DNA of 53,002 nucleotides. Origin: an uncultured Verrucomicrobiales bacterium. Its GTDB lineage: Bacteria; Verrucomicrobiota; Verrucomicrobiia; Limisphaerales; Palsa-1400. Under the pieces are notes generated by a model. That model searched no databases. It saw only the letters and a program-made list of their open reading frames with translations, and was not told the DNA's origin. The first letter of the stretch is position 1; every line of letters begins with the position of its first letter. Positions 1 to 53,002 of the stretch are shown piece after piece. The stretch is taken from NCBI GenBank assembly GCA_903927905.1, contig CAIYOY010000230.1:1-53002 (forward strand), written 5' to 3'. The position numbers and the translations under genes were made by a program.

Positions 1-313
1 GAATTTGAAGCGCCTCTTCGAAAAGCTGCAAAGCCTCCTGAGCGCCGATCAATTGAAATCCAGACCGCGCCTCTTCATACAACGCCTCGTCTTTTGTATT
101 CCAAAAATATTGACCAATCCCTCCATTTTCAACTTCACATTGAACAATCCAAGTGGCCCAAAATGCCCGCAATCCAGTTGGTAGATTTTGGATGCTTTTT
201 AAATAAACACTCGCATCCGATGGATCGGAAACCCTGCTCTCCGCTTCAATCATCACGAGATCATCAAGCTCCTCATCGTCTTTGGTGTTTTTAATCTCTG
301 CTAAAGTAAGCAT
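1..313 (-). CDS. DMP19/DUF4375-like protein, 3' part cut by window edge
   Basis: Reading the minus strand from an ATG at 313 gives 104 codons with no stop before the window edge, so the C-terminus lies outside. The product starts MLTLAEIKNTKDDEELDD and contains the stretch VENGGIGQYFWNT (about residues 66-78). That resembles the conserved NGG-x-x-QYF-N core of the DMP19 (DUF4375) family, whose biochemical role is poorly defined. The N-terminus is acidic, and an aromatic stretch LRAFWATWIVQCEV comes just before the core. No neighbour on the same strand is visible. The family call rests on the motif only. Confidence 0.6.
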   Translation of the reverse strand, partial: MLTLAEIKNTKDDEELDDLVMIEAESRVSDPSDASVYLKSIQNLPTGLRAFWATWIVQCEVENGGIGQYFWNTKDEALYEEARSGFQLIGAQEALQLFEEALQI

Positions 314-429
314 GGTATCACCTGTTTGTTGTTTATGTTCGATTTACAGATGTATATTTCCAATACTCAAACCATTGGCAAGCCTTAATACCCGCTCTTT
401 TTTTTAAGCGCTGCCATCCAAATTTCCGG

Positions 430-535
430 CGGAGCGCGACTCTGTGAGTCGCAGCGGGTGATGTGGATGCGTGGTTTGAAAATTATTGAAGTCTTCTCGC
501 TTGCCACCTGCTGCGACTCACAGAGTCGCGCTCCG
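430..535. repeat. REPIN-like pair of inverted hairpins
   Basis: Two 31-base arms (430-460 and 505-535) are inverted copies of each other with one mismatch. Each arm is itself a hairpin with a 7-bp stem (GCGACTC / GAGTCGC) and a 3-base loop, flanked by GGAGC on one side and GCAGC on the other. The 44 bases between the arms are AT-rich. This two-REP inverted layout is that of a REPIN. A related element lies at 11893-11998. The element sits in the divergent gap between the DMP19-like gene and the GspE-like gene. Confidence 0.8.
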
Positions 536-582
536 TTAAATTTCTTACTGACAAATAGCGTGAATCACGTCTAATTACGCCT

Positions 583-1800
583 GTGAGCGAGACATTAAGA
601 TATTTGCAGTCGGAGTCCGCGGATACGGGCCTGGAGATCGGCGTCCTGGTCAAATATATCCTGATTGACGCCATCAAAGCCGGCGCCAGCGACATCCATA
701 TCGAACCCTGGGAAAGCACGCTGGCGGTGCGCATTCGTTTGAATGGCGTGTTGACGGAGCTGGTGCATTTGCCGTTGGAATTGATGGAGAAAATTTCCGG
801 TCGCTTCAAGGTTCTGGCCAATCTCGTTACTTATCAAACTGGTCTCCCGCAGGAAGGCCATGCTCCGGCGGACCCGGAACTCGGCGGCGTGGAACAACGT
901 ATTTCCATTTTCCCCACCACGCGCGGGGAAAAAATTGTGGTTCGTATTTTTGATCCGAGTAATCGCAGCTTCGATCTGTCCGTGCTGGGGTTGGATGATG
1001 ATGTGCTGGCGCAGTTCATCAAATTGCTGGCCCGGCCCAGTGGTTTGATTTTGCTCACCGGCCCGACCGGTTCCGGCAAAACCACGGCGATTTATTCCGC
1101 GCTGTATCATGTCGTGCAGAAACACGGCGTGGCCATCAGCATCGCCACGGTGGAAGATCCGGTGGAATTCAATCTGCCGATGATCGCGCAGGCGCAGGTC
1201 AATCTCGCGCAGGAATTCACTTATCCCAAAGCCTTGCGCTCGCTCATGCGGCAAGATCCGCAAGTCATCATGGTCGGGGAAATTCGCGATCCCGAGACTG
1301 CGGCCATCGCGGTGCAAGCGGGTCTGACCGGGCATTTGGTCATCAGCACGATTCACAGCGGCAGCACGGCGGGGGTTTTTGCGCGCTTGATCAATATGGA
1401 TATCGAACCGTTTTTGCTTTCGTCCAGCATCATCGGCGTGCTCGGTCTGCGGTTGGTGCGGAAGAATTGCACTTATTGTTCGCAGCCGTATGAACCGGAG
1501 CCGGCCATATTGAAATCGGTACCACCGGAAGATCTGCCGAACGCGCAATTCCGCAAAGGCGTGGGTTGCGATCAATGTCTGGGCACGGGATTTTCCGGGC
1601 GTAATTCGATCACGGAACTGATGTCGGTGGACCAGGTTTTACGCGATGCGGTGATGCAAAAGATGCCGACCAAGCAGTTGCAACAAGTGGCCGAGCAAAC
1701 CGGCATGGTCACGATGTGGCAGCGGGGGTTGCGCCGCGCGCTGGCCGGCCAAACCACGATGGAAGAAATCTTGCGGGTGGTGGCGATGGATGAAGGTTGA
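583..1800 (+). CDS. GspE/PilB-family secretion ATPase lacking the N1 domain
   Basis: This is a hexameric cytoplasmic ATPase of the type II secretion/type IV pilus class, which powers pseudopilus assembly. The 405-residue product begins directly in the N2 domain (GASDIHIEP, about residues 33-41). It then shows Walker A GPTGSGKTT, the Asp box (TVEDPVEF), Walker B (QVIMVGEIRDPETA) and the His box (TGHLVISTIHS). A CxxC...CxxC zinc site (CTYC near residue 300 and CDQC near 330) marks GspE/PilB rather than PilT. A typical GspE has about 150 more N-terminal residues that bind GspL, and these are absent. The GTG start at 583 is forced within a short interval by an in-frame TAG at 556; no good Shine-Dalgarno is seen. 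It is followed after 6 bases by the glycosyltransferase gene. No other secretion genes are adjacent. Confidence 0.9.
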   Translation: MSETLRYLQSESADTGLEIGVLVKYILIDAIKAGASDIHIEPWESTLAVRIRLNGVLTELVHLPLELMEKISGRFKVLANLVTYQTGLPQEGHAPADPELGGVEQRISIFPTTRGEKIVVRIFDPSNRSFDLSVLGLDDDVLAQFIKLLARPSGLILLTGPTGSGKTTAIYSALYHVVQKHGVAISIATVEDPVEFNLPMIAQAQVNLAQEFTYPKALRSLMRQDPQVIMVGEIRDPETAAIAVQAGLTGHLVISTIHSGSTAGVFARLINMDIEPFLLSSSIIGVLGLRLVRKNCTYCSQPYEPEPAILKSVPPEDLPNAQFRKGVGCDQCLGTGFSGRNSITELMSVDQVLRDAVMQKMPTKQLQQVAEQTGMVTMWQRGLRRALAGQTTMEEILRVVAMDEG

Positions 1801-1806
1801 TCACCG

Positions 1807-3003
1807 ATGTTTGCGTCGTTTCTTTTTCTGTGGAATTTCCTGGCCGTGCCGGCTCTTTTGAGCCTGGCGATCGGGTTTTGGCGTTGGGGTGCGAGCCTCT
1901 CTTTTCCGCTGCATCGTCGGATGATTCCCCAGGGACAAATGCCATCGGTCACGCTGATCAAACCGTTGAAGGGTTGTGAAAGCGAAACGAAAAGCACTTT
2001 GCGCAGTTGGATGATCCAACAATATTCCGGCCCGGTGCAGATACTTTTTGGGGTGGCTTCGGCGGAAGATCCGGTTTGCGCGGTTGTGCGGGAATTGCTC
2101 GCGGAATATCCCAAGGTGGATGCGCAACTGGTGATCTGCCGCGAAGATCTTGGTGCCAACGCAAAGGTCTCCACCATGCGCCAGTTGCAACCGCATATCC
2201 GGCATGAATTCGTGGTGATCAGCGACGCGGACGTCCGGGTGCCGACGGATTTCCTGCGCAATATCATCCCCCACTTTGACGATCCGCAAGTCGGCCTGGT
2301 GAATTGTTTTTATTCGCTGGCCAATCCCATGACCGTCTCGATGGCTTGGGAAAGCATCGCCATCAACGCTGATTTTTGGAGTGAAGTTTTGCAGGCGCGC
2401 AGCATGAAAGAAGTGGATTTTGCCCTCGGCGCAGTCATGGCGTTGCCCAAAGCCCTTTTGGAAAAAATCGGCGGCTTCGCCATCCTGTCCGATTATTTGG
2501 CCGACGATTATCATCTCGGTCAACAGGTCGTGCGCGAAGGAAAAAAAATCGCGTTCGCCCACGTGGCAGTGGAATGTTGGGAGCCACCGATGTATTTCAC
2601 GCGGGTGTGGATCCACCAATTGCGCTGGGCCAGGACCATCCGTTTTTGCCAGCCGGTGCCGTTTTTTCTCAGCATTCTGAGCAATGCCACGCTTTGGCCC
2701 GTGCTGTGGTTTTTGATTTTTGCCCTGCGGCATTTCAATTTTGATCAATCCGATGCCATGGAAAATTGGCTGGTCGCCGGTGGCCTGCTTTGCCTCTGTC
2801 TTGGCTTTCGCATCGCCACCGCGCTGCAACAACAAATGCGGCTGACCCGTTCGACCGCGCATTTTGGCTGGTGGTGGCTGGTGCCGGTTAAGGACTTGAT
2901 GAACGTCGCCATCTGGGCCGTTTCCTTTCTGGGCAACCACGTCGAATGGCGCGGGCAACGCTTCCGCGTTTTAAGCGGTGGAAAATTATTGCGTGACCCG
3001 TGA
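1807..3003 (+). CDS. GT21-family glycosyltransferase (ceramide glucosyltransferase/HpnI-like)
   Basis: This is a membrane glycosyltransferase that moves a sugar from a nucleotide-sugar to a lipid acceptor. The 398-residue product has an N-terminal membrane helix (about residues 4-25). A GT-A catalytic domain follows, with the D1 region TLIKPLKGCE, the DxD-type metal site SDADVRV, the acceptor-side Asp region LADDYHLGQQV, and the processive-type motif QLRWARTIR. Two or three further membrane helices end the protein. This order matches Glyco_transf_21, the family of eukaryotic ceramide glucosyltransferase and of HpnI in hopanoid side-chain synthesis. The lipid acceptor cannot be told from the sequence, and no hopanoid genes are visible nearby. 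It begins 6 bases after the GspE-like gene, and its stop overlaps a possible GTG of the carbonic anhydrase gene. Confidence 0.85.
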   Translation: MFASFLFLWNFLAVPALLSLAIGFWRWGASLSFPLHRRMIPQGQMPSVTLIKPLKGCESETKSTLRSWMIQQYSGPVQILFGVASAEDPVCAVVRELLAEYPKVDAQLVICREDLGANAKVSTMRQLQPHIRHEFVVISDADVRVPTDFLRNIIPHFDDPQVGLVNCFYSLANPMTVSMAWESIAINADFWSEVLQARSMKEVDFALGAVMALPKALLEKIGGFAILSDYLADDYHLGQQVVREGKKIAFAHVAVECWEPPMYFTRVWIHQLRWARTIRFCQPVPFFLSILSNATLWPVLWFLIFALRHFNFDQSDAMENWLVAGGLLCLCLGFRIATALQQQMRLTRSTAHFGWWWLVPVKDLMNVAIWAVSFLGNHVEWRGQRFRVLSGGKLLRDP

Positions 3004-3026
3004 GCCAAGACGTATCAAACTGCGGC

Positions 3027-3671
3027 ATGAAGAATCTTGGCGAACTTTTCGACAACAACAAAGCCTGGGCTGGACGCATCAGCAAACAGGACCCTGATTT
3101 TTTTCTCAAGCTGTCCAAGCAACAATCGCCGTCCTATCTCTGGATCGGTTGTTCGGATAGCCGCGTGCCGGCGAATGAGATTGTCGGGTTGCTGCCCGGC
3201 GAACTTTTTGTGCATCGCAACGTGGCGAATGTCGTCGTTCACACCGACCTGAATTGTCTCTCGGTCATGCAATTTGCCGTTGATCTGCTTAAGGTGCGCC
3301 ACATCATCGTCTGCGGACATTACGGTTGCAGTGGAGTGAACGCGGTTTTTCGCCGGCAACGGCTGGGCTTGAGCGATAATTGGCTGAGGCACGTGGAAGA
3401 TGTCCGCCAAAAGCACGAAAAACTGGTGGCGACTGCCGGCAACGGCCCGGCCGCTTCCGATCGCCTCTGTGAATTGAACGTCATCGAACAAGTCGCCAAT
3501 GTCTGCCATACTTCCATCGCGCGCGATGCCTGGGAACGCGGTCAGGAACTGTCCGTGCATGGCTGGATCTATGGTTTAAAAGACGGCCACCTCCGCGACC
3601 TCAAAACCACCATCAGCGATTTCAAAGACACCATTCCCACGTACGAAGCCGCGCTCGCCGCTTTGGGTTGA
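3027..3671 (+). CDS. can: beta-class carbonic anhydrase
   Basis: It catalyses reversible hydration of CO2 to bicarbonate in the cytoplasm. The 214-residue product shows the zinc site Cys-x-Asp-x-Arg (WIGCSDSRVPA), the His and second Cys ligands (CGHYGCSGV) and the typical stretch GELFVHRNVANVV. Length and order match the E. coli Can type. ATG 3027 is chosen because MKNLGELFDNNKAWA lines up with the usual N-terminus of the family. A GTG at 3000, overlapping the stop of the preceding gene, would add nine residues that do not look conserved. It is probably co-transcribed with the glycosyltransferase, although no functional link between the two is evident. Confidence 0.95.
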   Translation: MKNLGELFDNNKAWAGRISKQDPDFFLKLSKQQSPSYLWIGCSDSRVPANEIVGLLPGELFVHRNVANVVVHTDLNCLSVMQFAVDLLKVRHIIVCGHYGCSGVNAVFRRQRLGLSDNWLRHVEDVRQKHEKLVATAGNGPAASDRLCELNVIEQVANVCHTSIARDAWERGQELSVHGWIYGLKDGHLRDLKTTISDFKDTIPTYEAALAALG

Positions 3672-3680
3672 TTCCTCATT

Positions 3681-3704
3681 CGCGAAAATTAGCGAAATTC
3701 GCGG
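3681..3704. repeat. short intergenic repeat word, CGCGAAAATTAGCGAAATTC type
   Basis: A quasi-repetitive word (CGCGAAAATTAGCGAAATTC followed by GCGG) lies directly after the carbonic anhydrase stop. Words of this kind, built from A-rich runs separated by GCG, recur between genes in this window (see 7250-7290 and 18009-18141). I know them as frequent intergenic words in planctomycete and verrucomicrobial genomes. No function can be assigned. Confidence 0.45.
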
Positions 3705-3799
3705 ATGAAATTTTTCGCAGTGAATGATTGAGAAATTTATTTTCTTTTTTCTTGCCGCGTTGCGGTCAGCTAAATAAGAGTTGAACGTTCTTTGAAATT

Positions 3800-3948
3800 T
3801 CGTTCGTAGCCAGCGCTGGGAACCTCGTGAGAATCGAGGACGGTTGCGCCACTGTGACGGGTTACAATCTCCCAAGGCCACTGATTCGCAAGAATTGGGA
3901 AGGCGGGAGTGAGGTAAGAAGCCCGGAAGTCAGGACATCAGACTGGTT
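3800..3948 (+). promoter_or_regulatory. cobalamin (AdoCbl-type) riboswitch
   Basis: The conserved core of the cobalamin riboswitch is present in order. GGGAA (3818-3822) is followed by a GAATC segment, then GCCACTGTGACGGG around 3848 (the L5 strand of the kissing-loop), CCAAGGCCACTG around 3872, GGGAAGGCGGGAG around 3897, and the B12 box AAGTCAGGACATCAGAC at 3927-3943. Spacing and total length of about 150 bases fit the family. It lies about 210 bases upstream of the secreted-protein gene on the same strand, with a candidate terminator between. Cobalamin binding would be expected to switch these genes off. A role in B12 acquisition for the genes downstream is inferred from this control. Confidence 0.93.
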
Positions 3949-4026
3949 ATGCTCGTCAGGCCTAAATTGCGCCCCGCGTGTGCGGAAAACAATTATGGCA
4001 CTTCTCCGACAAAGAGAAGGATGAGG

Positions 4027-4104
4027 CCAGCCCCGGCAAATTGTCTTTTGGCGGGAGCGTTGAATGCCTTCATTCCCCGTTTGCCGGAGTCTGGAGGTTT
4101 TTTT
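4027..4104 (+). terminator. candidate intrinsic terminator of the riboswitch expression platform
   Basis: CCAG(CC)CCGGCAAA at 4027-4040 can pair with TTTGCCGG(AGT)CTGG at 4080-4094. This gives 8 + 4 base pairs with a small internal loop. A seven-T run follows at 4098-4104. A second small hairpin (GAATG-CCTT-CATTC) sits in the loop. The structure lies between the B12 box and the start codon at 4162, where a transcription-attenuating platform would be. The competing antiterminator fold was not worked out. Confidence 0.6.
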
Positions 4105-4161
4105 ATTTCCGGACTTCGCCCTGGTCTCTCAATCGTCACCCATGCACTTGATAGATCAGTT

Positions 4162-5841
4162 ATGCGAAAAATTATTCTAGCAGCCCTGGCCCTCGCCAGT
4201 CTGGCCGTGGTCTCGAACCTTCACGCCAGCCCCTTCGCCAGCGCTGTTGTCAATTATACTCCTGGCACCGGCATCAATACCAATTTCACTCATCCAACGG
4301 CCGCCCTCGGGCCCTTGGCCATGTTGGATGATTATGGTTTTCCCCTGGATGTCTTTGATCCGCCCTACCAGAACGATCAGATTGTTTCCATCGGGGCGGG
4401 TGGTTCGCTCACCGTGCGGTTTGATCAACCGATTCTGAATCTGCCGAATAATCCCTTTGGGCGCGATTTCATTATTTTTGGCAATGCCGGTTTTATCATC
4501 ACAAATGATTTCGATCTGGACACCTTCGAATACGTTGGTGATCCGGCGACCGATGGATCGCTTTTCGGCCAAAACACGGATCCGGCTACAATTTCGGTCA
4601 GTCGCGATGGCGTGAATTTTTACCGGCTGGATCCAACCAAGGTGCCGTTGGTGGATAATATTTTTCCGACCGACCCAACCGGCGATCCTCAAATCCCCGT
4701 AAACCCAAGCCTGACCGCCAACAGTTTCGCTGGCCAAACGGCGACTGGGGTTCGCTCGCTCTACAACAGTTCCGCCGGTGGGGCCAGTTTCGATATTTCA
4801 TGGGCGCAGGATTCCGGTGGCAACAGCGTTTACCTCCCGGATATTCAATACGTTCGGATAGCGATGGCGTCGGGCAAAGTCGAGATCGATGCGATTGCAG
4901 CCGTCGCCAAGCCCACGAATTACACCATCATCTCCGAGGATTTTTCCAGCGATCCGCAGACTCGGGGATGGCAATGGTTCGGCGACACGAACCTGTTCCA
5001 GTGGAATTCCTCCGCGCAAAACCTCCAAGTGACGTGGGATTCGGCCCAGACCAACAGTTACTTTTTCATGCCGCTTGGAACGATCCTGGGCAAGAACGAC
5101 GATTATTCGATGGCCTTTGATTTGTATTTGACGGACATCGGAGTGGGGCCGGACCCAAGCAAACCTTATTCGTTCGAGATCGCCACCGGCTTGCAAAATC
5201 ACGCCAACGCCACGGCCAAGAATTTTTTGCGCGGCACCGGTGTTAGTTCACCAAACCTCGCGGAATTTGACTTCTTTCCGGACAGCGGTTTCGGGGCGAC
5301 GATCTGGCCGGGGATTGTGTCTTCCAACAGCGTGTTCAGTTACAACGGGTCGCAGGATTATACCATCGCGGAGCTGCCGACCGGTGTGATCATGCGGGTG
5401 ACGATGAATTACACCGCGAGCAATCAAACTGTTGTGACCACGATCACGACGAATGGCGTGCCGATCGCGCAACTCAATCCGTTGACACTGTCGCCGGGCT
5501 TTAAGGATTATCGGGTGGATACGTTTTCCATCAGCAGTTATAGCGATTATTTGGGCTACGGCTCGTCGGTGCTGGCGCACGGGACGATAGATAACATCAC
5601 CGTGGTCGTTCCTCCGGCACCGGTGCAAAATATCACCGTGGCCTTTAACGCCACCGCCGCGCAAGTCGCGGTACAGAGCCAGACCAATTGGAATTATGTG
5701 CTGGAAAGGACCACCGATTTGCAGACTTGGACAGCGGTCTCGTCAATCACCAGCGGATCGGGCGGGGCGTTGAATTTATCGGACCCGAATCCGCCGTCTT
5801 ACTATGCCGTTTATCGCGTCCGTTCCTGGCGCAAAAACTGA
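4162..5841 (+). CDS. B12-riboswitch-controlled secreted surface protein with C-terminal YRV domain
   Basis: This secreted protein of 559 residues is of unknown exact function. The frame is open from 3949, but ATG 4162 starts a clear signal peptide ([20 protein letters not shown], cleavage near HAS-PF), and the upstream part overlaps the riboswitch tail and terminator. Residues about 75-290 contain [42 protein letters not shown] and [19 protein letters not shown]. This resembles the beta-sandwich cell-surface proteins that accompany B12 uptake genes in Bacteroidota, a comparison made from memory. A second sandwich-like region follows (about 300-500). The last 60 residues hold [13 protein letters not shown] and end in [12 protein letters not shown], like three other proteins here. 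Its TGA overlaps the ATG of the next gene, implying translational coupling. A cobalamin-binding or cobalamin-capture role is inferred from regulation only. Confidence 0.8.
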
Positions 5842-6764
5842 TGGCCACTGAACCCCAGCAAAAAACTTGTCCCCGGTGCGGAGTCAGCTTCCCCTGCTCC
5901 GCTCCGGGGCGATGTTGGTGCATGGAGTTGCCGCCGTTGCAGGAAGTGGACGCGGACTCGGATTGTCTTTGCCCAAAATGTCTGGCCGATGCGACAGCGC
6001 GACCGGAGCGCCGAGCATTGCTCGGCTCTCCAATCGTCCCTCCTGGTTTCACGCTGATTGAATTACTGGTCGTCATGGCCATCATAGCCATTCTGGCGGC
6101 GCTTCTGCTGCCAGCATTAGCCCGAGGCAAAGTCTCTGCGCAATCGGCCAAATGCGTCAGCAACCTTCGCCAAATCGGAATCGCCGCACAACTTTATTGG
6201 GACGACAACAATGGCAACACTTTTCCTTATCACCTAGCCGCGACCAATGGCGGCGATATCTACTGGTTTGGCTGGATTGCTGCGGGCAACGAAGAGACCC
6301 GGGCGTTTGACCCGAAATATGCGGCGCTTAATGCCTATTTGACAGGACGCGGTGTCGGTCTTTGTCCGGCCCTGAATTATTCAGATGACCATTTCAAACT
6401 CAAGGCCGAGGGGAAAACGTTCGGCTACGGTTACAACCTCAAACTGAATCCCCCCAGCAAACCGCCGCTGAACATTCGCAAATTGAATCGTTTGGCTGGC
6501 CTGGCCCTTTTTTCCGACGCCGCCCAAGTCAATACCTGGCAAGCCCCCGCTTCCGCAGACAATCCGATGTTGGAAGAATGGTATTACATAGATGACGACC
6601 CAACCGCCACCCAACCCAACGGCCATTTCCGCCACAATCAGGGCGCTAACGTCCTCTTCTGCGACGGCCACGTTGGTCGCGAAAAAATGGTGCCAGGGAC
6701 ATTGGACATTCGGATGCCGACGATGATGGTTGGGGATTTAAGGCATGAGATTATTTTGCCGTAA
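5841..6764 (+). CDS. cysteine-rich CWC module fused to type IV prepilin-like (H-X9-DG type) protein
   Basis: The product has 307 residues. Residues 8-50 form a cysteine-rich module ([20 protein letters not shown] then DCLCPKCLA, nine cysteines) that matches the Cysteine-rich_CWC pattern, probably metal binding. At residue 69 a class III prepilin signal begins: [18 protein letters not shown], with Gly69-Phe70 as processing site and Glu74 at +5. The C-terminal globular part has [19 protein letters not shown] and [14 protein letters not shown], the H-x-DG ending of planctomycete/verrucomicrobial pseudopilins. Prepilin leaders are normally 5-30 residues, so 69 with a finger-like domain is odd. 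The ATG overlaps the TGA of the preceding gene (TGATG), so it is under the same B12 riboswitch. No in-frame stop separates the two modules. A start closer to the prepilin motif cannot be excluded, but the CWC pattern shows that the upstream part is real coding sequence. Confidence 0.85.
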
Positions 6765-6779
6765 CATCCATTTTCGAAA

Positions 6780-7166
6780 TTATGGAGTGAAAAGTTGCTT
6801 TCCACATTTACTGCATTGCCCTGTTGCCAGTGCAACTTGCCCTGCTTCAGCGGTAAGACCTTGCTGACATGAGGGACAGGCCATAAGAGACCGAATTTTG
6901 CGTATAGTAATCTCATGCGCAAAATGCACCACCGCAAAAACAGCCACGCAGATGCAAATCATCAATAACGTGTAGATGCACAAAGCTTTACGATCTTCTG
7001 GAAGAAAGTCAGAGAAAGGGAGAAAACATAAGAATCCAATCGAGAAAACAAATGCCAAGACCATGGCACACCAAATGGAAATGAGCACACTCCAAGAAAC
7101 AGGCCCAAAGTATCGTCCCATGTGCTGGCAAGCAGCCTGCTTTGATATGAATTCTTCCTTGGTCAT
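6780..7166 (-). CDS. small two-helix membrane protein with C-terminal zinc ribbon
   Basis: The product has 128 residues and is not recognised as a named family. Two hydrophobic helices (about residues 24-50 and 62-85) are followed by a C-terminal zinc-ribbon pattern: CPSC near residue 97 and CSKCG near 118. The ribbon would lie in the cytoplasm if the N-terminus is also inside. The ATG at 7166 is the first good start. The gene converges with the prepilin gene, with 15 bases between the stops. Nothing in the context gives a function. Confidence 0.65.
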   Translation of the reverse strand: MTKEEFISKQAACQHMGRYFGPVSWSVLISIWCAMVLAFVFSIGFLCFLPFSDFLPEDRKALCIYTLLMICICVAVFAVVHFAHEITIRKIRSLMACPSCQQGLTAEAGQVALATGQCSKCGKQLFTP

Positions 7167-7249
7167 TTCACGTTTGTAAAATTTGGAAGCACAAATCCAC
7201 TTTAAATTTCATTTTTTATTTTACCAGTCATAAATAACATCTCCTTTTT

Positions 7250-7290
7250 CCATCCTCTGCGCTCTTTGCGTTCTCTGCGGTTAAATAAAA
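7250..7290. repeat. intergenic repeat word of the CTCTGCG...TTCTCTGCGG type
   Basis: The tract repeats CTCTGCG / CTCTTTGCG / TTCTCTGCGG and then TTAAATAAAAATT. This word is common between genes of many environmental bacteria, as I recall it. Here it fills the divergent gap upstream of the PSD1 gene. It contains no clear promoter or hairpin. It is of the same class as the words at 3681-3704 and 18009-18141. Confidence 0.45.
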
Positions 7291-7344
7291 ATTAATTTCC
7301 ACTTGTTCGATCACCCAAACGGATTTATTTTTCTTGGCTATCAC

Positions 7345-10300
7345 ATGATGACGTGCCGCAATCTGAGCCGGAATCTTGGCCTTTGGATCTGGGCTGGCGC
7401 ACTCATTTTAACTTCTCACGTTCACGCCTCAACTTTTTGGTCGTTTCAAAAACCGGTCCAGCCTGAGACGCCCAAGGTAAAAAACACGAAATGGGCCAAG
7501 ACGGATATTGATAAATTTATACTCGCGCAGTTGGAGGCGAAGAAGCTCAAGCCTGCAGCTCCGGCAGACAAACGCACGTTGATTCGACGAGCCGCTTTTG
7601 ATCTGACCGGGTTGCCACCGACACCGCAGGAGGTCGAAAATTTTCTCAAGGACAAGTCGCCGAATGCCTTTGCCAGGGTGGTGGATCGTTTGCTGGCGTC
7701 GCCGCAATATGGCGAACGGTGGGGACGGCATTGGCTCGATGTGGTGCGGTATGCGGATTCGTTGGATGCGCGGAGTCTCGGCAGTGAGGGCGATATTGGT
7801 TTGGCGTGGCGATATCGGGATTGGGTGGTGAATTCGTTCAATCGGGATTTGCCGTATGATCAATTCATTCAGCAACAAATTGCCGGCGATCTCCTACCCG
7901 GCGATTACGATACAAATCGCATTGTCGCTACCGGCATGTATGCGATCGGCAACTGGGGCAATGGCGACGCCGACAAAGATAAAATCCTGACCGACATCGC
8001 CGATGACGCCGTAGATGTGACCAGTCGTGGATTTCTCGGCATAACGATGGCTTGCGCTCGTTGCCACGATCACAAATTCGATCCGATCACGACGGCGGAT
8101 TATTACTCAATGGCAGGGTTCTTTTTCAGCAGTCATATTTTGGCGAAGTTGACGCCCAAAGGCGCGGGGGAAAATATCATCAGGATTCCGCTGGCTTCAA
8201 CGGCGGAGTTGGCCAGGCGGAGTGAGCGCGAGGCGAAGATGACGAATTTGACGGCGCAGATCGAGAAGGTGACGGATGGAGAAATTGTGGCGATGGCGAA
8301 AACACTGCTGCCGGAGACTGCGCGATATTTGATGGCGGCGGCGGAATTTAAAAATCGTCCGGCGATGATGGCGGGGATCGGGCCGGTGGAGTTTGCGGGG
8401 AGGTTGAATGGAGGGGAAGCAAGTGAGGAAGCGGCTCAGGTTAATTCTAACGTCGCTGGAACGAGTCACGCTGCTGCGGACAGGAATGTCCGCACTCCGG
8501 TGACGGGAGCGTTGCTGAAAAGTTGGAGTGATTATCTGGGGTTTGGGGATGCGAAGTTGATGAATCATCTGGCGAAGGATTTGTTGGGGAAACGCGGGTT
8601 GCACGCGTTGCGGAATGGCAAGGATGCGGACACGCCGTCGGTGGTGGCGAATACCACGGCGGAAGAGATTTCATTTTTGAGCATTCGGCTGCCAGGGAAA
8701 AACTTGGCACTGCATCCCTCGCCTACTGCCGGGGTAGCGGCGGAATGGAGAAGTCCGGTGAGTGGAAAGGTTCGTATCAAGGGTCGGGTGGCGGATGCGG
8801 ATCCGAATTGCGGGGATGGCATTGCTTGGACGATTGATTTGCGACATGCGGGTGTGATCAAGGGCTTGGCTTCCGGCGAGATTCCCAATGGCGGCGCGCA
8901 GGATTTTAAGGAGGGAAAAAATGCGGAGCGATTGGCGGAGATTGTCGTGGAGGACGGAGACATGCTGCAAGTGGTGATTTTGCCCAAGGCGGAATATAGC
9001 TGCGATACGACGGTGGTGGAATTTGAAATCACCGAGTTGGATGGAGCGAAGCGGACCTGGAATTTGTCCAAGGACGTTTTGCCGTTGATCGAGAACAAGG
9101 TGGCGCCTTTTGCCGATTCGTTTGGCAATCCAAGCGTCTGGTACTTCTACGATCTCGCTGATCAACCGACGACGATTGCGGGGGCCACGAATTCGCCGCT
9201 GGCGCAATGGATGCAATTAGTGGCACGCAAGGCCCCTGCAACCGAGACCGAATCGGTGGCGGCCCAGATCCAGGCGTTGCTGTTGAAGGAAGTGCCGACG
9301 AATTCACCGTTGCGGCAGTTGTCGGATGATTTGAAAAATCCGCGTAGCAAGTTTTGGTCTTATATGCGGTCTGATGAAAATAATTTTTCAGCCACGACAC
9401 GCGAGAAGCTGACGGGATTGAATGATGAACTGGCCACGCTCAAGAAGAACGAACCGCCGCCGTTGCTCATGGCCCACGCCATGGTGGATGGCGGCACACC
9501 GGAAAGCCCTCACGCCGGTATGCACGATGTGAAGATTCATATTCGCGGAAAATATGACCGGCTCGGGGACATCGCTCCGCGTGGTTTTCCCAAAGTCATC
9601 ACGGCAGCGAATCCGGTGATCGCGACGAACACCAGCGGACGGCTGGAGCTGGCCAAGTGGATCGCGAGTCCGGAAAATCCGCTGACGGCCCGGGTGATGG
9701 TGAATCGCATCTGGCAGCATCATTTCGGCGAGGGCATCGTGCGAACGCCAAATAATTTTGGCAAACTCGGCCTGCCGCCGACGCACCCGGAACTGCTGGA
9801 CTATCTGGCGTGTGAATTTGTGAAATCCGGCTGGTCCATCAAAGCCCTGCACCGCGCCATCATGTTATCCGCAGTGTATCAACAATCCAGTTCGCCCGAT
9901 CCCGCCACGCTGAAAGCCGATCCGGATAACCTGATGTTCGGCCATTTCAACCGCCAGCGCCTCGAAGCCGAAGCTTTGCGCGACAGCCTGCTCGCCGCTG
10001 CTGGCAAACTGGACCTGACCATCAGCGGGCCATCCACCAACAGTCTGAACAGCAATCGCCGCACGCTTTACTTGACGACCATCCGCTCGGACCGGGCCAA
10101 TTATCAGGCGTTGTTCGATGTCGCCGATTCCACGGCCATCGTGGAAAAGCGGCTGAACTCAACGGTGTCACCCCAGGCGTTATTCATGCTGAATAATCCG
10201 TTCGTGCTGGCCCAGTGCAAATCCCTGGCCGAGCGGGCGCAGAAAGAAGGACCAAAGGAAACCGGAAAGAAAGTAGATTGGCTTTACCGATTGCTTTACG

Positions 10301-10455
10301 CGCGACCCGCGACGAGCGAAGAGATCAAGATTGCGCTAAAGGTTCTGTCAAAAGCGGCCAATGGACGGTGGGGCGAGGCTACCGACGAGCCGGGTCTTTG
10401 GCAGCAATATTGCCAGGTTCTCCTTTGCGCCAATGAATTTATTTATGTAGATTAG
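7345..10455 (+). CDS. PSD1-type protein: DUF1549 (PSCyt2) + DUF1553, secreted
   Basis: This 1036-residue exported protein belongs to the class abundant in planctomycetes and Verrucomicrobia. ATG 7345 gives an N-terminal signal sequence (LGLWIWAGALILTSHVHAS). An upstream TTG at 7303 only adds unlikely residues. DUF1549 comes first: ADKRTLIRRAAFDLTGLPPT, YGERWGRHWLDVVRYADS, and the haem-type motif CARCHDHKFDPI. A long middle part (about residues 275-740) is variable. DUF1553 follows: NPLTARVMVNRIWQHHFGEG, LPPTHPELLDYLA, FNRQRLEAEALRDS, FDVADST, SPQALFMLNNPF. No N-terminal PSCyt1 cytochrome domain is present, so this is the short form. The partner DUF1501 gene follows after 11 bases. The pair is generally thought to act outside the cytoplasm, possibly on polysaccharides; the reaction is unknown. 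A REP-like hairpin lies in frame at 8469-8499. Confidence 0.93.
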   Translation: MMTCRNLSRNLGLWIWAGALILTSHVHASTFWSFQKPVQPETPKVKNTKWAKTDIDKFILAQLEAKKLKPAAPADKRTLIRRAAFDLTGLPPTPQEVENFLKDKSPNAFARVVDRLLASPQYGERWGRHWLDVVRYADSLDARSLGSEGDIGLAWRYRDWVVNSFNRDLPYDQFIQQQIAGDLLPGDYDTNRIVATGMYAIGNWGNGDADKDKILTDIADDAVDVTSRGFLGITMACARCHDHKFDPITTADYYSMAGFFFSSHILAKLTPKGAGENIIRIPLASTAELARRSEREAKMTNLTAQIEKVTDGEIVAMAKTLLPETARYLMAAAEFKNRPAMMAGIGPVEFAGRLNGGEASEEAAQVNSNVAGTSHAAADRNVRTPVTGALLKSWSDYLGFGDAKLMNHLAKDLLGKRGLHALRNGKDADTPSVVANTTAEEISFLSIRLPGKNLALHPSPTAGVAAEWRSPVSGKVRIKGRVADADPNCGDGIAWTIDLRHAGVIKGLASGEIPNGGAQDFKEGKNAERLAEIVVEDGDMLQVVILPKAEYSCDTTVVEFEITELDGAKRTWNLSKDVLPLIENKVAPFADSFGNPSVWYFYDLADQPTTIAGATNSPLAQWMQLVARKAPATETESVAAQIQALLLKEVPTNSPLRQLSDDLKNPRSKFWSYMRSDENNFSATTREKLTGLNDELATLKKNEPPPLLMAHAMVDGGTPESPHAGMHDVKIHIRGKYDRLGDIAPRGFPKVITAANPVIATNTSGRLELAKWIASPENPLTARVMVNRIWQHHFGEGIVRTPNNFGKLGLPPTHPELLDYLACEFVKSGWSIKALHRAIMLSAVYQQSSSPDPATLKADPDNLMFGHFNRQRLEAEALRDSLLAAAGKLDLTISGPSTNSLNSNRRTLYLTTIRSDRANYQALFDVADSTAIVEKRLNSTVSPQALFMLNNPFVLAQCKSLAERAQKEGPKETGKKVDWLYRLLYARPATSEEIKIALKVLSKAANGRWGEATDEPGLWQQYCQVLLCANEFIYVD
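8469..8499. repeat. single REP-like hairpin inside the PSD1 coding sequence
   Basis: GCTGCTGCGGACAGGAATG followed by TCCGCACTCCGG forms a hairpin with a 7-bp stem (GCGGACA / TGTCCGC) and a 4-base loop. Its flanks (CTGCTGCG before, GC-CTCCG after) match the right-hand REP arms at 505-535 and around 11970-11997. Here it is read through in frame as SHAAADRNVRTPV, in the variable part of the protein. No second inverted arm is evident beside it. Confidence 0.55.
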
Positions 10456-10466
10456 GAGATAACGCC

Positions 10467-11891
10467 ATGCCACATCGCCCACAACTCTTTAGCCGCCGCC
10501 AGATGTTGCGCCAGTTTGCCAACGGTTTCGGCGTCCTCGGTTTGGCCGGTCTTTTCGGCAACGAATTTGTAACCAACGTGCTGGCGACAGAGAGCAATCC
10601 CCTGCTCCCCAAGCCCTCGCCCTACCCCGCCAAAGCCAAGCGGGTTATTTTTCTTTTCATGTCCGGCGGGCCGTCGCATGTGGACACGTTCGATCCGAAG
10701 CCCCGGCTGAGTAAAGATAACGGCAAAGAACTTCCTTTTGCCAAACCCAAACTCGAACGCACCAAAACCGGAAATCTTTTGCAATCGCCGTGGACGTTCA
10801 AAAAATACGGACAGAGCGGCACCGAGGTGAGCGAACTTTTCCCGCACGTCGCCACTTGCGTGGATGACATGTGCGTGGTGCGCTCAATGGTCGCGGACAA
10901 CATCAATCACAACGGCGCGTGCCTGCAAATGTGCACCGGCGAACAGGCCTTCTCCCGGCCAAGCATGGGCTCGTGGCTGCTTTACGGGCTGGGCAGCGAG
11001 AATCGCGATCTGCCGGGCTTCGTCGTCATCAGCCCGACGCAACCGGCCCAGGGTGCACCGCTCTGGGGTTCCAGTTTTCTCCCGGCCACCTTTCAAGGCA
11101 CGCTGGTCTCGGACATGAGCAATCCGATCGCCAACTTGAAGAACCCGGCGTTCACTTCGATGCAACAGCGCCATCAACTTGACATGTTGAAGGATTTGAA
11201 TCAGTTGCACCAAAAACAGCGCGAGGAAGACAGTCGGTTGAGCGCGCGGATAGAGTCGTTTGAACTGGCCTTCCGCATGCAGGCGCGCGCGCCGGAAGCG
11301 TTTGACATCACCAACGAATCGCCCGAGACGAAAAAACTTTACGGCCTGGACAACAAGATCACGGAAAATTTCGGCAAACAATGCCTCATGGCCCGTCGCC
11401 TGGCCGAGCGCGATGTCCGCATGATCCAGGTCTTTCACACCACTACGGCCACGCGCACCGCCTGCAATATTTGGGATCAACATTCGGATTTGAAAAAAAA
11501 TCTGGCTGATAATTGCGCAGCCGTGGACAAACCGATTGCCGGACTGCTGAAAGATTTAAAAGCGCGCGGATTATTGGAAGACACCCTGGTGATTTGGGGT
11601 GGAGAATTTGGGCGCACGCCGACAGCCGAAGGGACGAACGGGCGCGAACATCATCCGTTTGGTTTTTCGATGTGGCTTGCGGGCGGCGGCATCAAACCCG
11701 GCACCGTCTATGGCGCGACCGATGAATTTGGCTGGCACGCGACGGAGAATAAAGTTCACGTCCACGATCTACATGCCACCATTCTTCATCTCATGGGCAT
11801 CAACCATGAAAAATTGACCTACCGTTACAGCGGTCGTGATTATCGGCTGACCGATGTGAGTGGGAATATTGTTCATGGGATGTTGGCTTAA
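10467..11891 (+). CDS. DUF1501 family protein, Tat-exported
   Basis: The product has 474 residues and belongs to the DUF1501 family, related to sulfatases and alkaline phosphatases and usually paired with DUF1549/DUF1553 proteins. The N-terminus has a twin-arginine type signal (SRRQMLRQFANGFGVLGLAG, residues 8-27). Recognisable blocks are VIFLFMSGGPSHVDTFDPKP, MCTGEQAFSRPSMGSWLLYG, WDQHSDLKKNL, LVIWGGEFGRTPTAEG, GREHHPFGFSMWLAGGGIKPG and the ending HATILHLMGINHEKLTYRYSGRDYRLTDV. The ATG at 10467 is preceded by AGGAG at 10455-10459, a good ribosome site. With the PSD1 gene 11 bases upstream it forms the standard two-gene operon of these phyla. Substrate unknown. Confidence 0.95.
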   Translation: MPHRPQLFSRRQMLRQFANGFGVLGLAGLFGNEFVTNVLATESNPLLPKPSPYPAKAKRVIFLFMSGGPSHVDTFDPKPRLSKDNGKELPFAKPKLERTKTGNLLQSPWTFKKYGQSGTEVSELFPHVATCVDDMCVVRSMVADNINHNGACLQMCTGEQAFSRPSMGSWLLYGLGSENRDLPGFVVISPTQPAQGAPLWGSSFLPATFQGTLVSDMSNPIANLKNPAFTSMQQRHQLDMLKDLNQLHQKQREEDSRLSARIESFELAFRMQARAPEAFDITNESPETKKLYGLDNKITENFGKQCLMARRLAERDVRMIQVFHTTTATRTACNIWDQHSDLKKNLADNCAAVDKPIAGLLKDLKARGLLEDTLVIWGGEFGRTPTAEGTNGREHHPFGFSMWLAGGGIKPGTVYGATDEFGWHATENKVHVHDLHATILHLMGINHEKLTYRYSGRDYRLTDVSGNIVHGMLA

Positions 11892-11892
11892 A

Positions 11893-11998
11893 GCGGACCG
11901 CGAGTATGTGACTCGCAAAGGTTGACAGACAAAGAAAGTTTAGAATTACGAACGCGTATTCGCTTGCACGCCGCTGCGGTTCACAGAACCGCGCTCCG
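11893..11998. repeat. REPIN-like pair of hairpins, second copy of the 430-535 family
   Basis: The left hairpin GCGAGT-ATGTG-ACTCGC (11900-11916) and the right hairpin GCGGTTC-ACA-GAACCGC (11975-11992) flank an AT-rich middle. The right flank TTCGCTTGC...GCTGCG and the GCGCTCCG tail match the element at 430-535. The stem has changed from GCGACTC/GAGTCGC to GCGGTTC/GAACCGC with both sides altered together. The total length is also 106 bases. It lies after the DUF1501 stop and before the 6S RNA candidate. Confidence 0.7.
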
Positions 11999-12136
11999 AA
12001 TTTTAAATCGTGCCAACTTTTGTCGCGCACAAAACTTTTTCAAAAGTTTTTTCCTTGAGAAAAATTTAAAATCGGCTATTTGTATTAATAATAAATCGCA
12101 CCGCTGCGACTGTTCTTTGGAAAAGATTTTTAGAAT

Positions 12137-12327
12137 TTAACCCTGCCATGTTCGTGATCAGAAACTAAGTCCTTGGACCGTAATAAATACGCGAACAATG
12201 GGACTCGCGTTCGGTCGTGGCCGACAGGCCTTTACTGGAAGCCGAAAGCGCCCGATAGAGTCCCGCCTTTGAACTCTAAGTCCAAAGGAACAGTTTATAC
12301 ACGGCATTACGGTGGGGTTAATTTTTT
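12137..12327 (+). ncRNA. ssrS: probable 6S RNA
   Basis: About 185 bases fold like 6S RNA. The closing stem pairs TTAACCC (12137-12143) with GGGTTAA (12315-12321), continued by imperfect pairing of CCATGTTCGTG (12146-12156) with CACGGCAT around 12300-12307. A large central bubble follows. The apical stem pairs GGGACTC (12200-12206) with GAGTCCC (12258-12264) and, inside it, TTCGG with CCGAA. The 3' side of the bubble holds the hairpin CCTTTGAACT-CTA-AGTCCAAAGG (12266-12288), as in known 6S RNAs. A T-run at 12322-12327 follows the closing stem. TAGAAT at 12131 could be a -10 box. The position directly upstream of rarA (next to bsrA in Bacillus) and fau (next to ssrS in E. coli) supports the call. 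An alternative closing pair, ACCGTAAT (12177-12184) with ATTACGGT (12306-12313), also exists. Confidence 0.7.
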
Positions 12328-12328
12328 A

Positions 12329-12467
12329 AAAGCTCCAAGCGCCAACATCCAAATTCCAAAGAAACTTCAAATATCAAACATCAACACCAGTCTCCCAGGT
12401 GGATTGGAGCTTTTATCCTCCGTAGTGCTTTTGACGAAGGAGGATGGATGTTGGAATTTGGAGCTTT
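12329..12467. repeat. inverted repeat, AAGCTCCAA type, upstream of rarA
   Basis: AAAGCTCCAAGCGCCAACAT at 12329 and GGATGTTGGAATTTGGAGCT near 12446 are imperfect inverted arms. Between them is a run of CAAA/CAACA words and a second hairpin ATCCTCC...GGAGGAT (about 12416-12446). Oligopurine/pyrimidine words with AAGCTCCAA are a common intergenic repeat class in this group. The right arm ends 19 bases before the rarA start, so it probably lies in the rarA leader. Confidence 0.6.
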
Positions 12468-12485
12468 CCCTGCTATGTTTCTCCC

Positions 12486-13853
12486 GTGACTGGAAGCGAC
12501 CTTTTTTCCGCCGCGCCTGAAACCAAAAAACTTGATTCAGACGCGCCGGAACCCGTTTCCCCTTCCCATCAACCGCTGGCCGCGCGCATGAGGCCGCGCG
12601 TCCTCGACGAATTTTACGGGCAAACTCATATCCTGGCCAAAGGACAACTTCTGCGCCGCGCTATCGAGGCTGACCGAATCCAGTCCATCATTCTCTATGG
12701 TCCTCCGGGTACCGGAAAAACATCTCTGGCGCAGATCATCGCCAACCAAACGAAGAGCAAATTTGAACGCTTGAGCGGCGTGGAAAGCAATGTGGCCGAC
12801 ATGCGCCGCGTTTTGGCGGCAGCGGCCAATCGGTTGGAAAACAAAGGTCTTTCCACCATTTTGTTCGTGGATGAAATCCATCGCTTCAACAAATCCCAAC
12901 AAGATGTTCTTCTGCCCGATGTGGAAAGCGGCGTGGTCCGGTTGATCGGCGCCACCACGCACAATCCTTTTTTCTTCGTCAATTCGCCGCTGGTCTCGCG
13001 CTCGCAAATTTTTGAACTGCGCTCGCTCAGCGAGGAAGATCTGCTCGCGCTGTTGCATCGCGCGCTGGCTGACTCCGAGCGCGGGTTGGGCTTCATGAAA
13101 CTTAAAACGGAGGAAAATGCCTTGCGTCATTTAGCGAGAGTGGCCGATGGCGACGCGCGCAAGGTGTTGAATTCTCTGGAAATCGCCGCCTTGACCACCG
13201 CGCCCGGGTCGGACGGCACCATCCACATCACCTTGTCGGTGGCCGAACAGTGCATTCAGAAAAAGGCCATTGTTTATGACGGGGATGGCGATGCGCACTA
13301 CGACACCATTTCCGCATTCATCAAATCCATGCGCGGCAGCGATCCGGATGCCGCGCTTTATTGGCTGGCCAAAATGATCCACGCCGGTGAAGACCCTCGT
13401 TTCATCACGCGCCGCATCGTGATTTGCGCAGCGGAAGACGTTGGACTGGCCGATCCCATGGCCCTCATCCTCGCCCAAGCCGCCCATCACGCGGCTGAAT
13501 TTGTCGGCTGGCCCGAAGCCCGCATTCCCATCGCCGAAGCGACGATCTATATTGCCACCGCGAATAAAAGCAACAGTTCGATCGTCGCGATTGATGCCGC
13601 GCTGGAAGATGTCCGTTCCGGTCGAACACTGCCGGTGCCGGAACATTTGCGGGATGGACATTACGCCGGGGCCAAGCAGTTGGGCCATGGCAAGGATTAC
13701 CAATACGCCCACGATCATCCTGATCATTTTGTCCCGCAGGATTATCTCGGTGCCGCGCGCCGATACTATGAGCCGACGGATCAAGGCACGGAAAAAAAGA
13801 TCAAAGAACGCCTGGATAAATGGCGGGCGCAAATCGAGGCCGCGAAAAAATGA
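12486..13853 (+). CDS. rarA: replication-associated recombination protein RarA (MgsA)
   Basis: This AAA+ ATPase acts at stalled replication forks and single-strand/double-strand junctions. The 455-residue product shows the clamp-loader-like N-terminus AARMRPRVLDEFYGQTHI, Walker A YGPPGTGKTSLAQ, Walker B LFVDEIHRFNKSQQD, sensor 1 GATTHNPFFFVNSPLVSRS, and the C-terminal tetramerisation region MIHAGEDPRFITRRIVICAA. GTG 12486 is chosen because it gives the usual MTGSDLF start. The frame opens earlier, but that part falls in the repeat at 12329-12467. The stop overlaps the ATG of fau by four bases, so the two are coupled. The 6S RNA candidate lies just upstream. Confidence 0.95.
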   Translation: MTGSDLFSAAPETKKLDSDAPEPVSPSHQPLAARMRPRVLDEFYGQTHILAKGQLLRRAIEADRIQSIILYGPPGTGKTSLAQIIANQTKSKFERLSGVESNVADMRRVLAAAANRLENKGLSTILFVDEIHRFNKSQQDVLLPDVESGVVRLIGATTHNPFFFVNSPLVSRSQIFELRSLSEEDLLALLHRALADSERGLGFMKLKTEENALRHLARVADGDARKVLNSLEIAALTTAPGSDGTIHITLSVAEQCIQKKAIVYDGDGDAHYDTISAFIKSMRGSDPDAALYWLAKMIHAGEDPRFITRRIVICAAEDVGLADPMALILAQAAHHAAEFVGWPEARIPIAEATIYIATANKSNSSIVAIDAALEDVRSGRTLPVPEHLRDGHYAGAKQLGHGKDYQYAHDHPDHFVPQDYLGAARRYYEPTDQGTEKKIKERLDKWRAQIEAAKK

Positions 13854-14422
13854 CCGCCACCAAAGAAGAATTTCGCCAACAGCTCCGCGCGCGTGTCAAA
13901 GAACTTTCTCCGACACAACGACAGGAGCTTTCCGAAGCCGCGCGTAAACAATTAAGTTTCCAATGCGCCTGGGGCGATGCTCGCGCGATCCTCTTTTACT
14001 CACCGCTGCCGGACGAAATTGATTTGTCACCGCTCATGGGCGAAGCGCTGGCCGCAGGCTGCAAAGTCGCCCTGCCCCGTTTTATTCCTGAAACCGGAGT
14101 CTATGCCGCTTATGAAATCACCCATCCGACGACCCAATGCATCCGGGGAACTTTCAACATCCTTGAACCATCACACGAATGTCCGGTTTTTCCGTTGAAC
14201 CGGCTGGACTTGGTGCTGGTACCTGGAGTAGGCTTCGACCAAAGCGGGCATCGGCTTGGCCGGGGCCGGGGATTTTATGACCGGTTGTTGATTTCCGCAT
14301 CTGGAGTCAAATGCGGCGTCGGCTTCGACGAACAATTGGTCCCGCAGCTCCCGGTGGAATCGCACGATGTCCATTTAAATTGTATTTTGACGCCGACTCG
14401 CTGGTTGGAGTTTGGCCGTTAA
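13850..14422 (+). CDS. fau: 5-formyltetrahydrofolate cyclo-ligase
   Basis: It converts 5-formyltetrahydrofolate plus ATP to 5,10-methenyltetrahydrofolate in cytoplasmic one-carbon metabolism. The 190-residue product carries FYSPLPDEIDLSPLM, KVALPRF, LDLVLVPGVGFDQSGHRLGR and the diagnostic GRGRGFYDR, ending with ESHDVHLNCILTPTRWLEF. ATG 13850 overlaps the rarA stop as ATGA. An upstream in-frame ATG at 13820 lies inside rarA and adds a non-conserved segment. rny follows after 15 bases. Adjacency of 6S RNA, rarA and fau is seen in distant phyla, in part or whole. Confidence 0.93.
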   Translation: MTATKEEFRQQLRARVKELSPTQRQELSEAARKQLSFQCAWGDARAILFYSPLPDEIDLSPLMGEALAAGCKVALPRFIPETGVYAAYEITHPTTQCIRGTFNILEPSHECPVFPLNRLDLVLVPGVGFDQSGHRLGRGRGFYDRLLISASGVKCGVGFDEQLVPQLPVESHDVHLNCILTPTRWLEFGR

Positions 14423-14437
14423 ATTGTCGGTTATCAC

Positions 14438-15997
14438 ATGACTTGGAATCCATTTATTGCTGGCGCTGTCATCCTGCTGGCAGGCGTGCTCCTCGGCGGC
14501 CTGCTTTTGCGCTGGCGTGAACGCGGCATTTGCTCCGACCTCAAAGCCCGGGAAAAATCCATGCTGGAAAATGCGCGCCGGGAAGCCGACGCCCTCGCCC
14601 GCGAGGCAAAATTGGCCGCCAATGAAGCCGCCCTGAAAGTACGCTCCGAAACCGAGCAAATGGTCGCCACCCGCCAAAAAGAAATCGCCGCCGCCGAACA
14701 AAAGCTGACTGAGCAGGAAGCCCAGATCAACCGGGAAATAGACGATCTCCGCCGGCACGAGGAAACTCTCCGTCTGGAGAAAGAACAAGTCGCCAAAAAA
14801 TCCCAGGAACTGGCGCGCTTGACTGCTGAAGCCGTCGGCTTGAGCAAGCAGCGCCGCGAGCAATTGGCCTCCATTTCAAAATTAAATGAAACGGAGTTAA
14901 AAGCCGCTTATTTAAAAGAAGTGGAGAACGAAAGCTTGCGCGATGGAGCAACGCTGACCCAACACATCCTCGACGACGCGAAGGTCAAAGCGGAGGAAAA
15001 AGCGCGGAAGATCATCAGCCTCGCCATCCAACGCTACGCTGGCAACCACAGCTTCGACACCTCCACTACCACCGTCACCATCAGCAATGACGAGATCAAA
15101 GGCCGCATCATCGGACGCGAAGGTCGCAACATCCGCGCTTTTGAAGCCGCCACCGGCGTGACCGTGATGATTGACGACACACCCGGCGCGATTGTTCTTT
15201 CCGGTTTCGATCCTGTACGCCGGGCGGTTGCACGTGAAGCGATGGAACGCTTGATTCTGGACGGTCGAATTCATCCCGCGCGCATTGAAGAAGTCGTTGC
15301 CAAAGTTTCGCAGGAAACCGATGAATCCATCATGCGCGTCGGTGAAGAAGCGGTCATGAAATTGGGACTCGCGCCAATGCATGCGGAAATCATAAAACTC
15401 CTCGGCAAACTTCATTTCCGACACAGCTTCTCGCAAAATATTTTGCAACACTCCATCGAAGTCGCCCAGATTATGGGCCTGATCGCGGGCGAACTCGGCA
15501 TTGATATTCCCTCGGCCAAACGCGCCGGATTGCTGCATGACATTGGCAAAGCTGTCACCCACGAAATCGAAGGACCGCACGCGATAGTCGGGGCAGAAAT
15601 CATCAAGCGCTACGGCGAATCAGAAGCCGTGGTGGATGGCGTGGCCTCGCATCACGATGAAGTGCCGCACATCGGACTGCTCGGTATCCTGGTCAGCGCG
15701 GCGGATGCGATCAGCGCCTCGCGACCCGGCGCGCGGTCGGAAACCATTTTAACCTACGTCAAGCGGGTGGAAGATCTGGAGCGCATCGGCCTGTCCTTCC
15801 CCGGCGTTGAAAAATGCTTTGCCTTGCAAGCGGGCCGGGAACTGCGCGTCATGGTGCAACCCAACGAGGTCAATGACGAGCAGGCGTTTGCGCTGGCGCG
15901 GAATATTGCAAGGAAGGTAGAGGACGATTTGAATTATCCCGGGCAGATCCGCGTGACGATTGTGCGCGAAACACGCTGCGTGGAATTTGCCAAGTAG
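14438..15997 (+). CDS. rny: ribonuclease Y
   Basis: This membrane-anchored endoribonuclease begins mRNA decay. The 519-residue product has an N-terminal membrane helix (about residues 5-25), then a long charged coiled coil (about 30-190). The KH domain has the GxxG loop in GRIIGREGRNIRAFEAATGV. The HD domain begins with HFRHSFSQNILQHSIEVA and holds the catalytic pair in LLHDIGKAVTHE, plus ASHHDEV. Length and order are standard for Rny. It is preceded closely by fau and followed by a palindromic repeat at 16013, where the operon probably ends. Confidence 0.96.
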   Translation: MTWNPFIAGAVILLAGVLLGGLLLRWRERGICSDLKAREKSMLENARREADALAREAKLAANEAALKVRSETEQMVATRQKEIAAAEQKLTEQEAQINREIDDLRRHEETLRLEKEQVAKKSQELARLTAEAVGLSKQRREQLASISKLNETELKAAYLKEVENESLRDGATLTQHILDDAKVKAEEKARKIISLAIQRYAGNHSFDTSTTTVTISNDEIKGRIIGREGRNIRAFEAATGVTVMIDDTPGAIVLSGFDPVRRAVAREAMERLILDGRIHPARIEEVVAKVSQETDESIMRVGEEAVMKLGLAPMHAEIIKLLGKLHFRHSFSQNILQHSIEVAQIMGLIAGELGIDIPSAKRAGLLHDIGKAVTHEIEGPHAIVGAEIIKRYGESEAVVDGVASHHDEVPHIGLLGILVSAADAISASRPGARSETILTYVKRVEDLERIGLSFPGVEKCFALQAGRELRVMVQPNEVNDEQAFALARNIARKVEDDLNYPGQIRVTIVRETRCVEFAK

Positions 15998-16012
15998 GAG
16001 CTATAACCCTCT

Positions 16013-16052
16013 GCCGATTGACAATCGGCGAGACAGCCGACTATCAGTCGGC
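16013..16052. repeat. tandem hairpins GCCGATTG-A-CAATCGGC and GCCGACT-ATC-AGTCGGC
   Basis: Two perfect palindromic hairpins lie eight bases apart between the convergent rny and small lipoprotein genes. They have different stems (GCCGATTG/CAATCGGC, GCCGACT/AGTCGGC) but the same kind of surroundings, ending GCGCTACC. They differ in sequence from the 430-535 family but share the design of a short stem, a 1-5 base loop and a GC-rich tail. They could also act as a bidirectional terminator, although no T-run is present. Confidence 0.65.
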
Positions 16053-16062
16053 GCTACCCCAA

Positions 16063-16230
16063 TCAACGGCCTTCGTTCAGGGAAGAAGGCAGGCCGCTTT
16101 CCCAACCTTTAGAACTGTTCCACGGGATGGAGGAGGTGTTGCCGGGGTCGGTTGTTTCACAACCCGACACCAAACCGACAGTCAACAAAAGGATGAATCC
16201 CAGAACGATTTTTGACCAGGAAACTTTCAT
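16063..16230 (-). CDS. 55-residue putative lipoprotein with PWNSS-x-GWE-x-GLP tail
   Basis: The minus strand from ATG at 16230 reads MKVSWSKIVLGFILLLTVGL then VSGCETTDPGN, and ends with PWNSSKGWESGLP and a TGA at 16063. It has a lysine, a hydrophobic stretch, and a good lipobox (L-V-S-G-C, Cys24), so it should be processed to a 32-residue lipid-anchored peptide. Its ATG overlaps the TAA of the upstream coiled-coil gene (TAATG), which argues for translational coupling and for its being real. I recall similar tiny lipoproteins with PWN...WE-x-G-x-P in other Verrucomicrobia, but no function is known. Confidence 0.65.
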   Translation of the reverse strand: MKVSWSKIVLGFILLLTVGLVSGCETTDPGNTSSIPWNSSKGWESGLPSSLNEGR

Positions 16231-16985
16231 TAGTTCATGACTTGATCGCCTTCCATCACATCGGCCTGCTGCCAGCCGGGGAGGATGTTGGCGATACTGC
16301 GATTTTCTTTGACGGTGGAGATGCGGACTTTGCCGATCAGGCGACCATTGCGATTGATCAACAATTCGCCGCGTTCGAGCAGGCCTTTGTCACGACCGAT
16401 ATCAATGATGACGAAATTAAACTTCGGATCCACCGCCACAATCCGGCCACGGGTGCCGGGGGGTTCGGGGATGACGCGGTTCGGATCGCGATAACTCAGC
16501 AGTTCGTTGTCCAAATCTTTAATTTTGCCGAGCAAAATTTTATTTTCAGAACCGATCGCGTTACGTTCTTTTTCGACTTTGGCTTTCTCGGCGATCATGT
16601 CCTTGATTTGTTCCGGCTTGAAGCCTAAACCATCCCAGCGGGCGAGTTCCTGTTGGGCGGCATTTTTGTCGGCGGTGGTTTTGTCCAATTTCGCGGCGAG
16701 GTCGGTTGATTTTTTGTCAAGTTCCGCCACTTTGGTCACGGCGGTCTTCAAATCATCTTCGGTATCTTTCAACTTGGTCTTGGTCGAAGCCAATTCCCCT
16801 TCGGTCTTTTTGAGTTTTTTCTGGGCAACTTCCTTGTCGCCCTTTTCCTTGTCGCGATCTTTATGAAAGTCATCGCGTTCGGCGCGCGTCGAGGTGATGA
16901 TGTCCTGAATCTTGGTAAAGGTGAGCGCACCGGCGGCAAGGCCGAATACGATTGCTGCGATCAAGCAAATGCGAATTAACTTCAT
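16230..16985 (-). CDS. membrane-anchored coiled-coil protein
   Basis: The 251-residue product has an N-terminal membrane anchor (LIRICLIAAIVFGLAAGALT, residues 3-22). A lysine/glutamate-rich coiled coil follows (about 30-165: KKLKKTEGELASTKTKLKDT and similar heptads). The last 80 residues form a small beta domain (RGRIVAVDPKFNFVIIDIGR, GELLINRNGRLIGKVRIS). This layout recalls MreC-like proteins or periplasmic scaffolds, but no family is recognised with certainty. It would stand in the inner membrane with the coil and beta domain outside. Its TAA overlaps the start of the small lipoprotein gene, so the two are probably one unit. Confidence 0.8.
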   Translation of the reverse strand: MKLIRICLIAAIVFGLAAGALTFTKIQDIITSTRAERDDFHKDRDKEKGDKEVAQKKLKKTEGELASTKTKLKDTEDDLKTAVTKVAELDKKSTDLAAKLDKTTADKNAAQQELARWDGLGFKPEQIKDMIAEKAKVEKERNAIGSENKILLGKIKDLDNELLSYRDPNRVIPEPPGTRGRIVAVDPKFNFVIIDIGRDKGLLERGELLINRNGRLIGKVRISTVKENRSIANILPGWQQADVMEGDQVMN

Positions 16986-17059
16986 GAAATAGAATCCTCT
17001 AAACTTGAAATGAAATTACTTATGTCACACGGCCTTGTCAATGACGGAGTTGCATATTT

Positions 17060-17959
17060 TTACGCCTTGATCAAAGGAAGCAAACCGGCCTCGATTTGGC
17101 TTTCGCTTTCGCCAACGTCAGCTTTGTGCAACGACCAATGTTCGACATGCTCCGCCTTGCCTCCCGGCTCAATCGGAGCGAGCGCGCCGAGCGTCTCCAC
17201 TTCCAACATATCGCCCCGGGTATAGGTTTCCGTATTGCAGCCAAAATCGGGATAACGGGCCTTGGAATCGAAGGGATATTGTTTTATAAATACTTGGCCA
17301 TCAGCGCAATATGCCACCCATCCGAGGCTGTTGCCCAAGCCGATTTTTTGCGGGGTTTGGGCGGCAGGATCAGATTTCAAGACGATGAATTTCTCGCCCC
17401 AAGTCCAGCGTTTGTCGGCCATATTGGTATAGCCCCAAGCGGCCATGGCGCGGACGGGCAGTAATTCTTTGCCGGCAGGTTCCTGGGGAAAGATGGCGCG
17501 ACCGGGGCCTTGCATGACGGTCAAAGCCCAGGGCGCAAATTCCACCGGCCAAAGGTTTTTGTTGACCAAGCGATGCAGAACCGTGACTTGGTTGGCACTG
17601 GGATCAAGTTTCACTTCGATCTCTTTTTGAATGCCGGTGATCCATTCCACCGGTTGAACGAGCTTCAAAGTCGTGCCGTCCCATTCGTGGCCGATGGTGG
17701 AATTGTCCGGCGCATAAGTGCGCGGACGGACTTCCGGCGCGTGCCAAAGGCGGTGGCCGCCATAATTTTTCCAGCTCTCACCGCCCGTGGTGCCGACATC
17801 GGGAAATTCTTTGAAAAGATTTTTGCCGCCGACAAAACCGAAGCGGATCAATCGCGGGCCGACATCTGTGGTGGCGATCAATTCGATCGTGCCATTGCTG
17901 AGGCGCAGGCAATTGGGCCAGCCGCCGTAAGAAATTTTTTCCATGGAAACATTACTCAT
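17060..17959 (-). CDS. DUF4380-like, galactose-mutarotase-fold protein
   Basis: The product has 299 residues and no signal peptide. The sequence (LRLSNGTIELIATTDVGPRL, GGHRLWHAPE, VTVLHRLVNKNLWPVEFAPW, NTETYTRGDMLEVETLGAL) matches the pattern of DUF4380 proteins, which adopt the aldose-epimerase/mutarotase beta-sandwich. A sugar-related activity is likely but not shown. The last part LGALAPIEPGGKAEHVEHW is typical of the superfamily. ATG 17959 is the first start. The gene is monocistronic as far as can be seen. Confidence 0.75.
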   Translation of the reverse strand: MSNVSMEKISYGGWPNCLRLSNGTIELIATTDVGPRLIRFGFVGGKNLFKEFPDVGTTGGESWKNYGGHRLWHAPEVRPRTYAPDNSTIGHEWDGTTLKLVQPVEWITGIQKEIEVKLDPSANQVTVLHRLVNKNLWPVEFAPWALTVMQGPGRAIFPQEPAGKELLPVRAMAAWGYTNMADKRWTWGEKFIVLKSDPAAQTPQKIGLGNSLGWVAYCADGQVFIKQYPFDSKARYPDFGCNTETYTRGDMLEVETLGALAPIEPGGKAEHVEHWSLHKADVGESESQIEAGLLPLIKA

Positions 17960-18008
17960 AGGGCGACTTTAGAAGATGCGGTGAAAAAAGGAATATATTT
18001 TTTTGGGG

Positions 18009-18141
18009 GTTACCTTGTTTTGGCTTGTTCTACCTTGTTTTACCTTAATTTGTCTTAATCCACCTTCGTCAGAAGCACTTCGGCGGACAGGTTTTCCCAA
18101 AAGATTTTCACCCGCGAAACACGCTAAAAACGCGAAAAAGG
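18009..18141. repeat. intergenic repeat words in the 400-base gap before the sigma-factor gene
   Basis: The gap 17960-18359 holds no credible gene. Positions 18009-18060 carry repeats of TACCTTGTTTT / TACCTTAATTT. Around 18064-18090 lies a CTTCGTCAGAAGCACTTCGG word. 18111-18141 reads CCCGCGAAACACGCTAAAAA then CGCGAAAAAGG. The last is a very common intergenic word in this and other phyla, often mis-translated as AKHAKNAKK. The rest of the gap up to 18359 has no clear promoter that I can define. Confidence 0.5.
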
Positions 18142-18359
18142 AGGTTGAAATCCGGTGGGTGCCGGATGGGCCGGGCGGTTGGATGCTGGTCGCTGAATAT
18201 AATGATTCTTTGTTCATGGGCGGCAGTTTGACAGAAAACCGAAGGCCTGTCGTGTACAAGGTGGACATTATTCCCATATTTCTCACCATTCTCTTAACAA
18301 CTAAAAATTTTCAAAAATAAATTGTCTCATTTCCCGGCTGGCAGGGATGTATAAGACGG

Positions 18360-19940
18360 ATGATGAACGACGACATGAAGCTGGTGCGTGAGTATGCTGG
18401 CGAACATTCGGAGCAAGCTTTTGAAATGCTGGTTTCACGGCATCTCAATCTCGTTTATTCATCGGCTTTGCGTCAGGTGCGCGATCCTCACCTCGCCGAG
18501 GAAATAACTCAGGCGGTTTTTATCATCTTGGCGCAGAAAGCGGGTTCGCTAAGTGAGAAGACCATCATCGCCGGCTGGCTGTATCGCACCACCCGGTTCA
18601 CCGCCGCCAAGGCGAGGCAAAAGCAAGCCCGACGCTTTGTTCGGGAACAGGAGGCTTATATGCAATCCACCATCCATGATGCAACCACCGAAACAGCCAG
18701 GCAGGAGTTGGCCCCGTGGTTGGATGAGATCATGGACCGATTGGGCCAACGTGATCGTGATGCGCTGGTGTTGCGGTATTTGGAAAACAAAAGTTTGCAG
18801 GAAGTGGGGGCGGCGCTCGGCATAGAAGAACGCGCCGCACAGAAACGCATCGCGCGCGGTTTGGAAAGAATCCGAGTTCTTTTTGCCAAACGCGGAGCCA
18901 CCCTTTCGGTGACAGCCATCGCTGCGGCGATGTCCGCTCATTCGGCCCAAGCTGCTCCTTTGGGTTTGGCGACCACCATTTCCGCCACTGCGGCCAAAGG
19001 AACAACAGCCGCCACACCCGCAGCCATGCTGGCCAAAGAAACACTTCATATGATCATGAAAATAAAAATTAAATTCGCACTCCTGGCCAGTCTTGCGGTC
19101 ATCGTGTCCGTCGGAGCAGTTGATTTGGTGCTCTCTCAAGCCAGCGCAAAAGGCAAGCCTCCGCCCGATGAAATCCTGCAAAAATCGCACGCGGTTTATG
19201 CGACGCTGACGAGTTATCATAATAAAGGAAAAATTACCTCCACCAGCAATGGCAAGCCGTTCAACGATTCAACTTTTGAAATCTGGCTGGGACGGAGCAA
19301 TCTTTATCGGATCGAATGGGAGAAAAAGATTACACCAACCGTAGTATTTAGACGCGCAGTCTGGTCTGCTGGTGAAGGTGACTTTTCAATATCCAGTCCG
19401 CCCAACCAATTCAAGAAACGAAAAGACATGAAGGATTCGTTGACCAATGGGACTTGGGAAGGGAAAGGACCAGCCGGCGCCTTTTTTGATTTGTTCGGCA
19501 CTCTCACGCTGCCACCTTGGTGGAAGGAGATGAAAAAAGAAAGGCCGCAGGACGAAAAAATCGGCGGTGTGGATTGTTATGTCATCACCGGGATAGAAGA
19601 TCATCTGGAGAGCAAGCTATGGATTGGCAAAAATGATTTTCTCGTCCATCAAAGCCAAATCACCATCAAGGCCGGGAAAGCCCCGACTCCAAACACCCCG
19701 CAACGCGATCAGATGTTTGAAAAGGAGGCGAGAGAGTTATTAGGGTTCATGCACGAGGAAATCACCCCGGCGACCATAGCCGCAAAGAAAATGGAATTAC
19801 TAGCAGGCATGGCTAAAGCGAACTTGGTGACCAGCGTCACGACGGAAACTTATGAAACCATTGAGGTGAATGAACCTTTTTCAAAAACAAACTTTATTCA
19901 TACGGTACCGAGTGATTTAAAACTTTCTGTGGACCCATAA
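18360..19940 (+). CDS. ECF sigma factor fused through a membrane helix to a periplasmic LolA/DUF2092-like domain
   Basis: The product has 526 residues. Residues about 10-85 are sigma region 2 (HSEQAFEMLVSRHLNLVYSS, RDPHLAEEITQAVFIILAQK, AGWLYRTTRFTAAKARQKQ) and about 115-175 are region 4 (MDRLGQRDRDALVLRYLENK, LQEVGAALGIEERAAQKRIA). An Ala/Thr-rich linker follows. A membrane helix (IKIKFALLASLAVIVSVGAV, about 237-256) leads to an outside domain of about 270 residues (PPPDEILQKSHAVYATLTSY, VDCYVITGIEDHLESKLWIG) resembling LolA/DUF2092 lipoprotein-binding folds. The DNA-binding half would stay in the cytoplasm while the C-terminus senses the periplasm, so one protein could replace a sigma/anti-sigma pair. 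The start could be ATG 18360 or 18363. No anti-sigma gene is adjacent. Confidence 0.85.
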   Translation: MMNDDMKLVREYAGEHSEQAFEMLVSRHLNLVYSSALRQVRDPHLAEEITQAVFIILAQKAGSLSEKTIIAGWLYRTTRFTAAKARQKQARRFVREQEAYMQSTIHDATTETARQELAPWLDEIMDRLGQRDRDALVLRYLENKSLQEVGAALGIEERAAQKRIARGLERIRVLFAKRGATLSVTAIAAAMSAHSAQAAPLGLATTISATAAKGTTAATPAAMLAKETLHMIMKIKIKFALLASLAVIVSVGAVDLVLSQASAKGKPPPDEILQKSHAVYATLTSYHNKGKITSTSNGKPFNDSTFEIWLGRSNLYRIEWEKKITPTVVFRRAVWSAGEGDFSISSPPNQFKKRKDMKDSLTNGTWEGKGPAGAFFDLFGTLTLPPWWKEMKKERPQDEKIGGVDCYVITGIEDHLESKLWIGKNDFLVHQSQITIKAGKAPTPNTPQRDQMFEKEARELLGFMHEEITPATIAAKKMELLAGMAKANLVTSVTTETYETIEVNEPFSKTNFIHTVPSDLKLSVDP

Positions 19941-20079
19941 ATATCCGCGCCAAGGGGTGTCGTGGTTGAGGACGTGGATACGAATCTGCAACTGAAAGCA
20001 TCCGATAATCACCAAGTCTGAATGACACAATCTCTTTTGGATTGGAAAATTAAGACACGGTGAGTGATTTAAAAAGAAA

Positions 20080-20150
20080 CAGGCCACCCCGCTGGGGCTC
20101 ACGGAGTTTTAGGCGTGGCTGTTATAGACAGGTCGGCCCTCTGGGCCTGG
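20080..20150. repeat. pair of GC hairpins (CCCC-GCT-GGGG and GGCCC-TCT-GGGCC)
   Basis: Two short hairpins lie about 40 bases apart between the sigma-fusion gene and the HEPN remnant. GGCCACCCCGCTGGGGCTCA is at 20082-20101 and GGTCGGCCCTCTGGGCCTGG at 20131-20150. Loops are three bases (GCT, TCT). The design matches the other hairpin repeats of the window, with a different stem. A T/A-rich tract follows. The remaining sequence from 19941 to 20079 shows nothing recognisable. Confidence 0.55.
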
Positions 20151-20163
20151 GAAATAGAAAAAA

Positions 20164-20421
20164 TCAGTTACCGAAAAAACACCTCGTAATGTCCTTAATC
20201 AAGTCTGAATGGCGGGCGCGCAACTCGCCGGAAAGTTTTTCCAGATCATGCGTCTTTTGCAGGTCCCAACCTAATCGAATCAACTCCGCTTTGAGAATCT
20301 TCTCCAAAATCTCGGCCAATTTGCTCCGGCACATGGTATAGGAAATCTCACGCTCCGCCACCACCTTCACGCCCGCGATTTCACCTTCGGCGATGAAAAT
20401 CCAATCCGCCGACTTTTGGAA
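20164..20421 (-). pseudogene. remnant of a HEPN-domain (toxin-type) gene
   Basis: The minus-strand frame after the TGA at 20422 reads ADWIFIAEGEIAGVKVVAER, then CRSKLAEILEKILKAELIRL and LQKTHDLEKLSGEL, and ends FFGN at 20164. This matches the HEPN pattern of four helices with KTHDL near the end, as found in MNT/HEPN toxin-antitoxin pairs. No ATG opens it; only a GTG at 20370 exists inside the domain, after the first helix has begun. The C-terminus is short for the family (usual total 120-140 residues). The same frame is shared with the MNT remnant upstream. A functional shortened protein from the GTG cannot be excluded. Confidence 0.55.
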
Positions 20422-20706
20422 TCAGTTTTCCTTGGCAAGCAACACCCCTTCTTTTAATACGGTGGCAAAAAAATAATCGTGACACGCTTGTTTCTCCGCC
20501 AGGCGTTCGGGCGAAATGGGAATCAAAGTAAAGGCCGGACGCGGCCAAACCGCGCGCATCCCCCGGCGCCATTTTGCCGCCGCTTCCAATTGGAGCCCGG
20601 CTTCATCCGCCACAACGCACCAATCCACATCACTGTCCGCTCGCGCCTCACCCCGGGCATAAGAGCCAAACCGGATTTTCGCGTTCCACCTCGCCCTACT
20701 TCCGTC
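20422..20706 (-). pseudogene. N-terminally truncated MNT-type nucleotidyltransferase
   Basis: The open minus-strand frame contains FGSYARGEARADSDVDWCVV (starting at 20670), the GSxARGE-x(n)-DxD catalytic signature of minimal nucleotidyltransferases. It runs on to KEGVLLAKEN and a TGA at 20424-20422. Only about 12 codons precede the signature before an in-frame TGA at 20712, and none is ATG, GTG or TTG. The usual 25-40 N-terminal residues and the start are therefore missing. A GTG at 20628 would start inside the active site. The break lies exactly at the end of the neighbouring DUF155-like gene (stop at 20696). With the HEPN remnant it forms a decayed MNT/HEPN antitoxin-toxin pair. Confidence 0.65.
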
Positions 20707-21844
20707 CCATCATGAGCAAAATCAAATCAATAATGAAGAGGAGGACGATGGTAATTTCCAGGGTGAGCATGTAGCGGTTCATGCGGTCCTGGTTCAAAAG
20801 CTGGTAGAGGTCGTCCAAGGTTTTCAATTTTTCATCTATGGTCCGATGCCAGTCGCTGAGGTGGAATCGCGCGGAAATGTTTTCGTAGATGCGCGCCAGA
20901 TGCCAGTCGCCGAAGAATTTTGTGATGTTTGACAGTTCGTCGCTGAATCGAGTCAGGTCGATGCGGATTTCGCGGAGTTCTTTCATCACCCCACCCCGCG
21001 CCCGCGCTTGCTTGGTCAGGTCGCGATAGGAACGTTCCAGGGCGGTGTCGAGAATGCGGTCGTAGGCTTCGAGTTCGGCCAATTGCAGATTGGCCAGTTC
21101 GAGGATGTAGAGGATTTCGTCCACTTGATTCGGTTCCTGCACGATCAGGGCGGCGTCCCAATCGAGGACGGTCAGGTCGTTGTCGTAATAACTGAGGTGA
21201 CGACCGGTGGATTCTTCGGATTCCTGACGGGAAAGCTGATGGACGTCCGTTTCTTGTGTCAACAACGCGGCCACGTCCCGGCGATGATCGTTGAACCATT
21301 CTTCGGCGCACAACGGCAGACCGTCTTCGGCGACCAGAGGCGCGTCTATGCAAAAAACGGTGTAGGCTTCTTCGTCGGCCAATTGGGGCATTGGGCGGAT
21401 CAGGTACGGCGCGAGTTCTTTGCGGGCTTCTTCGGCCAAGTGCCGGACTTCATCGTTCAAGGCGCCATTGCTGAAAACGAGGTCGTGATAAACGACCAGA
21501 TCTTCAATGGAATTCACTTTGAACGGCACGGAAATGGTGATGCTGATGGCGCCGACGGGGAGCAGTTTAATCGATCGCTCGATGCGCACGGGGCCATGCG
21601 GGCCGATGCGTTCCATGGGTTGCAATCGGACCATTTGCGGGCGATAGAAGAAAAGATGGCGCGGGTTGCGTTTGCTGGCATCCACGGAAAATTGCGCGAC
21701 GGGCTGGCCGAGCAATTGCGGGATGGGCAAGCGCAACATTTCATAGGCCAGGTCGTAGGCGTAAACATAGACCACTCGACCGGTGTAGGATTTTACCCGG
21801 CGGGCTTGCGTTTCGCTGGCTTGAGGTGGAACCGGTGGAACCAT
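20696..21844 (-). CDS. DUF155/RMD1-like protein with C-terminal membrane anchor
   Basis: The product has 382 residues. The C-terminal 150 residues (ILYILELANLQLAELEAYDR, FFGDWHLARIYENISARFHL, WHRTIDEKLKTLDDLYQLLN) end in a single membrane helix (LTLEITIVLLFIIDLILLMM). Helical pairs followed by a terminal helix are the hallmark of the RMD1/DUF155 (YagE) class. The N-terminal half (about 25-220) is mixed alpha/beta, with ERSIKLLPVGAISITISVPF and VYHDLVFSNGAL, and is less typical. The role of the family in bacteria is unknown; it is probably anchored to the inner membrane from the cytoplasmic side. The downstream MNT remnant abuts its stop. Confidence 0.6.
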   Translation of the reverse strand: MVPPVPPQASETQARRVKSYTGRVVYVYAYDLAYEMLRLPIPQLLGQPVAQFSVDASKRNPRHLFFYRPQMVRLQPMERIGPHGPVRIERSIKLLPVGAISITISVPFKVNSIEDLVVYHDLVFSNGALNDEVRHLAEEARKELAPYLIRPMPQLADEEAYTVFCIDAPLVAEDGLPLCAEEWFNDHRRDVAALLTQETDVHQLSRQESEESTGRHLSYYDNDLTVLDWDAALIVQEPNQVDEILYILELANLQLAELEAYDRILDTALERSYRDLTKQARARGGVMKELREIRIDLTRFSDELSNITKFFGDWHLARIYENISARFHLSDWHRTIDEKLKTLDDLYQLLNQDRMNRYMLTLEITIVLLFIIDLILLMMGRK

Positions 21845-22017
21845 GCTTTAAGGTAAACCATGGGGACTGGGCTGGCAACGAGGTTATGGCTGGGTTGTGT
21901 GACGATTGGGTGACGGGGTAAAAGGCATCTCGATATAACCATAAGCTAAACTCGAAATTCGAAGCACGAAACAAATCTAAAATTCAAAATTTGAAATTTC
22001 AGACAGATTCACGCCTT

Positions 22018-23559
22018 TTATTCCCACTCAATCGTCGCCGGCGGTTTGCTGCTGATGTCGAGGCAGACGCGGTTGACCCCTTTGACTTCGTTGATGATGC
22101 GGTTGGAAAGTTTCTCCAGTAAATCATACGGCAGCTTGACCCAGTCGGCGGTCATGCCGTCCTGAGATTCAACGGCACGGATGGCGATGGTGAAATCGTA
22201 AGTGCGTTCGTCGCCCATGACGCCGACGCTGCGCACGGGGAGGAGGACGGCAAAGCTTTGCCAGATTTTGTAATAGAGACCGGAGGATTTCATTTCTTCG
22301 ACCACAATGCTGTCGGCGGCGCGAAGGATGTCGCAACGTTTTGGCGTGACTTCGCCGAGAATGCGGACGGCCAAGCCGGGGCCGGGAAAGGGCTGGCGAT
22401 AGACGATTTCCTTGGGCAAACCGAGTTCGAGGCCGAGTTGGCGCACCTCATCTTTGAAGAGGCATTTGAGCGGTTCAACCAATTTGAACTTCATGTTCTT
22501 GGGCAGGCCGCCGACATTGTGATGGCTCTTGATCATGGCGGCGGGATTGCCGGCGATGGGGATGGATTCGATGACGTCGGGATACAAGGTTCCCTGGGCC
22601 AGGAATTTCGCGGCACCGGCGCGTTTGGTCGCTTTTTGAAAAACTTCGATAAATGTTTTGCCGATGATCTTGCGTTTGCGCTCCGGGTCGGTGACTTTTT
22701 TGAGGCGGTCGAGGAAAAGTTTGGAGGCGTTTTCGTATTGCAGCTTGATATGGAAATGGCGGCCAAAAACTTCCCGGACCACTTCGGCTTCGCGTCCGCG
22801 CAGGAGACCGTTGTTGACAAAGATGCAGGTGAGTTGATCGCCGATGGCTTTGTGCAGAAGCGCGGCGGCCACGCTGGAATCCACACCGCCGCTCAAACCC
22901 AAGATCACTTTTTCCTGGCCGACTTGCGCCTGAATCTCTTCGACGGCCTGCTCCACGTAATTGCGCATGTTCCAATTTTTGCCGCAGCCGCAGATGGCGT
23001 GGACAAAGTTGGTGATGATTTCGCGGCCGCGCGGCGTGTGGGCGACTTCCGGATGAAATTGCAGGCCGAAGAAATTTTTGGCGCGATTTTCAATGGCCGC
23101 GTAATCGGAATTTTCCGTGGTGGCGACGGCTTTGAAGCCCTTGGGCATGCGGGTCAGTTTGTCGCCGTGGGAATTCCAGACTTGCAGGGATTTGGGGAGT
23201 TTGGCGAAGAGCGCGCACGTTTGGTCTTTGACCGCGAGATTGCCTTTGCCGTATTCGCGTTTCTGACCAGGTTCAACTTTGCCGCCGAGAAATTGCGCGA
23301 GCAATTGGACACCGTAACAAATTCCAAGCACAGGAATTCCCATCTCAAAAATCTGTTGGTCAGGCAGCGGCGCCTTCGCGGCATAGACGCTGGACGGTCC
23401 GCCAGAAAGGATCAGGCCTTTGGGTTTGAGCGCGGCGATTTCTGACGCAGGGGTGTCGTAGCGCAGGATTTGCGAATAGACGTTGCACTCGCGCACGCGG
23501 CGGGCAATGACCTGGGTGTATTGCGAACCAAAATCTAAAATGACAATTTGTTCCGTCAT
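22018..23559 (-). CDS. guaA: GMP synthase (glutamine-hydrolysing)
   Basis: It converts XMP + glutamine + ATP to GMP, the last step of guanine nucleotide synthesis. The 513-residue product has the class I glutamine amidotransferase domain first: [30 protein letters not shown], nucleophile in [11 protein letters not shown], His/Glu in [10 protein letters not shown]. The ATP-pyrophosphatase P-loop follows ([19 protein letters not shown]), and the C-terminal dimer domain ends [21 protein letters not shown] 23559 gives the canonical [11 protein letters not shown] start; the frame is open further upstream, but that part is not conserved. The repeat-like tract 21950-22010 lies downstream. Confidence 0.98.
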
Positions 23560-23599
23560 AAAAAATGGAAATGCCGCTCTTGTTTTCAACCAACCCGAA

Positions 23600-23627
23600 A
23601 AAACAAAAGCGGCAGATTTAAATCTGC
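23600..23627 (-). terminator. palindrome plus T-run after the 23636-24043 gene
   Basis: A perfect 16-base palindrome GCAGATTTAAATCTGC (23612-23627) is followed on the minus strand by CGCTTTTGTTTTTT. It lies 8 bases after the stop of the lipoprotein gene and upstream of guaA. This fits an intrinsic terminator, although the stem is AT-rich in the middle. Confidence 0.5.
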
Positions 23628-23635
23628 GTTTATCG

Positions 23636-24043
23636 TTATTCTTTGACCACCGTGACTTTGCCCGTCGTCGCGTCATAGGCCAGCTTCATCCCCGCTGGCG
23701 GATAGGGCAGTTTGCCGAGATATTTCTTTTCGACCAGTTCATCCAAACTCTTCGGCAACCGTCCTTCTTGCACGTTGAACAATTGGACGTTTTCGTTCAA
23801 AGCGGACAGGTCAACAGTCTTGACCATGTTCTGTTCGGCCTTAACGGAAGAGGCGATGTAGTCCACCGGGGCGACGCCTGATTTCCGAATTTCGGACGTG
23901 GCCGGCTCGGCTGAGGCCGATGGAGCCTTGGGCGCAGCGGCTGGAGCCGGAGCCGAAGCGGGGGCGGGCGTATCGGAACCCTGACCACATCCAGCAAGCA
24001 TAAAGGCGGCGGCTAAAACAACTGAAGCGAAAGTCATTTTCAT
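23636..24043 (-). CDS. putative lipoprotein with GspG-like C-terminal segment
   Basis: The product has 135 residues. The signal [20 protein letters not shown] has a clear lipobox (LAGC). An Ala/Pro-rich linker follows (about residues 24-50). The C-terminal half ([40 protein letters not shown]) resembles the globular part of GspG-like pseudopilins, where a peptide of the form GRLP-SL-EL-x(n)-LP-PP follows the helix. Here the helix is replaced by the lipoprotein signal and a helical stretch [10 protein letters not shown]. It is probably a periplasmic or outer-membrane lipoprotein. Function unknown. It precedes guaA with a likely terminator between. Confidence 0.75.
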
Positions 24044-24138
24044 GCGTTCACCGTAAACCTTTCAGGGTCGGACAGTCAATTGCGGATTGAAGCCCTATTT
24101 GTCACGGGCGCATCTCAGTTTTGAAGAGTGGTGGGAAT

Positions 24139-24287
24139 CTTATTAACACCGGGTTTCAACCCGGTGATGGTGGGCGACGGATGGTTTTTAACGGTTTTAA
24201 CCGTTTGCCAATGCGCTCCAAACCGTTGAAACGGTTTTTTCCTGCCACGCTCGTCCGGCCACCGGGTTGAAACCCGGTGTTAATAAG
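24139..24287. repeat. nested inverted repeat of four hairpins (REPIN-like)
   Basis: Outer arms CTTATTAACACCGGGTTTCA followed by ACCCGGTG (24139-24166) and their exact reverse complement (24260-24287) enclose two inner hairpins. These are AACGGTTTTAACCGTT (about 24189-24204) and AAACCGTTGAAACGGTTT (about 24219-24236), themselves related and inverted. Each outer arm is a hairpin CACCGGGTT-TC-AACCCGGTG. The element fills most of the 368-base divergent gap between two lipoprotein genes (24044-24411). The rest of the gap shows nothing definite. Confidence 0.8.
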
Positions 24288-24411
24288 AGGGTCCCTTTGT
24301 CATAACCCCAAACGGGGTCATGTTGACCGAATTGAAGTGACATTTGACTGACAGTGATTTAGCCTTTCCCGGTCAATCGGAAAAAACTGCTGAACCATAA
24401 AACAACCAATT

Positions 24412-24897
24412 ATGAAAAACATTATCTCCGCAGCTCGCCCACTCTCCCTCGTGTTCGTCGCGTTATGCTGGCTGGTTTTCACCGGCTGCGAATATGACGC
24501 GCCGGTCACGGCCAAACCAACCCGCAAGATCGAGGAAAAGCTCGTCGGCGACTGGCTGGAAAAAGACGGGGCCGACAAGAAGATCATGAAAGTGCGCAAA
24601 TTGGATGATTATATTTACATCATCGATTACGAGGACACCTTGTATCGCGCTTATCATTCCGATGCGGCCAAACTACCGCTGGTCAGTGCGCAGGACATTG
24701 AGGATAAACGCAAATACACGCTGATGACCTGGAAATTATCGGAGGATGGAAAGACGCTGACGGTCCGGACAATCAATGAGAAGGTCATTCCATATAGCAC
24801 CAAGGATTCAGCCGCCATTCAAAAACTGATCGAAGCGAACGCGCAGAATCCGGATTTGTTTGAAAAGGAAGCCGGGGAGTTTGTCAGGAGTAAGTAG
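24412..24897 (+). CDS. putative lipoprotein
   Basis: The product has 161 residues and an N-terminal signal PLSLVFVALCWLVFTGCEY, with a lipobox (VFTGC). The rest is a single small domain (EEKLVGDWLEKDGADKKIMK, VRKLDDYIYIIDYEDTLYRA, YTLMTWKLSEDGKTLTVRTI). A tryptophan after GD and a later strand pattern suggest a lipocalin-like beta barrel, but this is only an impression. No named family is recognised. The next gene on the same strand starts 19 bases later. Confidence 0.75.
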   Translation: MKNIISAARPLSLVFVALCWLVFTGCEYDAPVTAKPTRKIEEKLVGDWLEKDGADKKIMKVRKLDDYIYIIDYEDTLYRAYHSDAAKLPLVSAQDIEDKRKYTLMTWKLSEDGKTLTVRTINEKVIPYSTKDSAAIQKLIEANAQNPDLFEKEAGEFVRSK

Positions 24898-24916
24898 GAG
24901 TAACAATTCCAAACAG

Positions 24917-25243
24917 ATGAAAAAGCCCATCAATTTTATAGGCGGCACAATTGAAGCGATACCGCTTTTAGCCATGGTCGCATTTGGTTTGATTGGCCCG
25001 TTCAATTGGATGTTTCGACTCAAACATGCACACCAATTTCAAACGCTCTCAATCGTGGCAATCTTGTGGGTCCTCTCGCTTCTTATCATTATTTTCAGTT
25101 CCTGGCGGAAATCATTCACCGTAATTACGCTTAGCGTATGTTCAATTTGGTTGATTGTGTTAGCCTACGTGTTTAGCTCACAATATCCAGATAGTTGGCT
25201 CCATTACATGCTTGGAGGCAGCCCCGATCACTTCGCCAAATGA
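24917..25243 (+). CDS. small integral membrane protein
   Basis: The product has 108 residues with three hydrophobic segments (about residues 9-30, 43-62 and 68-90) and a short tail. The ATG at 24917 ([10 protein letters not shown]) is chosen; an earlier TTG at 24860 lies inside the lipoprotein gene. The stop overlaps the end of the opposing ABC gene by 16 bases. Family and function are not recognised. Confidence 0.55.
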
Positions 25244-26193
25244 CACGCCGCCCACTGCCCCGCTGAAATTTCCCGCAATACGGGGACTTCCGTCTTGCAC
25301 CTTGCCTCCGCAATCGGACAGCGCGGGTGAAACGGGCAGCCGCTCGGCGGATTGATCGGCGACGGGATTTCGCCGGACAAAACAATCCGTTGCCGCTTCG
25401 ATTCAATCTCAATCACCGGCACGGCGGAAATCAGGGCCTGGGTATAAGGATGTTTCGGGGAATGGACCACGGCTTTGGCCGGGCCGATTTCGACGACTTT
25501 CCCCAGATACATGACCATGATCCGTTGGCTGATGTGTTCGACCACGGCGAGATCGTGCGAGACAAAAAGGTAGGCGACTCCCCTCTCCTTCTGGAGGTCT
25601 TGCAACAAGTTGATGATCTGCGCCTGCACGGAAACATCCAACGCGCTGACCGGTTCATCGCAAACAATCAGTCGCGGTTCGACGGCGAGGGCGCGCGCGA
25701 TGCCGATACGCTGACGCTGGCCGCCGCTGAATTCGTGCGGATAACGTTGCGCGTGCATCGGGTCGAGGCCCACGGCTTTGAGCAGTTCCTGGATTCGTTT
25801 TTGGCGTTCGTCCTGATTGGCGGCAAGTTTGTGGATGTCGAGTGATTCACCAATAATATCTCCCACGGTCATGCGCGGATTGAGCGAATTATACGGGTCT
25901 TGAAAAATCATCTGGAATTTGCGTCGTCGTGCGCGCAATTCTCCACCGCTCAATTTCGCAATGTCTTCCCCGTCTAAAATCACACTGCCCGCCGTCGGCT
26001 CCTGCAACTTCATGATGGCGCGACCCAACGTTGTTTTTCCACAACCGCTTTCTCCGACCAACCCCAGCGTCTCCCCCTGCTCCACTGAAAAACTCACGTC
26101 ATCCACCGCCTTGACCGAGGCGTGGACGCGACTGAGCATCCCGGATTTTATCGGGAAATGAACTTTCAAATTATTGACTTGCAGCAACGGCAC
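25228..26193 (-). CDS. oligopeptide/dipeptide ABC transporter ATP-binding protein (OppF/DppF type)
   Basis: The ATPase subunit of a peptide importer works on the cytoplasmic face. The 321-residue product has Walker [16 protein letters not shown], a Q-loop region [20 protein letters not shown], the signature [14 protein letters not shown], Walker [14 protein letters not shown], the H-loop [12 protein letters not shown], and the C-terminal oligopeptide-type extension ([14 protein letters not shown], then [14 protein letters not shown] with cysteines). N-terminal [20 protein letters not shown] is the usual OppF start. No permease, substrate-binding protein or OppD gene is adjacent on this strand, so it is an orphan here. 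It overlaps the convergent membrane-protein gene by 16 bases. Confidence 0.92.
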
Positions 26194-26314
26194 GCGCGGA
26201 TGTTGGCATCTCTCTCCGCCAAAATCACCTTCAAATATTTGCGCATTTATCTCGCTATCGAAGCGCCGGGCTGTTCAAGTCATCGTTCTGTTAAATAACT
26301 TTTCCCAAAAAAAC

Positions 26315-27337
26315 ATGAAGTCATCCCCTGTACACGTCCTGAAAGCCATCACCTTCACTCTGTTTCTAGCCACCACCGCAGCCTTTGCCCAGGGCACTCT
26401 CACCCCGCCCGGCGCGCCCGCAGCGACGATGAAGACCTTGAACCAGATCGAACCGCGCACCGACATCCTGACTTTGCCCAGTAGTGCCAATTCGATGTAT
26501 GTCATCACTCAGCCTGGTTCCTATTACCTTTCGGCCACCTTCACCGCCACGGCGGCCTTTCGTGCCATCGAAATCCGCACCAATGACGTGACCATTGATC
26601 TCTGCGGTTTCACCATTTACGGCAATGGCGGCTACGCCGGTATTTTATCGTATGGCACTTTCTGCGACCGAATCCGGGTGCTGAACGGACGGCTGATCAA
26701 CTGGAATACCGGGATCAATTTCGTCGTCGTCGGCACTTCCGCCAACGACGTGCTGGAAGACTTGCAGGTTTTTGGCACCACCAACAGCAGCTCCTACGGC
26801 ATCGTCACCGGCGATGGTGCCCGCTTCACCCATTGTCAAATCGTCGGGATGTCCGGCAGCGGCAGCACCGGTTTGGCCGGCGGTGATAATTGCATCGTGG
26901 AACATTGCAAGCTGGAGAAAAACTCCAATGGTATCAATGTCGGCAATCACGCGCTCATCACCGATTGTCTGGTGCGCGACAGCGGCATTTTCACCCAGAG
27001 CTATGCCATCATCCGCAACAATGAAGTCCTTGGCGCCCGGGGCGGCGCCGATGGCATTCGCGTCACGGATGACAGCCTGGTGGAAAATAATAATTGCAAC
27101 TTCTGCTCCGGAAACGGGATTTATATGTCAGGCGGCAATAACCGGGTGGATGGGAACCAGACCCATTTTAATATTTTTGGCCTGCAAAGCATCAGCGGCA
27201 CCACCAACTTCGTCATCCGCAACATCGCTCATGGCAATACCAATGGGAATTACAACCTTGGACCAACTTTGGCCGGGCCGATCGTAAATGGGTCCGGCAC
27301 CGCCACGAACCATCCCTGGGCCAATTTCTCCTATTAA
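26315..27337 (+). CDS. secreted right-handed beta-helix protein
   Basis: The product has 340 residues. The frame opens at 26174, but ATG 26315 starts a good signal peptide (SPVHVLKAITFTLFLATTAA, cleavage after AFA). After a proline-rich start, NQIEPRTDILTLPSSANSMY and ITQPGSYYLSATF introduce about nine turns of a parallel beta-helix (DVTIDLCGFTIYGNGGYAGI, RFTHCQIVGMSGSGSTGLAG, CIVEHCKLEKNSNGINVGNH, NRVDGNQTHFNIFGLQS). The fold is used by pectate lyase-like and surface proteins; no catalytic residues can be named. It lacks the C-terminal YRV domain. The next gene begins 24 bases later and is probably co-transcribed. Confidence 0.8.
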   Translation: MKSSPVHVLKAITFTLFLATTAAFAQGTLTPPGAPAATMKTLNQIEPRTDILTLPSSANSMYVITQPGSYYLSATFTATAAFRAIEIRTNDVTIDLCGFTIYGNGGYAGILSYGTFCDRIRVLNGRLINWNTGINFVVVGTSANDVLEDLQVFGTTNSSSYGIVTGDGARFTHCQIVGMSGSGSTGLAGGDNCIVEHCKLEKNSNGINVGNHALITDCLVRDSGIFTQSYAIIRNNEVLGARGGADGIRVTDDSLVENNNCNFCSGNGIYMSGGNNRVDGNQTHFNIFGLQSISGTTNFVIRNIAHGNTNGNYNLGPTLAGPIVNGSGTATNHPWANFSY

Positions 27338-27361
27338 GCAGCAGTGATATTCCAACAGCGC

Positions 27362-28225
27362 ATGAAAACCACTATTGCCTTGCTCATGGTCTCCGCCGTC
27401 GGTGCCATGGCGACTTCCACCATTGATAACGCCAACCGCTACGCCTACGGCGCGAACATCGGCTGGCTCGATGCCAGGGCCGACGGCACCAACGGCGCGG
27501 TCATCGGCGAATTTGTCTGTTCCGGCTACCTCTACTCCGCCAACGTCGGCTGGATCAACCTCGGCAGCGGCAATCCGGCCAACACCAATCAATACCAAAA
27601 CAATTCCGCGACCGACTTCGGTGTCAACAACGACGGCTTGGGCAATCTGCGCGGCTACGCCTACGGGGCGAACATCGGCTGGATCAATTTTGAAGCCAAC
27701 GGCGCTCCCACCGTGGATCTGAGCAACGGTCACTTGACCGGTTCTGTTTACAGCGCGAACTGCGGCTGGATCAGCCTTAATAATGCTTTCGCCTACGTCC
27801 AGACCGACTCCATCGCACCCGGCGCGGACTCCGACGGTGATGGCATCCCCGATGCCTGGGAAATCCAGCACGCCGGCAACCTCACCACCCTTTCCCACAA
27901 CGGTGATGCCGATGGTGATGGCGTGTCCGATTATCAGGAATACCTCGCCGATACCGATCCCCTCAGCGCGTCCAGCAGCCTGCGCATCGTGGCCAAAACA
28001 TTTACCAAAGCAGCCGGGATCGAAAATGATTTCATCACATGGACGAGTCAGCCCACGCGGAATTACAATCTGCAATACAGCAGCAATCTTTTTGCCGGTT
28101 CATGGGCGTCCGCTGGTCCGCTTTATCGTTCCAGCGGCAGCACGATCAATGGACAATTCACTTCCACCCCTTTCGCCACCAACTGCTTTTTCCGCGTTCA
28201 AGCCCTGCGACCACTTGCTCCCTAA
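27362..28225 (+). CDS. secreted protein with four Y-x-AN-x-GW repeats, calcium-binding loops and YRV-type C-terminus
   Basis: The product has 287 residues. ATG 27362 gives signal peptide MKTTIALLMVSAVGAMA. Four copies of a motif follow: YGANIGWLDA (29-38), YSANVGWINL (58-67), YGANIGWINF (101-110) and YSANCGWISL (130-139). Next are thrombospondin-3/EF-hand-like calcium loops, DSDGDGIPDAWE (156-167) and GDADGDGVSDYQEYL (181-195). The last 60 residues (NYNLQYSSNLFAGSWAS ... CFFRV) match the C-terminal domain of three other secreted proteins here. It is extracellular, function unknown. It probably forms one unit with the beta-helix gene. Confidence 0.8.
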   Translation: MKTTIALLMVSAVGAMATSTIDNANRYAYGANIGWLDARADGTNGAVIGEFVCSGYLYSANVGWINLGSGNPANTNQYQNNSATDFGVNNDGLGNLRGYAYGANIGWINFEANGAPTVDLSNGHLTGSVYSANCGWISLNNAFAYVQTDSIAPGADSDGDGIPDAWEIQHAGNLTTLSHNGDADGDGVSDYQEYLADTDPLSASSSLRIVAKTFTKAAGIENDFITWTSQPTRNYNLQYSSNLFAGSWASAGPLYRSSGSTINGQFTSTPFATNCFFRVQALRPLAP

Positions 28226-28240
28226 CAGTCCTATCAAAAT

Positions 28241-28319
28241 GTGGCAGCCAACGTGAGTTGGCTCATATTTTCTCGAAAAGCCAAAGCGAAAATTAGAGCC
28301 AGTTCACGTTGGCTGCCAC
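28241..28319. repeat. inverted repeat GTGGCAGCCAACGTG... (REPIN-like)
   Basis: GTGGCAGCCAACGTGAGTTG then GCTC (28241-28264) and its near-exact inverse (28296-28319, two differences) flank 31 AT-rich bases. Each arm can also fold on itself (GCCAAC-GTGA-GTTGGC). The element lies between the 27362 gene and acs. The sequence 28320-28420 shows no clear promoter I can define. Confidence 0.75.
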
Positions 28320-28420
28320 GATAAAATAGCGGCGGGTCTCCGTTCGTAATTTTCCTTTCTATATTGACGCCTTCCACACGTCCTCCCTAAACTGCACCCG
28401 TATTCCCTATTAAAATTATT

Positions 28421-30422
<2,002 letters not shown>

Positions 30423-30433
<11 letters not shown>

Positions 30434-30647
30434 CAGGGTTACAAGGAAACTTATGGATGACGGCCCGAACAATGATATGGTTCGAGTCGTCGGACAGGAT
30501 GGTGAACAGCTTGGTATTTTCCCGCTTACTGAAGCAAAAAAGATGGCTGAGACTGAAAAATTGGATCTTATCAAGATTGCACCCAATGCCGTGCCACCAG
30601 TTTTTCGCATCTGTGGCTTCAGCAAATATCGAAAGGGATCAATCTAG
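30423..30647 (+). CDS. stand-alone IF3 N-terminal-domain-like protein
   Basis: The 74-residue product matches the N-terminal domain of translation initiation factor IF-3: [55 protein letters not shown]. In full IF-3 (about 180 residues) this domain is followed by a linker and the C-terminal 30S-binding domain. Here a TAG at 30645-30647 ends the protein right after the K-x-x-K region, and no C-domain follows in any frame. ATG 30423 or 30426 lies inside the last codons of acs (TGA at 30431-30433). It could be a functional mini-factor or the remnant of a duplicated infC. The clean frame and overlap with acs favour an expressed gene. Confidence 0.7.
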
Positions 30648-30825
30648 GTTCAGATCGTAGTTTTGCAGATTCCGGCCAGTGTCAGTTCTCACTATTTACA
30701 AAAAAGCCTTTTGAATTGCTACAAATCAAATCTACGTTCCCTTCGTTTGCTTCTGTAAAAATCTGGAAAAGAAGCCAAACCGTATTGCATTTCAGAGTCC
30801 TCTATGAAATGATTTCCCCACACAA

Positions 30826-31044
30826 ATGGACGCGACCGAAACAACATTCATGTACCGGCTTTTCACTCACCGGAAGTTAAGCCACATCACGGGCAAAGCC
30901 ATCGCATTCGATAAAAAAGGCGCCGAGCTTTCCAGCGACATCAAGGTGACGTTGCAGCTAAAAGATAGCCGGTCCGTGACTTATCCCATGGGCGATCTGC
31001 GCGATGCCACCAAAGGCGAACGCAAAGAATTTCAAGAACGATAG
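30826..31044 (+). CDS. hypothetical small basic protein
   Basis: The 72-residue product starts at ATG 30826, with a second ATG at 30850 (MYRLFTHRKLSHITGKAIAF). It is rich in Lys/Arg with a mix of strands (SDIKVTLQLKDSRSVTYPMG) and ends in a charged helix (DATKGERKEFQER). No family is recognised. The gap before it (30648-30825) shows nothing definite. Gene status is plausible but not certain. Confidence 0.45.
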   Translation: MDATETTFMYRLFTHRKLSHITGKAIAFDKKGAELSSDIKVTLQLKDSRSVTYPMGDLRDATKGERKEFQER

Positions 31045-31119
31045 CTGATTTCATGGAAATTGGAGCGGGTTCCATGATACGCCCAAGACATGACAACGGA
31101 TGAAGGAGGGCCTTGGAAA

Positions 31120-31980
31120 ATGACAATTTTTTATGGTGTACAATTCGCTCTGCTGGCGGCGGCTGCGTTTGTCGTGGGTCGCAATCCCATCCGACGCGTC
31201 GCTGCCGCCCTCCTCGTCGTTGGCGCTTTTGTTCTGACATGGTTTGCGCCTGGAGATCAGATTTCACGGGCGGTTCTCGCGGGCTTGGCCGTTGGAACAC
31301 TTATTTTGACAGTAGAATTGGCGGTCAACTCAAAACCAAAATTCTTGAGCCAGGCACGTCTGCGCTTTTATCCCAAACAAGTCGTCGGTGCAGTTTCGTC
31401 ACCCCGGATCATTGGCTGTATCCTCGTGGAATTGCTGGCCGTTGGGACCGCTGTCTTTACGCTGTTGAAAACGCAACATCCCGGCAGCACGCCGGTGGCT
31501 ATGCTGCGTCTGGCCGCGGGAGTGGCCCTGATCTACGCTGGAGTGGCGCTGGTCTTTGAGCTGATTCATATTAGCCTGGTCGCCGTGGGATCTTCTGTGC
31601 CGATGATTCATCGAACGCCGCTTGCCGCCCGGAGCGTCGGCGAGTTTTGGGGACAGCGCTGGAATCTGCTGGTGAGCGCGTGGCTCCGACGCTTCTTCTT
31701 TTTGCCATTGGCGCATCGCCGTCGCCCTGGCCTGGGAATTCTTTTGGCCTTTCTCGTAAGCGGCGCAATCCATGGATGGATCACGCTGGTTGCGGTTGAC
31801 CTGTCTGCCGGCATCATGACGGTTGCGTTCTTTGTCCTCCAAGGGTTTTTCGTATTGGTGGAAAACCGGCTTCACATTCACACTTGGCCGCCGGCGGCGG
31901 CGCGAATCTGGACGCTGACGGTTTTGCTGGTGACATCACCATTGTTCGTTGATCCCGGGCTGCGCGTTTTTGGCTTTTAG
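31120..31980 (+). CDS. MBOAT-type membrane O-acyltransferase (wax synthase-like, MBOAT_2)
   Basis: It is an integral membrane acyltransferase that moves an acyl group from acyl-CoA to a hydroxyl acceptor. The 286-residue product has about eight hydrophobic segments. The diagnostic part is PLAARSVGEFWGQRWNLLVS, then LRRFFFLPLAHR, then LAFLVSGAIHGWITLVAVD, where the histidine in SGAIHGW is the expected catalytic residue of MBOAT enzymes. ATG 31120 has AAGGAGGG (31103-31110) at good spacing and gives MTIFYGVQFALL; an earlier in-frame ATG at 31090 is possible. Acceptor unknown. The next gene begins 87 bases downstream. Confidence 0.8.
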   Translation: MTIFYGVQFALLAAAAFVVGRNPIRRVAAALLVVGAFVLTWFAPGDQISRAVLAGLAVGTLILTVELAVNSKPKFLSQARLRFYPKQVVGAVSSPRIIGCILVELLAVGTAVFTLLKTQHPGSTPVAMLRLAAGVALIYAGVALVFELIHISLVAVGSSVPMIHRTPLAARSVGEFWGQRWNLLVSAWLRRFFFLPLAHRRRPGLGILLAFLVSGAIHGWITLVAVDLSAGIMTVAFFVLQGFFVLVENRLHIHTWPPAAARIWTLTVLLVTSPLFVDPGLRVFGF

Positions 31981-32066
31981 GATTTCATTCCGCCACGCAA
32001 AAAATCGGCATTAAACCCCGCCTTGTATATTCCCCCATTCTCGCCTAAAACGAATGGCAGACGCTG

Positions 32067-33353
32067 ATGAAACATATCACTTTAACCACCACTTTCCTGT
32101 TCGTCGCCACCATGAACATCCTCGCCGCCCCCACCCTGCCCCCACCCGATCCTGCGGCCCTCGAAACTGTCCACAGAATCCTCCGCGAAGTCCCGTTGAT
32201 TGACGGCCACAACGATCTCCCCTGGCAATTTCGCAAATATCACAACAACGACGTTGAAGCCGTCAATCTCCGTGTGGATTGCAGTAAAGGCCCGCATGGG
32301 CTTGCCACCGATATTCCGCGCTTGCGCGCCGGCGGGCTGGGCGGACAATTCTGGTCGGTCTATATCCCGCCGGAATTCACCAACACCGTCGGCCCGCAAG
32401 CGGTGCTGGAGCAAATTGACATCGCCCGCCAGATCATCAACAAATATTCCGACACCTTCGAACTCGCTCTCACCGCCGATGACATCGAACGTATTTTTCA
32501 CAGCGGCAAAATCGCCTCGCTCATCGGCATGGAAGGCGGCATGTCCATTGACAATTCCCTCGCCACGTTACGCATGACCTATCTGCTCGGTGCGCGTTAC
32601 ATGACACTGACGCATACCAAAACGCTTGACTGGGCCGACGCCGCCACGGACGAACCAACCCATCACGGCCTGACCGCATTCGGCGAAGATGTCGTGCGCG
32701 AAATGAATCGTCTTGGGATGTTGGTGGATATTTCCCACGTCTCCGAAGAGACCATGATCGCCGCGCTGAAAGTTTCCAAAGCCCCGGTGATTTTCTCGCA
32801 CTCCAACGCGCGAGCTTTGTGTGATCATGTGCGCAATGCTTCGGATAAAGTCCTGAAACTGCTCCATGAAAATAACGGCGTCATCATGGTAAACTTTTAC
32901 CCGGAATATCTGACCGAGAGCATCCGCAGCGCTTACGGGAAGGACAAAGTGGTCAAGAATCGCCTAAAAAGAATGTATGCTTCGGATCAGGCCCGATTCG
33001 AGAAGGAATGGGCCGATTGGGAGGCACAACATCCGCCCAAACAAAACGCCACTCTCCTCGACGTGGCCAATCACATTGACCACATCCGCCAGGTCGCGGG
33101 CATTGACAACATCGGCATCGGTTCCGACTACGAAGGCTTCTCCGGCACCCCCGAGGGCTTGGAAGATGTTTCCTGTTATCCCAACCTTTTTGTCGAACTG
33201 CTCCGTCGTGGTTACAGCGAGGATGACCTCAAAAAAATCGCTGGCTTGAACGTCATCCGCGCCTTGCGTGGTGCTGAGAAAGTGGCGGCAGAATTACAAC
33301 GCGCAGGCGTACAGCCGAAAACAGCCATGCCGAGGACGCTGGGCGGGGATTAG
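32067..33353 (+). CDS. membrane dipeptidase (peptidase family M19), secreted
   Basis: This zinc dipeptidase acts outside the cytoplasm. The 428-residue product begins with a signal peptide ([20 protein letters not shown], cleavage near AAP). The metal sites are [11 protein letters not shown] (His-x-Asp), the bridging Glu in [11 protein letters not shown], His in [11 protein letters not shown] and in [11 protein letters not shown]. The Asp of [12 protein letters not shown] completes the set, and ending [15 protein letters not shown] is typical. Length is normal for M19. Substrate specificity (dipeptides, possibly D-amino acids) cannot be read out. Confidence 0.94.
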
Positions 33354-33401
33354 GCCGTTTCGTTGCTTGTCTAAGCCGTTACATTCGACTACATTTCTGA
33401 C

Positions 33402-33605
33402 ATGAGTACAGTGCAGGAAATCAAGCAAGCAATTGACTCTCTCCCTGCTGAAGAGCGGAAGAAGTTGGAACAGTTGCTTCAACCTGTCCCTCGCCCGACC
33501 CCCATGGTTTCATTACCGAATCAAGCCGAACGCCGCCGACGGATTTTAGGGGACAAGGTATTGCCCAATCTCGTGATTGAAGCCCGCGAAACCGAATCGG
33601 CATGA
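33402..33605 (+). CDS. VapB-like antitoxin
   Basis: The 67-residue product starts MSTVQEIKQAIDSLPAEERK, a pattern of the addiction-module antitoxins that precede PIN toxins (helix of the form IKQAIDSLP-EER-KL). The C-terminal basic tail QAERRRRILGDKVLP would contact the toxin. Its TGA overlaps the ATG of the PIN gene (ATGA), the usual toxin-antitoxin arrangement. The partner toxin is frameshifted, so the antitoxin may be left alone or both may be relics. Confidence 0.7.
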   Translation: MSTVQEIKQAIDSLPAEERKKLEQLLQPVPRPTPMVSLPNQAERRRRILGDKVLPNLVIEARETESA

Positions 33606-34038
33606 GTTATTACGCCGACACCAGCTTCCTTTTTCCTACTACGCCAGCGACGCAAATTCATCCCGCGCAGATTTGTGGCGTCAAGCCAATCCCTTTCCTT
33701 TGCATTTTTCAGCTCTTAACCGTTTGGAATTGCGAAATGCGTTACAATTGGCTGTGTTCCAAAGCCGCCTGACCACCAAAGAAGCGGACGAAATCTGGGC
33801 GACAGTTGAAAGCGATTTGACCAATGGACTTTTGTCTGGAGAAGCTGTTTTACCAGGTAATTTGATGCGCGAAGCAGAATCACTGGCGGCAAATCATACC
33901 GCACAAATCGGAACCCGCAGTTTGGATGTTCTGCACGTTGCTGGGGCAGTTTTGCTTGACTTGGATGAATTTGTCACTTTCGACAAACGTCAGGCGGAAC
34001 TGGCAAAACAGTTGGGGCTAAAACTGGCCGGAATTTGA
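33602..34038 (+). pseudogene. VapC-like PIN-domain toxin with a frameshift near codon 10
   Basis: From ATG 33602 the sequence reads MSYYADTSFLF, the usual PIN start with the first catalytic Asp. It then leaves the frame at a run of five T (33630-33634). The rest of a PIN protein continues in another frame: YYASDANSSRADLWRQ, SALNRLELRNALQLAVFQSR (Glu), GTRSLDVLHVAGAVLLDLDE (Asp) and FVTFDKRQAELAKQLGLKLA (Asp), ending at 34038. One more T would restore a full protein of about 145 residues with all acidic residues. The shift could be a real mutation, a sequencing error in the homopolymer, or rarely a phase-variable site. Confidence 0.8.
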
Positions 34039-34063
34039 GCGGGGGTTTAATTTAAGTCCCAAC

Positions 34064-34366
34064 TCACGCCGCCTGCAATATCTTCACTTCCCGCTCTAAC
34101 CGTCCGGCCAATTTTTCCTCTCCCTGTTCCAAGTCATACTGCATTTGCAGATTAAGCCAAAACTGCGGTGCCATTTTAAAATAGCGCCCCAATCGCAAAG
34201 CCGTGTCCACCGTCAACCCTCTCTCGCCCTTGATGATCTCGTTGATCCGGCGCGGAGGCACACCAATGTCCTTGGCCAGCCGATATTCGGTAATATTCAT
34301 TGGCTTGAGGAATTCCTCGTCCAGGATTTCTCCCGGCGTGATCTTGGCGAGCAATTTACTTTTCAT
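34064..34366 (-). CDS. higA: HigA-family antitoxin (XRE-type helix-turn-helix)
   Basis: The 100-residue product has ITPGEILDEEFLKPMNITEY, then the helix-turn-helix RLAKDIGVPPRRINEIIKGE, then RGLTVDTALRLGRYFKMAPQ FWLNLQMQYDLE, the HigA/VapI pattern. It binds the HigB toxin and represses its own promoter in known systems. It starts two bases after the higB stop, so it is co-transcribed with higB in the typical toxin-first order. Confidence 0.93.
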   Translation of the reverse strand: MKSKLLAKITPGEILDEEFLKPMNITEYRLAKDIGVPPRRINEIIKGERGLTVDTALRLGRYFKMAPQFWLNLQMQYDLEQGEEKLAGRLEREVKILQAA

Positions 34367-34368
34367 AT

Positions 34369-34650
34369 TCAGTGATAATCTACAATTTCAACCTCGTGCG
34401 CATGTCCCTCGTGCCAGCGGAAACATATTCTCCACTGATTATTCACCCGGATGCTATGCTGTCCCTTTCGCCCTCCACGCAAGGCTTCCAGCCTATTCCC
34501 TGGCGGTACCGCCATCTGGCTCAACTCCGAAGCCGCATTGAGCAATAGGAGCTTTCGCCGCGCTCCACGTTGGATGTCCGGCGGAATTCTCCGGGAGCCA
34601 ACCGCCAGATATATGCTTTCAGTTTCTGCACAGGCAAAACTCAGAATCAT
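34369..34650 (-). CDS. higB: HigB-family toxin (RelE-like mRNA interferase)
   Basis: The 93-residue product shows the HigB signature IPPDIQRGARRKLLLLNAAS, VPPGNRLEALRGGRKGQHSI and RVNNQWRICFRWHEGHAHEV, ending VEIVDYH. This is a ribosome-dependent RNase in known cases. The N-terminus LSFACAETESIYLAVGSRR fits the family. No disruption is seen. It is followed by higA after two bases. It lies tail to tail with the VapBC-like pair, so two toxin-antitoxin modules sit within 1.3 kb. Confidence 0.93.
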   Translation of the reverse strand: MILSFACAETESIYLAVGSRRIPPDIQRGARRKLLLLNAASELSQMAVPPGNRLEALRGGRKGQHSIRVNNQWRICFRWHEGHAHEVEIVDYH

Positions 34651-34778
34651 TACCAGCCATAGTAACGCGTTGCGTTAATAGTGTCAAACCGTATTTTTCG
34701 CTCCATTACCGCTTTACAATTCCCGCAAATCTGGAAAGCTCGCGGGGTCGTCGGTCAAACAATTAAAAAGGCTTAATT

Positions 34779-35693
34779 ATGAAAAAAACCATGGCTCTGT
34801 TGCTGCTGCTTCCCTGGCTGGCTTTCGCCGATGACCAGACCAATAATGCCCCCGAAAAAACCGACACCATGGTGAAACGCCTCCTGGCGCTCAAGGAGGT
34901 CGAATCCAAATTGCACTTTGAACAAGGCACCATTGTTCTAAAAAACGATCTGGCGAAAATCAATCTCCCGGAAAATTTCCGCTACCTGTCCGGCGCCGAT
35001 GCCGACACTGTCCTGGAAAAAATGTGGGGCAATCCGCCGGGATCACATTCGCTGGGCATGATCGTGCCAGCCAATATCAGCCTGCTGGATCGTGGCTCTT
35101 GGGCAGTGGTGATCACTTACAACGAAGACGGTTACGTCAAAGATGCCGACGCCGACAAAATAAATTACGCCGATCTGTTGAAACAAATGCAGGATAGCGT
35201 CCGCGAAGCCAGCAAAGAACGGGAAAAGGAAGGCTATAAATCCATCGAATTGGTCGGCTGGGCCGCTCCACCCCGCTATGACAAAGAGACGCATAAAATG
35301 TATTGGGCCAAAGAAATCCATTTTGGCGGATCGAAAGCAAACACGCTCAATTACAACATCCGTATTTTGGGCCGACGCGGCGTCCTGGTGCTGAATGCCG
35401 TGGCTTCGATGAAGAATTTTGACGACATCCAAGAACAAGCTCCCACCATCGTCAAGATGGTGGATTTCAAGGAAGGCAATCGTTACGCCGACTTTGACAG
35501 CAAGACCGACCACGTGGCAGCGTATGGCCTGGCGGCATTGGTGGCGGGTGGCATCGCGGCGAAAGCGGGGTTGTTCAAATTGTTATGGGTGGGATTGCTC
35601 GCGGCCAAAAAGTTTGTCATCATCGGGTTGGTGGCCATTGGCAGCTTTATCAAAAAGCTGTTCAAACGGAAGGACGATTCAAATCCGGTTTAA
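34779..35693 (+). CDS. DUF2167 membrane protein
   Basis: The product has 304 residues. Signal peptide MKKTMALLLLLPWLAFADD. The DUF2167 domain covers most of the rest: LHFEQGTIVLKNDLAKINLP, FRYLSGADADTVLEKMWGNP, SWAVVITYNEDGYVKDADAD, VGWAAPPRYDKETHKMYWAK, LNYNIRILGRRGVLVLNAVA. Near the C-terminus two hydrophobic segments (about 250-290) and a basic tail (KKLFKRKDD) follow. The family is predicted to be membrane-attached, with the domain outside the cytoplasm. Function unknown. An M50 protease gene starts one base after the stop. Confidence 0.9.
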   Translation: MKKTMALLLLLPWLAFADDQTNNAPEKTDTMVKRLLALKEVESKLHFEQGTIVLKNDLAKINLPENFRYLSGADADTVLEKMWGNPPGSHSLGMIVPANISLLDRGSWAVVITYNEDGYVKDADADKINYADLLKQMQDSVREASKEREKEGYKSIELVGWAAPPRYDKETHKMYWAKEIHFGGSKANTLNYNIRILGRRGVLVLNAVASMKNFDDIQEQAPTIVKMVDFKEGNRYADFDSKTDHVAAYGLAALVAGGIAAKAGLFKLLWVGLLAAKKFVIIGLVAIGSFIKKLFKRKDDSNPV

Positions 35694-35694
35694 A

Positions 35695-36396
35695 ATGTCT
35701 GACGATATATTTTTTGGGACGGCGTGGTACATAGTATTTTTGTTTTCGACCACGGTGCATGAAGCCAGCCATGCGCTGGCGGCGTTGAAATTGGGCGACG
35801 ACACCGCGCATCGCGGCGGACAGGTCTCGCTCGACCCCACGCCCCACATCAAACGCGAACCGATAGGCATGGTGGTGGTGCCGCTGATCTCGTATTACTT
35901 TAGCCATTGGATGATTGGCTGGGCCAGCGCGCCGTACGATCCGCACTGGGCACAAACGCATCCGAGGCGGGCGGGACTGATGGCCATCGCCGGACCTGCT
36001 TCAAATTTTCTTCTGATGATCATCGCGGCGATTTTAATCCGGGTGGGGATTGCCTTCGGCTGGTTCGACGCGCCGGGTTCAATCACTTTCACGCACGTGG
36101 TCGCGCCGACGCATCAGGGTTTATGCTATTTGGCAGCGGTTTTATTAAGCATCATGTTTTCCCTGAATTTGTTGCTAGGCTGTTTCAATTTGCTGCCCCT
36201 GCCCCCGTTGGATGGAAGTAGTGTGCCGTTGATTTTTTTATCGGAATCTGCGGCGGAAAAATATTGGAATTTCATGTCCTTGCCGGCCATGCGGATTGTA
36301 GGTCTGATGGTGGCATGGAATGTATTTGGGGCGATATTTTCACCGATCCATCTCTTCGCGGTGAATATGCTATACCCCGGCATCCACTACGCTTGA
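35695..36396 (+). CDS. site-2-protease-like M50 metallopeptidase
   Basis: This 233-residue intramembrane zinc protease homologue begins MSDDIFFGTAWYIVFLF. It has HEASH (residues 22-26), the HExxH zinc motif, and the distal LLPLPPLDGSSVP, the N/P-x-DG type ligand. Five to six hydrophobic segments are present. This is the short, PDZ-less group of Rip-like proteases (YwhC/SpoIVFB group). The start at 35695 follows the TAA of the DUF2167 gene (35691-35693), so they are coupled. It ends convergently with the DUF309 gene, overlapping by ten bases. Confidence 0.87.
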   Translation: MSDDIFFGTAWYIVFLFSTTVHEASHALAALKLGDDTAHRGGQVSLDPTPHIKREPIGMVVVPLISYYFSHWMIGWASAPYDPHWAQTHPRRAGLMAIAGPASNFLLMIIAAILIRVGIAFGWFDAPGSITFTHVVAPTHQGLCYLAAVLLSIMFSLNLLLGCFNLLPLPPLDGSSVPLIFLSESAAEKYWNFMSLPAMRIVGLMVAWNVFGAIFSPIHLFAVNMLYPGIHYA

Positions 36397-36800
36397 TGTG
36401 GCACTTGGATTTTAGGATGGTGTTCTAAGGTGAGAGGATTTTGAAGAAAATCACCAGCTTCGATTTTTTTCAGCCAATGTTCGATTAAAGCCAAAACGTG
36501 CGGCACATCCAGATGACGATGGTTCGGCGGATAAGATTTCAGATTGGCGTGGGCCAACTTGAAAAGCGCAGCCGACGGACGGAGGCGGTTTTTTTGCAAA
36601 TGAACAAAGGCACCAGCCAGTTGGATCAAGCCTTTGTAAAAGGCGTAATTATGCCCCTTTTTTTCCGCCAGCCAAAGTTGCTCCAAAACGTCATGGGCTT
36701 CGTAAAACTCACCGCGATTGAAACGCTCGAAATAGCCCAGATAATAAGGATCCGGGCCGTCGGGAAGCGTGGCGGCGATGCGTTGGCTTTTGTTCAGCAC
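36387..36800 (-). CDS. DUF309 family protein
   Basis: The product has 137 residues with the DUF309 core: RFNRGEFYEAHDVLEQLWLA, KGLIQLAGAFVHLQKNRLRP, SAALFKLAHANLKSYPP. This small all-helical fold is of unknown function. It starts at ATG 36800 and overlaps the M50 gene end-to-end by ten bases. No partner gene is evident. Confidence 0.88.
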   Translation of the reverse strand: MLNKSQRIAATLPDGPDPYYLGYFERFNRGEFYEAHDVLEQLWLAEKKGHNYAFYKGLIQLAGAFVHLQKNRLRPSAALFKLAHANLKSYPPNHRHLDVPHVLALIEHWLKKIEAGDFLQNPLTLEHHPKIQVPHQA

Positions 36801-36889
36801 AGACGGAAGCTAATGGAAAAATTGTGGTTTTAAAAGGAACATTGGTCGGCTATCATTCATGGTGATAACTGTTTTGCTGGCCAATTAAT

Positions 36890-38515
36890 ATGTTCGCCGT
36901 CCGTTTATTTCGCAGGGAGCTTTCCATAGGGTTGCTGGTCGTGGCCTGCCTTTTGGGCCTGACGTCGCGCAGCGGCGCGGCTGTGACCAATCTGGTTCAA
37001 GTGCCGCCGATCTGGACACAATTCGCCGGTTCTCCGACCGATAGCGTCCGCAGTGACGATATTTATTTCATTGATCAAAACACCGGCTGGGCCTCACGCA
37101 ACAACAAGATTTATAAAACGATCAATGGCGGAACCACCTGGACATTGCAGGCAACGATCACCGGGGCGCATTTTCGCAGCATCAGTTTCCTTACGGCCAC
37201 ACACGGTTTTGCGGGAAATCTTGGCGTCGGTTCTTATGACGGGAACGTGAGCAACACCAACGTGCTTTACGAAACGCTTGATGGCGGCAGCACCTGGCAC
37301 GTTTTTCCGGGATTATCCGAACAAGGGATGAAAGGTTTCTGCGCCATGTCCGTGCTGGACAGCAATCACATATACGGCGGTGGCCGCGTGCGGAGTCCGG
37401 CTTTTTTTGTGAAATCCGAAGATGGCGGAACCAATTGGACCGCGACCAATCTCACAGCCGCCGGAGTGATGAACGCCATCATGGACGTCTATTTCCAGGA
37501 CACGAACAACGGCTGGCTCTGCGGCATGGATACCAACGCCTACAACACCACCTGCACTTCGCCTTCTTATCACGGCGCCATCGCTCATACCACCGATGGC
37601 GGAAAAACTTGGACCCAAGTGGTCAATTCCCAACTGGACTGTTCTTACTTTTGGAAATTGGCCTGGCCGTCACCGCAAGTCGGCTACTGTTCGTTGCAAC
37701 AAAATGCCTCCAGCTATGATCACGTCATTTTTTACAAAACCGTGGATGGGGGACAAACTTGGGTGTCGAACGGCATTCCGCAAAGCGCCTTTGGCGGCAG
37801 CGGGACATTTTATATTCAGGGCATCGGTTTCGTCAGCACCAACGTCGGGTGGGTGGGCGGCGCATCTGGTTTATCCGATGTGGATACATTTCTCGGAACA
37901 ACCAATGGCGGCGCGTCGTGGTTTCCGGCGGGCTATACCTTGACCAGTTTCATTAATCGGATTCGTTTCAAAGCCAGCGATTTTGGTTTTGCCTCGGGTT
38001 ATCGGCTGCACCTCTACCATTCGCCGCTGGCCATCACCAACCAGACCGCCAGCCTGGCCGCGATGGGCGGTGATTCGCCTCAATTTCAAATCGGCGTCTA
38101 TGCGTTGAGCAAAGCTGGGTATCAGTGGCAAAAGAATGGCACCAACATCAGCAGCGCGACCAATACCGTTCTGAATCTCACCAATGTGACCCGCGCAGAC
38201 GAAGCCATTTACACGGCAACGGTGACCAATTCCTATGGTGCGATCATCAGCAGCAATATCAATCTGCGGGTTTATGTGCCGCAACGTTTTGGCCGTCCGC
38301 AGATATTGAGCAACGGCTCGTGGCGATTTGTTTTCGGCGACAACGACGGCAGCGCGATCAGCAGCAATAATCTGGCAAATTTCGAATTGGATGCGAGTTA
38401 TGATTTGACCAACTGGCAATCACTCAATCTGCCGTTTTATTTGACGAACGGAATGATCCAGGTGGATGACGCGACCAATTATCCCGAGCGGTTTTACCGG
38501 GTGATCGAGCATTAA
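36890..38515 (+). CDS. secreted Ycf48/BNR-type beta-propeller protein with Ig-like and YRV C-terminal domains
   Basis: The product has 541 residues and an N-terminal signal (LSIGLLVVACLLGLTSRSGA, cleavage near GAA). Residues about 40-365 form a beta-propeller with repeated blades marked by NGGTTWTLQ, LDGGSTWHVF, EDGGTNWTA, TDGGKTWTQ, VDGGQTWVS and TNGGASWFP, each preceded by a line such as FIDQNTGWAS or FQDTNNGWLC. This resembles the Ycf48/photosystem assembly BNR group. An Ig-like domain follows (GYQWQKNGTNISSATNTVLN, IYTATVTNSYGAIISS, about 400-460). The last 55 residues (FELDASYDLTNWQSLNLPF ... ERFYRVIEH) are the C-terminal domain shared with three other proteins of the window. It is probably cell-surface located. 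Confidence 0.85.
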   Translation: MFAVRLFRRELSIGLLVVACLLGLTSRSGAAVTNLVQVPPIWTQFAGSPTDSVRSDDIYFIDQNTGWASRNNKIYKTINGGTTWTLQATITGAHFRSISFLTATHGFAGNLGVGSYDGNVSNTNVLYETLDGGSTWHVFPGLSEQGMKGFCAMSVLDSNHIYGGGRVRSPAFFVKSEDGGTNWTATNLTAAGVMNAIMDVYFQDTNNGWLCGMDTNAYNTTCTSPSYHGAIAHTTDGGKTWTQVVNSQLDCSYFWKLAWPSPQVGYCSLQQNASSYDHVIFYKTVDGGQTWVSNGIPQSAFGGSGTFYIQGIGFVSTNVGWVGGASGLSDVDTFLGTTNGGASWFPAGYTLTSFINRIRFKASDFGFASGYRLHLYHSPLAITNQTASLAAMGGDSPQFQIGVYALSKAGYQWQKNGTNISSATNTVLNLTNVTRADEAIYTATVTNSYGAIISSNINLRVYVPQRFGRPQILSNGSWRFVFGDNDGSAISSNNLANFELDASYDLTNWQSLNLPFYLTNGMIQVDDATNYPERFYRVIEH

Positions 38516-38904
38516 CCCAGCTTCGTCCCGCAATGGGCGCAGTAGTTGGCGGAACGGGGTGAGACGGCCTGACATTGAGAGCAATTTTTTTGTTCGGACA
38601 AGTGACGGTAATGGATGACCAAATTGCGGATATAGGGAATCCACGCAAAGGCATACGCAAAAATAAAAATTGCGTCCTTTCCCTGCACCAAAGCGTACCC
38701 CAGCAACAGCAGCGAACCGATCAGGCTCAGCCACCAGAAAATCACCGGGATGACGACCTGCCCTTTTTTCTCCGTGGCATACCATTGCACAAAAAAGCGC
38801 GAGGAAAAGGCGGCGTTGCCAAGCCAGCCCATGACCGCCCAGACGCTCCAATCGGCGCCGAGAAATTTGTCGTTGTGCCAAAGCAAATGTTTGAGCCAAT
38901 CCAT
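38512..38904 (-). CDS. lipid-A biosynthesis N-terminal (LAB_N) domain protein with zinc ribbon
   Basis: The product has 130 residues. LAB_N part: WAVMGWLGNAAFSSRFFVQW, KKGQVVIPVIFWWLSLIGSL, LLLGYALVQGKDAIFIFAYA, FAWIPYIRNLVIHY, with three membrane helices. LAB_N is found at the N-terminus of some lipid A enzymes and alone. After it comes a C-terminal zinc ribbon (CSQCQAVSPRSANYCAHCG, residues about 108-126), which is not usual. The start ATG at 38904 lies two bases after the stop of the DR2241-like gene. The stop overlaps the opposing gene by four bases. It is the last gene of the thiH-thiS-mscS operon. Confidence 0.88.
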   Translation of the reverse strand: MDWLKHLLWHNDKFLGADWSVWAVMGWLGNAAFSSRFFVQWYATEKKGQVVIPVIFWWLSLIGSLLLLGYALVQGKDAIFIFAYAFAWIPYIRNLVIHYRHLSEQKNCSQCQAVSPRSANYCAHCGTKLG

Positions 38905-38906
38905 GG

Positions 38907-39533
38907 TTATGCTTTTACCTCTGCCGCTTGTTTATCCAAGACAATTCGCGCGGTTTTGCGCGCCAACTCCAGCATTATTGCGCAAGGTTCCAAGCAGGGA
39001 ATGATGCTTTTTGCTCCGGCTTCATCCGAGGGCAATCCAGTCACCGACCACAACCGGCGTTTCAAACACAATTTTTTAGCGCAACATTCACGGATCACGC
39101 CAACCACAGCATGGTCATCGAGCATGGCGGCGATGCGATACATGCCGGTCTGGCGTCCGGTGAATTCGCGATAGCTGGTGATGGGTGGCTGAGCGGAGCG
39201 GGCAGTAAACCAATCCGCCACCGCGCCGGGATAAAGTTGATTCAGCGCAAAATCCAAGCCGGACAAATCAAGCGCCGACACTATCCAACCAGCGACCAGA
39301 GTCGGAGCGCTGAGTAGCGGGCGGAACGCGCCGACTGAATCAAATTGCGCCAGTTTTCTGATTTCGGAAACAGACACCGACTTCAATTCCGACAACGGTT
39401 TTTTTTGGTCGGAAACATGACGGAGAGAAAATTTTCCATCCGATTTTTGCAGCAACACCTCGGCAAAAACCAGTTCATCCCGCACTTCACCAGCCAATGC
39501 GGACAACGCAGGATTCATCAAGCGGCTCGGCAT
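38907..39533 (-). CDS. DR2241-type protein (C-terminal cysteine domain, possible 4Fe-4S)
   Basis: The product has 208 residues starting MPSRLMNPALSALAGEVRDE. The C-terminal part (LNQLYPGAVADWFTARSAQP, TSYREFTGRQTGMYRIAAML, VIRECCAKKLCLKRRLW, IPCLEPCAIMLELARKTAR) matches my memory of the C-terminal region of DR2241 of Deinococcus and relatives. The cysteines of ECC...CLKRR and PCLEPC probably bind an iron-sulfur cluster. The N-terminal chelatase (CbiX) domains of DR2241 are missing here. ATG 39533 lies one base after the mscS stop; the frame is open further upstream, but that part overlaps mscS. The function is unproven. Confidence 0.6.
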   Translation of the reverse strand: MPSRLMNPALSALAGEVRDELVFAEVLLQKSDGKFSLRHVSDQKKPLSELKSVSVSEIRKLAQFDSVGAFRPLLSAPTLVAGWIVSALDLSGLDFALNQLYPGAVADWFTARSAQPPITSYREFTGRQTGMYRIAAMLDDHAVVGVIRECCAKKLCLKRRLWSVTGLPSDEAGAKSIIPCLEPCAIMLELARKTARIVLDKQAAEVKA

Positions 39534-39534
39534 A

Positions 39535-40779
39535 TTATACCGGGAGGTTCCCCTGCCCTTTGACATGAATCGTGTGAGTCGGGAAGGCGAATTCGATTTC
39601 GTGCGCTTCAAATTGTTCCTTGATCGCCATGTTCAGCTCATCATTGGCGAGCACATGGTCCTTTATCGTTTTAGCGTTCGACCAATGCACCACCAGCACG
39701 TTAAGCGAGGAATCGGCAAATTGATTGAAGACCACCAGCACATCGGCGGTCAGCGGATGTTTGCGATAAATTTGCTCAAGCAAGGCCATCGCCTCTTTCA
39801 GTTTCGCAGTCGAAGTCTCGTAATTAAGGCTCAGGGTGATCTGCGTTTTTACCGTGGGCCGGCGGCTGATGTTGACGATGGTGGCATTGCCCATCGTCTT
39901 ATTTGGAATGGTCACTAAAAAGCCGTCCATTGAGCGCACACGCGTGCTGCGCAGGCCGATGGATTCCACGTTGCCTTCCACGGCCTCCAGTTTGATGCGG
40001 TCACCGATGCGGAATGGTTTGTCCACGAGAACAGCCACCGCGCCGAACAAATTCGAGAGCGTATCCTGCGCCGCCAAACCGAGCGCAAGCCCGCCAATGG
40101 AAAGAGAGGTCAGGATGCTGCCAACGTGAATTCCCAGATTATCCGCCGTGGCCAAAGTCGCCACGATGATGATGAAGACTTTGAATGTCTTGCGAATGAC
40201 AGGGAAAAGCATCTGATCAAAGGAATGATCCGACCCCGGCGAACCGGTTCGATCACGCCAATAAATCACCAGCATATCCACGCATTTAAGCGCGAGGTAG
40301 GTCAGGGAAATGCCGACCAAAATCTGTAAACCTCTGCTTAGAAAAATAGACAATTCCAGGCCGAAATGCAGCAGAACAACAAAAGTAACCACCTTGACCG
40401 GGCCGCGAAGAAATTCGAGCAGGAGATCATCCAGTTTGGTTTCGGTTTTGGCAGCCCATTTTTTCAACCAGGTATTGATGATATAGTCGAGGGATTTGGA
40501 AACGTAATAGGCGACCAGGATGTAGAGCAACCCGGCCAGAAGTTCCCAGGCTTCCTGCCCAAAAATCGTCTCGTGCAACCAGGAAACTTTTTTCAAGCCA
40601 AAATCAATCTGATACACAGGACGGATGAGAACATTGCCCGGCTGGAGACTGATGCTTTTAACCACCGGTATCTTCCCTGAATCGTAGCCGAAGGTGGTCG
40701 CAAAAATGCACCAGATGACCAACCCGATCAGGATGGCCTTCATGAACCATTCAAATTTTAGTTTCATCAAGTGATGCAA
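39535..40779 (-). CDS. MscS-family mechanosensitive ion channel
   Basis: The product has 414 residues. Membrane helices cover about residues 10-30, 75-100, 125-155 and 195-215. The pore helix and MscS core follow: ILTSLSIGGLALGLAAQDTL, SNLFGAVAVLVDKPFRIGDR, IKLEAVEGNVESIGLRSTRV and DGFLVTIPNKTMGNATIVNI. The C-terminal cytoplasmic cage domain ends with IKEQFEAHEIEFAFPTHTIH. It protects cells against osmotic downshift by releasing solutes. ATG 40779 is the first of several near M residues. It lies 14 bases after thiS and one base before the next gene. Confidence 0.93.
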   Translation of the reverse strand: MHHLMKLKFEWFMKAILIGLVIWCIFATTFGYDSGKIPVVKSISLQPGNVLIRPVYQIDFGLKKVSWLHETIFGQEAWELLAGLLYILVAYYVSKSLDYIINTWLKKWAAKTETKLDDLLLEFLRGPVKVVTFVVLLHFGLELSIFLSRGLQILVGISLTYLALKCVDMLVIYWRDRTGSPGSDHSFDQMLFPVIRKTFKVFIIIVATLATADNLGIHVGSILTSLSIGGLALGLAAQDTLSNLFGAVAVLVDKPFRIGDRIKLEAVEGNVESIGLRSTRVRSMDGFLVTIPNKTMGNATIVNISRRPTVKTQITLSLNYETSTAKLKEAMALLEQIYRKHPLTADVLVVFNQFADSSLNVLVVHWSNAKTIKDHVLANDELNMAIKEQFEAHEIEFAFPTHTIHVKGQGNLPV

Positions 40780-40793
40780 TGCTTGTGGCCGCT

Positions 40794-41003
40794 TCAGCCC
40801 CCTGCCACGATTTTAACGATTTCCAATTTGTCACCCGGCGACAATTGGCGGGCGTTAAACTCCGACGGCGGCACCGCTTCGCCATTGTGTTCCACCACCA
40901 CGCTGCGCGGCAATAATTTTTGCGCGAGTAAAAAGGCATCGAGGGAAGAAGGCAGCTCGGCAGGTATTTCGCGACCGTTGGCGATAACAAAATTTTGGTT
41001 CAT
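40794..41003 (-). CDS. thiS: sulfur carrier protein ThiS
   Basis: The 69-residue ubiquitin-fold protein carries sulfur as a thiocarboxylate for thiazole formation in thiamine synthesis. Sequence hallmarks: NGREIPAELPSSLDAFLLAQ, SVVVEHNGEAVPPSEFNARQ, LSPGDKLEIVKIVAGG with the required C-terminal Gly-Gly. It begins 10 bases after the thiH stop. No thiG or thiF is in the window, so the thiazole synthase must lie elsewhere. Confidence 0.93.
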   Translation of the reverse strand: MNQNFVIANGREIPAELPSSLDAFLLAQKLLPRSVVVEHNGEAVPPSEFNARQLSPGDKLEIVKIVAGG

Positions 41004-41013
41004 TAATGCTAAA

Positions 41014-42195
41014 TCACGCGGTTAGCGCCGCATCCCAATCTTTCCACACCGGCTCGTAACCGAGGCGGCGAACCAGTTCGGCGATTTCTTGTGGGGAGCG
41101 TTCGTCGGCGATTTCGAATTGGCCGGTGGCCCATTCGCTGGCTCCTTCGGCCAAAGGGATAATGCGTCCGCGTTCGGTGCGATGGATGTTTTCACGACCC
41201 GCGCCGGTGTAGCCGCCAGGCTCAGTATGACTGCCCGCGCTGATCATGGTGATGCCCAGCGGGATTAGGCCGTCGCGCAATTTGGCCGACTCACGGGTGG
41301 AAAGAACGATTCCGGCATCGGGCAGGAACAGACGCAAGGCACAGACCAGTTGCACCAATTCGCGATCCTGCATCGTCGTCAAAGGCTCAAATTCCCCTGC
41401 GCACGGACGCAAGCGCGGCAAGGAAATGGTCAGTTGAGCTTTCCAACAATTCTTTAAAAGATATTCGGCATGAGCAGCCACGCATAATGCTTCGTAACGC
41501 CAATCGGCCATGCCGTAAAGCGCACCAATGCCAAGGCGGCGGAAGCCGGCGGCGTAGGCGCGTTCCGGGGTTTCCAAACGCCAGTCAAAATTGCGCTTCG
41601 GGCCGGCGGTGTGCATCTCGGCGTAAATCTGGCGATCGTATGTCTCCTGATAAACGACCAGGCCATCGGCCCCGGCGGCGACAAGCGGGCGATATTCGTC
41701 CGTTTCCATCGGGCCAACTTCGAGAGATATACCAGGAATTTCGTGATGCAAGGCCGCAACGCAATCGGCCATATATTTGCTGGCGACGAATTTAGGATGC
41801 TCCCCGGCGACGAGCAGGATATTCCGAAAGCCTTGTTCCTGGAGGGAACGCGCCTCGCGCAAAACATCATCCACGCTCAGGGTCACGCGCAGAATGGGAT
41901 TGTCCCGGGAGAAGCCGCAGTATTTGCAATTATTGATGCACTCGTTGGAGAGATAAAGCGGCGCGAAAAGCCGGATGGTTTTGCCAAAGCGTTGACGGGT
42001 CAAGGCCTGAGAACGCTGGCAAAGAGTTTCAAGAAGTTCCCCCGCCGCCGGAGAAATCAATTCGGCAAAATCGGCCAGAGACAATTTATCCCGGGCCGCA
42101 GTTGAACGCGCCTGGGCAATCGTAACTACTCGGGAGCGTTGCAGCAACGCAGACAAAGGCAGAGAATTAAATTCAGCAACAAAGCTCACCGTCAA
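41014..42195 (-). CDS. thiH: 2-iminoacetate synthase ThiH (radical SAM)
   Basis: The radical-SAM enzyme cleaves tyrosine to give 2-iminoacetate for the thiamine thiazole ring. The 393-residue product has the cluster motif SNECINNCKYCGFSRDNP (Cys-x3-Cys-x2-Cys), preceded by LTRQRFGKTIRLFAPLYLSN. Downstream: SLEVGPMETDEYRPLVAAGA, GLVVYQETYDRQIYAEMHTA, RLGIGALYGMADWRYEA and SAGSHTEPGGYTG. The frame begins with TTG at 42195; GTG at 42189 is an alternative. It starts 31 bases after the giant surface-protein gene and heads a tight operon with thiS. No TPP riboswitch is visible before it. Confidence 0.93.
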   Translation of the reverse strand: MTVSFVAEFNSLPLSALLQRSRVVTIAQARSTAARDKLSLADFAELISPAAGELLETLCQRSQALTRQRFGKTIRLFAPLYLSNECINNCKYCGFSRDNPILRVTLSVDDVLREARSLQEQGFRNILLVAGEHPKFVASKYMADCVAALHHEIPGISLEVGPMETDEYRPLVAAGADGLVVYQETYDRQIYAEMHTAGPKRNFDWRLETPERAYAAGFRRLGIGALYGMADWRYEALCVAAHAEYLLKNCWKAQLTISLPRLRPCAGEFEPLTTMQDRELVQLVCALRLFLPDAGIVLSTRESAKLRDGLIPLGITMISAGSHTEPGGYTGAGRENIHRTERGRIIPLAEGASEWATGQFEIADERSPQEIAELVRRLGYEPVWKDWDAALTA

Positions 42196-42226
42196 ATCAT
42201 ACGACTGGAGTTTGCCGGAATCAATC

Positions 42227-45200
42227 TTACGGTGTCTTGACGCGATAGAACGACGGCATCGGAGCGTTGGTATCGTAGAACACCATCGAGTTTTGCGTCG
42301 GGCCAGCAGCGGCGGTCGAAATGTCCGTCCACACCGTGCTGGAGCTTGGATTCAACAAGGCCGGCGCGCGTTGCAGGCGATAGGTGTAGCCCGGCACACA
42401 AGTCAGCACAAAGGTGCCGATCTTATTGGTGCCGACCGATTGCATCGAAGCGCTGATATACAACTGCGAAAGCGAATGGACCACGATTCGGAATTGGGTG
42501 GTAACGCTTGAACCGTCCACCTCCGTTGCGGTGACACTGATCAGGTTCGTCCCCGGCACGGAAGGCGTGCCGCTAAAGGTCCAAGACGGAGCATCGAAAC
42601 TCAACCAGCCAGGCAGGTTGGTGGCGGTCAACACCAAGACATCACCATCGCCATCGGAGAAAGTCCCGGCTGGAATGGTGAAGGCAAACGGCGTGCCTGT
42701 GACCCCAACCTGATCAGGAATGGGCACCGCTTCATAAAAGTCATCAAACTTGAGGCGATAGATATAGGTCATGTCCAACGCATTTGTCCCGTCGTCAAAG
42801 CGGGCGTTGGCCGCGAGGATGCTGCCGCCCATGGCCACGGCGCTGCCATAATAGGAATAAGTATCGCCGGTCGGCGGAGTAAACTTCTCCAGCAAACTCC
42901 ATTGCGCCAGACCGGGAGAATTCCGCACAAAGAGATAAGCTCCCCCGCCCTGCGCCGTTGTTTGCAACAGGCCGATGGCAATATTTTCGCCATCCACGGC
43001 GACCGACGTGCCGAATTGCGCGCCTTGAAGACCATCTGGAGTCAAGTATTTCTTGACCTGGCCCCAATTATTGGTGCCGCCCGAATTGCGCATGAACACA
43101 TAAGCCGCGCCGGATTTCTGGCTGTTGGTCAGGACTTGCGGAGAGCCGGCAATGATCATGTCCGTGCTGAGAGCCACGGCGTGACCGAACTGATCGTTGT
43201 TGACGTTATCCGCGCCGACAATTTTCTTCACAAAACCCCAGTTGTTCGTGCCACCCAGATTGCGTTCATAGATGTAAATGCCGCCGGTGCGGAACGACGT
43301 ATTAGTGTTAGGAGAATTAAACTGAGCGCCGACCGCCAGCGTATCGCCATAGAGCGCCACCGAAGTGCCGAAAGCGTCGCTGTCCACGCCGTCGGAAGGA
43401 ATCAATTTCTTGGTCTGGCCCCAATTGGTGGTACCGCCGTTGTTCCTATCGTAAACATAAACCGCGCCCATTTTGGACCCGATCGCCCCGTTGCGCGGAG
43501 AACCGACCGCAATCGTATCACCATAGATGGTCACTGCGCCAAATTGATCGCCCGCCGCGCCACCAGCGGGAACCAGCTTCTTGGACTCGCCCCAATTGGT
43601 CAGACCGCCGGTATTGCGATCGAAAATGTAAGCCACCCCCGTGCCCGTGCCGGGCGTGCCGACCACGATGGTGTCGCCACTGATGCTGACGGATGACCCA
43701 AATTGATCGGTGTTGGTTGGCGATTCCACGCCGGTCAATTTCTTGACCTGAGCCCAGGTCTCCGGTCCGGCGGCGTTGCGTGAATAAATGTAAGCCGCAC
43801 CGGATTTGCTGGCGGCGCCGTTGTCATTCGGCAGACCGGCCACCACGTAATTCGTCGTGGCCGCGAGAGCGGAAGCAAACGTGGTCGTGTCCAGGCCGTT
43901 GGTGGCGGAATTCTTTTTGTCGTAAGCATCGGTGGACAGGACCGTGGTGTTAGTGTCAAGCACAGGCGGCAGGAATCCGTCGTTGGCCGTGATGGTCAGC
44001 CGATTGGTGTCCGCCGCGCCGGGATTGAGGCGGGACACCACGATGGTCGGCACAAAAATCAAGCCGCGCAAAGCCGCCGTGGCCTGGGCCGGGGTCACGT
44101 TGGTGATCGTAATGACTCCGCTGCCGGTCGAAACAAAGTTGCTCAACGAAGTGAAGAAACCATGCGTCGGCAAATCTTGCGTGACCGAGACCGTCAAGAC
44201 CTGCTGGCCAAAGCTGTCCACGTCCGTCACCGTAACACCGGAGAACGGATGGAGGCTGGCGTGATCGTAAACCCGTTGGTTCGCCTGCGTGCCGACAATC
44301 ACCGGCGCTTCGTCCACCGGCGTGACAATCACCGTCGTCACGTTATTGGTGACAACGGCAACAAAACTGTCATTGGCCGTGATGGTAAATGTGGTCGTTT
44401 CCGTATTGGGAACCGGAATCCGGTTTTCCGTCGGGATAAAGTTCAGCGCGCGGATATTGGCCGTGATATAGGCCGGCGTCCCGGTGATGGTGTAAGTCCC
44501 CGGAGTGGGATTGCTGAAGCCGCCAAGATTTTGCAACGTGCCTTTGGCGGAATTATCCAGGGTGACCACCACGGCCAGAGTTTGCAGGCCGGAATTGTCC
44601 ACATCGGCGATGGTCACATTGCTGAAAGCACGAACCGTTTGTTTGTCCGTGATGGTCTGGGCGGCGACGGCGCCAGTGATCGTGGGCGGATCGTCCACCG
44701 TTTGCACATTCACCGTCGTCGTGCTATCGGTGATCGGACTTGGGACAAAACCATCGTTCACACTGATGGTCAAAGTCGTGATCTCGTTCGTCGGAACAAT
44801 GATATGATTTGGGGTCGGAACAAATATCATCCCCTTGATCGCCACCGTGGCATTTGAGGCGGTGCCGGTATAACTGTAAACGCCCGGAGCGGAATTGCTG
44901 AAGACGCCGATGTTTTGCAGGGTGCCTTTGACCGCGCTATCGAGTTGCACGGTCACCAGCAAGGGCTGAATGGTCAGATCATCCACATCCGCCACCACCA
45001 CGTTGGTGAACGGCTGCACCGTTTGTTTGTCCGTGATGTTGAAACCACCCTGCGTTCCCGTAATGGTCGAAGGATCATTGACCGCCGTCACATTAATGGT
45101 GGTGCCATTATTGGTCACCGAATTCGTGACAAAGCCGTCATTGATGCTGATGGTCAAAGTGGTCGTCTCCGTCGTCGGCACCGTGATGCGGTTCTCCGTC

Positions 45201-48200
45201 GGCACAAAAACCAGCGCCTGAATGGAAGCCGTGATATTCGCGGCCGTTCCGTGCATGGTGTAACTGCGCGCGCCGGAATTGGTGAATCCGCCCAGATTTT
45301 GCAGCGTCCCCTTGCCCGCCACATCGATAAAGATCCGCGCGGTCAAAGGTTGAATCGTCAGATCATCCACGTCGCCGACCACCACATTGGTAAAGGGTTG
45401 GACCGTTTGTTTGTCCGTGATATTGAAACCGCCCTGGACCCCGGCAATGGTCGAAGGATCATTGACCGCAGTGACATTGATCGTGGTGTTGGTGTCCATC
45501 ACCGGGCTGGCGACAAAACCGTCATTCATGCTGATGGTCAGAGTGGTCGTCTCAGTGGTCGGCACGGTGATGCGATTCTCCGTCGGCACAAAAATAAAGT
45601 TCGTCAGCGAAGCCGTGATCGCCGCCGAAGTCCCCGACATCACATAGACTCCGGGCGATTGCAGCGCGAACCCGCCGAGATTTTGCAACGTTCCCTTGGC
45701 CGCATTATCCAGGCTGACCGTGACCGTCTCTTGTTGCAATCCGAGCTCATCCTGGTCAGCCAGCACCACCGTGGCGAAGGCCTGAACCGTTTGCTTGTCC
45801 GTGATATTCTGATTGGTCACGGTGCCGACGATGGTCGGAGCGTCGTTGACCGAGGTGACATTCACCGTCGTGTTGGTGTCAATGATAGCGCTGGGCACAA
45901 AGCCGTCATACACGTTGATGGTGAAAGTGGTCGTCTCCGTCGTTGGCACCGGGATGCGATCAGGCGTCGGGGCGAAGACCATGGCTTGGATGGAAGCCGT
46001 GGCGTTTGAAGCCGTGCCGGTGAACGTATAAACCCCGGGAGCAGAATTGCTGAAAGCCCCGATGTTCTGGAGGACACCCTTGACGGCGGCATCCAGGCTG
46101 ACGGTCACCACCAGCGGTTGGATGGTCAGATCGTCCACGTCGGCCACAATGACATTGGTAAACAGCATCAATGTTTGTTTGTCGGTGATGTTTTGCCCGG
46201 CCTGCGTTCCGACAATGGTGGAAGGATCGTTGATCGCCGTCACATTGATGGTGGTGGCGTTATTCGTCACCGGGCTGGCCACAAAACCATCGTCCACGGA
46301 AATCGTCAAAGTCGTCATTTCAGTGGTGGGAACGGTGATGCGGTTTTCCGTCGGCACAAAGACCAGCGTCTTGAGCGAAGCGGTGATGTTGGAAGCCGTG
46401 CCGTGCATGGTATAGACACCGCCGCCGGAACTGGTGAAACCGCCCAGATTGGTAAGAATGCCCTTGGCCGCCAGATCAAAGATGACTTTGGCCGTCAACG
46501 GCTGAATGGTGAGATCATCCACATCGGCGATGACCGCGTTGGTAAAGGGCTGGATCGTCTGCTTGTCACTGATGGCGAAGCCGCCCTGCGTTCCGGTGAT
46601 GGTCGAAGGATCATTGACCGGAGTGACAATGACCGTGGTATTGGTGTCAACCACCGGGCTAAGCACATAACTGTCATCCACACTGATGGTAAACCTCGTG
46701 GTTTCGGGGTTCGGAACCGTGATGCGATTTTCCGTCGGCACAAAGATCAGGGCCCGAATGGCGGCGGTGACCGCGGCTGGTGTGCCTTGCATGAGATAAA
46801 CGCCCGGCGTAGTCGGGGTGAATCCGCCCAAGTTGGTGAGAATGCCCTTGGCCGCCAGATCCAGGCTGATGGTCACCGTCTGAAGTTGCAAACCGTGCGC
46901 ATCGAGGTCCGCAATCGCCACATTGGTGAACGGCATCGTGGTTTGCTTGTCCGTGATGCTGAATCCGCTCTGGGTGCCGACCAGCGTCGGGATGTCATTC
47001 ACCCCGGTCACGGTGATCGTGACCGAGTTGGTGCTGCGATCTGCCCCGGTCTGGAGCACAGACACAGTCACGTTATCGGTGGAGGTGCCGCCCGTGTCAT
47101 CCGTTGTCTGGTAAGTAAAATGTTCGGCGCCGACAAAGGCCGGGGCCGGGGTATAAAGCAGATTGGCGCCGCCAGGGCCGATCGTCAGGGTGCCGCCATG
47201 ATCGGTGGCGCCGAAGCCTGTCACCAGACGGACTCCGGTGGTATCCGGCAGCAACAGGTCGTTGGCCAGGACGTTTAAAGCATTGGAGGTGGTGCCAGAC
47301 AACACCGAGAATTGATCGCTGTGCGTGACCAAAGTTCCCACCGTGACAATCACGGTGTTGACACCGGGATTGCCATTGGCATCCACGCTATTGTAACGGA
47401 AGGTGTCGGTCCCGATGAAGCCGGGTTTTGGACTGTAGAGAAGTTGGTTGTCCGCCGTGGTTCCGCTGATGGCGACCGTGCCGATCAAGCCGTTGGTTTG
47501 AATGGATGTGATGGTCATCGGCAGTGAAACTTTGGGCAAAACATAATCGTTTTTCAGCACGGCCATGGGGTTGTTGGTTGAATCCCGAACGACGTGATAA
47601 TAATTGGTATTGGAATTGACCGCCGCCAAGTCAAGAACATGGACTTTGACTTGGCCGGTGGCACGAGCGGTGGTGCCATCAGAAATTTCGTAGGTGAAGA
47701 CTTCATCGCCCGAAAAATTATTGGTCGGAGTGTAGATCAGACCGGTGCCTGCGCCATTGATGATGACCGTTCCGTTCTGGCTCGGCGCATTGTTACTGAT
47801 GCCGATATCAGCGATGTAAAGAACCTGCCCGGCCGCAGGCAATTCCGCGTCATTCGCCAAGACGGACAGCAGATTGCTTTGGCTGTTTTTGGTGACCGTG
47901 AAAGTGTCGCTATTGGCGAAAAAGCCGCTGGGCTGGATCTGGATGGTGACCGTAGCGGTACCCGTCCCGCCGACGCCGTCAGAAATGGTGTAATGGATGT
48001 TCGGCTCGAATTGATTGGAAAGGCCCGGAGCCGGTTTATAAACGAGGCGGTTCTGAGCATTATTGATGAAGATCGTGCTGCCGACGGAAAGGTTGGTTTC
48101 GACTGAGATGATGGTCAGATTGGTGCTGCCGAACGGCAAGGCGCGGTCATTGACCAACACATCGAGAATGTTATTGCCGCTGCCCGCCGCCACCACAAAG

Positions 48201-51200
48201 GTGTCGTCATTGGCGACCAAAGTATTGGTGCGAGTGATGACTTTAACCGTGACCAGCCCGGTTGCCTGGACGCCTCCGGCCGAGGTGGTATAAGAGAATG
48301 TTTCAATATAAGGGGCCGCATTGGTCGGATTCGGGGTGTAGGAAACAAAATTATTCGCGCCCACGCCGCTGACACTGACGCTGCCGTTGGCGCTCGGAGT
48401 CCCCACGCTGATCACCGACAAAGAAGCCGCCGAAGCCGGCACCAGCACGTCATTGTCCAACACATTGAGCAGCACGGAATCGCCACGGGTCACCGTATAA
48501 TAATCCGGGTTGGCATAGAAGGTATTGGCCGAAACTTGAACGGTAACATTGGCGGTATCACTGCCACCCAAACCATCGGAAATCGTGTAAGTGAACGTTT
48601 CCGATCCAGAGAACAGGTTGGAGGGCGTGTAAACCAGATTGGTTCCCTGGATCGTGACCGCGCCGCCGTGGTTCGGCGCGCTCACGCCGCTGATGCTCAA
48701 AGTCGCCCCTTGCATGCCTGAAAGAATCGTGTCGTTGACCGTCACTTTCAGAATGTTGCCCGTCGTGCCGCCTTGAACGCCAAAGACATCGTCATTGGCA
48801 ATGGTCAAACTGTGATCCAGGACGACGTAATTGAAGGAGTCGTTCGTCTGGTCGCCTTGAATGATCCAGTCAAATACCAAACGCGGATCGTAGGTGAAAG
48901 TCCCGTCACTATGCAGCGTGACCGTCGCGCCGCCGGACGTGATGAGATTGGTGAAGGCGGAGACGATCAGGATGTCATCGGGAGCATGGCCGTTGACATC
49001 GGGATCGTAATCGTTGGCCAGGACGCCGAGGCCGCCGACAGTCAACAAATGGTCTTCATCAATCGTATAGGTGTCATGGGCGCTGACCGGACTGTCATTG
49101 ACGCCGGTCACGGTCACGGTCACCGTCGTGGTGTTCGTTCCGCCAAAACCATCACTGACGGTGTAAGTAAAGGTGTCCAGCACCACTTCCTTGCGGGACA
49201 AGGCATTCAGATTGGTGGAAACGATCGGATTATAAACGATGTTGGTCCCCACAATGGCGACGCTGGCACCGTAGGCGCTGTTGGTCTGGACGGAAATGAT
49301 CGTGAGCACATTCCCGGTGTCCGGGTCGGTATCGTTGGCCAATAAAGTCGCCGCCGGGACAGTCAGGATATGATCTTCATCGGTCGCCAATGAATCCGGC
49401 GTGGCCGTCGGGCCGTCATTAACCCCGGTGACAGTAATATTGACTGCGGCGGTGCCAGTGGCGCCGTGGCTATCGCTGATGGTATAGTAGAACGTATCCG
49501 TGGCGGACTGCCCTTGCGCCAGGGCGTTGAGCGTCGCGGAACCGCGAGGATCATAAGTGATGTGGGTTTGATTGCGATTGAAGCGGATATCGAGGACAGC
49601 CGTCGCGCCCTGGGCCGTGGTGATGCTGACCGAATTGGAAACGAAAGCAGAAGTCGGTTCGATGGAAATGATGTTCAACTTGCTGACGTCGTCATCGGAA
49701 TTGGGGTCGGTGTCATTGGCGATGAGCGTATCCACGGTGGTGAAATCCAGAACCGTATCTTCCGGCGTGGTCAGGCGCACATTCGTATTCGTGCCGTCGG
49801 CCATCGGTGTCGGCGGGAAGTTGACCCCTGTAACCGTGACCGTGACCGTGGCTGTGGCTTTGGCGAGATTGGCGTTGGTTTCAGCCAGGCTCGATCCACG
49901 GTTGTGATCACCGGAGGCATTGGAATCAAGAATGGTATATTGGAAGGTGTCATTCGTCACTGTTCCAACCGGCAACCGGGTCAAATTAGTGGTCGAGAAA
50001 GGATTGTAAATAATGCTGGCACCATTAGTGGGAGAATTATTGATGCTGATGGTGGCACCCATCGTACTGACACTGGTACTGTTGGTCACACTGAGGTTGC
50101 CCCCAACCAAACCGACGCCCACCACGCGGATCGTGTCGGTTCCATCCGGGTCGGTATCGTTGGCCAATACATTGATCACGAGATTGGTGGTTTGAGCATC
50201 GGTGGAGGCGGAGTCATTAAAGGCGGTCGGGGGCGCATTGCCGACGCCCAAAGACTTGCCGCTCGCGTCATAACCGGCATGAGACAAACCGCTGGGAACA
50301 GTTCCGCCTTCCTTGGCCACCACGCGTTGAAAAGGCAGAAAGTCGCCCTTGAATTGCGGACTCAGAACCAGGGACTGGTTGCTCAAAGTAAGATAGCCTG
50401 GATCACTGACTGCTGTAGAGGAGAACGAGGCCACATAATCCGCCTGATAAACGACTTGTCCCGCCGGATTCTGGATCGTGATGATATCTGCGCTGTTATC
50501 CAGATTAAGATTATTGGTGGCAATCTGCCGGTCAACTCCTGCGGGTACAGAGTTCGACACGGCACCCAGTGAGAAAACAACCAAAGCCTGGCCTGATTGC
50601 AAGGTTTCATTGGTGATCACGTAGCGCTGAACCCCGCCCGCGATGATCTTGAACCCGGTGAGATTGACCGACCCGGAATCGCGCGGCACATAAAATTCGA
50701 TGAAATCATCGTTGGTATGAGGTGGAGCGGGGTCAAAAAGAACTTCTTCGATAATGATGCGGTTGGTCGCAGATTGTTCAAAAGCGCCGGAATCCGGGTG
50801 TCCATCCAGCCGCAGATAACCACGGACGTCGGTGCCAAGAACGCTGAGGCTTGGACTGATGGTGACGGCATTGCCAATCGCGGGGCTGTTGGTGGCCAGA
50901 GCGTAAGTCAAAGTGGGACCACCGTTATTCGTCAGGGGCAGAAGGTTGGCATTTGTGTTCACCAAATCGTTGGTTTCGCCAAAGATCAGCGTGTCCACTG
51001 GTGCGCCGCCGGCGGAGAAAATCGTGTGAGTGGAATCATCCGAAATATTGCCACCGAAAGAAATCACCGCGCCGCTTTGATCCATTTCCAGATTTTTGCC
51101 CTGGCCATCATTAAAGATACAATTTTGCACGTTGACCACGGTATTGAAAACATTGGGGCGAATGGAACTGCCATGGCCGGCGGCGTCAATGTTGCCTTTG

Positions 51201-53002
51201 AAAGTACAGTTGAGAACATTGACATCCATTTCCACACCCGGATTGCTGTCTTCCACATAAAGAGCGCCCCCGCCCAGCCCGTTGACCGCAGTCTGGTGGT
51301 TGCCGGCAAACGTCGTATTGGCGATGGTGGACGGTTGTGACGAGTAGAAGGAAATCGCCCCGCCACCCTGCCCCAAGCTGGCCTTGGTGCTGTTGTTGAC
51401 CAACAAGCAATGATCCATATTCAAAATCCCCCCGTTCACATCCACCCCGCCACCCCAGAAATCGCCCACACAATTCGTGATCAGGCAATAACTCAGCGTC
51501 AGACTGCCGTTGGAACTCACCTCAAACGCGCCGCCCGCAAAGGAGGCGTGACCGCTGGAAAAGGCCAGGCGATTGATAGTGACGCCGGCATTGATGGTGA
51601 ACAGTTGAATGTCCTGAACCCCGTTCCCATCCGTATCGCCGCTGATGGTCAGCGCATCCGCGCCGGGCCCGTCAAAAACGACGTTATTATTGATGGTGAT
51701 CGGTGCTTTCAAGCGAATAGTTGCGGGATAATCCGACACCGAAGGATTGCCGGACCGGATATCAAAAGTGATGTGATCGTTGGGGCCGGCAGCCAGCAGT
51801 GCTTGGCGCAAAGTTCCACCGGTCACGTTGGTTCCAGGACTCGTGCTCGGATCATAATCCGTATTGGTCGTGACGATAAAGGAGCGCGGCGTCTGCCGGA
51901 AAACCACGGCGAAATTGCTGATGGAATAATTGGGCACCTGGTTGGTGACGGCGATGGTGAAATTAACCGTGCTGCCCAACACCAGGGAGCCGCTGGGGGT
52001 GAAATTAAGCTGCTCGATGCCGGCCGTGGCATTGCTGGCGGAACCGCTGAACGTGTAGATGCCCGCAGCATTGCTGATAAAACCGCCGGAAGCCAGACTG
52101 GCCGCCGTAAAATATCCCTGCGTGGTATTATTGATCGTGACCGCCATATGCAGCGTGCCGGGATCAGCGATGGTCACCTGTTGGAATGGAAAATTACTCG
52201 AGGTCAGCGGAATGGAAAAGGGCTGCGTCAACGGGAGATTGATCACCGGCGTCCCACTGACGGCGGCCACGCGCACGAGCGTGCCGCTGTTGGCCACCAC
52301 TCCGCCATGGTTGTCATTGACCGTGATGGTAAAGGTCGTGGTCTCGGTGAGACCGACCGCCACGCGTCCCGGCACCGGAACAAACGTCAGAGCGCGAACG
52401 GCGGCGTTGACGTTGGTGGCGGTGAAGGTGTAGTTGTTGCTAACGTTAACAAAGCCAAACAAAGCCATACTGTTGCTGCTGAACGAACCTTTGGCCGGAT
52501 CATCCAGCGTAATGGTGACGGTGAGAGCTTGCGCCCCGTTTTCGTCCACGTCACCGATCAAAACCGCCGGAAACGGATTGACGGTTTGATTATCCTGAAT
52601 CGTGACCAACGGAGAAATGCCGGTGATGGTCGGGTTGTCATTGACCGGAGTGACAATAACGGTGGTGGAAATATCCTGGCCGTTGGTGTAGCTGGAATCC
52701 CCAAGGGTGATGCCAAATGTGACCGTTTCGTTGGTCGAGCCGGGAATGCGGTTGGGCACCGGCTGAAAGAGCAATGAACGGATGGCCGTAGTCGCCTGAT
52801 CGCTGCTGCCGTTGAATTTGTAGGTCGGCGGCTGGGCTGCGCTATTTTTCACAAAACCGCTCAGGTTTACGATTTGCCCCTGGATTTCGTTGGTGAACCC
52901 GGGGCTGGCCAATCCAACGGTCACGACGACCGGACTGCCGTTGAAACTTTGCAGACTAACCGTGCTGAAGGGCGCAATGGTCGAATTATCATTGACATGC
53001 AA
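42227..53002 (-). CDS. giant secreted surface protein, N-terminus outside the window
   Basis: 3591 residues are readable without a stop, and the N-terminus is cut by the window edge (the first codon is TTG in mid-domain). From N to C: two or three repeat-like beta modules (53002-51880). Next is a parallel beta-helix of the CSLREA-like type (about 51880-50780; GTLRQALLAAGPNDHITFDI). A lamin-tail-like domain follows (about 50770-50240; IIIEEVLFDPAPPHTNDDFI). About ten cadherin-like/tandem-95 modules (50240-47010) repeat V(T)GVND-P-A-D and LANDTDPD. Seven ITDKQT repeats fill 47010-44290. A seven-bladed FG-GAP-like propeller covers about 43900-42740 (DQFGSSVSISGDTIVVG and relatives). An Ig-like module VPIPDQVGVTGTPFAFTIPA comes next, then the C-terminal domain ending YRLQRAPALLN...SFYRVKTP. 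It is probably an adhesin or matrix protein on the cell surface. The thiH operon follows 31 bases after it. Confidence 0.9.
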   Translation of the reverse strand: MHVNDNSTIAPFSTVSLQSFNGSPVVVTVGLASPGFTNEIQGQIVNLSGFVKNSAAQPPTYKFNGSSDQATTAIRSLLFQPVPNRIPGSTNETVTFGITLGDSSYTNGQDISTTVIVTPVNDNPTITGISPLVTIQDNQTVNPFPAVLIGDVDENGAQALTVTITLDDPAKGSFSSNSMALFGFVNVSNNYTFTATNVNAAVRALTFVPVPGRVAVGLTETTTFTITVNDNHGGVVANSGTLVRVAAVSGTPVINLPLTQPFSIPLTSSNFPFQQVTIADPGTLHMAVTINNTTQGYFTAASLASGGFISNAAGIYTFSGSASNATAGIEQLNFTPSGSLVLGSTVNFTIAVTNQVPNYSISNFAVVFRQTPRSFIVTTNTDYDPSTSPGTNVTGGTLRQALLAAGPNDHITFDIRSGNPSVSDYPATIRLKAPITINNNVVFDGPGADALTISGDTDGNGVQDIQLFTINAGVTINRLAFSSGHASFAGGAFEVSSNGSLTLSYCLITNCVGDFWGGGVDVNGGILNMDHCLLVNNSTKASLGQGGGAISFYSSQPSTIANTTFAGNHQTAVNGLGGGALYVEDSNPGVEMDVNVLNCTFKGNIDAAGHGSSIRPNVFNTVVNVQNCIFNDGQGKNLEMDQSGAVISFGGNISDDSTHTIFSAGGAPVDTLIFGETNDLVNTNANLLPLTNNGGPTLTYALATNSPAIGNAVTISPSLSVLGTDVRGYLRLDGHPDSGAFEQSATNRIIIEEVLFDPAPPHTNDDFIEFYVPRDSGSVNLTGFKIIAGGVQRYVITNETLQSGQALVVFSLGAVSNSVPAGVDRQIATNNLNLDNSADIITIQNPAGQVVYQADYVASFSSTAVSDPGYLTLSNQSLVLSPQFKGDFLPFQRVVAKEGGTVPSGLSHAGYDASGKSLGVGNAPPTAFNDSASTDAQTTNLVINVLANDTDPDGTDTIRVVGVGLVGGNLSVTNSTSVSTMGATISINNSPTNGASIIYNPFSTTNLTRLPVGTVTNDTFQYTILDSNASGDHNRGSSLAETNANLAKATATVTVTVTGVNFPPTPMADGTNTNVRLTTPEDTVLDFTTVDTLIANDTDPNSDDDVSKLNIISIEPTSAFVSNSVSITTAQGATAVLDIRFNRNQTHITYDPRGSATLNALAQGQSATDTFYYTISDSHGATGTAAVNITVTGVNDGPTATPDSLATDEDHILTVPAATLLANDTDPDTGNVLTIISVQTNSAYGASVAIVGTNIVYNPIVSTNLNALSRKEVVLDTFTYTVSDGFGGTNTTTVTVTVTGVNDSPVSAHDTYTIDEDHLLTVGGLGVLANDYDPDVNGHAPDDILIVSAFTNLITSGGATVTLHSDGTFTYDPRLVFDWIIQGDQTNDSFNYVVLDHSLTIANDDVFGVQGGTTGNILKVTVNDTILSGMQGATLSISGVSAPNHGGAVTIQGTNLVYTPSNLFSGSETFTYTISDGLGGSDTANVTVQVSANTFYANPDYYTVTRGDSVLLNVLDNDVLVPASAASLSVISVGTPSANGSVSVSGVGANNFVSYTPNPTNAAPYIETFSYTTSAGGVQATGLVTVKVITRTNTLVANDDTFVVAAGSGNNILDVLVNDRALPFGSTNLTIISVETNLSVGSTIFINNAQNRLVYKPAPGLSNQFEPNIHYTISDGVGGTGTATVTIQIQPSGFFANSDTFTVTKNSQSNLLSVLANDAELPAAGQVLYIADIGISNNAPSQNGTVIINGAGTGLIYTPTNNFSGDEVFTYEISDGTTARATGQVKVHVLDLAAVNSNTNYYHVVRDSTNNPMAVLKNDYVLPKVSLPMTITSIQTNGLIGTVAISGTTADNQLLYSPKPGFIGTDTFRYNSVDANGNPGVNTVIVTVGTLVTHSDQFSVLSGTTSNALNVLANDLLLPDTTGVRLVTGFGATDHGGTLTIGPGGANLLYTPAPAFVGAEHFTYQTTDDTGGTSTDNVTVSVLQTGADRSTNSVTITVTGVNDIPTLVGTQSGFSITDKQTTMPFTNVAIADLDAHGLQLQTVTISLDLAAKGILTNLGGFTPTTPGVYLMQGTPAAVTAAIRALIFVPTENRITVPNPETTRFTISVDDSYVLSPVVDTNTTVIVTPVNDPSTITGTQGGFAISDKQTIQPFTNAVIADVDDLTIQPLTAKVIFDLAAKGILTNLGGFTSSGGGVYTMHGTASNITASLKTLVFVPTENRITVPTTEMTTLTISVDDGFVASPVTNNATTINVTAINDPSTIVGTQAGQNITDKQTLMLFTNVIVADVDDLTIQPLVVTVSLDAAVKGVLQNIGAFSNSAPGVYTFTGTASNATASIQAMVFAPTPDRIPVPTTETTTFTINVYDGFVPSAIIDTNTTVNVTSVNDAPTIVGTVTNQNITDKQTVQAFATVVLADQDELGLQQETVTVSLDNAAKGTLQNLGGFALQSPGVYVMSGTSAAITASLTNFIFVPTENRITVPTTETTTLTISMNDGFVASPVMDTNTTINVTAVNDPSTIAGVQGGFNITDKQTVQPFTNVVVGDVDDLTIQPLTARIFIDVAGKGTLQNLGGFTNSGARSYTMHGTAANITASIQALVFVPTENRITVPTTETTTLTISINDGFVTNSVTNNGTTINVTAVNDPSTITGTQGGFNITDKQTVQPFTNVVVADVDDLTIQPLLVTVQLDSAVKGTLQNIGVFSNSAPGVYSYTGTASNATVAIKGMIFVPTPNHIIVPTNEITTLTISVNDGFVPSPITDSTTTVNVQTVDDPPTITGAVAAQTITDKQTVRAFSNVTIADVDNSGLQTLAVVVTLDNSAKGTLQNLGGFSNPTPGTYTITGTPAYITANIRALNFIPTENRIPVPNTETTTFTITANDSFVAVVTNNVTTVIVTPVDEAPVIVGTQANQRVYDHASLHPFSGVTVTDVDSFGQQVLTVSVTQDLPTHGFFTSLSNFVSTGSGVITITNVTPAQATAALRGLIFVPTIVVSRLNPGAADTNRLTITANDGFLPPVLDTNTTVLSTDAYDKKNSATNGLDTTTFASALAATTNYVVAGLPNDNGAASKSGAAYIYSRNAAGPETWAQVKKLTGVESPTNTDQFGSSVSISGDTIVVGTPGTGTGVAYIFDRNTGGLTNWGESKKLVPAGGAAGDQFGAVTIYGDTIAVGSPRNGAIGSKMGAVYVYDRNNGGTTNWGQTKKLIPSDGVDSDAFGTSVALYGDTLAVGAQFNSPNTNTSFRTGGIYIYERNLGGTNNWGFVKKIVGADNVNNDQFGHAVALSTDMIIAGSPQVLTNSQKSGAAYVFMRNSGGTNNWGQVKKYLTPDGLQGAQFGTSVAVDGENIAIGLLQTTAQGGGAYLFVRNSPGLAQWSLLEKFTPPTGDTYSYYGSAVAMGGSILAANARFDDGTNALDMTYIYRLKFDDFYEAVPIPDQVGVTGTPFAFTIPAGTFSDGDGDVLVLTATNLPGWLSFDAPSWTFSGTPSVPGTNLISVTATEVDGSSVTTQFRIVVHSLSQLYISASMQSVGTNKIGTFVLTCVPGYTYRLQRAPALLNPSSSTVWTDISTAAAGPTQNSMVFYDTNAPMPSFYRVKTP
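44290..47010. repeat. seven tandem DNA repeats of about 384 bases inside the giant gene
   Basis: A landmark on the + strand, GTTTGTTTGTCCGTGAT (encoding ITDKQT on the minus strand), recurs near 44637, 45024, 45405, 45790, 46170, 46557 and 46940. Spacings are 380-387 bases. Neighbouring units share long stretches of identical DNA (for example around GATCATCCACATCGGC and GGATCATTGACCG), so the array expanded recently or is kept alike by recombination. Each unit encodes one beta module of about 128 residues, with GTLQNLGGFTNS and TENRITVPTTETTTLTISVN as fixed points. Confidence 0.88.

Follow-up and report, generated by a model that had tools for sequence, protein, structure and literature searches.

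A Single-Copy 6S RNA Gene in an Uncultured Verrucomicrobiota Bacterium, Preceded by a Conserved boxA-Like Element That May Place It under Nus-Factor Control

The window, meaning the whole 53,002-nucleotide stretch of contig CAIYOY010000230.1 analyzed here, encodes a previously unannotated 6S RNA at positions 12137 to 12322 on the positive strand, preceded by a boxA-like element that is conserved in front of the 6S gene in the order to which this bacterium belongs (Limisphaerales). 6S RNA, a small RNA found in many bacteria, shuts down the main transcription enzyme, and the RNA described here is an expected member of this well-known family. BoxA is a control sequence typical of rRNA genes, where it functions as the site for NusB/S10. 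The conservation of this element, together with that of a promoter motif located further upstream, suggests that in this order 6S RNA probably arises from a precursor that has a leader and whose synthesis is controlled by Nus factors, a model to which, as a whole, we assign a probability of about 0.6.

Identification of the 6S RNA Gene

A sequence-only reading of the window had placed an unlisted 6S RNA at 12137–12327, naming a search with the RF00013 (6S RNA) covariance model and covariation among relatives as checks, and a better-scoring 6S gene elsewhere in the genome as a ground for doubt. In an Rfam cmscan search, positions 12137–12322 on the positive strand match RF00013 with 72.7 bits, exceeding the curated gathering score of 46.4 across the whole covariance model (model positions 1–187 of 187). 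This is also the sole match, as the Rfam search identified no second 6S gene in this genome, whose completeness is 81%. The minimum free energy of the strand is −65.7 kcal/mol (z = −3.34), a value as low as which was reached in none of 200 shuffles, and both the length of 186 nt and the single copy are the norm for this family (about 180–200 nt, with few copies per genome). The sequence elements named in the earlier reading, namely the TTAACCC/GGGTTAA closing stem, the GGGACTC/GAGTCCC apical stem and the T-run, are all present. The full-length match, the single copy, the fold z-score and these named elements, with the covariation described below, therefore identify 12137–12322 as almost certainly a genuine 6S RNA gene, present in a single copy in this Verrucomicrobiota bacterium, as had been proposed.

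The stretch ends 166 bases before the likely start of rarA and could be read as a structured 5′ untranslated region of that gene, such as an attenuator, rather than as a 6S RNA; this is highly improbable given that RF00013 is matched over its full length and that the 6S gene is located away from rarA in 23 of 65 genomes of the order, mostly on other contigs.

One member of the order has two 6S matches, G307:C55:19780–19960 and G307:C181:7139–7318, scoring 70.1 and 38.6 bits, which may represent a second 6S paralogue or an assembly effect.

Structure and Covariation of the 6S RNA

Helices and covariation were assessed in alignment A2, comprising 27 sequences that all belong to the same order as the window. 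Pairing in the canonical helices (closing stem, bubble-closing helix and apical stem) reaches 95% in these sequences, whereas sliding the helix partners cuts it to 50% or less. Both sides are changed in 13 of the 32 pairs, and not one of the five measures was matched in 500 shuffles. The canonical stems also emerged from RNAalifold analysis of 47 sequences spanning several classes, where 11 of 21 pairs showed double changes. The closing stem, large central bubble and apical stem of the 6S family are thus backed by covariation.

The 5′ arm of the closing stem (12137–12156) pairs with 12300–12321, forming helices 1 and 2, which are 93% and 100% paired and include five pairs changed on both sides. 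The 3′ arm leads into the T-run (12322–12327), and this segment on the positive strand (12300–12327) likely contains the 3′ end or terminator. The central bubble is closed by helix 3 (97% paired), in which the 5′ arm TCCTTGGAC (12170–12178) pairs with GTCCAAAGGA (12280–12289); one pair of this helix is G-C in the window versus A-U in most relatives. The apical stem, helix 4, consists of GGGACTC (12200–12206) and GAGTCCC (12258–12264) and is 90% paired, with five of its seven pairs changed on both sides. The 5′ strand of the central bubble (12179–12199), in which CCGTA is conserved across the order, is the proposed template for pRNA, and by analogy with E. coli the pRNA, beginning ACGGUCC and complementary to 12175–12181, may start near T12181.

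The sequence-only reading had also drawn a hairpin in the 3′ side of the bubble, CCTTTGAACT-CTA-AGTCCAAAGG, which did not hold as a 6S element. This hairpin is drawable in the window alone; its arms are 50.7% paired in relatives, compared with a shuffle mean of 51.4%, and the 3′ arm AGTCCAAAGG belongs instead to the conserved helix with TCCTTGGAC.

A Conserved boxA-Like Element Upstream of the 6S RNA

Comparison of loci from the order revealed a recurrent KHTCTTTG element upstream of the 6S 5′ ends, represented in the window by the boxA-like antiterminator GTTCTTTGGAAA in the putative leader (12112–12123, positive strand). Of 35 loci of the order, the window included, 30 have the boxA core within the 80 nt preceding 6S, versus 0.7 loci expected by shuffling and a frequency of 2.0% in background segments of 80 bases. 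For the 12-base match in the window, 0.31 occurrences are expected by chance in 53 kb; this lone match could be a chance occurrence, and the case therefore rests on positional conservation, the element lying at a conserved leader position between the promoter motif and the 6S RNA, with the −10 of the window itself being weak.

The same core is encoded in 16S leaders of the order, where KYTCTTTGA/G is found 114–142 nt before 16S in seven of eight loci (L320, L321 and L323 to L327), which is where the boxA of rRNA lies. The genome also encodes a NusB gene. As in an rRNA leader, the core in the window lies between a proposed promoter and a structured non-coding RNA; unlike an rRNA leader, the RNA that follows is 6S rather than 16S, and the distance to it is 5–32 nt across the order rather than about 115–140 nt.

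In other classes of the phylum, the core is found upstream of 6S in 25 of 59 loci, and when a slightly looser pattern is applied to the 90 bases upstream, all loci of groups f16, f18, f19, f24 and f29 have it. The rest of the window's class has the element in only 9 of 56 loci (absent in 47), it is absent in 14 of 15 Omnitrophota and similar loci, and a search of the 2-kb ssrS-fau region of E. coli returned none. The element is therefore dispensable for 6S RNA in general.

A short hairpin, TCGCA-CCGC-TGCGA (12096–12109, positive strand), is located directly 5′ of boxA in the window and is boxB-like in position, but it is weak (z = −1.5) and its sequence is not conserved. A conserved boxB-like hairpin before boxA was rejected as a feature of the order, where the average is weak (mean z = −0.8).

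Proposed Promoter and Alternative Readings of the boxA Element

Of 34 loci of the order, 17 have a promoter motif, TTGAG-N16/17-xATxxT, located 41–86 bases upstream of the 6S end, where 0.9 would be expected. In the window, CTTGAGA at 12054–12060 is in register with relatives in alignment A3, and the proposed 6S promoter (12055–12083, positive strand) consists of TTGAGA at 12055–12060 and a poor −10 near 12077–12083 that is not a clean match to the motif.

It is conceivable, though we consider it unlikely, that 6S is transcribed from a direct promoter at its 5′ end, with TTCTTTG being a DNA-level promoter element or a coincidence and no leader precursor being made. The hexamer TAGAAT (12131–12136) just before the RNA could serve as a −10 for such a promoter, and loci of group f5 of the same class and of Omnitrophota show direct promoters at the corresponding place. 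However, the order shows no conservation of a TAGAAT-like hexamer, and its mean best direct-promoter score is 3.97, compared with 7.0 for the remainder of the class. The variable spacing between boxA and the RNA is likewise unlike that of a promoter element, and the distal TTGAG promoter is conserved.

A second alternative, to which we give slightly less weight still, is that boxA serves the downstream operon, with 6S, rarA, fau and rny forming one antiterminated transcript from which 6S is cut out. The same strand and order of these genes in many families are consistent with this arrangement, as is the co-transcription of ssrS with fau (ygfA) in E. coli (PMC2848244). On the other hand, boxA is kept in 9 of 11 examined loci of the order where 6S is not beside rarA; its retention after 6S left rarA indicates that the element belongs to the 6S gene. 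The T-run following the closing stem of 6S and the 145-base interspersed repeat that separates 6S and rarA in the window also argue against a single operon transcript.

Proposed Leader Precursor and Mechanism

According to the favored leader-precursor model, transcription of 6S would start at the promoter ~45–85 nt upstream and proceed through a leader containing an rRNA-type boxA, at which NusB/S10 would load the Nus complex. This complex may shield the untranslated 6S transcript from Rho and aid its folding or processing, and a leader of ~45–50 nt would then be trimmed from the precursor. Family membership predicts that the mature RNA, ~186 nt long, folds into an open-promoter-like rod and binds RNA polymerase holoenzyme containing the housekeeping sigma factor, that promoters would be blocked in slow growth through this 6S-bound polymerase, and that 6S would be freed from the polymerase once a pRNA is synthesized with the 5′ strand of the central bubble as template.

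We favor, with moderate confidence, the reading that 6S transcription falls under the Nus-boxA antitermination system of rRNA, both in the window's order and in several further classes of the phylum, such that synthesis of the silencer would be tied to the machinery of the rRNA that it indirectly restrains. If the boxA leader works in this way, the Nus antitermination complex would have 6S RNA as a target alongside rRNA, and the leader would provide a directly testable coupling of rRNA synthesis to its global regulator. No link between boxA and 6S RNA was found in the literature searched, and we could not find there a description of this leader as a variant of the 6S gene, the RNA itself being of a known family; a survey of boxA outside rRNA by Baniulyte et al. 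states that non-coding RNAs were left out of consideration (PMC5725501).

Conservation of the 6S-rarA-fau-rny Gene Order

The 6S gene is followed directly downstream by three genes on the positive strand: rarA/mgsA (12489–13853; PF12002, 1e-69), fau, encoding 5-formyltetrahydrofolate cyclo-ligase (13829–14422; PF01812, 1.8e-39), and rny, encoding RNase Y (14438–15997; PF12072, 1.6e-31). The earlier reading had noted 6S, rarA and fau together and had suggested that their linkage is old, and the comparative data agree on both counts. The 6S gene is directly upstream of rarA in 42 of 65 genomes of the order having both genes, mostly 20–180 bases apart, and the phylum-specific model R1 adds five genomes missed by the Rfam fast scan, for a total of 47; rarA and fau are adjacent in 66 of 71 genomes of the order. 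Outside the window's class, rarA is directly downstream of 6S in 37 of 58 loci of the same phylum, representing 24 families, and fau is located within the fetched stretch in 34 of these 37. Many of these families have the genes on a single strand, and rny likewise forms part of the recurring order. No such placement of rarA was found among 56 loci from the rest of the window's class. A scan of public genomes identified the 6S-rarA order in Omnitrophota loci, several of which continue with fau and rny, as well as in one MAG each of Firestonebacteria, Bacillota and Kiritimatiellae, while Fictibacillus has the Bacillus-type arrangement with 6S on the opposite strand. The 6S-rarA-fau-rny order is therefore well supported as old within Verrucomicrobiota and Omnitrophota.

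The loci L218, L230 and L232 to L235 are negative in the Rfam fast search, yet a clear 6S is found upstream of rarA in each with the phylum-specific model; the Rfam 6S counts in this phylum are thus lower bounds. Beyond the five genomes of the order and L218, model R1 revealed no hidden 6S at Rfam-negative rarA loci, those with rarA-fau-rny in other families included, and a search for long closing stems at the remaining rarA loci without 6S returned nothing 6S-like. Some genomes contain a second, more distant rarA-like gene (~45% identity) without adjoining fau and rny (L184 and L185; one genome, G009).

Both neighborhoods that the sequence-only reading had named from other bacteria are documented: linkage of 6S to rarA has been published for Lactobacillales and B. 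subtilis (PMC8414754), and that of ssrS to fau for E. coli (PMC2848244), where it is also visible in the sequence record. The E. coli locus resembles the window in its full-length covariance match, its rod with a central bubble and a downstream fau on the same strand, and differs in that the window has rarA between 6S and fau and boxA upstream of 6S. The 6S genes of Lactobacillales and B. subtilis (6S-1, bsrA) neighbor rarA as in the window; however, rarA is upstream of 6S in Lactobacillales and on the opposite strand in B. subtilis, whereas in the window 6S and rarA share a strand, with 6S first and with fau and rny after rarA. The conserved order unites two linkages known separately, 6S-rarA in Firmicutes and 6S-fau in gammaproteobacteria, suggesting that these are remnants of one old arrangement; an earlier mention of rarA-fau linkage in the literature is possible. 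That this arrangement was ancestral to Firmicutes and Proteobacteria as well can only be inferred, because the strand is opposite in Bacillus and 6S has no rarA neighbor in E. coli.

Genomic Surroundings

The region between 6S and rarA contains a 145-base stretch (12326–12470) with inverted ends (23-nt arms, 87% complementary). Another 32 partial matches to this stretch occur across the genome, some of which overlap on both strands, marking it as an interspersed, MITE- or REP-like repeat. Upstream of 6S, positions 7303–11891 encode PSCyt2/PSD1 (DUF1549/DUF1553) and DUF1501 genes, and Rfam identifies a cobalamin riboswitch at 3794–3961 on the positive strand (74.7 bits).
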